Of a DNA stretch of 64,000 nucleotides, positions 1-64,000 are shown one piece after another. Positions within the stretch are counted from its first letter, which is position 1. Each line of letters opens with the position of its first letter. A program made the translations under genes and the position numbers. The notes beneath the pieces are model-generated. The model searched no databases and was not told the DNA's origin. It saw nothing but the letters and a program-made list of their open reading frames with translations. This DNA comes from Apophysomyces variabilis (Eukaryota; Mucoromycota; Mucoromycetes; Mucorales; Mucoraceae), in NCBI GenBank assembly GCA_002749535.1, contig MZZL01000380.1, positions 620,001 through 684,000 of the forward strand, written 5' to 3'.

Positions 1-217
1 TGGTAAGTGGAAAAATGCAAAATTGAATAGGTCTAGTCAACTTCGATATCGTGCTATATAGTTGATTGAAGAATGCGAAGAAAGATTTAGCGAAGGTGAT
101 TTGGAAGACATGCTAAACATTGTTTTGGAATCACTACCGCGAGACGACGATATGAAAGAAGACGAAGAAGGGGAGCAGGATGCAGGAGCTGAAGACATGG
201 AACAGGATGATGAATAG
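1..217 (+). CDS. 3' end of an unrecognised gene, acidic C-terminus
   Basis: The window opens inside a gene. A canonical donor (GTAAGT) begins at base 3 and its intron runs to the AG at 60-61. The last exon, 62-217, encodes 51 residues ending at a TAG (215-217). It starts with a helical-looking segment rich in Glu and Leu and ends in a strongly acidic tail (EDEEGEQD and EDMEQDDE). Too little is present to name the family. Acidic tails of this kind are common on nuclear and chromatin or splicing proteins, but that is only suggestive. Confidence 0.6.
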
Positions 218-1520
218 AAACGGACAGACGAATTACCAGCACTCTATGAACCTTTCATATTATATCTTTCACACCTATATTGAATCTGACTAGAGATATA
301 GCATTTGGCATTCGAAATTAAACAACAAGCCAAGCCCTGTAGGATGGCACAGACACACTCTATTTGGAAATAACCAACGATTTATTCAATGTGGCGGTGG
401 CTGAAAGTGTTTAAAGATTAGTCAAAGTTACCGATCACTAAAATAGGGGATTCTACATGGAAATTACGGAGGAACATGTGTGACCAACAGTATTTTTATC
501 CTCTTGATTATTGAAGAGAAGAGGACCGAATTCCTGTGATAGAGACGTCATAGGTAGCTATCCTGATGAAGCATCCCGCAAACCTCTTGCTATGACCGCG
601 TAAGACTCGAAACAGTCGGACAATGATTATTCCACCTGTATGCAATTTGTTTCAAATTTGGCTCTGTTTCCAACTGTCGTTCGATATTGTCTTTATAGAC
701 AGCCGCCTTTTCGCCCGGTTAATACCATGTTTGAAACTGCTCATTTACACCTGCAGAATGTCTCCTGAAAGGCATCAACACCCAATTTTCGAACATCGGA
801 AAAGATAAATGCCGCAAATGTCATGGATGTGCTTTGAGGATACTGATATGTTTCATAATGGGATGGATGAAGTGCAGCTAGTCTTTGTAAATATATTACA
901 GAATGATGAACATGAAACCTACTTTGCGTACAACATTAGGGTCTCTGATAAAGTCGGCGATGCTGTTCGATAACGACTACGTCTTACATGGGTGAATGTA
1001 ACAGTTCATCGTACTGCAGGCGAGCATGACTTGTTGATTGTTATGTTAGTTTGTTTCTTTTCTCTGCATATCGGTCCGACGGGCATGAGTTGTTATCTAT
1101 TGTTTAATCCCATTTTTGCCTATGACAAGCTGGTATGGGCATGTCTCGCATTCACTGTTGCTTGCTTAGCGCCTCTGACCGAACCTCATGACTCATGGTT
1201 ATTTTCTGCTTAGGACACCTGTTCGGCATGGTTGAACGATATGATAGCCTTTGCTTTATTACGGGGAAATGCTTGCTGCTTGTTGAAACGGTGAGGTTAT
1301 GCGCCTCAATGTTCCGGTATGTCCATCATTACTAGATCAAGCGTAGTGGCTGAAAGAAAAGGTTGGCAGCGAATCCTGAGCGTGTGAAACGTGACACATT
1401 GCACAACATGAAAGAGAAGCTGACCTGTCCAATTATGGACTGCTGAGGAAAGAAAAAAGCTTTTCTCCGTTAGTGTCATCACACTTTCTTTTCTTTCCTT
1501 TGTTACATATCTTTTATCCG
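218..1520. other. Intergenic region with no supported gene
   Basis: About 1.3 kb between the truncated left-hand gene and the coiled-coil gene. Open frames on either strand are short (under 80 codons), lack recognisable protein features and have no splice sites that extend them convincingly. The right part must contain the promoter of the gene starting at 1521; I see no clear TATA box. Nothing else can be supported. Confidence 0.5.
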
Positions 1521-3338
1521 ATGGAAACCCCAAAACGTAAAGAAGTCAAACGGAATATGACACTTGGCCCTCAAACACCTATTGAGGACTGGGAAGTGGA
1601 ACGAGTGACGGTATATATACCTGCCTAGCAGCGCGAACCAAAACGTATTCCTTAACAATAAGCTATACATAGGTTATGCGGGACAACCGGGAATACCGGG
1701 ACCGGGCAGAGTACCTTGAGCGCAAGGTGGAGGAGGACCAAGCCATGTACGAGAAGAATACAGCAAGTGTAAGCAAATATAACTCTGTTCATGAAAGATG
1801 TATGTCATAACGTGGTGTAAAGCTACTACGAGAAATGAAAATGAAGGAAACAATTCTGGAGAAACGATTACAGGATGTTGAATCACAGCTTATGGAAGAA
1901 GTAAGGAAAATTTTAACTTTCTGTTCTCGTTCTGGAACTAACTGACTACGCAAAAGATTCGAGAACTACAACAACAATTGGAAGCCGAAAAACAAGAACA
2001 CGAAAACGACGTACGGGAGCTGCGTTCACAATATGAGAAGATGATGCAGGCAGAGCATAAAAAACACAATCAGAGGATATCCAGTCTTCAAGAACGTTTA
2101 AATTCCAAGGATGCTGCGTATGAAGCTTTACAGAAATCATATCTTGGCCGAGAAGAAGGGGATACAGATGAACTACAGTTAGCGAAAGAAGAGCTGGCAA
2201 AGGAAAGAAGCAAGCATGCCAAAGAACGTGCGCAATGGGATGAGGAGCGTGCAAAACACATGGAGGCCATGGAAGCTTTGAAGACGACACTGCTGGCTAC
2301 ATCGGCAACAGACGGTGATGAGGCTGCTCCCGTTAGTGATAATTTGCTAAAGGAGAACCAGCAATATCAACACCAGTTAGAGGTTATAAAGGAACAGCAA
2401 AGGAAAGATAATACACTTATTGCGGAACTACAAACTCAAGTAGAAGCCGCGGAAAAGAAGCTCAGGGACAGCGAAGAAAGGCAGAAGCAAAAAATTGCGC
2501 GTCTTACGGAGAACTTTGATAGCGAGATGGCTCGTCTTCGAGACTTGTTTTTCAACGAGAGTCGTGAAATGGCAATGCACAACGAAGCTAAGATGCAAAA
2601 CTTACAAGCAGAGCATGAAGAAATACTGCGGGAAACAAAGGAACGCTTCGAAACGGAAAAGGCCGTGTGGCAAATAGAACACCAATCTGTTGTAGACAAA
2701 ATGGGGCGGGAATTTAAAAAGGATAAAGAAGATACTGTGGCGCGGTTGGAGCACGAGTGGCGTACGAAGGTTCAAGATATCCAGGCCTCTATGTCTCAAG
2801 ATGCAATGGATGTCCAAGCACATTGGGAAAACAAACTGGAAGAAATTGAAGAAGCAAGACAAAAAGAGTTAAAACGATTGAAAACCGAGCTAGACGTGGT
2901 GAAAGACCGTCTAGGTAAGGAGATCGACAGACGACGTGGCATCCAGGAGGACTTGGTGGCATTGGAAAAACAACTACGAGATGAGGTAGCCGAATCAATA
3001 CTGTACAAGTTCAAGGCGACAGAGCTACAAAAACACAAACAAACATTGGAAAATAAGATAAACGAGGTATGCCATGCTGCTATAGAAGACAAAGTTGCTT
3101 ACACGGACAACATAAGTTACAAGAAGATTCTCGACACGCTCGTCAGTTGGCACATAATATCTTGGCTATTTTGGCCCCTGAAGACTCTCGCCCTTTTCCC
3201 CACCAAACTTCGCTTGCCGATATGTTACACGCATCCATTCAACATGTGACGACATTGTACGTCCAGCGAGGCGTATTGGAACGGGTAATAGGATATATAT
3301 ATCCGGCTTCCGCTAGCGTTTTAACGTCTTTTTCGTAG
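1521..3338 (+). CDS. Coiled-coil protein, 531 residues, family not recognised
   Basis: Five exons join cleanly in phase 0: 1521-1610, 1673-1768, 1823-1900, 1957-3066 and 3117-3338. The first ATG (1521) is used because it opens the first exon and is followed by a good GT donor. Residues about 35-440 are almost uninterrupted charged heptad-like sequence rich in Glu, Lys, Gln and Arg, predicting a long coiled coil. The ends differ: residues 1-30 hold TLGPQTPIEDWE, and the final 73 residues are non-coiled and rather hydrophobic (LAHNILAILAP, GVLERVIGYIYPASASVL). A rod with short terminal domains suggests a scaffold or cytoskeletal protein. It recalls cilium- and basal-body-type coiled-coil proteins in general style, but I cannot assign a family. 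The reading frame is intact and all five junctions are canonical, so the gene looks functional. Confidence 0.75.
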
Positions 3339-3757
3339 ACCGTCGAGTCACAATACGCATTGAACTCCTATTCATATGGATACTAGAGGCAAATGGGCAT
3401 TGTAAAACTGCATCACTGTATATATTCCCGCTTTTGCATTAAGATTTGCATGCTTTAAAAACTGTGTCGAATTGAGAAAAGCAATACAATTGCTTCCTGG
3501 TTGCTTCACTACAAGGAACACTAAAATGATGCGGAAGCAATAGCTAGCTTGTCTTCCTCATGTAATAAATAATGTAAACATGTTTAAATATCTCACACAC
3601 TAACAACCATCAAGTAAACATATTCTTTTGCAAACTATTTTACCATTCAAGGACGTTTTTCACCGTAACAATAATAGATTTATTGTGCTAAACCCTCTTG
3701 AAAAAATGAAATATAAAAGATCAGATGGAACTGTAGTACTAAGTGACGCAAGGGAGC
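3339..3757. other. Tail-to-tail intergenic spacer
   Basis: AT-rich spacer between the 3' ends of two convergent genes. AATAAA-like hexamers occur near 3565 and, on the minus strand, near 3680. They could serve polyadenylation of both genes. No ORF or repeat is seen. Confidence 0.4.
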
Positions 3758-6700
3758 CTACAAAGTACTCATCCGAATAGCTAAATCCTGATAGACTTGT
3801 GCTTTTTCCTTATCGCACTCAACACCGATGCCTTCCTTGTAGCATCTGCTTATTGCGGGAAGAACTCCATCTATACCAGATTCAACGAGGGTAAGCAAAA
3901 GTTGAAAACCAAAAGCTGGATCAGGCTGGTGGATCCCCCAGCCATATAAGTGATACATGGCCACCATAAATTTGGCATAGGGTTCATATCCTGCAATCTC
4001 GGCAAAGGCCAAGAAGGCATCCTGCCAGAGCTTTTCCGATTCAAAAGGATCCGTTGACGCCCTTGCCAAAGCATGTTTCACATTTGCAGCGGCCAATCGT
4101 GCAAGCTGATAGGGTGTTTCAGTGTTGATATAAGAATACCAGTGCAAAGCCTTGTTAAGGTTAACACCGACGTTCTTGCTGTATCCCTTTTCATAGTACT
4201 GTGCTACTTTTAGCGCCGCACCAGCAGTTCCAAGTGTGGCTGCAATGAAATAGTAAACAAACGCCACCTCATGATTTTGAGAAATAATACAATGCTCTGC
4301 AGTGAAACCAGAATGGTAGAGATTTGCAAGCTCATAGTACGCTTTTCCTACTGATAATAATGCAGCTTCTTCGTACATTTGCAGCGCCTGTTGATATTCT
4401 CCGTTTTCCCACAGTAGCTTTGCTTGGTCACAGTAAAATCTTCCATTGCTTTCCATTCTTCTTACGTTTAAACTTTCCATCCTGCTCGCTCTATTGGATG
4501 TGTCGGTAGATGTCTTATATGTCTTGCCATCTTCCTGAGTTTGCAGAGCGTGCTGAACGTCATCAGTGACGTCGATGTCCTCTTCGTCCTGTTGATCATT
4601 TTGGTTGTCAAGCTGGGTTGCTCTGATCTCCTCCTCAAGCTGTTTCGGCAGCTTTACTGGATAGTACGAAAAGCCAGGTTCTGGGGTTACGTTGTTGCTT
4701 ATATTCCTGATTATTTGCCATCTAGATCGGTTCGACTCGAACTTCATAGCAGTATTAGATATTATACAGCTAAGCTTGCCAGCAGCGTAAGTCAGATACA
4801 ATCGATCGGATCCTTGTAATGGGGCCAAGCTTTCAAAGCATATAATATCACCAATTTGCACGTAGCTGTTATGGGTTGTATCCTGTTCCTCATGATCCAA
4901 TGCATATCTCTTTACTTTCCTACGGTACCAATTAACCAGTGATTGTTTTAATCTAACACTACTCAACCATAAATACTCGCAATCGGAGCCTTCCAGCTCG
5001 TTCTTTAATCCATCGTATTCGGACCTGTCCTGCCCTTCAGCGGTGTTTTCCAGACATTGGGTAATTGATATGAAATCCTGTAAAGTCCTGTATATTCTTG
5101 CATTCACAATCATAGTATCATTGTAGTTTTTGACTGATCTTGCCATTGCAGCTAATTCTCTCTCATCATTTAATTTGCTGGCGCATGCCGACTCGCTCGA
5201 TTGGATAAACTCCAATTGCACAATATCGCCATACCGGACATGCTGGATACCAGGAGATGGTTGGCACAGTTGGTTTGCAGGTGTTATATTGACAATGATA
5301 GTATTGTTTTGAAAGGGTTCTGAGACTGTGTGTGTCGATCGTTTTTGTCCGATTTGAGCACTCCCAATCTTATCCTTTACTTTATGGTTATGGACAGATT
5401 CCTCTTCGCTTTGTAACTTCTTAAATTTCCACTGGTTTTCATCGTTTTTTAACAAAGCTATGCCCCATTGACAAATATTTGCTCCTCTCCGTTTAGTCGC
5501 TGACATTGAATATGTATTAGCTGCTGAACGACCATGCGTACAATAGACGCAAGCAAGCTATAATTAAGGTTAACCATGCAATTTTTTTCAGATACGGCTG
5601 TATTTACTGTATCAGAGATCATATCTTCTGTGACAGAGAAACCCCATTGCTTGCATGCACTGTGACAGAATTCTAGTGCACTGTTGCTAGTAACGAAAGT
5701 CTGCTCTGTAAGCTGCTTGAATAATAATTCAGTCTCCATAATGTATCCGATAGACTTTCGTTCGTTTAAAAGGGTTTCGGTGTCGTTTTGTCTGTCCTTG
5801 TCTGGGATTAGTTGGCACAAGGTTATCTTCAACGGGCAGTTGTATCGTGCTCGGTTATCCGCTGAAAGCACGTTCTCATATGTGAGCTGTATTTTGTATT
5901 GCTCTTCTACGTTTAATAACTTGTAGAGTGGTCTCAGATGTCTTCTAAGGATGACGACTGGATTTGCCTGTACTGTACGTATCCACCCCAGAATATCATT
6001 CCAAAGCAAGCAGACAGATTGGCCGCCTGAAAATGTACAATGAGAAATTAGCCCCAAGCTTACGTACACTGGTTAGCGTACCAATAGCGCTCCATTTCCC
6101 ACTCGTAGAAACACTCTTTTCAATTGAGCTAGTCACGTCTTGCGTGATAAGCTTATGGGGAGCTTTCATGGTATTTTCGGCATTAGAAGATCTGATGGCC
6201 CCTTGGTTATCTTCTCCCAAGCCGAAAGCTTTGGATATCCTTACTGTTCCCTGCGTATTCAAGTATTCTTCGCACATTTGCAAGTATCCCTGGTACCGCT
6301 TCCTGATATTTTTAATTTGAGGTATATCTTCGTTTTGAAGTTCCTGTGATGCAGCTCGAAGAATTATGCGGCCCCCTATAACGTGGTCCTGTTATGGAGG
6401 CTACTCTTTCTGTAATTCTGTCGTACCAATGTCCACTTCTCTGGGATAATAATAGCCAAAGCGCTGGAAAACATCTTGTAATGCATAATAGGTATCATAA
6501 TCCAATTTCCCGATTTGTAATGCATTTGTTATCGCTTCTTTAAATTGCTTGGTTGGCTGGATAAATTGTTTTTCCAAATAGAGCTACAAACATTGTAAGT
6601 TAGCACAGAGCAGCTTACAGATACTTTTCCCCGCTAGATATGTACTTGTTTATATGTCACATATATCAAGTCGTATGTAACTTTCGTGTCATCGTCATGA

Positions 6701-9176
6701 TGCACACCAATATTATGTCGTTCCTTGAATGCTGCCTGTGAACCTAAAGCAAAGCCTGGACTTCCTGGCCAACTTTTTCCTATTTCCTTGTCCAAAGACG
6801 CAAAGTTTTCCATGTTATCCGAGATCTTCGCATCTCGCTTTCTTAATTCTATATCTGGCTTGTCGAGCAAACTGCGACGCATAATACTTCTGCAAAACGC
6901 TGTATTATGGGCAAGTTCTATTGCCTGTTCCTCTGCATCCATTCCGTCGAAATGCAACCCTCTTGGCATTTCTATATCGTCATGCGAAATCTGATTATTG
7001 TCCTCATATAGCTGCAGTACGTGTATGCGCTGTTCGTCATCTAATAGGTCATACATTGGCTTAATTGACTTAAAGTACACACGTTCTTGGTTGCTTCGAG
7101 TGGATGCGATCCAATCTTGAGTATTCTTGAATATAGAATTACCACCTATGCCAGACTGCTTAATCAGCCGCACTGAATACTATCTAAGATTGTTCAACGA
7201 AATTCTTTACCGATAACGTTGATTTGAGATGCCTCACTGTAATACCCGCACGCTTCCTCAATCACTTTTATTCCCTCTTCGAGTGACAAGGCTTCTGGTA
7301 TAGGGTGATGTTTGGAATGGTACACTAATCTTCCACCTAGGATATATATAATTTAGTTAAGATATTTAAAGACAAATATTCACAACGCCTTACCGAGCAA
7401 AATGGAAGAGGGATAATAATAACCAAAGCGACCAAACACTCTTTCCAACTCTTGGTATCTTTTTTCGGCTTTCAGGTTTAACGCATTGGCAACTGCTTGT
7501 TTCAGATCGTCAGTTGCTTTTGTGAACTTGGGATCAAACACAATCTATGGTCAAGTTTCAATAATTTCGGCCTATTGATGCAAAATCAAGAGAAAATAAA
7601 CACATCTCCTATTAACCGTATCAGACATCCGTAAAACAAAGGCACGGATGGATGAATCCCCACAATCAGTAGACAAGGGAGATCTTCTAGAACATCTGAC
7701 CCAAATCTGTAAGCATGGGGTGTTCTCTGTTACGGAGGCTCGGAGCGACTGATATTTCTCGAATCGCAATTCCCGCCGGTCATACAAGTATGCTTATTTT
7801 CTCTCAAAGCAATATCCCTACCTCCCGCCATATCACGTATATGGCTAAATACTTCGTTTTCTTATCCGTATTTAGTAGCTTTATCCTGCTACAGTTGATG
7901 TAATGGTTCATTGCTGCTAATTCGAATCCGGATCGCTCTGTTTTCCCATTTACAGCATTCGAAGGCAGGAAAGCATGCACGTGAGCTTCGTTTAATATAT
8001 CCGAACGACGGACCATACATTCCACATGCGGAGCTGCCCCAGAAACTACGCACTTCAGTACGCTACTAATATATCTTTCATCCTGTAACTCTACAACATC
8101 TTCAACCGCCAATGCTCCATCAAAATGTATCCCTTTCGCAGCACCTAGCCTAACCGTCTTTTTTGAAGTATGAATGAGGACATTTGCCGTGTCATCTCCA
8201 GCTTTCTCTTGTGGCTCAGTAGCAAATGCTTGCTTATTATAGTACGTTCTATATACTTGCCGTATTTTTGAACTCGTTTCGCTTGCTAGCAGGTCATACA
8301 GCGGGTTCACGTTTGCTGCTAAGATAAACACTTGATGATCCGCGATACTCTCGAGCCAGCCAGCAACGTCAACAGGGTCGTCTGTGAGTAAACTTGGTTT
8401 ACCTCCTATAAAGAGAATGGAACGATAAGAAATCTTATACAGCACGCATGGATAAACCTTGATTATACCGAAACTTTTCCAATGTATATTTTCGCTTATA
8501 ACCTTCTCTATAATGTACTTTGGCGAGCCACGAAGTTCACAAGTATGTTCATAAGAGAATTTGCCGCCTTGGTTCATGTTAGAATCCAATTATTTTCGTC
8601 CTAGCGTTTACCCAGCATGATCCAGCTCGGATAATAATAGCCAAACAGCTTAAACACTGTCTCTAACCTTGCGAACTTGTCACTGATACTGGTTGCAGAG
8701 AGAGCAGTTTGAATCGACTCTTCAAATTCTTTTGTCGCCTTAAAAGAATTGTACGAAAAGAAGACCTATGGTTACCGTTATTGACAGACGTTCCTTTCGC
8801 TCGCTCACTATCAACCAACATGTCTACGAGCTATATACACATTGTGCGTGACTAAAGCTTCATCGGATGTGCATCGGTTAACTTTTAGGGCATGGCATGC
8901 GTAAAAGTTGAACTCCATAGTCCCTGGTAATTGTAAATGTGTGCCTTCATCCAGTAGTGCACGATATCCGATGTGGTTATCCCATTTGATATTATTATGC
9001 GGTACTTTTAAGACGCACTTGGGATAAAAATGCGCCTCTGCATCGCTCCTGGTTTCAATAGCTTGCTTTTTAGCTTGTGTTCCATCAGCGTGGACTCCAT
9101 AAAACCACCCTAACTGCTTCCTTGGGTTAGAACAGTCATGAATTAATATATCCTCAAAGCCTTCAAGGATGATCAA
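3758..9176 (-). CDS. Three-module MACPF-like protein with beta-trefoil-like region and C-terminal Sel1 repeats
   Basis: One large minus-strand gene. Its 582-codon 3' exon (3758-5506) ends in Sel1-type repeats (about residues 365-575), with the usual A-x-x-Y-x-x-A and G-hydrophobic-G spacing. Before them is a region with two R/Q-x-G-D-I-V/I strands (VRYGDIVQLEF, YVQIGDIICFE) like a MIR/beta-trefoil fold. Upstream are three copies of one module: a head with G-[IVL]-H-x-D-G, an exon with FGYYYP followed by L/I-GG across a splice, and a tail with W, then V-I, then P-[LM]-Y-[DK]-LL. FGYYYPxxxxLGG fits the MACPF signature (Y-G-T-H-Y then GG). Exons at 7806-8403 and about 6640-7150 each carry the tail of one module and the head of the next, so the modules share one polypeptide. 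Equivalent introns have equal phases. MACPF proteins insert into membranes; a defence or allorecognition role is inference. No ATG opens the 5' frame, and the junction near 5460-5590 is unresolved. Confidence 0.6.
5880..9176 (-). repeat. Tandem triplication of a MACPF-like module within one gene
   Basis: Module 1 spans about 9176-8230, module 2 about 8140-6995 and module 3 about 6970-5890. Shared landmarks in order are GVHADG / GIHFDG / GLHFDG; FGYYYPSWIM / FGYYYPSSIL / FGYYYPREVD; a GG at the start of the next exon; and PLYDLL / PMYDLL / PLYKLL. The exon carrying FGYYYP starts at phase 0 in all three copies, after introns at about 8765, 7550 and 6593. Copies are diverged in protein sequence, so the duplication is old. 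Module 2 alone has an enlarged intron (about 7551-7803) in place of the roughly 45-60 nt introns of the other two. Confidence 0.65.
7624..7749 (+). pseudogene. Inverted coding fragment inside the module 2 intron of the MACPF-like gene
   Basis: Read on the plus strand, opposite to the host gene, this stretch encodes a 40-residue segment ending at a TGA. It contains ICKHGVFSVTEARSD. The host gene itself, on the minus strand near 5600-5690, encodes ACKQWGFSVTEDMISD, with a preceding L-E shared as well. The DNA is also alike: GCATGGGGTGTTCTCTGT here against GCAATGGGGTTTCTCTGT there. This is best read as a partial, inverted copy of the host gene or a relative, now sitting in an intron. It has no start codon and no continuation. 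Confidence 0.5.
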
Positions 9177-9207
9177 TTACAGGAAGATTTTTCTCTTTGC
9201 TTGTCAT

Positions 9208-10059
9208 ACGAGACTATTGTATAGAAAGAAGAGGAGCCACACTCAAGAACTGTTTCAGTAAATTATATAATTTAGTCCAACTTTAATAAAGTTTAAACTT
9301 TAGATGACCATCACGGCCTGTATTGCTACTGGCAATAACGAAGCGAAAGACTGTAACCAGTCTCCAGATACAAGAACATTGTAGCAAAACAGCGAAACTT
9401 ATGTGAATTGGATATATTTTCGCCTACAACCAAATAAAAACCATTGATTCCTGTCTTACTGACTTGCTTTGTGCACCAATGTGATTTTCTTGTGCCACAA
9501 AAGGTAAATCTTGCACAACTCTTTCCAAAGAACGTTAACCGCTCCTATCTCGGTAACGCCGGGAGAAATGGTTCGATTTGAACAAAGACACGGTGGATAT
9601 GTCGTTACTTTTCATAACTATAGTCTCTCCTACCGCTACCTCTAACATTCCACATATCAATGTAGAAGAAGAAACTATAACCAAAGTTCTTCCCCATTAA
9701 TCACTAAAGTTGATATTGCGTCCCTTCTCTAGAGAAACGTTTAACCCTTCGCTTTCTCCTCTCCTCTGTAGTTTACAGGATTCTGATTTTCCCATGGCAT
9801 GTTTAATTTCGCTGCAGTGGACCCTTCAAAAATCCAACCTCTAATGTTTTCTCCATGGCTAAGGCGAAGTATGAAATACCCTTGTCATTTTTCTGATTTC
9901 TACGGTCTATACATCCACGACATTATCTTGATAGATATACGTTAAAACAAATGTGATATTGACAATGCTAGGAGAACGCAATGATCGTATCTGTTCATTC
10001 CTGTCAGCTTTCGTCTTGGTTGAATGAGGGTAACAGGGTTTTTTTTTCACCAGACAGGA
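9208..10059. other. Spacer between the MACPF-like gene and Rcf1, no supported gene
   Basis: About 850 bp of AT-rich sequence with no ORF worth reporting. It should contain the promoter of the MACPF-like gene (reading leftwards) and the 3' end of the Rcf1 gene. The only ATG just upstream of the MACPF-like frame lies at 9205-9207 and is in another frame that closes after 14 codons. A run of nine T occurs near 10040. Confidence 0.4.
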
Positions 10060-10463
10060 TTACTGTTCCTTTTTTGCTGCTTTTTCTTTATATGAGTAGT
10101 AAAGCGATCCGCCTACCATGGCAAGGACAGTAAATCCCTGTGCAGCCACTATCGAGAAGGTACTTTAATTGTTGGATTAGCGAGGATATGTCGACTACCT
10201 CTCAAACGAAACATGTTATTTGCATAAGCTTTGTTTCCTGTCCTGACACCCACTGTCGCTGCAACCAAAGCGAAACAAGTCAAGGCCACACCTAAGAAAA
10301 CGAACAAAGTATATAAGCTATGGAAATGACCCATTCTATTGCAGTTACCCGCAGGAACAAGTGGTTCTTCCTTTGACTTTCTCTTCATTCGATCCCATGC
10401 AGATTCTCCCTCCATGACTACTCGCATGCGATCTAATTCTTCTCGGGTGTATTCTTTGGACAT
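10060..10463 (-). CDS. RCF1: Rcf1/HIG1-domain respiratory supercomplex factor
   Basis: Three exons: 10463 to about 10347, about 10289-10207, and about 10157-10060. The first exon ends with WDRMKRKSKEEPLVPAG, the HIG1 N-terminal signature (K-x-E-P-L-V-P-x-G). The second encodes transmembrane helix 1 (CFALVAATVGV) and the GNKAYANNMFRLR loop, with the Gln/Asn- and Arg-rich pattern typical of HIG1. The third gives VAAQGFTVLAMVGGSLYYS, helix 2, and a Lys-rich tail ending at TAA 10060-10062. In yeast, Rcf1 sits in the mitochondrial inner membrane and stabilises complex III-IV supercomplexes and cytochrome oxidase. The predicted length of about 100 residues is short for the fungal family (often 150-200), lacking an extended C-terminus. 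The small exons and the frame through both introns are consistent. Confidence 0.88.
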
Positions 10464-10940
10464 CTGTAGTAATCAAAGCTCAAAGGAAAGTGAGGCAAGT
10501 GTTTCCGACAAAGCAAACCAAATCTTTAGGGGTCCCAGTCACTTCTGTGCTCAACTTGCTGCTCAGTCGCACGTCGTATTTCCCCAACAAATTTATATTT
10601 TCTATTCTACTTGTTTCTTGTTTGTGTTTCGCATTGTTAAACGCACTATACATACGAATGATGCTAATGTATTTTGTTGATATGGAGCTTTATCTAAAGC
10701 GTAATGATAAATCCGGCGTATTTTTCTTAGATGGCATGATCGCCTGAAGGAGACAGCAATTGAGAGTTATCCAGTAAGCCGGGGGATATCATGCTCTTTC
10801 GTTTATGCGTCAACACGGCGATCACAATGGTATAAGTGACGATTACTATGATACAGAAGACTGGTACAGTGAACCGTACTACTTGAATAGGCGAGCAAGT
10901 TAGCCTATGACACTTGAGTTAGTTATGCGGAATTTTTCAG

Positions 10941-11135
10941 TTATACTCTATTCAACCGGCTAAAAGAAAGAGTGCTTGACTTTTTGTTATGTTCTGGCAT
11001 GAAGAAAGGATCCTCATCGTCGTCATCGCTTTCTACATAGGTAGCAAACTCGATGGCCTCTTCTTCATTTTCGGATGCTGCTGTATCCTCTGCCATACTT
11101 AATAAGTGCCGTTGATCCTCTTTGTGTTGTCTCAT
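10941..11135 (-). CDS. Small acidic hypothetical protein
   Basis: A 64-codon ORF beginning with ATG at 11135 and carrying a dense acidic patch (ESDDDDEDPFF) after a Glu-rich helix-like stretch. Its end is Ser/Arg rich. No domain is recognised. It could be a small protein in its own right or one exon of a longer gene; an in-frame start and stop are present but there is no independent support such as a family motif. Confidence 0.35.
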   Translation of the reverse strand: MRQHKEDQRHLLSMAEDTAASENEEEAIEFATYVESDDDDEDPFFMPEHNKKSSTLSFSRLNRV

Positions 11136-11308
11136 GGGAACAACAATCGGGAAGCAAACGAAAGCAACGTCAGATTAAAAAGTCGCAGTATGCCAACTTT
11201 TTTATTATTTTAACACCAAAAATTTCAGTTCATTTTTCTGTCCTCTCTCTTTGTGGTTGACCCACAACACCTGATAGTTATAAAGAAGGAGCGAGTATGC
11301 TCTTTCAG

Positions 11309-11593
11309 TTATGATCCTTTGTAACTTATACTTGCTTTACCTTTTCGATCACCTTTTGCTCCATGAGTAACTTCTTGTTCTTGCCATTTCTCTTCATGAG
11401 GTCTATCATATACCTCCTCCACATGAGTGGCAGCTTCTTTATTACGTGGCTTTGCATGAACCACAGATGCGGTCTTGAGGTTACGACCTATATACAAAAG
11501 GCGTTTAAGACCCGGTATTCTTAGAACTCAGCATTCTGTTGTACCAAGGTCATTCCTAGTACGAACGTATCTATCGTCGCGGTTTTCGGCCAT
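11309..11593 (-). CDS. Small hydrophilic hypothetical protein, two exons
   Basis: ATG at 11593 opens a first exon of 16 codons (MAENRDDRYVRTRNDL). It ends at a GTACAA donor and joins, after an intron of about 57 nt ending TATATAG, to an exon finishing at TAA 11309-11311. The junction restores a Gly codon in phase 1. The product of about 75 residues is very hydrophilic and rich in Lys, Glu and His, with no membrane segment or known motif. It resembles small stress-associated or intrinsically disordered proteins in composition only. Confidence 0.45.
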
Positions 11594-11930
11594 AATGAAT
11601 ATATTAAGTAATGTCCACATCCTATTCTCCTTTATTTATTATATAGCTTTTCCCCATTTAATGCGGTTATAATGATGTAATAATCTCGTATATGTCATGT
11701 GATAAGTTCGCTTTAGTTTTGTTTCGGATGATTTTTTTGTGGAGGAGTGTTTGTTGTTGTTGCGCGTCAGATCTGACTTTTTGAATGACAGTTCAACGCA
11801 AGCAGAGTCAGGCACTGCTACTTTTGGAATACCTGAGCCTTCCAATACAAACACCGCTAAATTTTTTTTCTTTGCTGATGAATTCAGCTCCGCTACAAAC
11901 ACGGTTTCTTTTTTTTTCCAACAAGTCGCG

Positions 11931-11938
11931 TATAAATA
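11931..11938 (+). promoter_or_regulatory. TATA box of the cyclophilin gene
   Basis: TATAAATA lies 53 bp upstream of the cyclophilin start codon, after a T-rich tract near 11910. This position fits a strongly expressed housekeeping gene with a short leader. Confidence 0.5.
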
Positions 11939-11991
11939 TCTTCATTCTCTTCTTTTAGAGAAACGGCTCTTTTGTACCGCTATCAATAATC

Positions 11992-12652
11992 ATGGCTAAC
12001 CCTAAAGTGAGTGGTATCCGCTTTAATACAGAAAGTTGTTCTTATATTGCCACAGGTCTATTTCGATATGGCCATCAACGGCCAGCCCGCTGGCGTAAGT
12101 GATGAAAAACTCATAATGTAGCAATTTTGTGGTAACATACTTGTCAACTTAGCGCATTGTGTTCGAGCTCTTCGCCGATGTGGTCCCCAAGACTGCTGAG
12201 AACTTCCGTGCTCTCTGCACTGGTGAGATGGGCTTTGGCTATAAGGATAGCAAGTTCCACCGTATCATTCCTCAGTTCATGCTCCAGGGTGGTGACTTCA
12301 CCTGCGGCAATGGCACTGGTGGCAAGTCTATCTACGGCGAAAAGTTCGCCGATGAGAACTTCCAGCTTAAGCACACTGGTCCCGGTCTCTTGTCCATGGC
12401 CAATGCTGGTCCCAACACCAACGGCTCCCAGTTTTTCATCACTACCGTGACCACCAGCTGGTTGGATGGTAAGCACGTCGTTTTCGGGAAGGTTACTGAA
12501 GGGTAAGTCATCGTGTTTGGTGCAAAGGTAAAGATACGAGTCTTGACACGTATTTCTTTAGTATGGACGTCGTCAAGACCATCGAAGGTTTGGGCTCAAA
12601 GTCTGGTACCCCGCAGAAGGAGATCAAGATCGCCGACTGCGGTCAGCTGTAA
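11992..12652 (+). CDS. CPR1: Cyclophilin A, peptidyl-prolyl cis-trans isomerase
   Basis: Four exons, 11992-12006, 12056-12094, 12153-12502 and 12562-12652, give a 164-residue protein, the normal size of cytosolic cyclophilin A. The active-site strand [15 protein letters not shown] carries the catalytic Arg. [20 protein letters not shown] forms the proline pocket, and [10 protein letters not shown] carries the Trp that binds cyclosporin A. The enzyme catalyses prolyl bond isomerisation in protein folding and is the cytosolic cyclosporin target. Codons here are notably C-ending compared with neighbouring genes (for example repeated GTC, ACC and AAC), a sign of high expression. There is no signal peptide or C-terminal extension. 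The first exon codes for only five residues, which is easy to miss in automated annotation. Confidence 0.97.
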
Positions 12653-13042
12653 ACGTTTCTCATGAGCAAATAAAAAGAGATCGTGAATCTTTTGTAAGAC
12701 AGTTTGGTCCCTCTCTTTCTCTGTTAAGGAAAACTATAAATGCATACCGTAATTTGTATCTGTGTGTTGGCGATCTATTAGTTACATTTTTGTGTTTGCG
12801 CGGTACTCTCACGCTCAGTTCTGTTGTGCAAGTGAAAGTTCTGTTTCATGCAGAATAACTGAAAAGTCGTCGTATACGCGATGTCCCATGAAAAAACAAA
12901 GGAAGGCCTTACCTTTTGAGGCTGCGAACACGTATCAAAGTTTGTCCCGTACCATGCACACGTTTAATTGGCTGAGACTTATTCCCGCAAGTGTCATCTT
13001 TTGGACTGGGTCCCTCCAATGCAGGCAGACACGTTCGGCACC

Positions 13043-14257
13043 ATGTCGGTCAAAGGCTTGCTAATCGATCTCAGTGGCACCATCCACATTGACTCCAAAT
13101 TAATTCCTGGTGTTGCTGAAACCATAACAAGATTGAGAGCTAGCAAGATTCCATTCCGGTAACCAATTCACCACTTTTTGCTCCTTATGCACAAACTCAA
13201 ACTAAAGGTCAAACAAAGGTTTGCCACGAATACTACCAAATTATCTTCGGGCCGTCTGGTACAGCAGCTAAACGAACTTGGCTTACAAGTTGAACCCCAT
13301 GAGGTAAGTCTTTTATTTTTAAGACGAAGCAATGCCTAATGTACTCATGCTCGCTATTTTAACGAAGGTGTTCACATCTCTTTCAGCGTGCCGAGATCTG
13401 GTACGGACACGTCAACTGCGGTAATATAATACATCCCATCGTACAGTAGATTGATCAAACAAAAAAAGCCCTCTCTTTTTTATGGAGGACGCGGCATTGG
13501 AGGAGTTCACTGGAATAGACACGGAAAACCCCAACGCTATCGTAGTGGGATTAGCTCCCTCAAAATTTAATTATGAATACGTATGCATGAAAAAGGACTT
13601 TGACGCAGGATTTGAAACAGTTACTAGACTGCACAATAGATGAACAGGGCTTTTCGCTTGCTGATGCAAAAGCCAGGATCAGTACCACTAATTGCAGTTC
13701 ATAAAGCAAAATATTTTGCGGATAAAGACGAAGCTCTGTCGCTAGGGCCCGGCGCCTTCGTACAAGGTAGTCAAGGGAAAGTTAGGAAATGAGCGATTTC
13801 TGATGATGTACATAGCTCTCGAGTTTGCCACTGGCGAAAAGGCTTCAGTGGTTGGAAAGCCGTCCAAAAACTTTCTGGAGCTGGCACTTCGACAGATGTG
13901 AGCAGGAATCTTTCTACGTTTCGTAATGATTACTTACGATATTCCCAGTGGCATGGAAAATACACCGGAAGATGTAGCTATCATTGGTGACGATATCAAT
14001 AACGACTTAGGGGTAAGTCTCACAGATACCAGTTGTTTGCGCTTAATGCATATATTTAGGGCGGAGCTTTGGAATGTGGATTGCACCGATACCTTGGTAA
14101 GTTGATATAATTTACCAAATGAAGTTATTGAAATTATACAGTGCGCACTGGAAAGTACAGACACGGAGACGAGGATAAAACAGACAGACGTAAGCTGAAG
14201 ATTGTTGATTCAGTTGTCGACGCCATCGAAGATATACTGTCCCAACAATCACAATAA
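13043..14257 (+). CDS. HAD-superfamily hydrolase, HDHD2/LHPP type
   Basis: Seven to eight short exons between ATG 13043 and TAA 14255-14257 read in frame across good splice sites. Motif I is [12 protein letters not shown], where the second Asp of the usual DxD is Ser; DLSGT is normal for the HDHD2 subfamily. [13 protein letters not shown] is motif II with the cap entry. [40 protein letters not shown] (motif III Lys) and [16 protein letters not shown] (motif IV acids) follow in family order, then [12 protein letters not shown]. Length, about 260 residues, fits HDHD2, a phosphatase of unsettled substrate related to LHPP. The start could instead be an in-frame ATG at 13019, which would add eight residues; 13043 matches the usual N-terminus. 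Confidence 0.9.
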
Positions 14258-14856
14258 ACTATTCCTATTGAATGAATTAGACCTTGCAGTAAGGGATTGA
14301 AAGAGTGATCTCTTACGGAGAAATGCAAGCCAGGGACGTGCCGTCAATTTTTTTTAAGAAGCGGCCGGGCAATTCGATCTTTCAATCATAAAGTCCAGTG
14401 TATTTCAGAAAATAAAGATACCATAGGCCATATCATATCGTTGCTCTTGGGAGTCATGCAGATAGAACCCATTAGTTACCAGTGATCGCTGATAGAGGTA
14501 TTTTGCAGAGAATATGATCTGGGACATAATACGTAATTAGTCCGATTGGACATTGAGTATATATTATAGAAGACTAATAAGAACAGACTGTGAGTAGACT
14601 ATGATATGAAAGTGCCTTGTCCCTGAACGAAACCAGGGCACAGCATTTTTGTGCCACAGTCACCCTTCCAGACGCAATTGTTACCTAATTTTCTTCTTCT
14701 GCTCTTCTGCAGGAAAAGTAGATGAACACAGATTTCCATAGCTTTTCACTTCTTTCATAGTATATATAATATAACTCTCAAAGAAATTGATAGAAAAAGG
14801 CACCATCACATCTTCTATACTTCATCCGCTCAATATACTTGCAGACGGAAACAACG
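14258..14856. other. Spacer and leader before dynactin p150
   Basis: About 600 bp with no ORF of note. A TATATATAATATA stretch at about 14761-14773 lies 84 bp before the p150 start codon and may act as its TATA element. The left part is the 3' region of the HAD gene. Confidence 0.4.
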
Positions 14857-17800
14857 ATGTCTGGAATGGAGCAAACTAGACGCCTTTCGGTTTACAGTAC
14901 ATCTCGTAATGGCAATCCTGCGGCCACGAACAATGCTGTGGAGATTTCTTCGGAGCTTCGAGTGGGCGCTCGTGTTTTAGTTCAAGGGAAGATAGGCACC
15001 ATTCGTTATGTGGGAACTACAAGTTTTCAGACAGGCAAATGGATCGGTGTTGAGCTTGATGAACCACAAGGGAAAAACAGTGGTGTTGTTCAGGGAAAAC
15101 GATACTTCGACTGTCGGACTAACCACGGCATGTTTGTCCGGCCTAGTCAAATCAAGTCTTTGCCAGCTACGCAAAGTACAAGCGGCGAGGTAGAGTGATA
15201 ACGACCATCTGTTGAAGCTAAAGTACCCCCCCCCTATGTCCCGATTAGGAGGATGGTCAAGCTGGCACGGAAAACCATGGCGATTCGCTCCGATTCGCGC
15301 CCCCTCAAGATCCAAATCTTGCTGCAGCTCGATCGGCTCAACAAAAGACGCCATCCGCTTCAACAACGTTATTACCGTCGCGTATCTCCTCACCTTCACG
15401 TATCAGTCGATTACCACAACAACCACAAAAAGAGCCTACTCAGGTTAATACCGGGCTTCGTCGCCCAAGCTCAATGGTGGGTTCTCCTACTAGCGGTCGT
15501 AGCAAAGCCATCCCAACCGCGAGCACGACTAGTACGACGACGAGCCGCAAAATGAGTACATCTGGAAAACAGTTACCTGCTCGGCCAAGAGCTGGCACAC
15601 AGGATTCCGTAGCAGCATCCAGTCAAAGGGAGGCAAAGGAAAGGCAACTAGCAAAACTACGTTTACAGCAAACGCAACGTCTGCAAATGCTACAACAACA
15701 GCAGCAGCAGCAGCAAGAACTGGACGAAAATGACGAAGAAATGTTAGAGGAGGAGGAAGAGGCTGAAATGACTGGGGAAGACATCGATGAAGCAGAAGTA
15801 GAGGATGATCAAGTTGATGAGGAGGAAGAGGAAATTGAAGAGGAAGAGGAAGATATGGCACGATCGGAAGAAGAACAGGAATCTGAACAAGAGGAAACAT
15901 TGCCAACTCCAGAGAATGAAACAGCAGAACCTCAACCCCAGCCAAACAATTCCAGAGATTGGAGAGCTTCGCAAGCAGCCAATCGCGCACAACAACCCTA
16001 CGGTTCTCTCGCCACGAACATGCCTATCAGTAAATCAGAACAGGTTGGCATGGAAGAGAAATGTTTGGATGACGTTTGATCTGATACGTATTGCTAGATG
16101 ATTCCACTAAAAGAATATGAAGAATTGCGACTCAAATTGAAGATTCTTGAAACGAAAAGACAAGAAGATCGTGAACGGTACAGAGAGCATGAGAAAGTGA
16201 AGGAGGAAGCAGAGCAATTTCTTACTCTGCGCAACAAGCTGCAAGGTACGAAAAATAAGAGAGTTATCACAAACACTGAGGCCACAAAATAGATAAGATA
16301 TCCGAGCTTCAAAGGGATCTGCGTGAAACAAAACGTGAACTTAAAGATACAACATCTGAAAAAGAGATGTTCGAGTCAAAATACAATGACGTGATAGAAT
16401 CGCTGGAAATGATGACATTGGACAAGGAAGTGGCAGAGGAACGTGCGGAAAACCTGCAACAAGAGGTGAACGTGCTTAAAGATAAGATCGAAGAGATCAG
16501 CGTAGATCTAGACATTCTCAAGAAAGAAGCAGGTAGCTATGACAGTCCGGCAGAAAGCTGGTCTTGACATTAGTTTTTCGTAGATATTATGAACCGAGTT
16601 AGTGATAGAGAATGCGATGAAAAGACACCCTTAGAGGTGATTCAACTGGAGCGTCATAACGATCGTCTTAAGGAGGCGCTTGTGCGGTAAGGAATCCAGT
16701 ACATAAGTGTTTACGTTTTACTGATAAACTATAGCTTGCGCGATGCGACAACTGAGCATGAGGCTGATTTGAACCGCAAGATCAAAGCACTCGAGAAGGA
16801 AAACTACGAATTGGAAGAAATTAAAAGTTTGTTCTTTCGAAAAATATCGCTGATGACTAATATTTTATCTTTTCAGACCAGTACGAACGCGTCAAAGTCA
16901 AGTTAGAGATTGCAGAGACCCAGATCGAAGATCTTAAACAGCGATTGGATGATGCATTGGGTGCCGAGGACTTAGTGGAACAATTAACTGAAAAGAACCT
17001 GACCTTGACGGAAAAGATTGAGGAGATGCAGATGGCTGTAGATGATTTAGAAGCTCTTAAGGAACTCGCTGATGAATTGGAAGAGAATCACATCGAGACT
17101 GAGAAACAGCTCCAAGCAGAGATAGGTAATGCTTCTAATGGTATTTACCTTGCAGTAACACTATTATAGATCATCGAGATATGCTTCTTCGTGAGCAACT
17201 GGAAAGATTAAGATCTTCTGAGGAAACCAATGCTGACTATGAGGCCACGATTCAACAGTTTAGGGAGCTTGTTATGAACCTCCAAAGGTAAGTTGTGAAA
17301 AACGAGTGGAATAGAAGAGATCTAAGTAGGTTATAGTGATCTTGAACAACTTCGACATAAGGAAGAAAGCCAACAATCTGAGAAACAGTCATTGAGCAGT
17401 CAATCTCAAGCTATGATGTCTTTGAACTTACAACTGCAATCTACAGTTATGAAAGCTCAGGCTAAAGCCATCGACCTTGAGCTTCGTAAACTGGAAGCAG
17501 CACAAGCACAGGATCGTCTCAGTTACATCCAGGTAAAGATCCCGAAATCTTTTTCATCGATTAATTAGCTATTACAGCCTTATCTCCCCGACGCCTTCTT
17601 TAAAACCGAAAACGATCCGATTTCTTGCTTGCTTTTGTTTAAACGCTTGGTGTTCAAATCTGAGCTTATCATTAAGCATCTGGATCAAAACCATCCAATT
17701 AGTGAAAAAATCATGGATACTGTCGACGAAAATCTCGTATCTGTCTGTGAGGTAAGTCTCCCGATTTTGTTAGCTAGGATCTCTTATGTGCATCAGATGA

Positions 17801-20174
17801 GACAAAGAGCCGGATGGCTTAGTGACGTAGCGAAGCGCTTTGTCACGTTTATCAAGAACTGTAAACCAGATATCTTCACTAAGATGGGCCAGGTGTACCA
17901 TGATCTAGTTGGAACGGAAAGAAGGTTCGGGAATATGTGCATGGATTGCATGTTAACAGAAAGCATGATTGCAGATTGAATGGCATAGTAGAGCTATTGA
18001 GGACAGACGAAGTGAACGAGAGCGAATGTTTAGTTGAATTACAACGGTAAAAGTGGACCGTTTCCAAGCATAATTCACTCAAACTTCGGATAGAATGATT
18101 GCTCAGCTTGAGCACCTTACTGAAGTGTACCTGGTTCAGAATGGCGAGAACAACCACGCCGATCAATTCTTCGGTTTAACACGAGCCCTTGACCTTAACG
18201 CAGATAGAATGATAGTGGAATTGACCTTTGTGAGACAGACTGTTGAAAATGCAGCAAAGAACGAAGGTAATATCTTGTGAAACGTGTGTACTTAGCTAAC
18301 AATTCTCGTTCAGACATCAATATCACCGAAGGATTAGAGAGATTGGATTACGATTATCTAGAGCCACTATCCCGACTTGTTGTTCAAGCCAAGAGCAGTA
18401 AGATTATGGCCAAGTAAGACCTTCATAATCGTAAAAAGACGAGATTAATGTTTAATTTCAATCTAGGAAACTTCTCCGTCGACTTGACGATCTATCTGAA
18501 CAAGCATTGACACTAAAGGCGGAGCATCTACATCGATATAAGACTTTGTACGCCATCAGTTCGAAGTTGAGCCGATTCTGCTTCGAGGTATGCAACCATT
18601 GGCTGACAATCCCTTTTCTGATAAAGTATGCTTCAGACGTATAAACAAATTACTGCATATGTGGATGCCAAACGCGGAAGTAAAGAGGAAATCAGTCTGG
18701 GAATTATTCAGCAGATCGTATACAGCAAAGCTAACGATATCTTGGAGATCGCGGAGAGTTCCATGTGGGAGGGTTGTCTGAAAACATTAAACTCTCTGAT
18801 TAATGAACTTAAGAACACAACTACAAGAGTAGAGAACGATAACAAGATGGATAAGAGTAATCAACGGTTAGCTACATCGATTATCAACTGATCCTTTTTT
18901 CTTTTTTTTTTTTTGGTTTAGTTTCGAGCGATGTCCCACCATGGCTTCAGCGTGCGTCAGACATGCAAGCCGATGTTGTAGTCAGTCATGATATGGAACG
19001 CAAGCTACAGCAACATGGCGAAGAAATTGTAAAACTCATTAAGGACATCAAACTGAAAGTAAAGTGTTGGAAAATTGAATGCCCCTCCCTCTCCGGAACT
19101 AACGTATACACAGGATCAAGCGTTACAAGAGGCATCTGTGAAGGTGGAGCTTCTCGAAAAGCGCATGGAAACGGTGAAAAAGCAAGCTGATCAGATAAGC
19201 AACCTGGAAGAAGATCTTCGAAAAGCGCAATCGCAGCAGCAGGTATACTCCGAGGCATTAGAGAATCTGCAGACAGAATACAACGCGCTTCAGAATCAGC
19301 ACAACCAGTTGAAGAAGACAGCTACTAAGAAGGAAGAGAAACGCTTATCAGCGCCAAAGAAATCCGACTTTGAGCTACCGGAGACTACTGAAGAGAAGGG
19401 TGAACCTAGCGACTACCGTGAATTGGTCAGTCAGGTATGTCCAGGAGTTAGTCATCTGTAATCTGTGAAGCTAAAGTGTCAATTGTATAGTTGGAGACTC
19501 TTAAGGCCGCCACCCGCTATCTACGTGCCGAGAATGTGCATCTCAAGAGCTATGACATTGCAAGAAGCCTCAATATTGAAGAATTAGCTGAAGTTGGCAC
19601 CTTGAAGATCGCGGCAGAAAAAGAGGACGTGAAGAATTCAGAAGATGAGGCTACATCCGATGAGAGTAAACCCGACAAGCAAGCGCTAATACGGTCAGTT
19701 GCGTTGGAAACACGTGTACTTCTTAAGGACGTGCGAATTGCCAGCGCCTCTCCCAAGGTTGTTTCGCTTTCGACAGATCGCCGTGGCGGTCAATGGCAGA
19801 GAATGAAGAATATGCCCGATTATCAATACCAAGCGCAACAATCAGTATTACATACCCTAAAGAACCGTAGTGAACAGCTGCGAGCGAAGATGGAAAGGCT
19901 TCAAAAGGAATACGAACAGGAAAAGGGTGAACCTTTGGCTACGAAGAATGGAGCAAAGGCAAGCATGTATTCTATCGTCCAGTATACTCATGTTTTGTTT
20001 GTTTTCATGCAGGTATTACAACAAGGATCTGCTATGTTATCACAATTGGCAAGGATCCAGATTCCTCGTTTGATATCTTCTGCAGGCATGCTAACCTCAC
20101 ATACCCCACGCCGTTGTATACAACTGCAAAGTGCAGCCGAGTTTGAACGTATACACAATGTGTTTATCCGCTAA
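14857..20174 (+). CDS. Dynactin subunit p150-Glued
   Basis: A long multi-exon gene. Exon 1 (14857-15189) holds the CAP-Gly domain: VGARVLVQGKIGTIRYVG, WIGVELDEPQGKNSG and VQGKRYF, which binds microtubule plus ends and EB1/CLIP partners. Exon 2 (15249-16043) is a basic Ser/Thr/Pro linker followed by poly-Gln and a Glu/Asp-rich tract. Exon 3 opens at 16098 with a long coiled coil that includes EEISVDLDILKKEA, the conserved dynein-binding coil (CC1). A globular middle and second coiled coil follow, ending in AEFERIHNVFIR at 20174. Dynactin activates cytoplasmic dynein for retrograde nuclear and vesicle transport in hyphae. An in-frame ATG at 14839 would add six residues. Introns are about 45-70 nt; one near the end begins with GC rather than GT. 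Not every internal junction was fixed, so the exact protein length is uncertain (about 1,250-1,350 residues). Confidence 0.9.
15694..15905 (+). repeat. Poly-Gln and acidic low-complexity coding tract in dynactin p150
   Basis: CAA/CAG codons encode a run of eight Gln, followed by about 60 residues dominated by Glu and Asp (GAG/GAA/GAT runs). The tract separates the CAP-Gly and basic linker from the coiled coil. It produces long antisense ORFs that should not be annotated. Such repeats are prone to length variation between strains. Confidence 0.7.
19959..20012 (+). other. GC-AG intron in dynactin p150, 54 nt
   Basis: AAAG|GCAAGC at 19955-19964 matches the strong consensus of GC-type donors, and the stretch ends in a T-rich tract and GCAG. 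Its length is a multiple of three and it has no stop, so a translation through it looks open. The inserted 18 residues would be hydrophobic (YSIVQYTHVLFVFMQ), out of character with the hydrophilic coiled-coil surroundings. I therefore read it as an intron. Confidence 0.65.
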
Positions 20175-20318
20175 AATGATATCTTGTTTTGTGCAAATCA
20201 ATTATACTACATATTAAAAAAAGGAATTCCTTTTGTTTTTTAAGCAATAATGAAATGAACTTATTTATTATGATAACTGAAAGAGAAAGAAAAAAATGAA
20301 CAAAAGCAAGATCATGAT

Positions 20319-21637
20319 TTAAGCGAAAGCAGCAGCTACTTTTTGTTGCTGTTGTTGGTAGACTGGTGTCTGGATACCAGTTCGTTTCACCTTTTCGGCA
20401 CGGACGAGACCCAAGAAATCTTCGAAGAGATATTCTGTATCTTGAGGGCCACCCTTTGCTTCTGGATGGAATTGGACGGAGAAGATGGGTTTCGTTTTGT
20501 GTTGGATCCCTTCGTTGGAGCCATCGTTGGCATTAACGAACATGCGTTTCCAGTCTTTAGGCATGGCGCTGTCATCAAGGGCATAGCCATGGTTTTGGGA
20601 GGTGATGTAGCAGAGACCGGTATCGACGTGTAAGGCAGGTTGGTTGTGACCACGGTTGCCAAAGGGTAGCTTGTAGACGTTCAATCCGGCGGCCATACCG
20701 AGGAGTAGATTACCCATACAGATACCGAAAATCGGCTTGTTAAAGTGATCGATGGCGACCTTTAGGTTCTTGATTGTTTCAGTGCATGTCACTGGACTAC
20801 CGGGACCATTTGAAATGAAGAGACCATCGAACTGGTCAGCAACCTGGTTGAAGTCGAAATCATGTGGCAAAACGGTGACACTTGCTCCTCGCTTCGTCAG
20901 ACAACGCAAGATGTTTTGTTTCACACCACAGTCGATGACGGCGATCTTGACGTCACCGGAAGGATTGTATTGTATTGGCGTCTTGGTGGAGACCTTGGCA
21001 ACCAAGTGTTCGGCATTTGGATCAGGGAACTCGGTGATGCCATCATTTTCTCCGACGACGATCTGACTGAGGGTGGAACCTTGTTCACGAAGCAGATGGG
21101 TCAAAGCGCGTGTATCAATGCCTGTGATAGCTGGGACATCAAAGCGTTTGCACCATTCCCCGAGGGATTCGACAGCAGTCCAATGGGAGTACTGTGTAGC
21201 ATAATCATTGACAACGATGCCTGAGACTTGGATGCGGTCGGACTCAAAATATTTGTACAGACCAAATTCGTCTTTGACTTGACCTGGCACGCCATAGTTA
21301 CCTAAAAAGGGAAGAATGAATTTAAGAAACGGTAAAATGGTGAATACAGGAAAGGGAAAAAAAACCAAGATATCTTACCGATGAGGGGTTGAGTAAAGAC
21401 TAAGATCTGACCAGTATAAGAGGGATCGGTCATGGATTCAGGATAACCCACGAGCGAGGTAGTGAAGACGGCTTCACCAGCGACCGATTTCTCGGCACCG
21501 AAGGAAGTACCTTTGAAGATTTGACCTGATTTCAGCTTGAGAGCGGCAGCAGTAGAGGCAGCAGCGATGGTTGTAGAAAAGGTACGCTGATGCATACCAG
21601 CACGAAGAGCAGATTGGATAGATTTAGACAAGAGCAT
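20319..21637 (-). CDS. CPA1: Carbamoyl-phosphate synthase, arginine-specific small (glutaminase) subunit
   Basis: Two exons, 21637-21379 and 21301-20319, encode 413 residues. The Arg/Ser/Ala-rich N-terminus ([21 protein letters not shown]) looks like a mitochondrial targeting signal. The CarA N-domain follows ([23 protein letters not shown]). The class I glutamine amidotransferase domain starts near FISNGPGSP. The nucleophile Cys is in [15 protein letters not shown], and the His-Glu pair in [13 protein letters not shown]. The subunit takes ammonia from glutamine and passes it to the large subunit for carbamoyl phosphate in arginine synthesis. Canonical small subunits read GICLGHQ; here it is GICMGNL, as in the GNL stretch of urea-cycle-type CPS, while the catalytic triad is intact. 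A spliced attenuator uORF precedes the gene. The start is in a good context (A at -3). Confidence 0.93.
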
Positions 21638-21676
21638 TTTGTTTGTAATTGTGTGTTTGTTGTTTGATGGAGGGAT

Positions 21677-21817
21677 TTAAAAACTTCCAGAGGATTTCCA
21701 GACTAGAAAATGACAGAATTAAGTTTTGCATGCTCATGGCGCGCTTTTTCATCCAAGAGACTTACTGTGATCGCAAATATAATCGGCTGAGCACTTTTCG
21801 AAGGCGTGAATGTACAT
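21677..21817 (-). promoter_or_regulatory. Spliced upstream ORF encoding an arginine attenuator peptide (AAP)
   Basis: ATG at 21817-21815 opens exon 1 (21817-21766). A 63-nt intron (21765-21703, GTAAGT to TTTTCTAG) splits codon 18, and exon 2 (21702-21677) ends at TAA. The 25-residue product contains D12-Y-I-C-D-H-I-W19-K-S-S. Known fungal CPA1/arg-2 attenuator peptides carry D-Y-[LI]-S-D-H-[LI]-W-[RK] at the same place, and the yeast form continues with K-T-S-S. Asp12 and Trp19 fall at the same residue numbers as in the Neurospora peptide. With high arginine, such a nascent peptide stalls the ribosome at the uORF stop and blocks CPA1 translation. The uORF ATG is in a poor context (C at -3) and the CPA1 ATG, 39 nt after the uORF stop, in a good one. 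That is the arrangement needed for leaky scanning at low arginine. Confidence 0.88.
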
Positions 21818-22827
21818 AAGCGGACTTGACGTCTCTCTCTTAAGGGTTGTGTTTTGTTTGAATATGGATACAGAAGAGAAATAAAAAAGTTCTTTTTCTT
21901 TCTCTTTTGTTGCCTTGTTGTAGTTTGTTGCTTTAAAAAACTGAAAGAAAAGAGTTCAGAACAGAGAACAATGAGATGGGTTATATTTATAGTGGGAAAG
22001 GAAACTGGGACTGTTAGATTGAATGACACATCCTGACGACCTAGGGTTTGATAAGACGAAAAAGGAAAGGCCTCATCGTGAAAGTCCTTTTGATTGGCAC
22101 TCAGCCATACTTTGTTAACCGAAAAACCTAAGACCTTTTTTTTTCTTAATATTCTAGGAACCAGTCTTCTTCATTGGTTTGTCTTCTTATGGTAAAAAGG
22201 GAAAAAAATTAAAGAAAGCACAACTGAGATAGTGGGATAAGTTTGAAGATGAAAACCAAATCAATCAGTTTTCTTAAATAATATGATCATCCTCCAAAGA
22301 TCACGTCAGTAACCAGTCTATCTTCGCAAGAATTGTTTCTAATCCCAAAATGAAAGAAAAGAAAGGAAATGGGGGAGTTGTTTGATTTATGGGGGGAGAT
22401 ACACAAAGACAGAGAGAGATAGAGAGAGAAAGAGAGCAGTAGATAATGTATCATACTAAAACGGACAACATACAGAATTTTTTTTTCTTTTTCCCTTTTA
22501 TTTTCTTTGTCTGTATACATATATGTATATCTGAGTGTATGTGTGTATGTAAGAGAGAGAAGAAGAAGAAGAAGAAGGGGAAGGGGGAAAATGGTGAAGT
22601 AAGGCAGGTAGGAAAGGCAGGGGAGGAAAAGGAACCAGGCTCGGGATTTCCGAAATGATGTCCGGTGCATTGGGTTACCCACGCAAAGCGAGCCGAAAGA
22701 GAGATAAAGGTCCTCTTTTTTTTTTCATATGACATCAATGAGTGTGTATAGGCCCAAGTGAATACAAAACGGTAAAGAGAGACGAGACACCGTCGAGGAT
22801 AGTGTGTTCACATTCGATGCCATATAT

Positions 22828-22858
<31 letters not shown>

Positions 22859-23488
22859 AAGAGTGTATGTATGTATGTTGTCTCTTCCTTTTCATCGTTG
22901 GTTGCTTTTTACTTTCTTCTCTGTAAATGACGTCGTGCTAACCTGTATACACTTTCCTTCTCTCTTGTCTCTCTTTCTCTCTTTTTTCTTTGTGGAACGT
23001 CCCCTTCTTTCTCTCTTTTTCACCTGTCGCTCCGATTTTTTCGTGCATTCCGCCGGTCTTTTCACACATAATCTTTACCCTTTTGCCTTTTTCTTTTCTT
23101 CTTCTTCTTTTCTCTTGTCTTTTCTTTTCTATTTTTCCAGACTCGAGTTATTTTGTATATATAATATATACTCTGTTCCCTATATCTCTCTCTTTTTATA
23201 TATATATTCTCTCTTTCGCCTTATCCCTCTCTTTCAAGGTACGTCTGACAGGGTAAAAAAAAAACACGGAGTACCGGCTGACTTGGTTCCGCAGGAAAGG
23301 TCTTCCTTTTTATTTTTTTGTCGTTGTTTTCTACTCTGTTTTGGGTAGTCTGAACAGCCTCATCAAAACTTCTTGCACAATCACCTTTGTACAGAGTCAC
23401 AACCCTTGCTTGGTAACATCGCCATTCTCTCTCCACCCCTCCACTTTGGTTCCTGCAGACAACAAAACCTGACATCCGAACTTTAGCA
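21818..23488. other. Divergent promoter region between CPA1 and kinesin-1, low complexity
   Basis: About 1.7 kb between two divergently transcribed genes. It is dominated by simple sequence: A/G-rich tracts near 22390-22440 and 22555-22640, and C/T-rich tracts from 22945 to 23240. The open frames found here are by-products of these tracts. The C/T-rich block just upstream of the kinesin ATG is typical of fungal core promoters and leaders. Confidence 0.55.
22827..22864. repeat. Compound (AC)n(AG)n microsatellite
   Basis: A run of AC dinucleotides passes directly into a longer run of AG, about 38 bp in all, in the intergenic region upstream of kinesin-1. It is likely to vary in length between isolates. 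Confidence 0.8.
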
Positions 23489-26400
23489 ATGTCTGGAAAT
23501 AATATCAAGGTCGTCTGTCGCTTCAGACCACAAAACAAGTTGGAAATCAGAGAAGGTGGCGTTCCTATTGTTGAAATTCATGACGAAGGAACCGGCCTAT
23601 CGCTAAAAGTAACTGTCTTTTCCCTTTTTCCTGCCGCTTCTGACTTTTCGTTTCTATATACTTTTGGCTGAGTTGAACTTTTCTTGTTTTAGGGCAAAGA
23701 AGCCAACCAAAACTATTCCTTCGATAAAGTCTTTGGTATGGAAACAAAACAACAAGAGGTTTTCGAATACTCGATCAAATCTATTGTTGATGGTAAATAT
23801 CCTCTTCATAATTACGTTCAACTTCGTCTTCTTTTTTCTTTTGCCCGCTTTTGTCATTTTTTTGGATGCGGAGATAATCCGGAACCTTGACTGACGGTGT
23901 TCCGTAGATGTCGTGGCTGGTTACAACGGTACAGTTTTCGCTTATGGTCAGACCGGTTCCGGTAAAACATTCACGATGATGGTAAGGTATAAAGGTGAAC
24001 TGAGTGATAGTGGTCTTATCATACATCATGTTTTCGCTTATCCGGAATAAAGGGCTCCGACATCGACGACGCCGTGAATAAAGGTATCATTCCCCGAATC
24101 GTTGAACAAATCTTCACAAGTATCGTCATGGCCCCCGCCAACATGGAGTTTACGGTGAAAGTGTCTTACATGGAAATTTACATGGAGAAAGTTCGTGATT
24201 TGTTGAATCGTAAGGCAGAACGCGGTCAAAGAAAAAACGTGAAAAGTTAATCCACGGTTGCAGCAAGCCAGGACAACCTTCCAATTCACGAAGATAAAGC
24301 AAAGGGTGTATATGTCAAAGGTCTTTTAGAAGTATATGTTTCTTCAACAGAAGAAGTGTACGATGTAATGAAAAAAGGTGGAAACAATCGTGTCGTCGCC
24401 TACACCAGTAAGTCTGAGAAATATACCTTTGTTATACTTTACGTTTAATAACAATATCGTAGATATGAATGCTGAAAGTTCTCGAAGTCACTCTATTGTC
24501 TTGATTACTATCACTCAGAAAAATCTGGATACAGGAGCAGCGAAAAGTGGCAAGCTGTACCTTGTCGATCTTGCGGGTTCCGAAAAGGTTAATGTTACTG
24601 AAACATAACAAATTGTATTAACCCCTTTCCACATCAGGTCGGCAAAACAGGTGCATCAGGCCAAACCTTGGAAGAAGCAAAAAAAATCAATAAATCTCTC
24701 ACGGCTCTGGGCATGGTTATCAATGCTCTGACAGACGGAAAGGTATGGGATTACGTCAAGGAAAACATTAGAACTAACGATCTTACGCAGTCAAGTCACG
24801 TTCCTTACAGAGACTCTAAACTCACACGTATTCTTCAAGAATCGTTGGGTGGTAACTCCCGCACAACTCTCATCATCAATTGTTCTCCATCATCCTATAA
24901 CGAAACCGAAACTATATCTACATTACGTTTTGGTGCCCGAGCCAAGACTATCAAGAATAAAGCCAAGGTGAACGCAGATCTGTCCCCAGCAGAATTAAAG
25001 GCGCTATTGAAAAAAGTCAAATCCGAAACGGTGTCTTACCGCCAATATATTACTGCACTCGAAGGCGAAGTTCAGATATGGCGATCAGGTGGCAAAGTAC
25101 CCCAAATTCAGTGGGCGTCCATGGATAAGCTCAGCAAGGAAGATTCAGCACCGCCAACATCCCCGCAGACCCCTGTTCCGGCATTCAAATCGCTTGCCGA
25201 TGATTCAAGGCCCGCTACTCCTACCATTGTACTTGAGAAAGATGAGAGAGACGAGTTTATGAAACGCGAAAATGAATTAGTGGATCAGATCGCGGAAAAG
25301 GTCCGAAATTACAACCTCCATTTCTTCTTTACCGATTGCTAACAACATATTAATCATTAGGAAACAGAGTTAGCCAACCGAGAAAAGCAGATCGAAGGGC
25401 TACAAGAAGAGCTTAACTTCTTGAAAGAGCAAGAAAAGACAATCACCAACGAAAATAAAGAAATGGCAACAGAATTAGGTGATGTTAAACTCCAACTACA
25501 AAAAGTATCGTACGAAAGCAAGGAAAGTGCCATTACTGTTGATTCCTTGAAAGAAGCCAATCAAGAATTGATGGTGGAATTGGAAGAGCTGAAGAAGACG
25601 CTTGAGCAGCTTCGCAGTGCCCAGAAAGATCATCTGGATGAGGAAAAATCAAAGAAGAAAGCAGAAAAGATGGCCGAGATGATGGCATCTTTTGATGCAT
25701 CGGTAAACGATTGATACAGGCAAATGTTTTTTATCTCATCCATATCGAAAACTAGGACGAGATCTCAGAGAAGGAGAAGCAAATCCGAGACGCGATACAA
25801 AAACTCGGTCCTGATGCTGCGAGCCCATTATCGGAGGATGAGCTTGTCAAGTTACGACAGGATCTTGCGGAATCCAAAGCTTTACTAGATCAGCATGAGG
25901 TTACGATCAAGAACTTGAACCATGAGAAGGACACGTTGAATGTCAAACGCTCAGATCTAGAGGTCCGTCTCAGCACCTTGGAAGCAGAGTATGAAGAGCT
26001 GTTAGACAAGACCATTGCGGATGAAGAAATGGCAGTGAAGCGTAGCTCTGACATTAAAGATACTATTTCAGAGCTAAAGGTATACTGCATCTGTTGAGAG
26101 ACTCAACCCGTACTGATGCCGTGTGCTAGGGTAAACTTGAGAGTGAATATGCTACTAAGAAGGAAATGCAGCAAAAAGAGATCGAAGAACTCAAGAAAGA
26201 TCTGGAGCTCAAGAATGAAGAACATAGCAAGCTAAGCAACGCTATGGTTGAGCTAAAGATAGCAAATGAGAAGCTTCAGGTAAGAAAAGGAATACGGCTT
26301 AGAGAGTTTGCTTACTCATTGTATCTCGTGACGTAGAGCGCCTTGTCCTCACAACCTAAGACCGCTAATGCTGTTAGCGAAAAGGAAAAGGATCTCGAAA

Positions 26401-27166
26401 AGATGCGAAAGTCGATGGCTGAACAATTGGCCCACTTCGAAATGATGAAGAAGGGATTGATGCGTGATCTGCAGGCTCGGTGCGAGAAAGTCGTCGAACT
26501 GGAGATGTCATTGGAGGAGACCCGAGAACAGTACAATAATGTTCTGAAAGCAAGCAATAACAAGGCCCAGCAGAAAAAGATGGCCTTCTTGGAGAGGAAT
26601 TTAGAACAACTCACAAACGTTCAGAAACAGGTAAAGTGAGACTTTTTCTACGCCGTTTTAAGTAGAAATTGACCATCGCCTTTTATTTCTTAGCTTGTTG
26701 AACAAAATTCTAATCTCAAAAAAGAAGTGGCTCTTGCCGAGCGCAAGCTTATGGCTCGTAATGAACGTATCCAAAGCTTAGAAGGGCTACTCCAGGATGC
26801 TCAAGAGAAATTGCTGAGTCAAAATTCAAAGTAATGAGACAACAACTGCCTAACTGGTCATCGTATGACTAATTAACGGTTGCAATCAATAGATTCGAAG
26901 CACAATTACAAGCCGTCAGAGAACGCTTGGAGCAGGCACGATCACAGAAATCTCAGAGCGCCATGGCAATAAACTTTGGCAGAATTGCTAAACCTCTGAG
27001 AGGTAACGGTGCAATTATTGAAACGTAAGTCCTATTGATGAATAGAAGAAGAGAAAGAAAAAAAGCAATTTTGACGAATGCTAATTGCTGGCAATATAGT
27101 GAGGTTCCAACATCGCCCAGTGAGAAGCGTGACAGCAAGCGTTCATCCTGGCTTCCATTCCGATGA
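23489..27166 (+). CDS. Conventional kinesin (kinesin-1) heavy chain
   Basis: ATG 23489 starts [14 protein letters not shown], the N-terminus of fungal conventional kinesin. The P-loop [12 protein letters not shown] (near 23945) is followed by switch [10 protein letters not shown] (near 24475), switch II DLAGSEK (near 24565), and [20 protein letters not shown] with NCSPSS (near 24800-24890). A neck and a long coiled coil follow across several exons to about 26990. The tail contains GRIAKPLRG, the IAK-type motif by which the tail folds back and inhibits the motor. The last junction leads to SSWLPFR and TGA 27164-27166. The protein moves cargo toward microtubule plus ends, towards the hyphal tip. 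Fungal kinesin-1 works without light chains, and none is encoded nearby. Introns are 45-100 nt. Predicted length is about 930-960 residues, normal for the family. Confidence 0.95.
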
Positions 27167-28390
27167 ACTAGATATATAAATTGTGGATGGGTGCGCTTAT
27201 ATACCCCCACGTGTGTGTTTTTGTTATTCTCTTCTCAATCTGCTTAGTATAAGGTTTTCTCACTCATGATCCTGTTATCGAGAGGATATATACACCAAAA
27301 TTTAATATCCGACGAGTAAAATCGATCTTCCATTTACCCCTGGACGAAAACCCATTGACCGTTTAAAGTACCTTTTGACATATGACATAGCTTTGAATCC
27401 AGATTTTCTAACAGCCCAATTTGTAAGACATACTCTGTCATAAAAAAGCAATGTGCTTCTCGCTTGATACGGTCGCTGTTGTCTGACTACTACTTTTATC
27501 CTCATTTGAGGAATTTCCAACGACCGATACACAGGAGGAATATGTTCAAGGTAGCAGCAGCATTTTAATTATACCAGTCGCTGATATATCTTGAAACAAC
27601 CCAACCTTTCTGCCTACATAGTGGTTTATCCGAATCATACGCTTCTTCGAACTTTGATAATAACGTGGAATTTCTTGGCAAAATACGTTGGAGTTAGCAT
27701 TGTTAAAAGACAAGTCCCATATAATTGTGTCTGTGTAGTTCTGCAGAAATCTGCTAAGCTACTTATCTTATGTACTCATTTACAGTGACCCTTCTTTCTG
27801 CTTTTCACCGATAAATGTGGTTATGTCCTATTTCTATTATGCTGGGTAATGTCTTGTCATTTCCGTACCTTTAACCTTGCCTTTTTTTTCTACAGTACTT
27901 TTTTTGTCCTACATGGGCATAGAACTATTGTACCAAGCATTGTTTCCTCAATGCTAACACAGTGAGATGGGAGTTTAACGCCCGAAAAAAACAGGCATAT
28001 ATACAGCATGTGCCGGAGCAAATGTTCTGCTCCGGTTAATATACCAGTCTATGGGCAGTGCGCCTACATCAAGTTCAACATTTCCCAAAACCGAGTTGAT
28101 GGATGACTCCTCTTGTGGTTATACAATTTGTGTTTTTTTTCCTAGCAAATACGGTATGTCGTTCATTTACCGCTTTTTATTTCTTGCTCCCTGCAAGAAA
28201 TATGCTAGCAACTGCGTGATGGGGGTGAGGAAGTCTTACATGGTCATAGGTCTATGACATTAATTAAACAATTACAGAAAACATCGGTATTTGTGTTCTA
28301 TTAGACTACGTACGTCCTTTTTTTTTACCGGTTTCTTTTAAATAGGACAGCGATGTTTCTCCAACTTATTCCACGAAAACAGGCAGTTTG
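27167..28390. other. Intergenic region, no supported gene
   Basis: About 1.2 kb, AT-rich, with only short open frames (under 80 codons) and no protein motif. The last few hundred bases should hold the promoter of the lyase gene at 28391. A T-rich stretch at about 28317-28328 is the only notable feature. Confidence 0.45.
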
Positions 28391-29494
28391 ATGCATTGTG
28401 TTTTTACCTCTTTTCTTCTTTTTTTACTACTATCTTCCACGACCTGTTTTGCTAGTACCAGCCATTGGAAATTCCCCAATTGGAATCGTTATCAGAAAGG
28501 AGACCAATGGTTAAAAGCCTGGGGTGTGCCTAGCAAACATGGCTGGAGTTGGCCTTGGCATGGCCATGATCATAACAATCATATCATTACCAAAGATCCG
28601 TTATCGAATAGCCAGGTCCTACGCGTTCTTTATCCTTCAAAGTCACGAAACCCAAAAGCCCACCCACAAGGAGGAATCGGATTTTACTCCGAACCCATTC
28701 AACAAGAAAACAAGACCGTCAATTTTGTACAACTGGAATATCAAGTGTATTTTCCAAAAGGGTTCGATTTTGTGAAAGGTAGAAAGGTCGAACCTTTATT
28801 CTCCTTTTCCTTTTTTCTATGAACAAACTGACTGAATTTGAGAACCAAAAATAAATAAAAATAAAATTGATAGGTGGAAAGCTTCCTGGTCTATACGGAG
28901 GGCATAGAGGTTGTTCAGGCGGTTCCGATTCGCAGACATGCTTTTCCACAAGGTAGAAATAAAATTAGACAGTTCTGTACAACATCGAAGGTCGTTTTGA
29001 CTTTTTTCTTTTCTAAATCCTATTTAGGTTTATGTGGCGCGATGATGGCAAAGGTGAATTGTATGCCTACATTCCGGAGTCTGAACAGCGGCATGACCTT
29101 TGCAAAGAAAAGCATGTCATATGTAATTCAAAGTATGGATACAGTTTTGGCCGGGGAAGCTGGACATTTCAGCGAGGTGCTTGGAATAGAATAAGGCAAA
29201 CAATTAGACTGAACACTCCCGGAAAAAAGGATGGCCAAGTGAGTGTCCATGTCAATGGCAAGAAAGTATACCATGCAAAAAGCCTTTCGTTTCGAGAAGA
29301 CGACACAAGCCGAGTAGTGGGGATTTGTAAGTTTTTTCTAGACCAACAGGAAAAGTTATAGCTATTTACACTTAATCCTTCTTAATCAAGTGTTCCAAAC
29401 CTTTTTTGGCGGCTCAAGCTGGTCCTGGAGGACGCCACGTAAACAATACACCTACTACAAAGGCTTCTGGCTAAAAATGACAAAATCCTCTTGA
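28391..29494 (+). CDS. Secreted polysaccharide lyase, PL14-like
   Basis: Four exons joined in frame: 28391 to about 28779, about 28874-28951, about 29029-29326 and about 29390-29494. The first ATG gives a clear signal peptide (MHCVFTSFLLFLLLSSTTCFA). The mature part has the beta-jelly-roll landmarks of fungal PL14-type lyases: GGIGFYSEP, VQLEYQVYFPKGFDFVKGG, LPGLYGGHRGCSGG, CFSTRFMWRDDGKGELYAY, VICNSKYGYSFGRGSW and FFQTFFGGSSWSW. Conserved Cys pairs suggest disulphides. Related enzymes cleave uronic-acid polymers by beta-elimination. Mucoromycota walls are rich in glucuronic-acid polymers, so self-wall remodelling is as likely as feeding; this is inference. Length of about 290 residues is normal. 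The family could alternatively be described under PL20, which shares the fold. Confidence 0.82.
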
Positions 29495-32034
29495 TAGAAG
29501 ATTTTCATGTTATTTTTTTTTTTGTAACAATAGCAACCAACTTTTTTCACCTTATGCTGTCACAATAAATCATTACCATGGAATTGCGAGCGACCAACAA
29601 CAGTAGGACATTTCCTAATTAGGTTTAACAAACAAACGATATCAGAACATAGGCTGCAGTGTTAGTTATAACGCATTTCCGTATGCAAACAGAGGGTACT
29701 GGTTGGACATTGTGGTAGACATGTAAATTTTAGTCTGAAGTGGGTTTGTTCAGAACACGTAAAATAACAGGTATGTAGCACACTTGAGTATAAAAAGGAA
29801 AGCAAGTCTTTGTCTTCTAGTATAGCTTTAACTTGCTATATTAAACAAAATTCTTCGCTAAACTTTGACCATTATCTTACTCATTGCGAGTTTATATTGA
29901 ACCAAAGGCAAAAAAAAAAGCAAATAGACTACTTATTGGTCAGATATTTAAATTTAATACACAGGAAACGCACCTGGCAATTAGAGTATCAATAACTCAT
30001 GCAGACTCGGAGACAGTGACATTGATAAATCTAGCCATAAAAGCTTTCTCAAGAATATAATGTTCGAAAGATCTGTTTCGTCAAAAAATAGATAAAGCTT
30101 ATTACAAATTAACCGATGAAGAAACGTCTTGTCTTACTTTGAACAGAAGCTGATCAATACAAGCGAAATAAGAAGTGTGCTTGGATTAATAAACGTTACA
30201 GAAAAGAGTGTACATGTAAAATAAGAAACGAAACATGGAGAAATCGTCATAAACAACAGACAGGATCAGAGAATTACCCTACCGAGACTTTCAGGTCCCG
30301 CTTTTGCACCCTACTTTAATGCAAGCTAAAAGCGCCTCAAAAAGCTCTTGAGAGAAGCACAGCATTGTTGACCATGGCTACAGACGAAGTGGCATGCACA
30401 TTAAATAAACTGTTTGACGTATGTAAAGGTGAATTTTGACTGATTTTTTTTTGATTTTTCTAAGTGCTTTCTATTTATATGTAGAGGAGCATGAATAGAG
30501 CAAGCAACGACCCGGCTGATGGGCGAGACGATGCTCAAGATGGGCAGTAGTGTCGGTTTATCTGGAGCAAAAGTTAAGTCTATATCCGCCTAATTCCAGG
30601 TTTTGCATACTGGCTACAGTCATTTCACATACGGACATTATTGTCCTGCTTTCACAATATATCCACATTGCAGTGAAATACGCACGTCAAATTTTTATTT
30701 TGCAGATAAAACATGGCTATTAAGTTGCACTTTTGTACTATATATATATATATATGTATTAAAGAATAGGGGAATACTTTGAATAACTGCTCTATAGGCA
30801 CTGGTGTCGTTCGATGCGCTCAGTATCCGTCCAAGACTGCTTCACACAATACTGATCGTACACCTTTAGAATTCGCTTGCATTCATCCATATCGGTGATA
30901 AATTTTGGTAGGTTAGATAAAGAAGTCGGCACGTCAAACTTTTCGAGAAGTAAAAACGGATAAAGTGTTTTCGATTCTAAAGTACAGAGATAAACGTCCA
31001 CACGTGTGCCTTCAAAATATGGTAAGAAAACAGCTAACGGATATCAAGTTTATAAAAAGCTATTGTCCTTATGGACAGTCTGTATACCCAAGGTACATTT
31101 GACTTCACCTCGATCCAATGTATCTTTGCAAAACAAAGACGTTCTCAGAGTTAGTGTTTCGCAAAAGAACGAAGGAACCAGAAACGAGCCGAAAAAGTTG
31201 GTTCGATTTTTTATAAAGGGAACCGAGGAACCAAGGCTATTTTCCCTTGGGACTAATTAGTGGAACTCTGAATTAGATATAGAAGCAACAATCAGCATGG
31301 CGTTGACATTGCTAAAACATCTAGCTGATTACAAACATTTCTGTGGAAATTCGCAATGAGGAAATGCTACGCATTTCACCATATAATGAATCGGTAGAGC
31401 ACAAAACAAAGTCCATCTCGGTTGTTACAGATGACTGAAAACGTTGATCCAATTTTGACATGAGACACTTTTTAAACTGTGACGACCATACTTCGTACAG
31501 AAAATGTTCTCCTTTTAGCATAACTATCTTATATATAAAATTTTCTATTCCTTTATTTTCCTAAAAAAACAGTTTTCTATAGTCTTCGTATATATTCCTC
31601 TTTAATTTGACAAGGTTCGGTTCAGTTCCTTCATGACTATGGCTCGGTTTAGTTCCAGCAAAGAACTGAAAAGAGCCGAACTATGCGGAACCTCTACTTT
31701 TAATATTTTAGAATCTCCCTTATTAGATGCCTTAATCAGATGGCTCTACTCTCTCATAATTTCAGTATTATCAGTCTCTTCCATGAAACAGCAGAAAGAC
31801 AGTAACATATATTTTAAAAACTGTTTATCATGTAAGACATTGTTAAGTTCAAGGCTGCTCGCTCGTTTTCAGTTTCCGCTCATACACCTCTATTACGTAC
31901 ACGGCGTTTCAAATAAATGTTGTGTATAAACATTTCTATCGTGAAAAGTCTGCACATTTCCTGTAATTTGCTCCCAATTTCAATGAATTATTGATGAGAT
32001 TGAAATGTTTTTGCCTGAAACCACTTCAACTGAA
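29495..32034. other. Gene-poor AT-rich region
   Basis: About 2.5 kb without a supported large gene. A (TA)n tract lies near 30739-30756. Short frames at 30792-31001 (minus), 31006-31260 (plus) and 31321-31521 (minus) overlap no motif I recognise. A possible two-exon micro-gene at 30374-30550 is listed separately. The region may be decayed mobile DNA. Confidence 0.4.
30374..30550 (+). CDS. Candidate two-exon micro-gene, 36 residues
   Basis: ATG 30374 sits in an ideal context (ACCATGG). Exon 1 (30374-30418, 15 codons) meets a GTATGT donor, and a 66-nt T-rich intron ends at TATATGTAG. Exon 2 (30485-30550) continues in phase 0 to TAG. The product is MATDEVACTLNKLFD followed by an acidic, Asn/Asp-rich end. 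No family is recognised. Support is only the start context and canonical splice sites, so it could be chance. Confidence 0.25.
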
Positions 32035-32105
32035 GCCGTGATAGTATAGTGGCAGTACATCGCGTTGTGGCCGCGCTGACCCTGGTTCGATTCCAGGTCA
32101 CGGCA
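32035..32105 (+). tRNA. tRNA-His (anticodon GTG)
   Basis: The 7-bp acceptor stem GCCGTGA pairs with TCACGGC, followed by discriminator A. The anticodon stem CGCG/CGCG encloses TTGTGGC, giving anticodon GTG for His. The T arm CCTGG-TTCGATT-CCAGG is perfect. The D arm (GTATAGTGGCAGTAC) is one base shorter than the common form with GGTTAG. There is no intron. A TTTT tract directly after the discriminator is the RNA polymerase III terminator. The internal B box GGTTCGATTCC is intact. Confidence 0.96.
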
Positions 32106-33010
32106 TTTTCATTTTTATATTTTTAGAAAACCTGTCGGAGATAGAATCGGTGCATTAACGCAAACTCTATTTTTACTGGTGTCGTAGTCAGCAGTCTGCA
32201 AGGAACTGGGCTTACTCTTACTCTTCTGCACAACTAACGGGACCAATGATTCACCAAGCCAAAAGACAAACTTTTATTTAAAGGCGTAAAGCGTCTTTTC
32301 ATGATGGTCAATGAAGGCCAACATCACAAAAGAACCGAGCAAATCGAAGGTACAAAATATAACCACGACGAGAGGTCTTGATCCAAAAACGGCAATTCTT
32401 TAAAGGCCTCAGCCTTTACCACAAATGCACAACATCTCCAGGAAGGTCATACTCAGCAATAATCCTACATAATCTTTGTTCGTTTGTTCTACTTCTTTAA
32501 ATGCTCGACCGTCTTGGCATTGTTACAATCAGTTTTAGAAAAAATACAACTATCCATAGGTTTGTTTAGCAATAAAGATCACCGTCCCTTTTATTCTCTA
32601 CTTCTTTTGTTACCCTTGATCCCCAGTAGTTTTGATCTATTCAGGAAGAGAATACCACGTACGACACACGCTTAAGCACGCAAAGAGGTAGGTTTTTTGC
32701 TTCTCTCAGTTTATGTCCAAAAATGTCAAATTTCCAAGAGGTCTTCATCAAACCCTATTTTACATTTTGTTCTTTTCAATCGAGCCTCCCATCTTGAAAA
32801 ATTACTTGATTTAAAGGTATAAAACGATATAAATGTCCATGCGGTCAACGTAGGACAAATATTCATCATATCCGCTCACTTTTGTTTTGGTTCTATTTTT
32901 CACTATCTCTGTCTCATCTTCTGTTGGCCGTTGGATTATCGGCTAAAAAGTGCAGCGACAAGAGCAATAAAATTTTGGTTGTCGTCGCCGTACGCTGAAC
33001 TGCAACATCA
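32106..33010. other. Intergenic region, no supported gene
   Basis: About 900 bp. The beginning holds the Pol III terminator of the tRNA. One 63-codon frame (32484-32675) has no motif. A TATAAAA sequence near 32818 could serve the candidate small gene starting at 33011. Confidence 0.4.
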
Positions 33011-34101
33011 ATGGCTAGGTAAGAACGCAGCAATGATAGAGAATTTACAACGTAATAAAAAAGGCAGATGATAATCTTTTATAGCTAACTAAATATATTC
33101 TTTTCCAGAGCTGACAGTGACAATGACATGGCAATACGGGCCAAGCGTTCTAAGTAAGGAAACAGACCAACAAATTACTAAGCGGTTTCAATCACCCAAG
33201 TCGTGTCTATGTTCACTATCACTGAGATAGTTAGTTTCAAACCACAGCAAGACGAAATTATTTAAAGAAGTGGTTCTCTTTTTTGAACCTAATAAAAAAG
33301 CTTTCAGTGTGTCTGATCCATCCTTGACAGTCTGAGCGCTTTACTTTTCGCGCTTCTTGAACAATACGTTCTTGAAGGTTATCGTCAACTCGTAATGGCT
33401 CCCTTCTTACGCCAGCCTTCACTTTGGCCCAAAACTCTTTTATTGGGTTAAGAAAGGGAGAGTAGAGAGGAAGATAGAGACATTTGTATCCTCTTTCTTC
33501 GACCAACTGCTTAACCTTGACTGGTGTATGGATGGGCGCATTATCCATGACAAGATAATAACCGTTCATTCCGTGGCGATCCAATCTTTTGTGATTGCCT
33601 AATAAACAAAGTTTAAGATATAATAGAAGAAAAGGAGAACATAGCTACATTCAGGGAAAATAAAAGTGGAATATAAGGCAATACAATTGAGCAGAACCGG
33701 GAACCGGATACCATTGCCCTGACAACTTCTGATGCCATAACTGAGAGAAACGGATATGATAGCATCAATGACGAATAGAAACGAACGAAGAGGGTTTATT
33801 TCCTCTATAGATGTTTCATTCTGTTCAAGACCTTCTATCAGACTGAGTCCATTTTTACTCTTGGGAGAATTGTTGTCTTATCTCTGAATTGTTGTCATCC
33901 ATTAGACATCCATTGATTTTCTTATCCATGACTGTGATTTTTTGATTTCAGTTATTACGTACTGTACTATTTAAAAGCGAAGGGACAACACCTTTTCAAT
34001 TCTTTGGCTCTGTTATCCAAAACATCCCCGGTATGTACTTCGCATTGATTATATGTATAGAATGACTGATATCCCTTTTTTGTATCCTTTAGCCTGTATG
34101 A
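33011..34101 (+). CDS. Candidate small spliced gene (46 residues) with a transposon relic in its second intron
   Basis: Four exons can be chained with canonical sites: 33011-33018, 33109-33153, 33952-34030 and 34093-34101. Donors are GTAAGA, GTAAGG and GTATGT. Acceptors end in TTTTCCAG, GATTTCAG and CCTTTAG. Codons split by introns rejoin correctly, and exon 3 is open throughout (YYVLYYLKAKGQHLFNSLAL). The product has a basic, polar start and a hydrophobic, aromatic middle. I do not recognise it. The second intron, about 800 nt against the usual 40-80, contains a DDE transposase fragment on the opposite strand. Short coding length means chance remains possible. Confidence 0.35.
33258..33584 (-). 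pseudogene. Tc1/mariner-type DDE transposase, 3' fragment with lost catalytic Glu
   Basis: A 108-codon frame carries GYYLVMDNAPIHT (second catalytic Asp of the DDE domain) and SPFLNPIKEFW. In this superfamily the motif is normally S-P-x-L-N-P-I-E, the Glu being the third catalytic residue; here it is Lys (AAA). The N-terminal DNA-binding part and the first Asp are missing, and the plus-strand neighbour offers no continuation. The element is therefore a dead 3' fragment. Terminal inverted repeats were not found by eye. Confidence 0.8.
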
Positions 34102-34824
34102 CCTCTGTCCCGAACCACCTTGGTTGTGTGAGTAAGCTCCCTACACTCCACTAGGTAAGTGAAAAAGAAATGTTGTCTGTTTATGCACAGTGTCATTCAT
34201 TATCTTCTGCTTCCAAGTCCTCGCCAGGTGTTGCATCGCTTCAAGTCCTCTACAGTGCGTTACATTTACACCGGCCGCTCATGGAAGCTGTGTCTCTCTC
34301 TCGCCGCCCCCACCGATACAGGTGCGCGGCCAGCCCCTACCATTGGGTAGGATTACCCTTCGGGAGTAACTAAAAAAAGATGTCAAGCTATCCTTCCATT
34401 TACTAACCATGAACATTCTTTTACGCTGCTCGATTGAATTTTGTGTCCACGGAAGGACCAAGTTGAGGTAAGTAGAATATATTTCCCGCATAATCCATTT
34501 ACTAATGACGCATATTTATATCCTTTTAACGCTAATTTGATCCTTGCATGGACGCAAAATTTATTTAGAGTAGCGTAAATAATTGATTAAAGTTTATTGT
34601 TTAAATATATAACCGTGAGTGCTGCGTTCTTAACATGTCCACTCTAGTTCGGTCTCAGAGAAAAAGAAATAAAAAAACCCTTGCGGGCAAAGGGAAAAAA
34701 GGAAAAGGCAAAAAGGTCAGGTTAAGAGGGGAAGAGAACAAAGGAGAGTAAGAAGCAGAAAGAAAAGAAGTCTGGGAAGAGGTCAAAAATCAGGGACAAG
34801 GGAGGGGAGAAAACGAGAACACGT

Positions 34825-35345
34825 CTATGGGAGGGTGGAAGGGGACGATATCCAGAGGAGGAAGTCGTTGGTAGGAGTGCGCTTCGCAAGAGAATTGGAT
34901 ATCAATGTGCCTGTTGTATGGCAGAGCTGATCGAGGTGAAGAAGAAGGGTAGAAAAGGTAGGCCAAATAGTCTGCCAGTAGGCGATGGTACGCGGCTGTC
35001 GGGCCCGGGAAGTAGGCAGTCGGTTTAGAACGAAAGAGATCGGATCTAACACCATCACAGGGACTTGCAGAAGGCGGTGGGTTTCGAGACAGACTAGAGC
35101 ATGTTGGCGGCTGAGATTGGCTGCGTCTTGACAGTTCCGGCATTGCCACGGTTTACCACTGGGCATCCAACCTAGGCGCCATCGGATGCATCGGCTGCGC
35201 TCCTCTCTGGACATCGGTAGCCACAAGACGGGGTCCACTCCAGGTTGTCCACGGCAGGCGCGTAGCAAGACCGTGTTATCGCCCTGCAAACGGGTGGCGA
35301 ATTGTTCAAACAGGAATTGACGGATTTGCCTATGGAAAAGTTTGA
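34825..35345 (-). pseudogene. Non-LTR retrotransposon relic, C-terminal part of a reverse-transcriptase polyprotein
   Basis: The frame read leftwards from about 35345 contains SRCIRWRLGWMPSGKPWQC followed by C-x2-C, H and C residues spaced like a zinc knuckle, then DPISFVLNRLP and a W-rich end. This R-W-R-L-G-W-x-P...C...H...C pattern is the tail of LINE-type RT proteins that are common in Mucoromycota genomes. The RT domain itself is absent, so this is a truncated copy. A purine-rich tract on the plus strand (about 34660-34780) lies where the element's 3' UTR would be. Confidence 0.55.
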
Positions 35346-35399
35346 GCGTAAAGAATTTTCCAATAAACAGTATGTAATAATGCTGCTGACCATTGTCAT

Positions 35400-36458
35400 C
35401 TTCGTGATGTTACTGCTTTTCAGACAACGGTCGATGCGTTAAATACTTGCAATGTTTCGATTCTGATAAACCTTTATGTTACAGTACTACAGTCTTGCCG
35501 ATATAACTCTCTTTTTCTGCGCTAGCTTTGTTTTTTGTCCTTTTCTGAGTTCCTAATGTATGATATTTTATTGGAAATAAGCAAATTCACTTGGGGTCAA
35601 TGCAGAAAAGGCAAAGGAGAGCGAATGGACGTCTTTTGTGTTGGACAATTTTTTCTCTTTTGCCGCAATTCATTGTTATGATGCCGAAACAGTCCGAATA
35701 CGATAAATTACAATAGAAAGAAAACTTTTTAATCTTGAGCATTCTGACGAACAGGAATTAAGTAGATACGTTACCTATGCCTTTTCCTCTTTCTTTTCTT
35801 TTGATTGCATATTTCAAGGTTAATTTGCAACGAGTAAATCTAGTATAAACTATAATATCAAATTGCTGCAGTAGCTGATCATAAAGTAGAAGGTGCTGAT
35901 TGTCTGCTTTTTTGTTTGCCTTGTATTGAACATGCAACAAAACGAAAACTTTTTATAGTCAAACATTCTCCATCAATTGCTTGTATGTATATCATCTCCG
36001 ATACTGCTTTCCTACAATTTTTGCTGCTAAGATGTCTTATTTTGGACCAAATGCATCCTGTAAAGTAGATTAAAGTCGTTGAAGCTTCAAAACGACTCAC
36101 GTTGAAGTCAGTGTTATTCTATGCATATTACGATCGGGTTAGCTATAATCAAAATATCGAGAAGGTATTGTGGGGATGTACGTCAATTGGGCTTTCATTG
36201 TTGACTTCCTACTAGATTATTCTACGTTGCAATCCTAGTTTGAATGGCTATATCATGAGAGCGGACAATCTAAAATAGATAGCAATGCAAAAAAGGTTAT
36301 TGCAAATGATGCTATGCATTAAATTATGCCATGATATTCTAGAGAACACCGATCGACTGCAAGTGAACTTATTCCTATGCGCTTGTGTGGAGAATTTACA
36401 TGTGTTACATTTATTTATCTTAATGTTTGAAATGGAATGATGGTTATATTTCATGCAA
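35400..36458. other. Intergenic region, no supported gene
   Basis: About 1 kb of AT-rich sequence with short frames only. The right end contains the 3' UTR of Bud22, read leftwards. No repeat or RNA gene is evident. Confidence 0.45.
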
Positions 36459-38014
36459 TCAGTCGTCATCATCGTCGAATACAATCTTTTTGTTCGTTGT
36501 CTGTCCACTCATTGCCTTTGCAATCATTTCTTGCTCTTGCCGTTTTGCTTGCCATGAAGGATGCATGAATGCAGGTTGTTCTTTTTCAGCGGATTTCGCC
36601 TTCGCAGCTGGCTTCGATTTTTTCTTTACGAGTTCCATTATCTTTTGTTGCTCACGTTTGGATTTCTCTTCCTCCAAATGTTTTGCCTTGTTGCCATATA
36701 ATGCTTCCCATTTTCTGCACAACAGCCATGTTAATATCCACAAGTAGATCTGAATATCACACACTCACTTTCTTCTTTGCCGCTGTCCTGCTCGATTCTT
36801 CTTTTCATTTCCGTAAAATTTATCAAAATCTGGATCCTGCCAATTGAGATTGGCCTTTTTTAATTTCTGCGATTCACGTTTCTTTTTCTCGTTTTGTTTC
36901 TCTTCAACGTCTGCACTAGCTATCGAGTCAAGAAAGGTTGATTCGCCGCTCACTCGTTGTCTCTTTTTCTGTTCTACATCCTCCTCATCTATCTTTCGCT
37001 TTTTATCTTCCGGTTTTTTGGTATGGCTTCCCAAAGCAATCGTCTCGATCTCTTTCAGCATCTTTTCAATTTCATCCTTGGTAACTTTCTGCGCCAGAAG
37101 TCTCGCTTCTACATTACTTCTCAATTGTACGTCGTGGTTATTGGATTCGGGTTTCGATTCTTTTGAGCATACAGAATTCACGGCGGACATTACTGGGTCA
37201 GCCTTTTTCAACTTGGGATGTTTCATTATTTTATTCCTCAAAGTCTTTATCGCCAAAGTATGCAAATCTATAGACTGATCTAAATGTCAATCTCTCTGAT
37301 TTTATGCAAGCTAGCTTCTACTTGCCTTTGCAATTTCAATCTCCTGTTCAAGCCTTTGAATATCTTCCACACTCAACTTTCGCTGTTTGGTTCCTGTTGT
37401 TGTTTCCGATGGTTCCTGTTCATTCGTTTCCTTTTCCTTTACAGATTCAAGCACAGAGCGGGCATGCTGAACGCGTTTGATTTGCTTTCTGATCTCTAAA
37501 GTCCTACTCTTTTTAAGTGATGCCCGTAATTCTCGGTGAAGTTGAAACTACCGAATCCAGTCAGGTCTGAGTATGCACTATTGCCCTCATACCAATTTTC
37601 TTTCTAATTTTTGCAGTCTAACTTCATTAAGTTCTTGCTTCAACTCTTCTTCATTCGTAGCAACTTGATCATTGGTGGATTTCAAATATTGCAATTTTGC
37701 AATGGCCGCTTCCTTCGCTGATCCGATGCGGACGTCTTCGCCAACCTACCATGGGTCAGTAAGTGGAGACACTGCGCATTTGCTTACCTGTGCAGCAAGG
37801 TAATCGATCTTCCACTTCAAATTCTTTTTTGAATCGCCATGCTTATCGGAACTCTGAATGGTTGATGCATAACAAACGCTTTAGGATTATATAAGAAAAA
37901 GATTAACAACATCGATCTTACCATTCTGGTTCGAATCAACGTTATGATATTTTCGGCGCGAAACTGGAGAAGAAATTGCTCCTCAGACAGATATAACGAA
38001 GTCACGGAGTCCAT
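36459..38014 (-). CDS. BUD22: Bud22/SRFBP1-family ribosome biogenesis protein
   Basis: ATG 38014 begins LYLSEEQFLLQFRAENIITL. Several short exons follow (KKNLKWKIDYLAAQ near 37800; segments at 37700-37520 and 37500-37320), then two longer exons at 37265-36765 and 36764-36459. The sequence is highly charged and basic. It ends in the family's diagnostic tail: DPDFDKFYGN, then KWEALYGNKAKHLE, AFMHPSWQAKRQ and KKIVFDDDDD. In yeast, Bud22 is a nucleolar 90S pre-ribosome factor needed for early 18S rRNA processing; the animal relative is SRFBP1/p49. The Lys/Glu-rich middle is low complexity and may vary. Internal small exons are approximate. The H-P-S-W and I-x-F-D-D-D motifs leave little doubt about the family. 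Confidence 0.85.
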
Positions 38015-41000
38015 AGTCTTTTGCGGCGCATGAAGACTTTCTATGCCTTACCCTAGAACTTCATTTTACGCTGGCAACTTCTAAGTTCTCGCTTTTTACG
38101 GAAAGTACGTTATATTCAGTCAATCATTTCGGTAAAAAGATTATTGTTCGTTTCATGTCAATTTAATAGATGTGTACATACGTATTACAATAAATTTGTA
38201 GCAAGCTCCTATGTAACAATAGTGCATTGCATAATTCATTTGGCTATCTATATAATCAACAGTAAACTGCTTGTGTATTGTTAGTAGTTTGCTTAATTTG
38301 ATCGGTCTTAAATCTTCTACGAACAATTAGTTTGTCAAAGCTGTTTATTGCATTGTCCTTTCAGCCGAGATATTGCCATGGTAATGGCCAAAAAAGTTCG
38401 TAACGCCATTTCCGTTTCTTCTCCAAATAAATGACAAAGAAAATCTATAAATGTATATACTTGCAACAACAAGTTTTATGTAGGTAACGAGACGCTTCGG
38501 TTAAGGATCAGTCAGGTCATTCGTCATGCAGCTGATTGATTAGTATCTTAATTTTTTTCCTGAATGGTACCAAAGTGTGTAGCGACCTTGCTTCTATCAT
38601 TAGCCCATGCATAATTTTCGTTTTTAAAAGACCGGGTCGGATGTAATAAAATTGCCTCCTTAGCTATTTTTTTTTATTCTTAGACCCTTTTTCCTTCTTT
38701 TCCAACCTTCTTATCCACAGGTTAAAAGGAGAACTATTTGTATATCTGTAAGCAATATCGTCTTGTATAATTGATACTAAAAGTCTATGCAATAAGTGTT
38801 ATACAATTACGGTTCGTTAAAACGGCTTGCTTGTTTCCCTTTCAGAGAGAAGGCGTTAGCTCAGTTTACGGTAAGTCCCTTACATTCGCCATTATTACCC
38901 CATTGTTGATAAGCGTATGAACAGTCCGTGAAGTTCTACCAGCCGTTTCCTTATTCTGTCTTCTCCTGAAGAAGTCTTTAAAGATCGAACAGCCAGGTAA
39001 AAAAATGCCTATTCAAATGCTCAGATAATGTATCGGTCACAGACATAAACGCTGTTTTTAATATGATGCAGGTGGGACTAATAGACGAAAACAACAGCAC
39101 CACAGCGAAGCATTTTTAAACTGAGTCGAGCCGAAAGCCTCAATGCTGTCCGGAGATTATTCCCGCTTCACTTGTCCGACAACGTCCAAAACGCTCTCTT
39201 TGGACTCGCTAATAAAGAGAAGAAACTTACTGAGGATGCCTGAAACACATCTACAGCCAAAATGCGGATGTCATGTTGTTCCCACTGGTCCTTTTTAAAG
39301 TGGCTGACAAGCTGGGCAGATATCGGCCAGGAGACATTAAGAAAACCCTTGGTTCAGGACACACAGTGGTTGCGGAATGAAAAGCTTCGTTATGTGGGAG
39401 TTTGGCACCTATAAACAGGAGGGCTACAATGGTTATCCACGTTATCAGGAGGAGTATGTACGGCGGAAATAACTGCAACCAGAAGTAAAGAATAGAAAGT
39501 ATCGGACCTGTCCTTCCAAGTTAACGCGAATACTGTGAGAAGTACCCAATGATGCTGATACGGAAGATTTCAAACAATCTTTTCCTCTCCGTCGTGTTCC
39601 ACTGGTAACAAGTATAAGGAAGGTTTCTATGAGTTCCACTAAATCTATGACTTAAGCGCAATACAGGTTCTCGTCGCCACAAGATTACGATAATGTTAAG
39701 ATATACTCCAAACCATGAAGGACAAAAAGGTTTCATAGAACACTCTTTTTCGTGTTATTTAGAATATTTATGCATTGAGCCTCCATCTGCCGTAAACTTA
39801 ATGGGCACTGACGCATAACGGCTTTTTCAAATGACTCAAATTCTTTTTTCCAAACAAGCAGTATCGCGCACAGACGTTTTAGCTACTTTAGAACAAATGG
39901 GGTAGACACGGTGATATCTACCCAAAAATTCCGGATAACCTTTGTTTTGTTAATGTGATAGAAGCAAATAGCAAATGGGCAAACATGGTTCTTTCAAACC
40001 ATGAGGAGAACACAATGATTTCTTGAAGCGGATCGAATCGATATAGGAGCAAGAGCTATTCTGGTTATAACGTTCTTATTATGGATTAATGAAGTCTTTA
40101 TTATGAAGTCATGGGTGGATATATGCTTTCATATAACAAGATCTAGCAAACAATGCTAGACATGGTACAAGTCGTTCTAGCTTTCGTTTTAACAAAGAGT
40201 TATATCTATTTATTACTACGTCACATCACTCGGCATGACCATTATATGTGGGGGAGAGTAATAGAACAGACATTCGATATATATTACACATGCTAGATAG
40301 CACTTGCAGCCTGCATTGAAGCATCTAAGGTATAACACTTCGGTAGAATAACATGGCCAACGAACACTACGATCTGGGCGGGGTGTGGCACTTCACAAAT
40401 TAACCGTCCGGTAATGATTTCCTTAAATATTAGTGTTCTGCCCGAAGAAGGTCAGATGCTCAATAAGTGCACGGGATACTTGTGTTGCCTACCTCTACGT
40501 ACCACTTGTTTTCTGATAAGACCTGAAATGGATTTTCTGTTACACGTATGCATAAAGCTGAGTATTCACGAAAATAAGGGCATCAGTCCGCTAAGTCATT
40601 CAGATAAGTCAGAAGGGCTAGTCAGCTTAGCAAGGCTTCTAAATCTTGAAAAGTGGCTAAAATGAAGTTGTTTATAAGCGTTATTCCAAGCTAAGCTCTC
40701 AAGATATTGTGATAATGACTTCACATTCGTATTGCAGGCATTGCCCTTTATGCACGGACCTCAAGTGGAGTCAGTCCTAAATGTGCTCAATAAAAAGGTA
40801 CGTTAAAGACATCGGACAAAAGTTGTTTTCAGTGCAGTCACTTCTATCGTACCGACTGCTTCATTCAGAGCATGCAATGGGCTTTTCTTTCCAAAACTGC
40901 AGCCAAGTTATGTTTCGTCCAGAAATAGGCATATGCGATAAATTTGCTTATGTAGGCTACTGTCAAAATAGTACCGCAGGGTCTTCAAATCTAGATCATG

Positions 41001-41381
41001 GACAACTTTCTCTGAAACCGGAAAATAGATTATTAAAAGGATGATTGAAAGGTTGGCTGTGTATCTATCCGGCAGATCTTGACTAACCTAACAAGGTCTC
41101 TCTGTAGCTACTAAACTCTACTTGAAGTACATAAAACCGTGTATCTGTTAATTTAAGAAATAGCAAGAACTAATTTTATGAACAAAAAGAAGTTTGCATT
41201 ACACACAATGGTAATATAACCCGTTAGTATAACAGGAAAAAAGTAAGGGGAGGGGGGTTCACAGATTCGATATGTTTCGATAAAACTAATAGCTACACTA
41301 ACAAAGGTTGACCCTTTTGCAGAAAAAACCTATTAGCGTCTTGCGTTATACATCTATACTGCGGACATGGCTATATCTAGT
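38015..41381. other. Gene-poor region with decayed coding sequence
   Basis: About 3.4 kb without an intact gene. Exon-like pieces with fair splice sites occur near 38840-39000 (AREKALAQFT and SVKFYQPFPYSVF), and a frame-broken relic lies at 39083-39472 (listed). From about 39490 to 40010 plus-strand frames remain coding-like but contain several stops. A G-rich stretch (AGGGGAGGGGGG) lies near 41249. I cannot assign any of it to a known element. Confidence 0.35.
39083..39472 (+). pseudogene. Frame-broken coding relic of unknown family
   Basis: An open stretch of 52 codons (including SRAESLNAVRRLFPLHLSD and VQNALFGLANKEKK) stops at TGA 39241. A second frame, shifted, continues without a gap of sense (CLKHIYSQNADVMLFPLVL, VADKLGRYRPGDIKKTLG) to TGA 39378. 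A third follows (MWEFGTYKQEGYNGYPRYQ) to TAA 39470. Amino-acid composition looks like real protein rather than random translation. I read this as a decayed gene or mobile-element ORF. Confidence 0.35.
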
Positions 41382-42739
41382 TCAAAGGGCTTTGGAGTTC
41401 TGGGCTGTCGTTCGTTTCTCGAGATACTCAAAAAAGACCTCCAGTGTTTTCGATCGGTAAAGGCTTAGTTGATCCGGAGTCATAAAGGTTTCAAAAGCAC
41501 CTTCCTTGTACACAGCTCTGCGGCCGAATTGTCCAAAGACGTCAGGGTCAATGATTCGATCCTTACGAGGTAACAGTCGATAAATGATTGAACTATCGTA
41601 GCTATCATTGTAATAGAATGCTCCTCCACCGCATACAACATCGATCGAGTTCCTAATAAGTATTAAGTATTATATATATTTGAGTATAAGCCTAAGTTAC
41701 CGGAACACAAGACCACGTTCCTGTGCTTTGGCCATCATCCAAGCAAGCGTGTGATTCGGGAGCAGACGAGCTTGTGACTCTCCGCCAATATCTCCATGCA
41801 TACCGGGAAACCACACTTGCTCCAGTTCTTGGTAATCACGTTTGCGAGCCGAATACTGCATAAGAGTGGGCTTAAACCATGCACGCTGGTCATGGATAGA
41901 AATTGCGTGGAATGCGGAAACAACCATCGGCGATATTTTGGTATCATGAAAGCTATGCAAACCATGAAAGAGAGTCCAGACTAGCAAACAGAATTAGAAT
42001 TCGTTGGCCAGTTGGTCCTTTAGCAACTCACAAATGGAACCTCCCAGGTACCAAGGTAAGCGTGGAACACCTAGAGTGCCGACTGTATCAAAACAACCCA
42101 GGAAACGAATGAAAGGCTCCGCACAGTTATTGTCTTTACGAAACTTGACTGCTGCCGAATCATGAGGATGAGAGGATTCTTTTCGCTGGCTATATAAGCG
42201 ATAAGCTGCACGTATACGTTGAGGAATAAGCTTGCATGGCAGTAATCCTACATTGTAGATCATGCCTGCAAGACTACGCGCAGCATAGGCTATATTCAAG
42301 AACCAGGAAATTTACTCTCCAATTCTGCCGTGCTGTCCATTTTACCTCCACGACTATGTCCCACGATCCATATCTCATCCTGTGTGTTCCGGTAGTTTTC
42401 GCTGATAAATGCATACGCCTTCAATATTTGGTTGCTGATACCAAGGCCAAAGGCACCACCAAGATATTTAAACGTATTGGTGCCGACACCCTCGAAATAG
42501 CCGGCGACCTGATTCCACCGATCATGGTTCTCGTCTTCAATGGTTGGAGAGACAGTTTGTGCTGTTTGCAGATTAGTATACCATCGGTATATGTTCGTTT
42601 TTGCTGTAATGTTGTTAGGATCAGTTGTAATTTGATTTAAATCTTAATGACCTGAAGGTGTATCCCATGTACCGTCCATGCACACAATAATACGTCGGCG
42701 AAGAAATGTTGAGTTCTGGTCAGGCTGTCTTGTCGCCAT
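41382..42739 (-). CDS. DUF2235-family alpha/beta hydrolase
   Basis: ATG 42739 begins a short N-terminus leading to RRRIIVCMDGTWDTPSG, the opening strand of DUF2235 proteins. After a small intron come the GVGTD and GGAFGLG segments, then IWIVGHSRGG, the G-x-S-x-G nucleophile elbow. Next are FIRFLGCFDTVGTLGVP and, in the next exon (41987-41697), FHAISIHDQRAWFKPTL and VWFPGMHGDIGGES with the second acid and the catalytic His region. The last exon ends at TGA 41382-41384. Related proteins include bacterial Tle1 phospholipase effectors, but fungal members are uncharacterised hydrolases. Length of about 390-400 residues is usual. A decayed fragment of a second copy lies 1.1 kb upstream. Confidence 0.88.
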
Positions 42740-44417
42740 GATCTGCCAAATTAAACGTTGTTACTTGTCTCCCTATGCCCGGGACAGAGGCAGCTTTTAT
42801 AGAGAAATGCTACCACCACCCATGACTTGCAACTAGGTTTGTACCAAGTGATATCTGAGCCGTAAGCAGTCTTCCGCGTTAAATTCTTCATGTGTTAACC
42901 GTACCGCTAAATCATCGTGGTGTATCAGATGGCACAGTGGTGGTACGAACCACTTAAGTTAATGGCGTCATTCATTTGTTGCAATGAGGGTATTACTGAT
43001 CATTCATTTCATCACACCTTTTCCTCCATCTACGGTCATCTCCGGATTATCTTATAGCTTGGGAGGGTGACAAAAGTCAAAACCCATTGTAATTGGCGTC
43101 TATAGCGAACTTTTTTAAGCAAACTAGCACTGTGATGAATAAAATCTACAGCCATGAGGTATGCTCCCTAATTATTGAAGTTATGCTCTCGAGAGTGCAT
43201 CGCTGCAGTTAAGCGTTAGATGGCATTGATAATATGACACAATACTACTGATCAATGCCATAAGCATCATGCCTTGCTATCACTTAATCCATGTCATTAA
43301 TACAACGACTAGCTACATTTATTTTGGCAATTGAATAGTAAACCTGATTCTAGTCTGGCAAAAGAGGGAAACATAATGGTTATTTATGCTAGGCCGGACC
43401 ATCTTGATCAGATAATTTCAATATTCTTTAGTTCCACTTTGCTGGATATGTAACAAGGTAGACCAACACTTCCTCAATAAACATTCATTAATAGCGCTGT
43501 CAAGATGTCAAATTGAATCTTTAGGTCGAGTATGTCATAATCATCAGATGGATGGTAAGTACTCCACGTGAAGACCTATCATTACTAGCACTCACACGCA
43601 GCAGAAATCGTCTATCCAGAAACCTAAGCCGAGAGCGATCATGAGCAGTACTATTCCGTTATGGTACAACGCTTTAACGCAGGAAAATCATGGAAAAAAT
43701 GTGCCGACCATGCCATTCATCACGATGAAGAAGATAAAGAGCAGAAAATGTTTTACATCAATGAATATCAGACAGTCACTGGCGGATCGAATTGACATGG
43801 CAACTGTGGACAGTATTGTCATGCCGCGAAATATGATATAGCGCTCTCTGTTGTAGTTATCTTTCCTAAATTTGACAGGTTCAATTGGGATTGGACTTCG
43901 GATCAAAACCAAAATCTATAGTGGCATCTTGGGTACTAACAAAAGACACTGTCACCTGGTGAAGCTGCATATTGCTTAAACCAGGTTTAGGAGTGACAAT
44001 TGCATGTCAAGCTCACGATCTCATTTTTTTCACCTGTGTGGTGCAAACCTACATAAAAAGTATGCATGGCCGTCACACAGGTGGGCCCTTGTACGATCGA
44101 ACGCACAAACCAAAAGATTGCTATCACAATCGATGATCAGATCAGCAGCAATGTATGCATCCCTTTATGGCAGTCGTGGTCAATGTGTCAGGATATATAT
44201 GTATATAGGTTTTGGGAGGTATTGCACGGACGCGCTCTCAGAGAAAGGAAGTATAGGGTATGCAATGCATTATTCAGGTAGCCCTATGATCACCAGTGAG
44301 AGTAAGGCGGAAAACGTAACAAATATGGAAACATCACACACTTGGTAGCAATAGTACCTTTGTTATAGCAATAATTTAATTTGCTTGTAGGTTTCAGGAA
44401 TACTTTCTCTCTTTTCA
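42740..44417. other. Region with a DUF2235 relic and otherwise no supported gene
   Basis: About 1.7 kb. Apart from the DUF2235 fragment at about 43800-43900, the open frames (for example 44004-44348 plus, 115 codons) show no motif, signal or convincing splice continuation. The left end is the promoter of the DUF2235 gene. Confidence 0.4.
43800..43912 (-). pseudogene. Decayed fragment of a second DUF2235 gene
   Basis: The minus-strand frame contains PVKFRKDNYNRERYIIFRGM. The intact DUF2235 gene nearby has AVKFRKDNNCAEPFIRFLGC at the same kind of position, just before its FDTVG strand. The DNA is also recognisably alike across this stretch. The expected FDTVGTLGVP continuation is degraded, and the rest of the frame is hydrophobic noise. 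This indicates a local duplication followed by decay. Confidence 0.45.
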
Positions 44418-45603
44418 TTATTTGTGATTATCGTGTGCATGAGGAGGTTCTGTGGTAAAACCACTGCCTTTCTGGATCCCAGATACAGGTGTTACTGGAG
44501 CTTTCTGCTGAGAAGCGCTCGTTACCGTGTAGGAAGACTTGCTTTCGCCCATGTCTGACATCATGTGTACAGTGTCTTCTCGTTTGGAGGTTGGAGTTTG
44601 GTATGCGGAAGGTCCGGTATATTCATACCCACTGTATGGCGTTACAGCAGCAGGGGAATGGTAAGCAGAATAATTAGCCGGTTGCTGCTGCGTATACATC
44701 GGGTCATAGTATCCTTCGTAGCTGGGATAATTATAGTATTTGTAGTTGTACTCTGCTGTTGAACTTGGTTGTGGTTGTTGCACGGGCGTGTGAGAAGGAT
44801 TATAAGACGTAGGTGTTGCTGGTTCGTACGGCTCCATTTTATGAATCGGTGGAGAAGCTGGGGAGATAGCCATAGGAACGTCTGCTTTAAAGTCGTAGGC
44901 GTCGTAATCGTCATCATAGATATCGGAACTGGATTGGGCAAATGTGTAGAATGCAAGCAGAAGCCAAAAAAAGGCAGAGACCAATAAACCCAGCCAAGCT
45001 CCATTGGTTAACCCTAGAACCCTTTTTCAGTACTAGTGTGTTGTGTAACTATTACTTACAACAACGCATATAGGTAGTCATGTCTCTCCTGTAAACCGAA
45101 CAGTACGTAGTAAAGCCCATAGAGGTATTTGATGGTCCGCTGATGGTGTTATCTGTCCAGGGGTTTGTCCCCGACTTGAGAGTAATAAAGACAATTACAG
45201 CGATTAAAAGTAGTAGGTTCAGGATGGATAGGGCTCTATCAGCGCGTATAGATTTCACGCTAGACATGCTTGTGAATACCAATGCAACAGAACATAACAC
45301 AGAAAAGCCAGCTCCAACGTAGTAGAGTATATACTGTGAAGATATTGTTAGATCTGATGTAATACAGCAGGGCGGGGCGGGGCACACATACTGGAATATA
45401 TACAGGCCACCAGGACCCGACACCACTTGTCTCAGACGAGTATTTGTTAAGAAGAATCATTTGAGCTAAGAAAATATTCTGCCATTAACTTAAAGGACAT
45501 GCGAATCAGTCGGCAGATTACCTATGTGGCAACCAAGAGTTGCACCGCTGAAAATGAAAACGAGAATCCGTAAGAAGTTCAACCAAAATACTCGTGAACG
45601 CAT
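44418..45603 (-). CDS. Four-helix membrane protein, MARVEL-like, with Tyr/Pro-rich cytosolic tail
   Basis: ATG 45603 is followed by TM1 (FLRILVFIFSGATLGCHIAQ). Introns near 45500 and 45400 join to TM2 (ILYYVGAGFSVLCSVALVF). TM3 (LSILNLLLLIAVIVFITL) follows, then a loop with two or three Cys (TTYCSVYRRDMTTYMRCC). After an intron near 45050-45010 comes TM4 (AWLGLLVSAFFWLLLAFYTF). This spacing is that of fungal MARVEL-type proteins of the plasma membrane. The remaining 180 residues form an acidic, Tyr-, Pro- and Gln-rich tail ending at the stop codon at 44418-44420. Function is unknown; the family is linked to membrane apposition and vesicle trafficking. The start is chosen because it precedes a complete TM1. 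Confidence 0.7.
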
Positions 45604-47892
45604 TTCGGTCTAGATGAATCACTCGATTAAGTAAAAGGAAAGAGGGGAAAGAGTAAGGTTGCTGTGAACCAGAAAAGTGTCTTGGCAACAAAATGAGAGA
45701 CAAAGAGAGGGGGAGGCTGCTCGTGGGTACAAGTGTTTTCCCTTTTTTTTTTTAAGTAGCAAATGGGATTCTGATTCAAATAAATTAGGTTCTTGTGCAA
45801 TGAGGATGATAATACCTATCATCTGCGGATCAATTTATTGGTAGCCAAAATAAAATCCTATGTTATATTCTGTTAATATATCTGCATTAGAGAAGATCAT
45901 ACAGCTAATACTAATTGCTGCAAATGCTCTATTATTTCAAACAAAAGATTCAACAGACTGCGACGCGTGTTACACGACGCTATTTTCCAAGTAAATGTTG
46001 TAAAAGCCACGCAGTCGTATCCATACCTTAACGCATAGCTCTACTTAGAACCGAATCCGAAGAGTTCTTGACCTATTACTGCTGATAGCTTCCTTTGAAG
46101 AAGATCAGCAGACGACTATAACAGCAATAGAAAAGAGAGATGATTGCACTGGGCCTATCGAATTATATTATCCAAATTGGTTTCACAGGACCACTCTGGT
46201 GGCACATATAGCCATATATGGTCCAGAATGCCCTCCGTACCGTTCTTAACCTTAGCACAAAATTAGAAGCTTTTTTTCTTGACATGACCTGACAATCATG
46301 CGCGTTGTCGATATAGCACTGTCAAGAAAACTATGAATATGCCAATGTTCTTATGCAAACATAACCTCTGTGACATTTACCGACCAGAGGCTATAGAGTT
46401 CTACTGTACTTACGATGGGAAGACATGAAATCCATCCGCTCTCGGATGTAATGATTTAACGATTTGATCTTCGTTTAGTCGAAGCCTTGTAAAGACGCGC
46501 AGGACGCCGCCATTTTCATAAAGGTCAAAGAATTCTTCAAATCAAGTGGGCTTAGACAAACATTGACACAGACCCTGATAGTTTAAAGATTTTACTCAGA
46601 TGTTCATAGCCCTTTCACAGTTACTGCTACGGTGTATATGTATTTCCATGTGTGGCGGTGAGCATGTTTTGGTATCCAAACGTATACGTACTTTTTAGCT
46701 ATCCATAACAGAAACCATATCAATCAAGGCCCAAAGTTCGCGCAGATTATCAGTTGCTCAACATACAAAGCGGCTTTTACCATGGTTCAAGTTTAAAAAA
46801 AAGCCCATTTGCTATTGATAGAGTACCTTGAGCTCATGCGACATGTGTCTTCTACAGGTTCTTAGTCATACCTCGCTCCGAATATGTAAAATGAGCATGC
46901 TCAAGCACAACACGAAGAAAAGGAAGCGGAAAACCCCTTATTGTGTGAGCTCAGATGTAACGATGCTCGTCTCGGGCGAATATATATAGGCCACCTAATG
47001 AAAGAATTGCTGCGCGCGCAGCAGCCGTGGAACCAAGAATTTTTGGACGGGTATTGAAAACAAACTACCAGGTACCCGCTTCGGACAAACACATTTCGTG
47101 CTGCACAACAACATTTTTTTAGTATCTGGCTGTCTAGTAAAAACCACTATTTACTTACAAACGTACTGTTCCAGAAAAAGTCCATAACAATGAATGGCTT
47201 GCAAAAGAAGCAGATCCTTGCCGCTTTGTTACATAGACTAATATTATTTGCTTTTGTTCTTCATCCAGATTGTCGTGAATACAGTCCGTCACCGGGATTG
47301 TTTTCGACACCTATAACTATATGCCTAATGATACTTAGACCCTGCCAAGAAGCCCAGCCTTCGAAGTGCCGACAAGCTTGAGCATACCCGTCTTTGTTTA
47401 TTAACCAGATATGCTCATGATCAGTATCAGAATTGGATACAGTAACATATCTTTGAGTGTAATCCTGACAGAACAGTGCCATCTTTCACCGCTCACTGGC
47501 GTGCAGTTACTTCTTCCAGTTCCGTCATTGTTATAATGTTCTTAGGAGAAGGCGCTTTTCCAATGGCACTCTGTTGGCCGCAACAAGCAGCACAAGTCTT
47601 ATAATTGCGGCATAGACAATCAACACGATTGAGATCTCATTATACCACAATTAGAACATCTTATTTAGTGTTCAGCAGCCAAAGAATACGTTATTGTGAG
47701 ACAGTGAATGAAATAAACCAGCAAAAACAAGGAATACTAAATGGGAATCCATGCTTAAGCTAAACAGCATAGCGGCGATAAACAAATCACTATGACTCCG
47801 ACAACCACGTGACTTAGAACTACTCCATTATGGCTTCCGTGGCTTTGTTATCTTAAGGCCCATTCGATTTTTCCCAAGTTATCCACCTATTC
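45604..47892. other. Intergenic region, no supported gene
   Basis: About 2.3 kb. Short frames on both strands (such as 46901-47092 and 47261-47482, minus) have no recognisable motif and no consistent splice extension. A perfect 14-bp palindrome of GC alternation lies at about 47008-47021. The region upstream of 47893 must carry the Nup promoter. Confidence 0.4.
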
Positions 47893-49914
47893 ATGACATT
47901 GTCATTCGGAACATCTACCACTCAGCCCGCAACAGGTTTCGGATCAGGTAACCATGCTGCACCATAACAGCATATAACGCGTAATGCACTGACCGTGTTT
48001 GATGTATCTTTGACATTATTCTTTTTAAAGCAGGAACGACGTTTGGCGGTTCAACACATTCTGCAGCAGGCACTTTATTTAGCACGAATCCAGCTAGCGC
48101 GGCTCCTTCTTCAGCAGGAACTTTGTTTGGGACGAACACAGGAACCCCCAACACATCAGCGGGAACACTTTTCGGTACAAGTAGCAACAACACGTCGGCT
48201 GGCACCTTATTCGGCACAAACACCACAGTGAATAACACATCATCAGCAGGAACATTATTTGGCGCCAATACCAACCCAACTACATGTATGTTAAAGAAAA
48301 CTGTCTGATCCTCATTGCTCATGGTGGATATAGCAAGTGCAGGCTTTGGAACAAATACGACGCTCGGTAATACCTCTAATAGTTCCAACGCATTTGGATT
48401 TGGCGGGAGTAATCCAACCGGCACTCCAGCTGGCACTAATACCGCTAATGCCGGAGCAGCCGGAAATACTGGTTTTAGCTTCGGTTTCGGCGCCAATCCT
48501 ACCGCAGGCGGAACAGGGTCCTTTGGCACAAGCAATACCTTAAATGGAACTTCGACAAGCACAGCAGCAAAAGGAACGGGAGGATTTGGATTTGGTACCG
48601 CCGCTGCAGGTTCCAGCACTGGGACGGGATTCAATTTCGGTGCAAGCACAACGAATACTCCTGGGACTGGATTGGGATTTAACCCTACCAATGTGAGCAG
48701 CACTAACAACCCTGCTTTCGGATCGACCACCGGATTTGGTAAATGAGGAATTGCAACGTACAATATAATTCACTGTTTTGCGCAGGTCAACAACCACAAA
48801 CAGGAACCACAGGATTTGGATTCGGGAAACCAGCTGTTCCATTCGGTAAGGCATCATTGCTAGTTACGGCTAAGGTGTTTTAATAAGGCATGGTTCAAGG
48901 TCAACAGAAACCACAGCAGGCAGCTGTACCACTTCATGTCTGGCAGGAGCTTGCCTTAGTCCGAGAACGTTGGAACCCTGCCTCCCATTTATGTCAATTT
49001 AAGGTAGGCTTAATGCGTTATAAATGTTTTGGTCCAATAACGGTTTGTAGCATTATTTCTATAACAAAGTTGCTCCAAACGAAGTGAATCTGTACGTGCG
49101 TCCTCCAAATCAGGATGAGCAGCTGTGGAATGAAGCTATGCGCAAGAACCCAGATCCCACATGGTAAGCTGCTGGAGAAGATATGGAATGTTGATCTGAT
49201 GGTGGTTAAGTATGGTACCAGTGCTTGCGGTTGGATTTGAGGATATATTGAAGCGAATTGATATCCAAGAAAAGCATGGAGATTTGCAGAAATCAAAAAT
49301 CCAGGTTAGAATTGGAAAGTAGTAGAATGATGGATGCTGAAGATTTGGATCATCAGGAATTAGAAGCGAGATTAACAACAATCCAACAAAAGTTTACGCT
49401 TGGGACATTGATTAAGTTAGAAGAGCATAGAAGACGCCACATGATCTTAACACAACGGTTAATACGGGTAGGTGACAAATTTGATGGCGAAACTATGCTG
49501 ACTGGATGTCAGGTACTGCGATACGTTCAAGTATTACGTTACAAGGGCTTTCAGCTAGACGCAGAAGAGGAAGAGCTTATGCGCCTAGTGTCTAACGTGG
49601 CGACACAACCGGATAATCCTCAGCAATTACATTCCAAGATGTTAAATCTCTGGTCACAGATACAGACAATACGAAATGAACGAAGAGGTGACTCAACAGC
49701 AGATTCTTGGCGGGTAATCAATGAAGAAAATGCTACTGTGATTGCAAAGGTAATAAGACTACTCGTTCATGTCATAAACTAAATTATGTACAATGATCAG
49801 ACCCTGGAAGAAGAGCAGAAAGGAATGAGCCATGTTATCAATGTACTTAAGCAGGATACCGAAGATCTCGAAAGAATTGAGCTTGGTCTCAGAACAAGGT
49901 TACAAAAAGAATAA
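47893..49914 (+). CDS. NUP57: Nucleoporin Nup54/Nup57, FG repeat protein
   Basis: ATG 47893 starts MTLSFGTSTTQPATGFGSG, the beginning of an FG/GLFG-like low-complexity domain extending to about 48850 over several exons. It is rich in Gly, Thr, Asn, Ser and Phe, with repeats such as SAGTLFGT and GFGFG. The structured part starts with VPLHVWQELALVRERWNP and SHLCQFKHYFYNKVAP, the Nup54 alpha/beta region. It continues with NLYVRPPNQDEQLWNEAM, NPDPTW and VPVLAVGFEDILKRI, then a coiled coil ending at TAA 49912. With Nup62/Nsp1 and Nup58/Nup49 it forms the central transport channel of the pore. The coiled-coil segments (49270-49750 and 49800-49911) are the binding surface for those partners. Length and domain order are as expected. 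Confidence 0.92.
48030..48262 (+). repeat. SAGTLFGT coding repeats in the Nup FG domain
   Basis: Five imperfect copies of a unit of about 40-50 bp encode AAGTLFST, SAGTLFGT (three times, with spacers) and SAGTLFGAN. Each carries one LFG/LFS hydrophobic plug for karyopherin binding. Codon choice differs between copies (TTATTT, TTGTTT, CTTTTC, TTATTC), so the units are old rather than recent slippage. The antisense strand of this tract is open for 282 codons and should be ignored. Confidence 0.7.
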
Positions 49915-50409
49915 CGAAAAGTTTCTGCAAATGGTTATGAATTCGAACTAAACGTCCACCCAAACGAAATCATGCATAATTAGCAATGGCATTTTTAACG
50001 CAGTGGTTGCTAGGATAAAGGTTACATTGTATCTGGTGCTTAATTAAATCAGTATACCATTGAAATAATTTATCGGGAGCACTTGGATACATCCATGCAT
50101 TGATAAGAACTTTTTAACGTGGTATCGTTAGAAAGACTAGTGCACGAGCGATTCTAGATAAGAGCTTGAGCTATTCGGGCAAAAGGAAAAAAAAATTCTC
50201 TTTAAAAGTGAGGAGCAGCCCACAACATAGCTGTGTGCCTAAAATATTTCGGTTATTGATTGCGTCGTCGATAGTTGTGATTCTGAAAGTACTTTAATCT
50301 TATCGACCATAGTTCTTTTTGTAGCACATGGACTTATTGACAAATTTTCTTTATTCTATTGCGAAATAATATATTTCGCTAAAGTAAAGATAGATATAAT
50401 ACTCATGAT
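49915..50409. other. Tail-to-tail spacer between Nup54/57 and the ARF-GEF
   Basis: About 500 bp of AT-rich sequence between convergent genes, with no ORF or RNA gene. It holds both 3' UTRs. Confidence 0.45.
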
Positions 50410-53400
50410 CTACAGAGAGCTAGCGACTTTCTGTTTTATTTCCAAAATGATGTTGATAAATTCGGTATCGCTGCTCAACATATTAGCATCAGTCACGAGT
50501 ATCTTAACCATTATAGAAATAAACTTACTTCAATTTTGCTGAATTGACATTTGAGAGAGTAAAAATACCAGCCATCATTTGCTCAGCGACAGCCTGCGTC
50601 ACAGAGGGCGGAAAATCGCGTAAAAGTCTCAAACAGTGAAGGATTTCGTCATGCATCGTGTCCTATTCAACCAAAAGTTTAACTTGTGCAAAAATCTTAC
50701 AAACGCGGCGTACCTCGGTCGCAACACAAATACATAGCCGCAGAAGACCAACAACAGCTCTTTCAACTACCAAGACACTTTGCTTTTCTGCATTCTCAAG
50801 GATTCCAAACATGTACACGGTAGCATAGGGCCTAGCAAGGAATATTTGTGATTAATCTATTTAGTCATAGACAACGCATACCACAAGGATTGTATCTTGC
50901 CAGTATTCCGGGAAACCGTAGTAATCATAAATTCAAGAAACAAGACAGTAGCAGGATCATAAGGAACAGGACTTGTCGCGTTTTCAATCACCATCTTATC
51001 GTACCCAACCGTTTGAATAGCTGTCATCAAAGCTTGCATCGGTTCTATTGCTAATCCGCCGGAGCTTCAACGGTTTCAGTCATTTGAAATTCTGCCTTGG
51101 CCAACTGACCTTATATCAGCAAACAGTTCTTCTAACCGACATGCTACGACGCAGTCCACAGCGCACATAGTGCTTTCTACTTCTTCTTCCGTTGGGTCAG
51201 GGCGGTATGTCTCGTCGTTAGAATACGGTGCTAATAGATAGGCGGATAACGTAGACAATATAGAACCATCTCGACGGTTTTGTTGCCGTGAAGGCGTTGG
51301 ATTTTTAGGCTTCAGAGGGATACTCGTTGTACCAGACACAAAGTCTTCCACTTGAAGCATGGAGCTCGGTAATAATGAATTTACAAACAAATTACGTATG
51401 ATTTGCAATATCTAAGCAGCTTCCGTTAACGTAGGGCTTGGAAAAATCAAGAGGACATACCTTTGTCCAGCCTCTTCTTAAAGAATTGCCATGTCTTGTA
51501 ACAATAGCAAACATCACAACAGCTGCCAGCTGGCCTTTATAGTCTCGACCAAATCTAATAGCCAGATTGCTTATGACATACTTTTGGCCCGCTACATCGA
51601 CAATTGGATCAGGTAAAGAATTAGTATTGCCTGCTTTCTCCAGTAAGCCAGTCATGGTGGCAAGATTGATCACAATGCTATCGAAAACATCGTGAAGCCC
51701 AAAGTGCGATGAAAGCAATGCGCAGTGGTGGAATCCAGATATCGCTTTCTGAAGAGTCGCATCGTCTTGTGCAGTGTTAAAAGCTAAAATCACCTGGTTT
51801 AGCAGCCGCCTATCAGTCCATATACATACCATATGATATAGCTGCTACAATCGATTTCCAGGTGAGCTCGAATATGTCCTTATTATACGAGGCTGTGTCG
51901 CACACAACGAAATGACCCGAAGCGTTAGAACGGTATAAAAGTTGTTTCCATGCATAGTTAAATCCAAGACGCCCTTCGTGTTCTTCAGGCATGACGATTT
52001 CATCGTGTCGGATGGCTTCGTAAATATCTTTCTGTTTATCAAGTTAGTATCTTATGAGAACGCAATCGTGCTCCTAGATACCAGATAGCCTTCAGAGAAG
52101 TCCTTGTTGTCGTTAACTCCTCGCAGGTTCCTCATATAGTCCTCCAATGACATACGCCGCTTCAGAGACACAAATATTACTCGTGTCAGTATGCTTGCCA
52201 TATACCAGCTAAGCTATATTACTTACCCGGATTTGAGGATTATGTTGATCTGTGTTTAACATAATGATTGAATAGGCCAGAACTTGTGCCGCTGTCGGAT
52301 TGGCAATCTCTTCTGTATTAGCTTCATAATATATCTCAGCAAACGTGTCTGTCACACGCATGATTTGCTGCGATTCTCCCGGCAAACGGAACGTCTCAAG
52401 AACCGAACGCAACGCCTCATGTATCGGTTTCTGTTGCAATAGGCAATGTCAGCTGAGAAAAAGCAGTAGACTGTTACTTACTCCTTCAAACTCAAATTGT
52501 CGCATAAATTCCTTCAAAAGTTTCAAATTTTCTGGCTTTCCAAGATACTCGCCGAGAATCTTTTTGTTGAGCTGCTGTGTCGATCTTAAAAAGTCCGCCA
52601 GACTAGGTACGTTGTCACCGTTTTCATCAGGTTCAATGATACCAACTTCTAAACTGACAATTAGAGAAACATTAAAACTGTAAACCTCACCTTCCAAAAA
52701 TGCTATGCCTTTCTTTGGACTTTCGTTAAATAAGGCAGAGCCTTCTAAAATAAGCCTTTTACGAGCCTTGCGATCTAACAGTTCTTGCGATGGCGTTAAA
52801 TCCTGCAAGAGGAAAGATGGTTAACAATTGACGTTATCGCTACCATAACATACCTCATACTCTTCACCATCATAACCCTAAAAAGGCAAATTAAATATCC
52901 CCCTTCATTTACAAGCAATGAACTTACTTCTACACTAACGGAGTCAACCATTCGGTTAATGAACATAAGAAGCGTGTCAAAACATAGTACGTGGATGTTC
53001 GTAAACGAATAGGTATGGGGATCAGGGAACGAGTTCTAAAAAAATTGAAACGTAAATATTACCCATATCTCTACGATAAACCTACCGCGCTTAGAAACTG
53101 TACAAGTTCCTCAGCTAAATCTCCACAAGAGGGATCACAATCATAGTTATACCATAAGTCAACTAAAAATGTAGGCGTCCGACTACATTGCACAAGACAT
53201 TCCATGAGAAGTTCACATACTTCTCCAGATACTGTCATGTAGTCATTCTGCCTTCCCAAAAACATATTTGGCGAGCCCCCACGAACATCAACGTGACCAC
53301 CGCGTGTATCAAGGACACGTTGTGGTGCCATGAAACTAATGTGGCCGTCTTCGCCAATCTCCACTGTAGCACCTCTACTTTCGATCCCTGTCGCAAACGA

Positions 53401-55251
53401 AAGCCGCTCAATCAAAAAGAAAAGGAATAGCTCGTGCTGTAACTTGAGACAAGGTCGCATGGTATCGAATACCGTGGATATTACACGTAATGTCAGTGTA
53501 AGCAAAGGTGTCGTATCAGTTTTGGCAAGCTATTCCATTTAGTCAATGTATAAGAAGAGCAAATATACTTACTTGAAACAGATATTTGCAAAAATCGTCC
53601 ACCACCAAGCTTCGAAGGGCTTCAAATTTACCTATGCTTCTCCCACCAACTTCGAACGCGACGTTAAGGATGCTAAGAGCCATCACTCTCATAGAGTCTG
53701 TGTGCTTATGCTCATGAGGGTTAAGCAAGGATATAAGCACACGAAGAAGTTCCCGGATAGCTGGCACTCCGTATGGTCTTAAAGGATCTATAAAATATAC
53801 AAGGGTTAAATACACGCCGATCAAAGTGACATTTCGTTAGCTTTACCTCCTTTTATATTTCGGGTGGTTTCAGTCTGTTTCGATCCACCAACATCTTGTT
53901 TTTCTTGTTCCAACCCCACCAATGCATCATTATTAGCGTCTTCAGGTGTCGACAGTTCGATCACGGGATGTTCAATGGAACGCTGCTCGACGATAGGCTG
54001 TTCAGCAACAGGCTTTTCAACAGTAGGTTCACCACTGGAACATTCTTCAATGTTAGGTTGTTCGGATGCAGACTGTACTGTTGCGTCAGATTGGTTTACT
54101 GCAATATCATTTGATGGTGATTCTGGTATATTTGTCTCCAAGACAGGCGACGGTGATGGCTTTGGTGTGCTCATATGTGGAGCCTCTCGGACATTTTCAT
54201 CTCCAGCGTCGGTCTGGGATTCTATATAGAACCAATCGTCGTCTAACGTCTTAAGCCTGCAACAGATATTTAGCATGCTTACTGTCCAACTTGTCTCCAT
54301 ACCTCTCAAATATTGCTGTGACCATATTGATCATCACATGTTCCGCAGATCGTCGAAGCATTTCTGCCAAGAAGTTAGCAAAAAGATCACCAAAATAAAG
54401 TTCCTTACCGCTTAATCGCATCTGACAGCACATGCTAAGACCCGTTTCCATCATTTCACAAACTGCCTCATCGCTTAATATTTGACCACATTCGCTAGTC
54501 AAAGCTGCTTGTAAGACCTGAAGCATTCGCAATAACACCAATTCATCCGATGCAATATCGGACGCTTCAAATTTACAATGAGTGGCAGCTGACGATAATG
54601 CGTTCATAGCGTACGCAGCGTTTGGGTTATTTAAACCTAGAAGGGTTTAGGTTCATGCCGTTACGCATGTGTTTTCCTCTCTGCTATGTTATCTAGCTTA
54701 CCTACGATACCGTAATGAAGGAACTTTTCGACGCTGCTCAGTGCAGTCCCGGCAATTGGTCCTGTCGTGTTTCCAGATCGGATGACTTCCAAGAATGGAT
54801 TAAGAAGCAACAAAGCATCAACATCCCTCACATCTATCTCTGTTTATCAGATGTTTGTGCCGGCTTACTGCATCCCATCGTTACCTTGCACAGTATCCAA
54901 ATAAGTTTTTAAATTTGCAAACGCTTCCATAAGTGGGTTTTCCTATAAAATGGGTCTTCGTACACACCACCCCTTGAAGATCTTGCTTTACCTCATGTCG
55001 CGCATTTGGATCCTTTGCATTCACCTTTTTCCGAAGCCCCATGTTCATTCCCAAATTTCCCATATTGATGCCACGAACACCCATACCCGACCAGCGTGCG
55101 TTTTTTCGCATGGCACTCGTAACAGCTGTAAGACGAGCAAAGGGACGTTTAGAGGAAGGTGTAGGGCATGCCATGGATGCATACCAATTATTTCTGCATG
55201 GACCAGTTGGGACCACATCAACTCTGATTTAATATTATTGTCTCCCATCAT
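50410..55251 (-). CDS. GEA2: GBF1/Gea-type ARF guanine-nucleotide exchange factor (Sec7 domain)
   Basis: ATG at 55251 starts MMGDNNIKSELMWSQLVHAE. After an intron comes AVTSAMRKNARWS, the conserved start of the GBF1 DCB domain. The HUS region follows (54600-53000). The linker at 53821-54230 is Glu/Pro-rich with repeated EQP motifs. The Sec7 domain lies at about 52810-52150: RKRLILEGSALFNESPKKGI, then ETFRLPGESQQIMRVTD with the glutamic finger, and LAYSIIMLNTDQHNPQI. The Tyr-Ser pair there and the downstream Met and Asp match the pattern of brefeldin-A-sensitive GEFs. HDS-type helices continue to the C-terminus; the last exon appears to end at TAG 50410-50412. The protein activates Arf1 at the Golgi for COPI recruitment. 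About 1,450 residues is usual. Several internal exon borders are approximate. Confidence 0.88.
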
Positions 55252-55609
55252 GTCAGAGAAATCCAGTGAGAGAAGGTGATTCTGGCAGCACTTGTAATTC
55301 TGAGAAGCTAGAACGGAAAAAGATGGACGATAGAATGGAGTAACTTCAGCATTTTTATTGACCCAAACCGTGTGGCAGTAATTTAACGGATTACTCACGA
55401 TGATTCTTTTATTCAGGCTTTAATCCTTCGAATTCTTTTGATGCCGACGTCTGGGTAACAACTAACGAGCAGAAGGAAAGGGAAAAAGCACACGATGAAC
55501 CTGCGGTCCTGTGCAATTAAGAGTCAGACAGCTTTGGATGATAAAAGAGCTGAGTGCATCCAAGCTGCGGTTGAATATCCAATGAAAACTGCTTTGATTA
55601 TCCGTTTAT

Positions 55610-56212
55610 TTATGTCTGACGATCAAATCGAGACACAGTTTGTTGTTGATCGCCAACATGGATCGATGCTGGCGCATCAGCACTTACAATGTGTACCGGT
55701 CCTGGGCTATCGTTAAACACAGCTAGTGTTTGCTGATAATAAGTGGGTTCTGGTTTGTACCACTCTCTCTTCAGATGATCCACGATGTCTCCTAGAGATA
55801 CGCCGCTGGCAACAATGACTCGACACAACGTAGTTATCATATGGTCTTTGCTGTCAATCCTTGGTCTTATTTCTACCTTGACTTTTTCTACATCGTAATC
55901 GTTCACAAAAAAGGAACGGATATAATCGTAATACGACTGTTCTTCGTCGGGAGTGTGCTGAAGATCAATTACCAGTTCTGTTTGAGTATAAAATGATGTA
56001 GGTTTGCCTCCCACAAAAATGGCATTTTCCAGTACAATATGACTATGACTCTGAATCCAATCGATTATTTCCCTTCTTGTTCCATAGAAAGCCCATCGAT
56101 TGGTGTTGCCGGTGCTTGTCAGAGTAATTTTGTCAGATAATAACGGAGGCGCAATGACATGACCTTGCTGGCCACCTGATGTCTCTTCTGTTATAAATGG
56201 TTTAACCTTCAT
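55610..56212 (-). CDS. Hypothetical protein, 200 residues, single exon
   Basis: ATG 56212 opens an uninterrupted frame to TGA at 55610. The composition is that of a folded soluble protein: alternating hydrophobic strands (HIVLENAIFVGGKP, ELVIDLQHTP), a charged middle (DYDVEKVKVEIRPRID) and a helix with GVSLGDIVDHLKREW. It ends in VSRFDRQT. No signal peptide or membrane segment is visible, and I do not recognise a family. It is unusual in this region for having no intron. It lies between the divergent 5' end of Gea/GBF1 and the OST subunit gene. Confidence 0.55.
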   Translation of the reverse strand: MKVKPFITEETSGGQQGHVIAPPLLSDKITLTSTGNTNRWAFYGTRREIIDWIQSHSHIVLENAIFVGGKPTSFYTQTELVIDLQHTPDEEQSYYDYIRSFFVNDYDVEKVKVEIRPRIDSKDHMITTLCRVIVASGVSLGDIVDHLKREWYKPEPTYYQQTLAVFNDSPGPVHIVSADAPASIHVGDQQQTVSRFDRQT

Positions 56213-56996
56213 ACAGTCATTTGAGCTGACATTACTTTAGACCTACCCATTTCATAACCGTAAGTCAGTGTCATTATGGGTATAGCTTATTCAGGGAAGA
56301 AAGCGCGGTTCAGTCATGTTCTCAGTCACTCAATCATCTGCCATTGAATGTTCAAGTCAGGTGCGTAGCAATGTCAATCTCGGCCAAATATCCTTTGGGC
56401 CAAACACAAGAAGCCATCAAACGTTGTACTCGTATCTTATACAACTTGTCCAGTCAGCCACGAAAAGACACAATGTGAATACATGTCCAAAACTGATTAT
56501 CTTGTCATAGACTTTATCTTGTCTTGCGGTGAATTAAACTATCAAGTGTTACTTATCATCAGCCAGCGCATACACAACTATTTAACTGCGCAAAAATGGT
56601 CCTCACTCCACTGTATGCGAGAATACAGCAATGTTAGTCAGCCCACGGGCGCTTATTGTTGTATTCCGCCTATGATTTTCAGATCAATATTGTCTATTTT
56701 CTCGTTATTCTAGTCTTATACTTAATCAAGATTTGAACCATGCACAGTAATAGCACAGCTTTTTCCCTTTCAACCTAGAGAATTCTGTTACGATAATATA
56801 CCAATGCGAAGTTTGTCACTTTCAGCCAAAAGTAGTCTTGGAGCGGGTGTCTTTGACTTAAACCAGCTGCATTTCAGTCAAATCAGCCTTAAAATGAAAG
56901 TCACGAAACTGGCTACGGTTGTTCAAATCCCTTCGTTCTTTGAGTGGAGGGAGGGAACCCCGACTTCGCAAGCTACCCCGTACTGTATTCTCCCCT
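56213..56996. other. Spacer upstream of the OST subunit gene
   Basis: About 780 bp. A 95-codon frame opens at ATG 56804 (MRSLSLSAKSSLGAG) and overlaps the next gene in a different frame. It might contain an upstream exon of the OST gene, but I could not find a splice pair that joins it, and the downstream ATG already supplies a signal peptide. Confidence 0.4.
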
Positions 56997-57491
56997 ATGG
57001 CACGTTCCATCTACACCTGGCTCGCGATTTTGTCCTTGACAGCAGTTGTCTATGCTGCAGGCGAAGAGGACGTGTTCGAATGGCAGCCTGAGATCCACCA
57101 TGCTTTTAGACCAGAAGAACGTATGCCTCCTGCATGGTTCTCGCAACTCTTTGCGATTGTCGTGCTTACGCCATGGCTCATCCTTACAGCTGGAGTAAGT
57201 TTGTACCCGCTATTTCGTTCTTTATCTGAGATGCCTTCATAGTGGTTTAGCCTTGGACTTACACCGTTCAAGGTGCTATCCGAACTCAAGACTGGTTCAG
57301 CCAACAGGGCCATTTCTGTACTCGCCTTTCTAGGCTCTTTAATCGCCGTCGAGTACTTATTTTATTTGTATTGGACCAAACTCAATTTGTTTCAAACATT
57401 GGGTTATCTTGCTCCCTTGAGCGTGTTAGTGTACGCAACTGGTCAACGCGCTCTCACACAAGTCCAGATCCGAAGAAAAGCATCGAAATAA
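56997..57491 (+). CDS. Short ribophorin II/Swp1-like oligosaccharyltransferase subunit
   Basis: Exons 56997-57194 and 57273-57491 (GTAAGT donor, acceptor TTCAAG) give about 138 residues. It begins with a signal-peptide-like stretch (YTWLAILSLTAVVYA). EWQPEIHHAFRPEERMPP follows, matching the juxtamembrane consensus of ribophorin II (K/Q-P-E-I-x-H-x-F-R-x-x-E-K-x-P-P). There are three membrane helices, including LFYLYWTKLNLFQTLGYLA, the best-conserved part of the family, then a short basic tail. The product corresponds only to the C-terminal membrane part; animal ribophorin II has about 630 residues and yeast Swp1 about 280. OST transfers N-glycans to nascent proteins in the ER. The gene ends 31 bp from the convergent GCSH gene. 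Confidence 0.82.
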
Positions 57492-57522
57492 ACGTTGTTT
57501 GCCTATAATTTTATCCTCGCTC

Positions 57523-58112
57523 TCATTTATTATCAGATGTAGCAGTTGCACACAAGTTAGCGTATTCTGCCTCACTCATTAATGTGTCCCATTCTTCTGG
57601 ATTCGAAACCTTTATCTTCGCTATCCATGCAGCATCTTCTGGACTTTCATTGATCAACGATGTATGCTCTGTCAGTTCTTGATTCACATTAACTACATCA
57701 CCACTGACAGGAGCATAAATATCGCTGGCTGCTTTCACAGATTCGATACATCCCAGTTGATCTGAGTCCAGCCTATTTTAAAATCCAAAGACATTTTGAC
57801 AAGTGAACACTAACCTCCTTTCTTCACTGTCAGTCCAACTGTAGTTGTCTCGACAAAAACAATATCACCCAATTGGCGTTGAGCATAATCGGTAACGCCA
57901 ACTGTGGCTATAGCTTTGTCTAACGACACCCATTCGTGATCCTTTGTGTACCGTTTGACTAACAGTTTACAATAAAGTTAGAAAGAGCTGCCACATAAAC
58001 CCGAATGCGGTAGCAGTTTATGCTTACCAGAGTAACCACGGTACGTTGAAAGTAACAGTAAACGCGAACGTTGAATGAAGGGTTTTGCGGTGACAAGTCG
58101 ACACAAAGCCAT
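57523..58112 (-). CDS. GCV3: Glycine cleavage system H protein (mitochondrial)
   Basis: ATG 58112 opens a 28-residue Arg/Leu/Ser-rich mitochondrial presequence ([20 protein letters not shown]). After an intron comes [20 protein letters not shown] and [18 protein letters not shown]. The next junction fits best with an acceptor at CTCAG, giving [28 protein letters not shown] holds the lipoylated Lys. The protein shuttles the methylamine arm between P, T and L proteins of glycine decarboxylase. It ends at 57523 after [16 protein letters not shown]. Size, about 150 residues, is normal. Confidence 0.93.
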
Positions 58113-58704
58113 GAGAGAAGAAGCAGTGCACGTTTCGATCGGGACCGCTGTTTTAACTATATTCTAAACTCCGGATTATGCATTTCCGTTTTACTTTTCC
58201 TCCAACTGTTCTTTTTTTTTCATACCACGCATTACTATGGTACATTGGCAATGACATTGAACAAGCTAGTAGTATGCATCACGAAAAGTAGTCTCAACTA
58301 CCCATGAGCGGTTCTCGAAAACACTAGTTTCAAAAGAACCAAAATAAGCCAACGACGAATAGGATAGTAATGTTTTTTTGCAATGTAATTTGCGCCACTG
58401 AAGAAATACCTTTTCTTTCATTGACGCCAAAATTTTTGTTTCAAAGCAGCGCAAAATATAATTCAATAAATAGTAACAGGGTTCAGATACGGTCCCTAAA
58501 AAAAAAGCGGGCTACAATTATTTTGTGCTAACATATGATATTCAATAACGTAATCAGAAAACGGATAGTAGGATGGATGGAGCACTGTGAGTCTTATCAG
58601 TTATTTAGCAAGTTAGTGTAGAACAGTGGCCATGCTGCAAAGTATAATGCTTGTTGCTATTTTATTTGAATAAATCGAAGGTGCTATACAAAAGTGTGGT
58701 GTTG
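58113..58704. other. Spacer between GCSH and Swd2/WDR82
   Basis: About 590 bp containing the GCSH promoter and the WDR82 3' end, both on the minus strand. A run of A (58498-58506) and T runs near 58210 and 58375 are present. No gene can be supported. Confidence 0.45.
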
Positions 58705-60189
58705 CTAAGGGTTGTTTCCTGGATATTTAGGTTCCCAGAAGGCCTATTAAACATGCATTAGGTTTTCTCGTCCATTTAGCAAGTTTTAACAAAGGAATAT
58801 ATCTTCGACCCGATAAAACCGGCGATTTTTCGCAGAAAAGGCCGGGGAACAAACAAGAGTCGTTTGGTAATACGGACAGGGAATTGTACTTACAAGTTCA
58901 TTAGTGCCAGTGGCCACCATCATCAAACTAGGGCTAAAGCCACAGATATTGACTCCGCGTGTCTGATGTGGTGTTGCTAGCGTAACTATAGGCATGTTGT
59001 CGAATGGTGCGCTAGCCATGTTAGGAGTTTGTATGTCCCAGATGCGAAGGTTTCCATCTCCACCACCTGTTGTTTTTTTATCAGAACAATGTAGCAGCAA
59101 TAGATGGGCACAAACCTGCAAACACAAACCGGCCATCTGGTGACATGCCAATTTCTTCACCGCTCGTGTTTGCAATGGGCCCTGCATGGCCTACCAATCG
59201 TTGTTTCAACGAACCGTCGTAGGCGTCAATTAGGTAATTCATATTGCCGACAGTGGAGATCAGTATGTATTTTCCATCATTAGAGAATCGAAGGTTAGTC
59301 CATTCAGGAAGACCCATGGGTGTGTAGGAATCTTCGATAGACCACGTAGAGAATGGACCCTATGAAAAGAAAAGCGTGTATAAGTTAGAGTTGGATGAGG
59401 CTGTAGTAGCCATAATTTCGACTAACACTATCATACGCTCGTAGATCGTACATCTTGATTTCTTTTGAACCCAATCCAACTGCAAACACCAATCCAGCAG
59501 GATCTACGGCAACGGTAGGTCGACCTTTAATATGGATCATTCCTTGACATGCTGATGATCGAAGGTCCCATAGTCGAGCAGTTTCATCAGCAGAGGCGGA
59601 CAAAAATTGGTCTCCAAGTGGGGACATTTCCAAAGCAAGTACGCTGTTCATCTTTTTGTCAGGCACTAACAGATTGCTCGTTTGTGTTACCGTTTTTTAT
59701 GTCCTCGGAAATACCGAATGTACTTATTATCATGCAGTGAAAGATATCGTAAGGTATCTATCATGGTTCTTGAATCAGAGAAATCGATCACTCAATGCAG
59801 AAGACTCTCTAAACAGCCTATACCATCCTCTTTTGTTGATGCGTAGATCACGTTGTTTTTAGAGTGCGTGAATCGTGCGAGGTTAACGCCATACTTTTTA
59901 CTGAACAGGGTGGCTTTCAGTCTGTAGGCAAATCATATGGATACAAAGCAAATTAAAAGCATATCCACAATGCAGTCAATAATACGATGATCGTATTAGT
60001 ATGACCTTACTTGCCCTCTTTACAGTCATAAACGTGTAAGCTCTCATCTTCAGCCGATGTCACGCACAATTCACCGGAATCATCGAAGCATAGAGATGAC
60101 AAAGGCGCTTGGTTGTCAGTGAATATTTTGGCAACCTTGAGCGATTGCATCAAAGGTGGAGTCGCCCTCACTTTTTCCAACTCCTCCAT
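58705..60189 (-). CDS. SWD2: WD40 protein Swd2/WDR82
   Basis: The likely start is ATG 60189 ([15 protein letters not shown]); frames further upstream have no ATG. The order of segments follows WDR82: [126 protein letters not shown] final small exon gives [12 protein letters not shown] ending at TAG 58705-58707. Six to seven blades are present. In yeast Swd2 belongs both to the COMPASS/Set1 H3K4 methyltransferase and to the cleavage and polyadenylation factor. The last intron is easily missed because reading through the donor gives 35 more codons of nonsense. Start codons of this gene and PIG-P are 348 bp apart and divergent. Confidence 0.92.
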
Positions 60190-60537
60190 GTTCTTCCTTT
60201 TTGCTTTTACGCACTTGTGGAATAAAGCAAGCTTCAAGCCAATCTCCCCTTCCACTGCGAAGGAGGGCGAAGCCACCCTTCTCCAGCGGCTGAAAATTTA
60301 ACCTTTGGAAAGCAAATCTCTTGGCTGCCTCGCAAGTTAAACAAGGTAAAAGCAAAGGGGTTTAACTTCTGCAAAAGATATCATTGTTGATATTCAATAA
60401 TTTGTTCCTTCGTAAATCGAAATGGGTTATGTTTATTTCTGACGATGTATCCTTGCTGGTTAGAAGTGGTAAGCGGAGTCAAACTTCTCTGAAGCGCATC
60501 TTCTCGGAAGTTGAAATCATTTTGTTATTTGCTCTTA
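60190..60537. promoter_or_regulatory. Shared divergent promoter of Swd2/WDR82 and PIG-P
   Basis: Only 348 bp separate the two start codons, so both core promoters and leaders must lie here. No clear TATA box is seen on either strand. The arrangement predicts a bidirectional, TATA-less housekeeping promoter; this is inference from spacing. Confidence 0.5.
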
Positions 60538-61703
60538 ATGAACGAGGCGTGCACGAAGGATGCGTTGAAACCAAGGTTGGAAAGCACTGAAGGAGCAAAT
60601 GAGGCAAATGGGTCATGGTCTGACGCGCGTTTACATATTCGACGACGTACTCCTTTTGCTTCAGCCTCAACTCAATCGCTTCCTGGACTGGTCAACTATG
60701 CATTGTCGGCAACCGCTAGTCTCACTCGCCGTGCCCATGACTCCTTACCAATGCGACGTGGTGCTAGCCATTCTTCTTTAGATGTGACCACCGACAACCG
60801 ACAGTAAGTGTATATTCTCCGTAGACGAACAGGATTCGAATGGCTTTAGAAGGCATGCGAAGCAAAGGCGCAATTCCTTTAGTAGCTTTCTTGAGGGGCG
60901 CAAGTTAGCAGCAGTAAAACGACCACAACACAGAGGCCATCGACCCCGGTCATACTCAGAGTAATTATTTTTGAATTTATGTTTTATTTGACCAACGGTT
61001 CTTTCTTTTGGGTATCTAGAGTACCTGCTATCCCGTCACGTATCGAACGAGCACCTCCCATCGCCACGACAAATAAGACACCTATATACGAATATTATGG
61101 ATTTGTCATGTACCTTGCGTCCTTTGTAGCATTTGGTAAGCTCTCTTAAGTGTGCTCAAAAACATATCCTAAATTTCTCAATCCCAGCCATTTACTTGAT
61201 ATGGGCCTATGTGCCAGACCATATTTTGCATAGTCTGGGTATTTCATATTATCCTGACAGGTAAGGGGTTTTGATTCTATTGTTCCTGCAGCTGAGTTAA
61301 TTAATATTGAAAAGATATTGGGCGCTTTCTATCCCGATCTGGCTGGTTACTCTTGTATGGTTCACCTTTCTCTCGTTCATGAGTATCAACTTAATGAATA
61401 CTGCGCCTTTCGATTCCTATGCATGTATCACAGGTTTGTTCAAATTCTTCTGGATAGATAAACTAGACTGACGTCTATTTAGACGAACATGCCAATGTCC
61501 TGCGCGTAGATCATCCTCTTGTGACGGAGATTTCTCCAGATTGGATGCCTGAGTTACATGATATACCGATAAGCGTTGTCAATGCAGTATTATACCAATC
61601 ACGACGAGAAGAAAGAAATACCAATCAAGACAAGATACTTAGGCACCCCGGAGGGAAACGCGGGGCTAAACGAGATACAGAGAGTAGTAAGCCTATGAAA
61701 TGA
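60538..61703 (+). CDS. GPI19: PIG-P/Gpi19, GPI-GlcNAc transferase subunit P
   Basis: Six exons from ATG 60538 to TGA 61701-61703. The first 140 residues are a Ser/Arg-rich, presumably cytosolic extension (RRRTPFASASTQSLPG, HAKQRRNSFSSFLEG). The PIG-P domain follows: PIYEYYGFVMYLASFVAF (TM1), IYLIWAYVPDHILHSLGI, SYYPDRYWALSIPIWLV (TM2) and NLMNTAPFDSYACITD. Next are VLRVDHPLVTEISPDWMPEL and DIPISVVNAVLYQ, the family's closing motif. PIG-P is part of the ER complex that adds GlcNAc to phosphatidylinositol, the first step of GPI-anchor synthesis. The Arg-rich N-terminal extension is longer than in animals but common in fungi. All junctions were checked to be in frame. Confidence 0.93.
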
Positions 61704-62226
61704 ATAGGTGGCAGCGTAGAATGATCTGCCTCCGTCCGTCTAACTCGCGATCGTGCACACAGCGGCAAAAAGCAAGGCTATAGCAAATTGCCTTGGAGAA
61801 TGCTCTATTGATTGGACCATCAAAGTGCTCGATCATAACATTAACAGTGAAGAACCATAGCATTACTTCACGACGAATAACGTCACCGTTATCAAGGATC
61901 TGTATGTTTTCTAGCTTCTTATAGACACCTCCGTATAGATTCATATCTGATCATCAATCATTAAAAGTCCTATTATGGGGAAATAATGCTTCTTAAGGAT
62001 TAATTGCTTTACTGTTTAAGTGCGAGCATAGCATCACTTGATAAGACTCATCTATAGTAGTACATGTTGCCAAAAAGGACCATGCCAATCTGCCATGGTT
62101 TAATCTATTCAGGCTGCCTGGATGGATGGCTGCGGCAAATGAGGCTCTGCTTCGGCGTTCCAAAAGGAGAAATAAGAACAATATCCAGAACACGAAACCC
62201 CTCTACCTTCTTTTGTTTGCAACGCC
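61704..62226. other. Intergenic region, no supported gene
   Basis: About 520 bp between two plus-strand genes. Short frames on both strands show no motif. No promoter element is obvious. Confidence 0.45.
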
Positions 62227-63803
62227 ATGATACGTACTCAACGTTTACTATATTACTTCTTCGTAGTACTCCTATTATGCTTTCTTATGTCTTCATTTTT
62301 TCCTTCATTTCTCCACCGCACGTCTGAAGAACTGTCGCAGACTGTCTCTGCTGATGCCGACACGGAAGAGAAGTATTTGTCGTGGTTCCCGCACGGGTAA
62401 GGGGCGAAAACATTCTACACAGATACTTAACCTGTATTTAGCGGTTTTGCAGAACAGCATGAGGCATTTCGTAATGCCATTCGAATTGCGTACGAAACGA
62501 ATCGCACCATTATTGCGCCCATGCTTCGTCTTGGGACACCTTATGCGTGGAGTGCTTTTGAAACACTGGCGAAGCGATACGAAGCTCAGGATAAGCTAGT
62601 CCTTCGTCAGTTGTGTAAGGAAGGCAAGACCGATTGGCGTACGGAAGTCGAGCCTTGTGAAAGCTTAGACAGCTGGACTGAGGTGCCGTGGAGCAGTTTA
62701 TTCGACCTTGAACCATTTAGAACAGAATATGGCTTAAGGATTATAGAGAGGAAGAGCGGACATGGTTGGGGGATCAATGAATCTGCTGTTACTGGTCTTA
62801 AGCCGTCGGATGTCATTGTTGTGGATGTGATGAGTTTTGCAGAAAATAGCACTGCATCCACTAAAAAAAGCTTCTATCAGAAATTCCAGCAACCATTCTC
62901 GGCTAAAGCGGAATTACGGCAGCCATTAAAAAACGTGTACAGTGCTCAGCAACTTCACGCATTGAAAGCACGCCTGGTGCAATTTGGAGCATTATCATCA
63001 GCCGCACGATACCGCACAAGTCATTCCAAAGGCCATTCTGCATTACACAGAGCAATGACCAAACAGCTATTTATAACCCCAAATAATATGAACGGCCTCA
63101 CTCTCGATGCCGAACGAGTCATAGAAAGACTTGGTGGCCCGCGAGCGTTTAGTTCGCTTCATTTAAACCTTAACAAACTCATTGCCTTGGATGCTCGTAT
63201 CAACAAATCCCTCAACGGTACATACGCCACAGTGGATTCTCTTGATTTAAGGGGACGTAGACAGTTGATGGATGCAGTGATCCTCGAAGTATTTGCAGAT
63301 ATCCCTATCAATCAAGCAGTATCAGTGGCTTCACCAATCCAACCCTCAATGTTGTATGATTTAATTTCCAAGAATAGTACGACCACGCCAGCTGATCGTC
63401 AGCAGCTATTGACTGCGTGCATCGAGTACAAACACACAGTTGAGAAACAATACCCGATTTATTATCTTGTCAATGACTATGTATCTACGCCACACACACG
63501 GCTCGATGTGTTTGGTGCATTGCTCGAGTTTAATCCTTGCGTGTTTACACGAGCAGACATGCAGGAATGGCAAGTTGCAAATATGTTGTGGACAAAGTAT
63601 CAACCAGAACTTATGGATGAAGTTGACTACAACCTCTTACTGGGTCCTATACTGGATATCCTCATAGCATCAAAAGGTATAAGAGAAATGATCTGAGTAG
63701 ATAGATTAACTAAACCATCCTTTTTTCTTGTTCAGCCTATTCATTCTTCGAAATACCTCAAACACCGCTAACACGATTCATGGGATGGCAGCCAAAACAT
63801 TAA
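62227..63803 (+). CDS. Type II membrane glycosyltransferase-like protein (O-fucosyltransferase-like)
   Basis: ATG 62227 opens an 18-20 residue signal anchor (LLYYFFVVLLLCFLMSSFF). After one intron (about 62398-62441) the lumenal part begins with HGGFAEQHEAFRNAIRIAYE and TNRTIIAPMLRLG. This resembles the GGFNNQR...A...NRTLVLP start of GT-B O-fucosyltransferase-like proteins. The large exon runs to 63678 and continues after a last intron with AYSFFEIPQTPLTRF to TAA 63801-63803. SSLHLNLNKLIALDARIN could form the second Rossmann half. Total about 460 residues. I infer a Golgi/ER glycosyltransferase; the donor and acceptor cannot be told. The family assignment rests on the N-terminal GG motif and topology, so it is moderate. 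Confidence 0.6.
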
Positions 63804-64000
63804 GCATCCATTAAACTGCATTCAACATAACCTGTATAAAAACAAAGAATAGCCATATCTTAAGATCATCTACAGTCAATCAACTTTTTCTGCAATATAT
63901 ATAATATATATTACAACTGCTAGGATTAAGGTCGTCTTTGGGAGCGGATATGAAAATTTTTTTGCTAAAATGAGTCATTCCGATGATGCGCGAATGGCCC
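63804..64000. other. Right window edge, downstream sequence
   Basis: About 200 bp of AT-rich sequence after the glycosyltransferase-like gene, probably its 3' UTR and the start of a spacer. Nothing further can be supported. Confidence 0.4.

Follow-up and report, generated by a model that had tools for sequence, protein, structure and literature searches.

A candidate arginine attenuator peptide ahead of CPA1 in a Mucorales fungus, completed by removal of a predicted leader intron

The stretch of DNA analysed here (64,000 nucleotides, hereafter the window) very probably carries a functional upstream open reading frame (uORF) for an arginine attenuator peptide (AAP) like those ahead of arg-2 and CPA1 in other fungi, with a coding sequence that would be completed by the routine removal of an intron. 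The fungus belongs to Mucorales and is a near relative of Apophysomyces ossiformis. The uORF is read from the minus strand in two exons. Exon 1 (21766..21817) holds codons 1–17 and the first base of codon 18 (MYIHAFEKCSADYICDH-) and is followed by a predicted intron of 63 nt (21703..21765, GTAAGT...TAG), placed in phase 1 in codon 18 and showing by eye a branch-like TTAAT about 16 nt from its 3' end. Exon 2 (21677..21702) supplies the remainder of codon 18, Trp19 to Phe25 and the stop codon TAA. The predicted join (21817-21766 plus 21702-21677) gives a uORF of 25 codons, MYIHAFEKCSADYICDHIWKSSGSF, in which Ile18 is re-formed across the junction and is followed by Trp19, Lys20, the residues SSGSF and the TAA, finishing at 21677; the ATG of CPA1 (21637) lies 39 nt beyond this stop. 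The unspliced uORF would be translated as MYIHAFEKCSADYICDHSKSLG, a peptide of 22 residues ended by a TGA at 21751-21749. Re-reading of the sequence returned the coordinates, the reading frame, the intron in codon 18 and the peptide given by the initial annotation, and likewise its Asp at position 12 and Trp at position 19 of the spliced translation. The premature stop it had predicted for the unspliced RNA, after four to five unrelated codons, is found after five foreign residues beyond His17.

In the spliced leader taken from position 22000 on, the ATG of the uORF is the sole ATG ahead of the CPA1 start. A TATA-like stretch (CTATAAATATAA, 21981..21992, minus strand), seen by eye, is a possible core promoter element. 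The context of the uORF start is CCGCTT-ATG-T, where position -3 is a C; that of the CPA1 start is AACAAA-ATG-C, where it is an A. Comparison at this position is a rule of thumb.

The spliced peptide passes the curated cut-off of the Pfam family PF08252 Leader_CPA1 (21.9 vs 18.5 bits, E 1.2e-4). Three further forms tried against Pfam, namely the unspliced 22-residue peptide, a stop-masked read-through and one scrambled peptide, gave no family match, so that the assignment to the attenuator family made in the initial annotation holds for the spliced form only. Its claim that the peptide is completed by splicing is borne out as well, Trp19 being present in the spliced frame only. At the level of single sequences, residues 9–21 align to residues 9–21 of the 24-residue AAP of Neurospora crassa arg-2 (PDB 2xl1), although this match is weak (E 0.39). 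Both peptides share S-x-D-Y-[IL]-x-D-H-[IL]-W-[KR] in this register, and Asp12 and Trp19, seven residues apart, align with Asp12 and Trp19 of 2xl1. In the same search of solved structures, three chains of squamous cell carcinoma antigen recognized by T-cells 3 rank above the AAP (E 0.14–0.28). Because these unrelated human chains outrank it, the case for an attenuator is built on profile, register and gene context. The mould peptide differs from the Neurospora AAP in having Cys15 in place of Ser, and may differ also in the predicted intron in codon 18.

The Trp of the attenuator core is a critical residue in known peptides of this kind. Residues 1–8 of the mould peptide differ from those of known attenuator peptides, and its N-terminal third is unrelated to that of the Neurospora AAP. 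The leader peptide of Saccharomyces cerevisiae CPA1 also has 25 codons, and its core has the same Ile and Lys as the mould peptide; its Trp is placed at position 20 and its uORF is not known to have an intron. The arg-2 leaders of some filamentous ascomycetes may be spliced. As here, the Neurospora arg-2 peptide is encoded by a short uORF ahead of the same gene, according to the portions of PMC9604717 and PMC11550727 available. The critical Asp is residue 13 in the yeast leader and residue 12 in the mould peptide, and in yeast the D13N substitution abolishes the response to arginine (PMC7969011, in the part available). The same portion of that source describes the yeast uORF start as lying in a poor context, with leaky scanning thought to underlie control; by the -3 rule of thumb, the C ahead of the mould uORF and the A ahead of its CPA1 are in line with this arrangement.

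The predicted intron was compared with other introns of this genome. The control comprised 22 homology-placed gaps between adjacent exon matches, 18 from chaperonin genes and 4 from kinesin genes (two in the window), short gaps hand-picked from the match lists and not the full set. Each gap allowed 2–15 possible solutions, of which the one closest to consensus was chosen; therefore this control is not independent. With boundaries leaning in this way towards consensus, the most frequent donor is GTAAGT (4 of 22), a YAG acceptor is found in 18 of 22 and the lengths span 44–115 nt. The uORF intron fits these introns in donor (GTAAGT), acceptor (TAG) and length (63 nt). By a homology-free donor profile, itself noisy, the uORF donor falls in the top 0.9% of 14494 GT sites. 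Two homology-free intron sets, one of 335 candidates and the other of 20 candidates with 4 consensus-like, were dropped as too noisy. The comparison supports the view that the uORF splice sites, as read from the DNA, are of the type common in this genome. With sites of this kind, we take ordinary constitutive splicing as the starting assumption and infer that the 63-nt intron would be removed, and constitutively so.

The probability that such a core arises by chance was addressed with shuffled leaders and with counts across the genome (38.7 Mb, 126 contigs). The 500-nt leader was shuffled 4000 times with its dinucleotides preserved, and when the shuffled versions were read as unspliced and once-spliced ORFs of 10–60 codons, neither DY..DH.W nor the looser D[YF]..D..W was found (0 of 4000 in each case); the bare D......W spacing appeared in 19 of 4000. 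The DNA pattern for D-Y-x-x-D-H, GAYTAYNTNNNNGAYCAY, has 20 matches in the genome, one of them with a stop within the core, and by itself this pattern shows no enrichment, since its backward control is commoner (62 matches). When a Trp two codons further on was required to be reachable by splicing (intron of 40–150 nt, donor GT[AG]N[GT]), one of the 20 matches was left, the uORF of the CPA1 leader. An unsplit attenuator core was found nowhere in the 38.7 Mb, and the genome pattern with Ile placed directly after the core had no match because codon 18 is split. For a similar reason, the division of the peptide by the intron, a six-frame Pfam search of the genome missed the uORF locus; it gave five matches, all below the cut-off, and a sub-threshold match was also seen in 1 of 14 control genomes. 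A second attenuator-like locus in the genome was set aside, the five profile matches all being below the cut-off. Chance origin of the core was likewise set aside on the shuffle and genome counts.

The gene downstream of the uORF is encoded on the minus strand in two exons separated by an intron of 77 nt (21302..21378, GTAAGA...TAG), across which the proteins of the two closest relatives, P0001 and P0002, read in the same frame. Exon 1 (21379..21637) encodes an N-terminus that by eye resembles a mitochondrial presequence, and exon 2 (20319..21301) the remaining part of the carbamoyl-phosphate synthase (CPSase) small subunit, the whole product having 413 residues. Exon 2 matches its homologues, Pfam CPSase_sm_chain and GATase, and, with 340 bits (cut-off 307), the small-subunit model TIGR01368. 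These matches, with the uORF 39 nt upstream, agree with the placement ahead of CPA1 proposed in the initial annotation. Among the best 120 of 7999 protein relatives, the closest is P0001 from Apophysomyces ossiformis (99% identity over 97% of the query) and the second is P0002 from Apophysomyces sp. BC1034 (89% identity). The ATG at 21637 is matched by the N-terminus of P0002, and in the P0001 model the protein starts from the following Met. Counted from the ATG common to P0002, the public A. ossiformis model lacks the first 14 residues, which would remove a portion of the presumed mitochondrial presequence, and its record name (CAD) fits the other CPSase enzyme too. Upstream of CPA1 and divergent from it lies a gene for a kinesin motor, interrupted by several short introns (plus strand, 23489 to about 24952), and the intergenic stretch between both genes is long, with many pyrimidine runs and simple repeats visible by eye.

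A genome search with the protein of CPA1 exon 2 gave two further related loci, on contigs C25 and C3. The C25 locus has CPSase small and large domains, with MGS and carbamoyltransferase domains downstream; by domain search these lie in two long frames (L035 487-7136, minus strand), and from this set of domains the locus is taken to be a CAD-type pyrimidine gene. The match on C3 is weak and by eye looks like an anthranilate synthase fusion. The CPA1 of the window is the sole free-standing CPSase small subunit found in the genome. A role for it as the pyrimidine enzyme was set aside, as the CAD-type gene stands separately, and by elimination, the remaining loci being CAD-type and anthranilate synthase-like, it is the arginine-specific small subunit.

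In the mechanism proposed here, routine removal of the 63-nt intron would complete the coding sequence of the attenuator. On the mature mRNA some of the scanning ribosomes would bypass the presumably weak start of the uORF and go on to the presumably strong one of CPA1. Those translating the uORF would, at high arginine, be arrested on its stop codon, an arrest in which D12-Y13...D16-H17-I18-W19-K20 would act from within the exit tunnel. The stalled ribosomes would then block those following them, and the mRNA would probably be exposed to nonsense-mediated decay. We infer the stalling, the arginine response and the decay from membership of the family. The attenuator-bearing mRNAs of yeast and Neurospora are subject to decay; in Cryptococcus, the orthologue of CPA1 has an AAP-encoding uORF with strong ribosome occupancy, its mRNA rising 5-fold in a upf1 mutant (both from the available part of PMC7049704).

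Against a working attenuator one may set a decayed or coincidental motif that no longer functions, to which the Cys at position 15 and the unrelated N-terminal third would lend some colour. This reading is very improbable given that D12, Y13, D16, H17 and W19 are kept in an intact frame with a close stop and at the right location, and that the shuffle and genome counts oppose chance. A different question is posed by the leader that retains the intron. Here a 42-codon ORF appears that exists in this form only (21624..21752, minus strand), with in-frame ATGs at 21752, 21737 and 21731, so that its length would be 35–42 codons depending on which of the three starts. The ATG at 21752 interlocks with the stop TGA of the truncated uORF as ATGA, and the frame leaves the intron, crosses exon 2 and ends at 21624, where it shares 14 nt with the beginning of CPA1. 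The ATGs at 21737 and 21731 have G and A at -3, respectively, which are fair contexts. Retention should disable the attenuator, since Asp12 is encoded in exon 1 and Trp19 in exon 2. From this loss the initial annotation had drawn an alternative-splicing switch for arginine control, in which retention would free CPA1 so that it is made at high arginine, and the failure of the unspliced peptide, devoid of Trp19, to match any family is in keeping with it. The proposal is scarcely credible in that form: the splice sites are of the common type and the frame of the additional uORF starts overlaps the CPA1 start, by which output of CPA1 should drop, not rise. Retained RNA should rather give little CPA1 at any arginine level. 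A second layer of control could be built on this, in which regulated retention, through the truncated uORF and the 42-codon overlapping uORF, would impose an off state independent of arginine. The frames, the ATGA and the 14 nt shared with the beginning of CPA1 can all be read from the sequence, and the contexts of the ATGs at 21737 and 21731 are adequate for it. Such a layer is nevertheless unlikely, as the donor and acceptor argue for efficient splicing and the intronic ATGs may be there by chance; in addition, intron-retained RNA is often held in the nucleus or decayed, which counts against it. There is an equally slight prospect that the Mucorales attenuator is a two-state leader, tuned by arginine when spliced and locked off by the ATGA-started uORF when retained, with splicing efficiency under stress deciding between both states. 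The preferred reading is the attenuator uORF completed by routine splicing.

For the origin of this attenuator, descent from a common fungal device has to be weighed against an independent origin in Mucorales. The latter finds a parallel in Toxoplasma gondii, where the uORF of ApiAT1 encodes an arginine-responsive peptide that resembles the AAP to some extent and has a critical Asp, which the authors discuss as possible convergence (PMC8370653, available portion). In that apicomplexan the gene under control encodes an arginine transporter, whereas the uORF described here precedes CPA1, and the mould peptide agrees with that of Neurospora in gene, place and register and is similar in length, which makes a separate origin decidedly unlikely. 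In the accessible parts of PMC7049704 and PMC11550727 the attenuator is placed in ascomycetes and in Cryptococcus, a basidiomycete. The early-diverging fungus foreseen in the initial annotation is confirmed as a member of Mucorales, nearest to Apophysomyces by its CPA1 protein relatives (best 120 of 7999). The deep placement in fungal history that the initial annotation drew from it is based here on a single species. No relative, and no fungal DNA beyond this genome, was found among 2 viral_contigs and 20 genome_contigs pattern matches, obtained with one Apophysomyces CPA1 query that reaches close relatives only. Among the titles and abstract openings listed and the passages covered, few of them from subscription papers, no report of an attenuator in Mucoromycota, or of an intron within one, was found; the 2007 Hood/Spevak/Sachs survey may deal with either subject or both.

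The arrangement described here indicates that the two key residues of an attenuator can lie on either side of a leader intron, and because they are separated in this way, uORF surveys of unspliced genomic DNA can miss such peptides. As one mucoralean case, it suggests that the device predates Dikarya, and that a well-studied arrest peptide was in use before the Dikarya split, an origin that is testable through the CPA1 leaders of early lineages.
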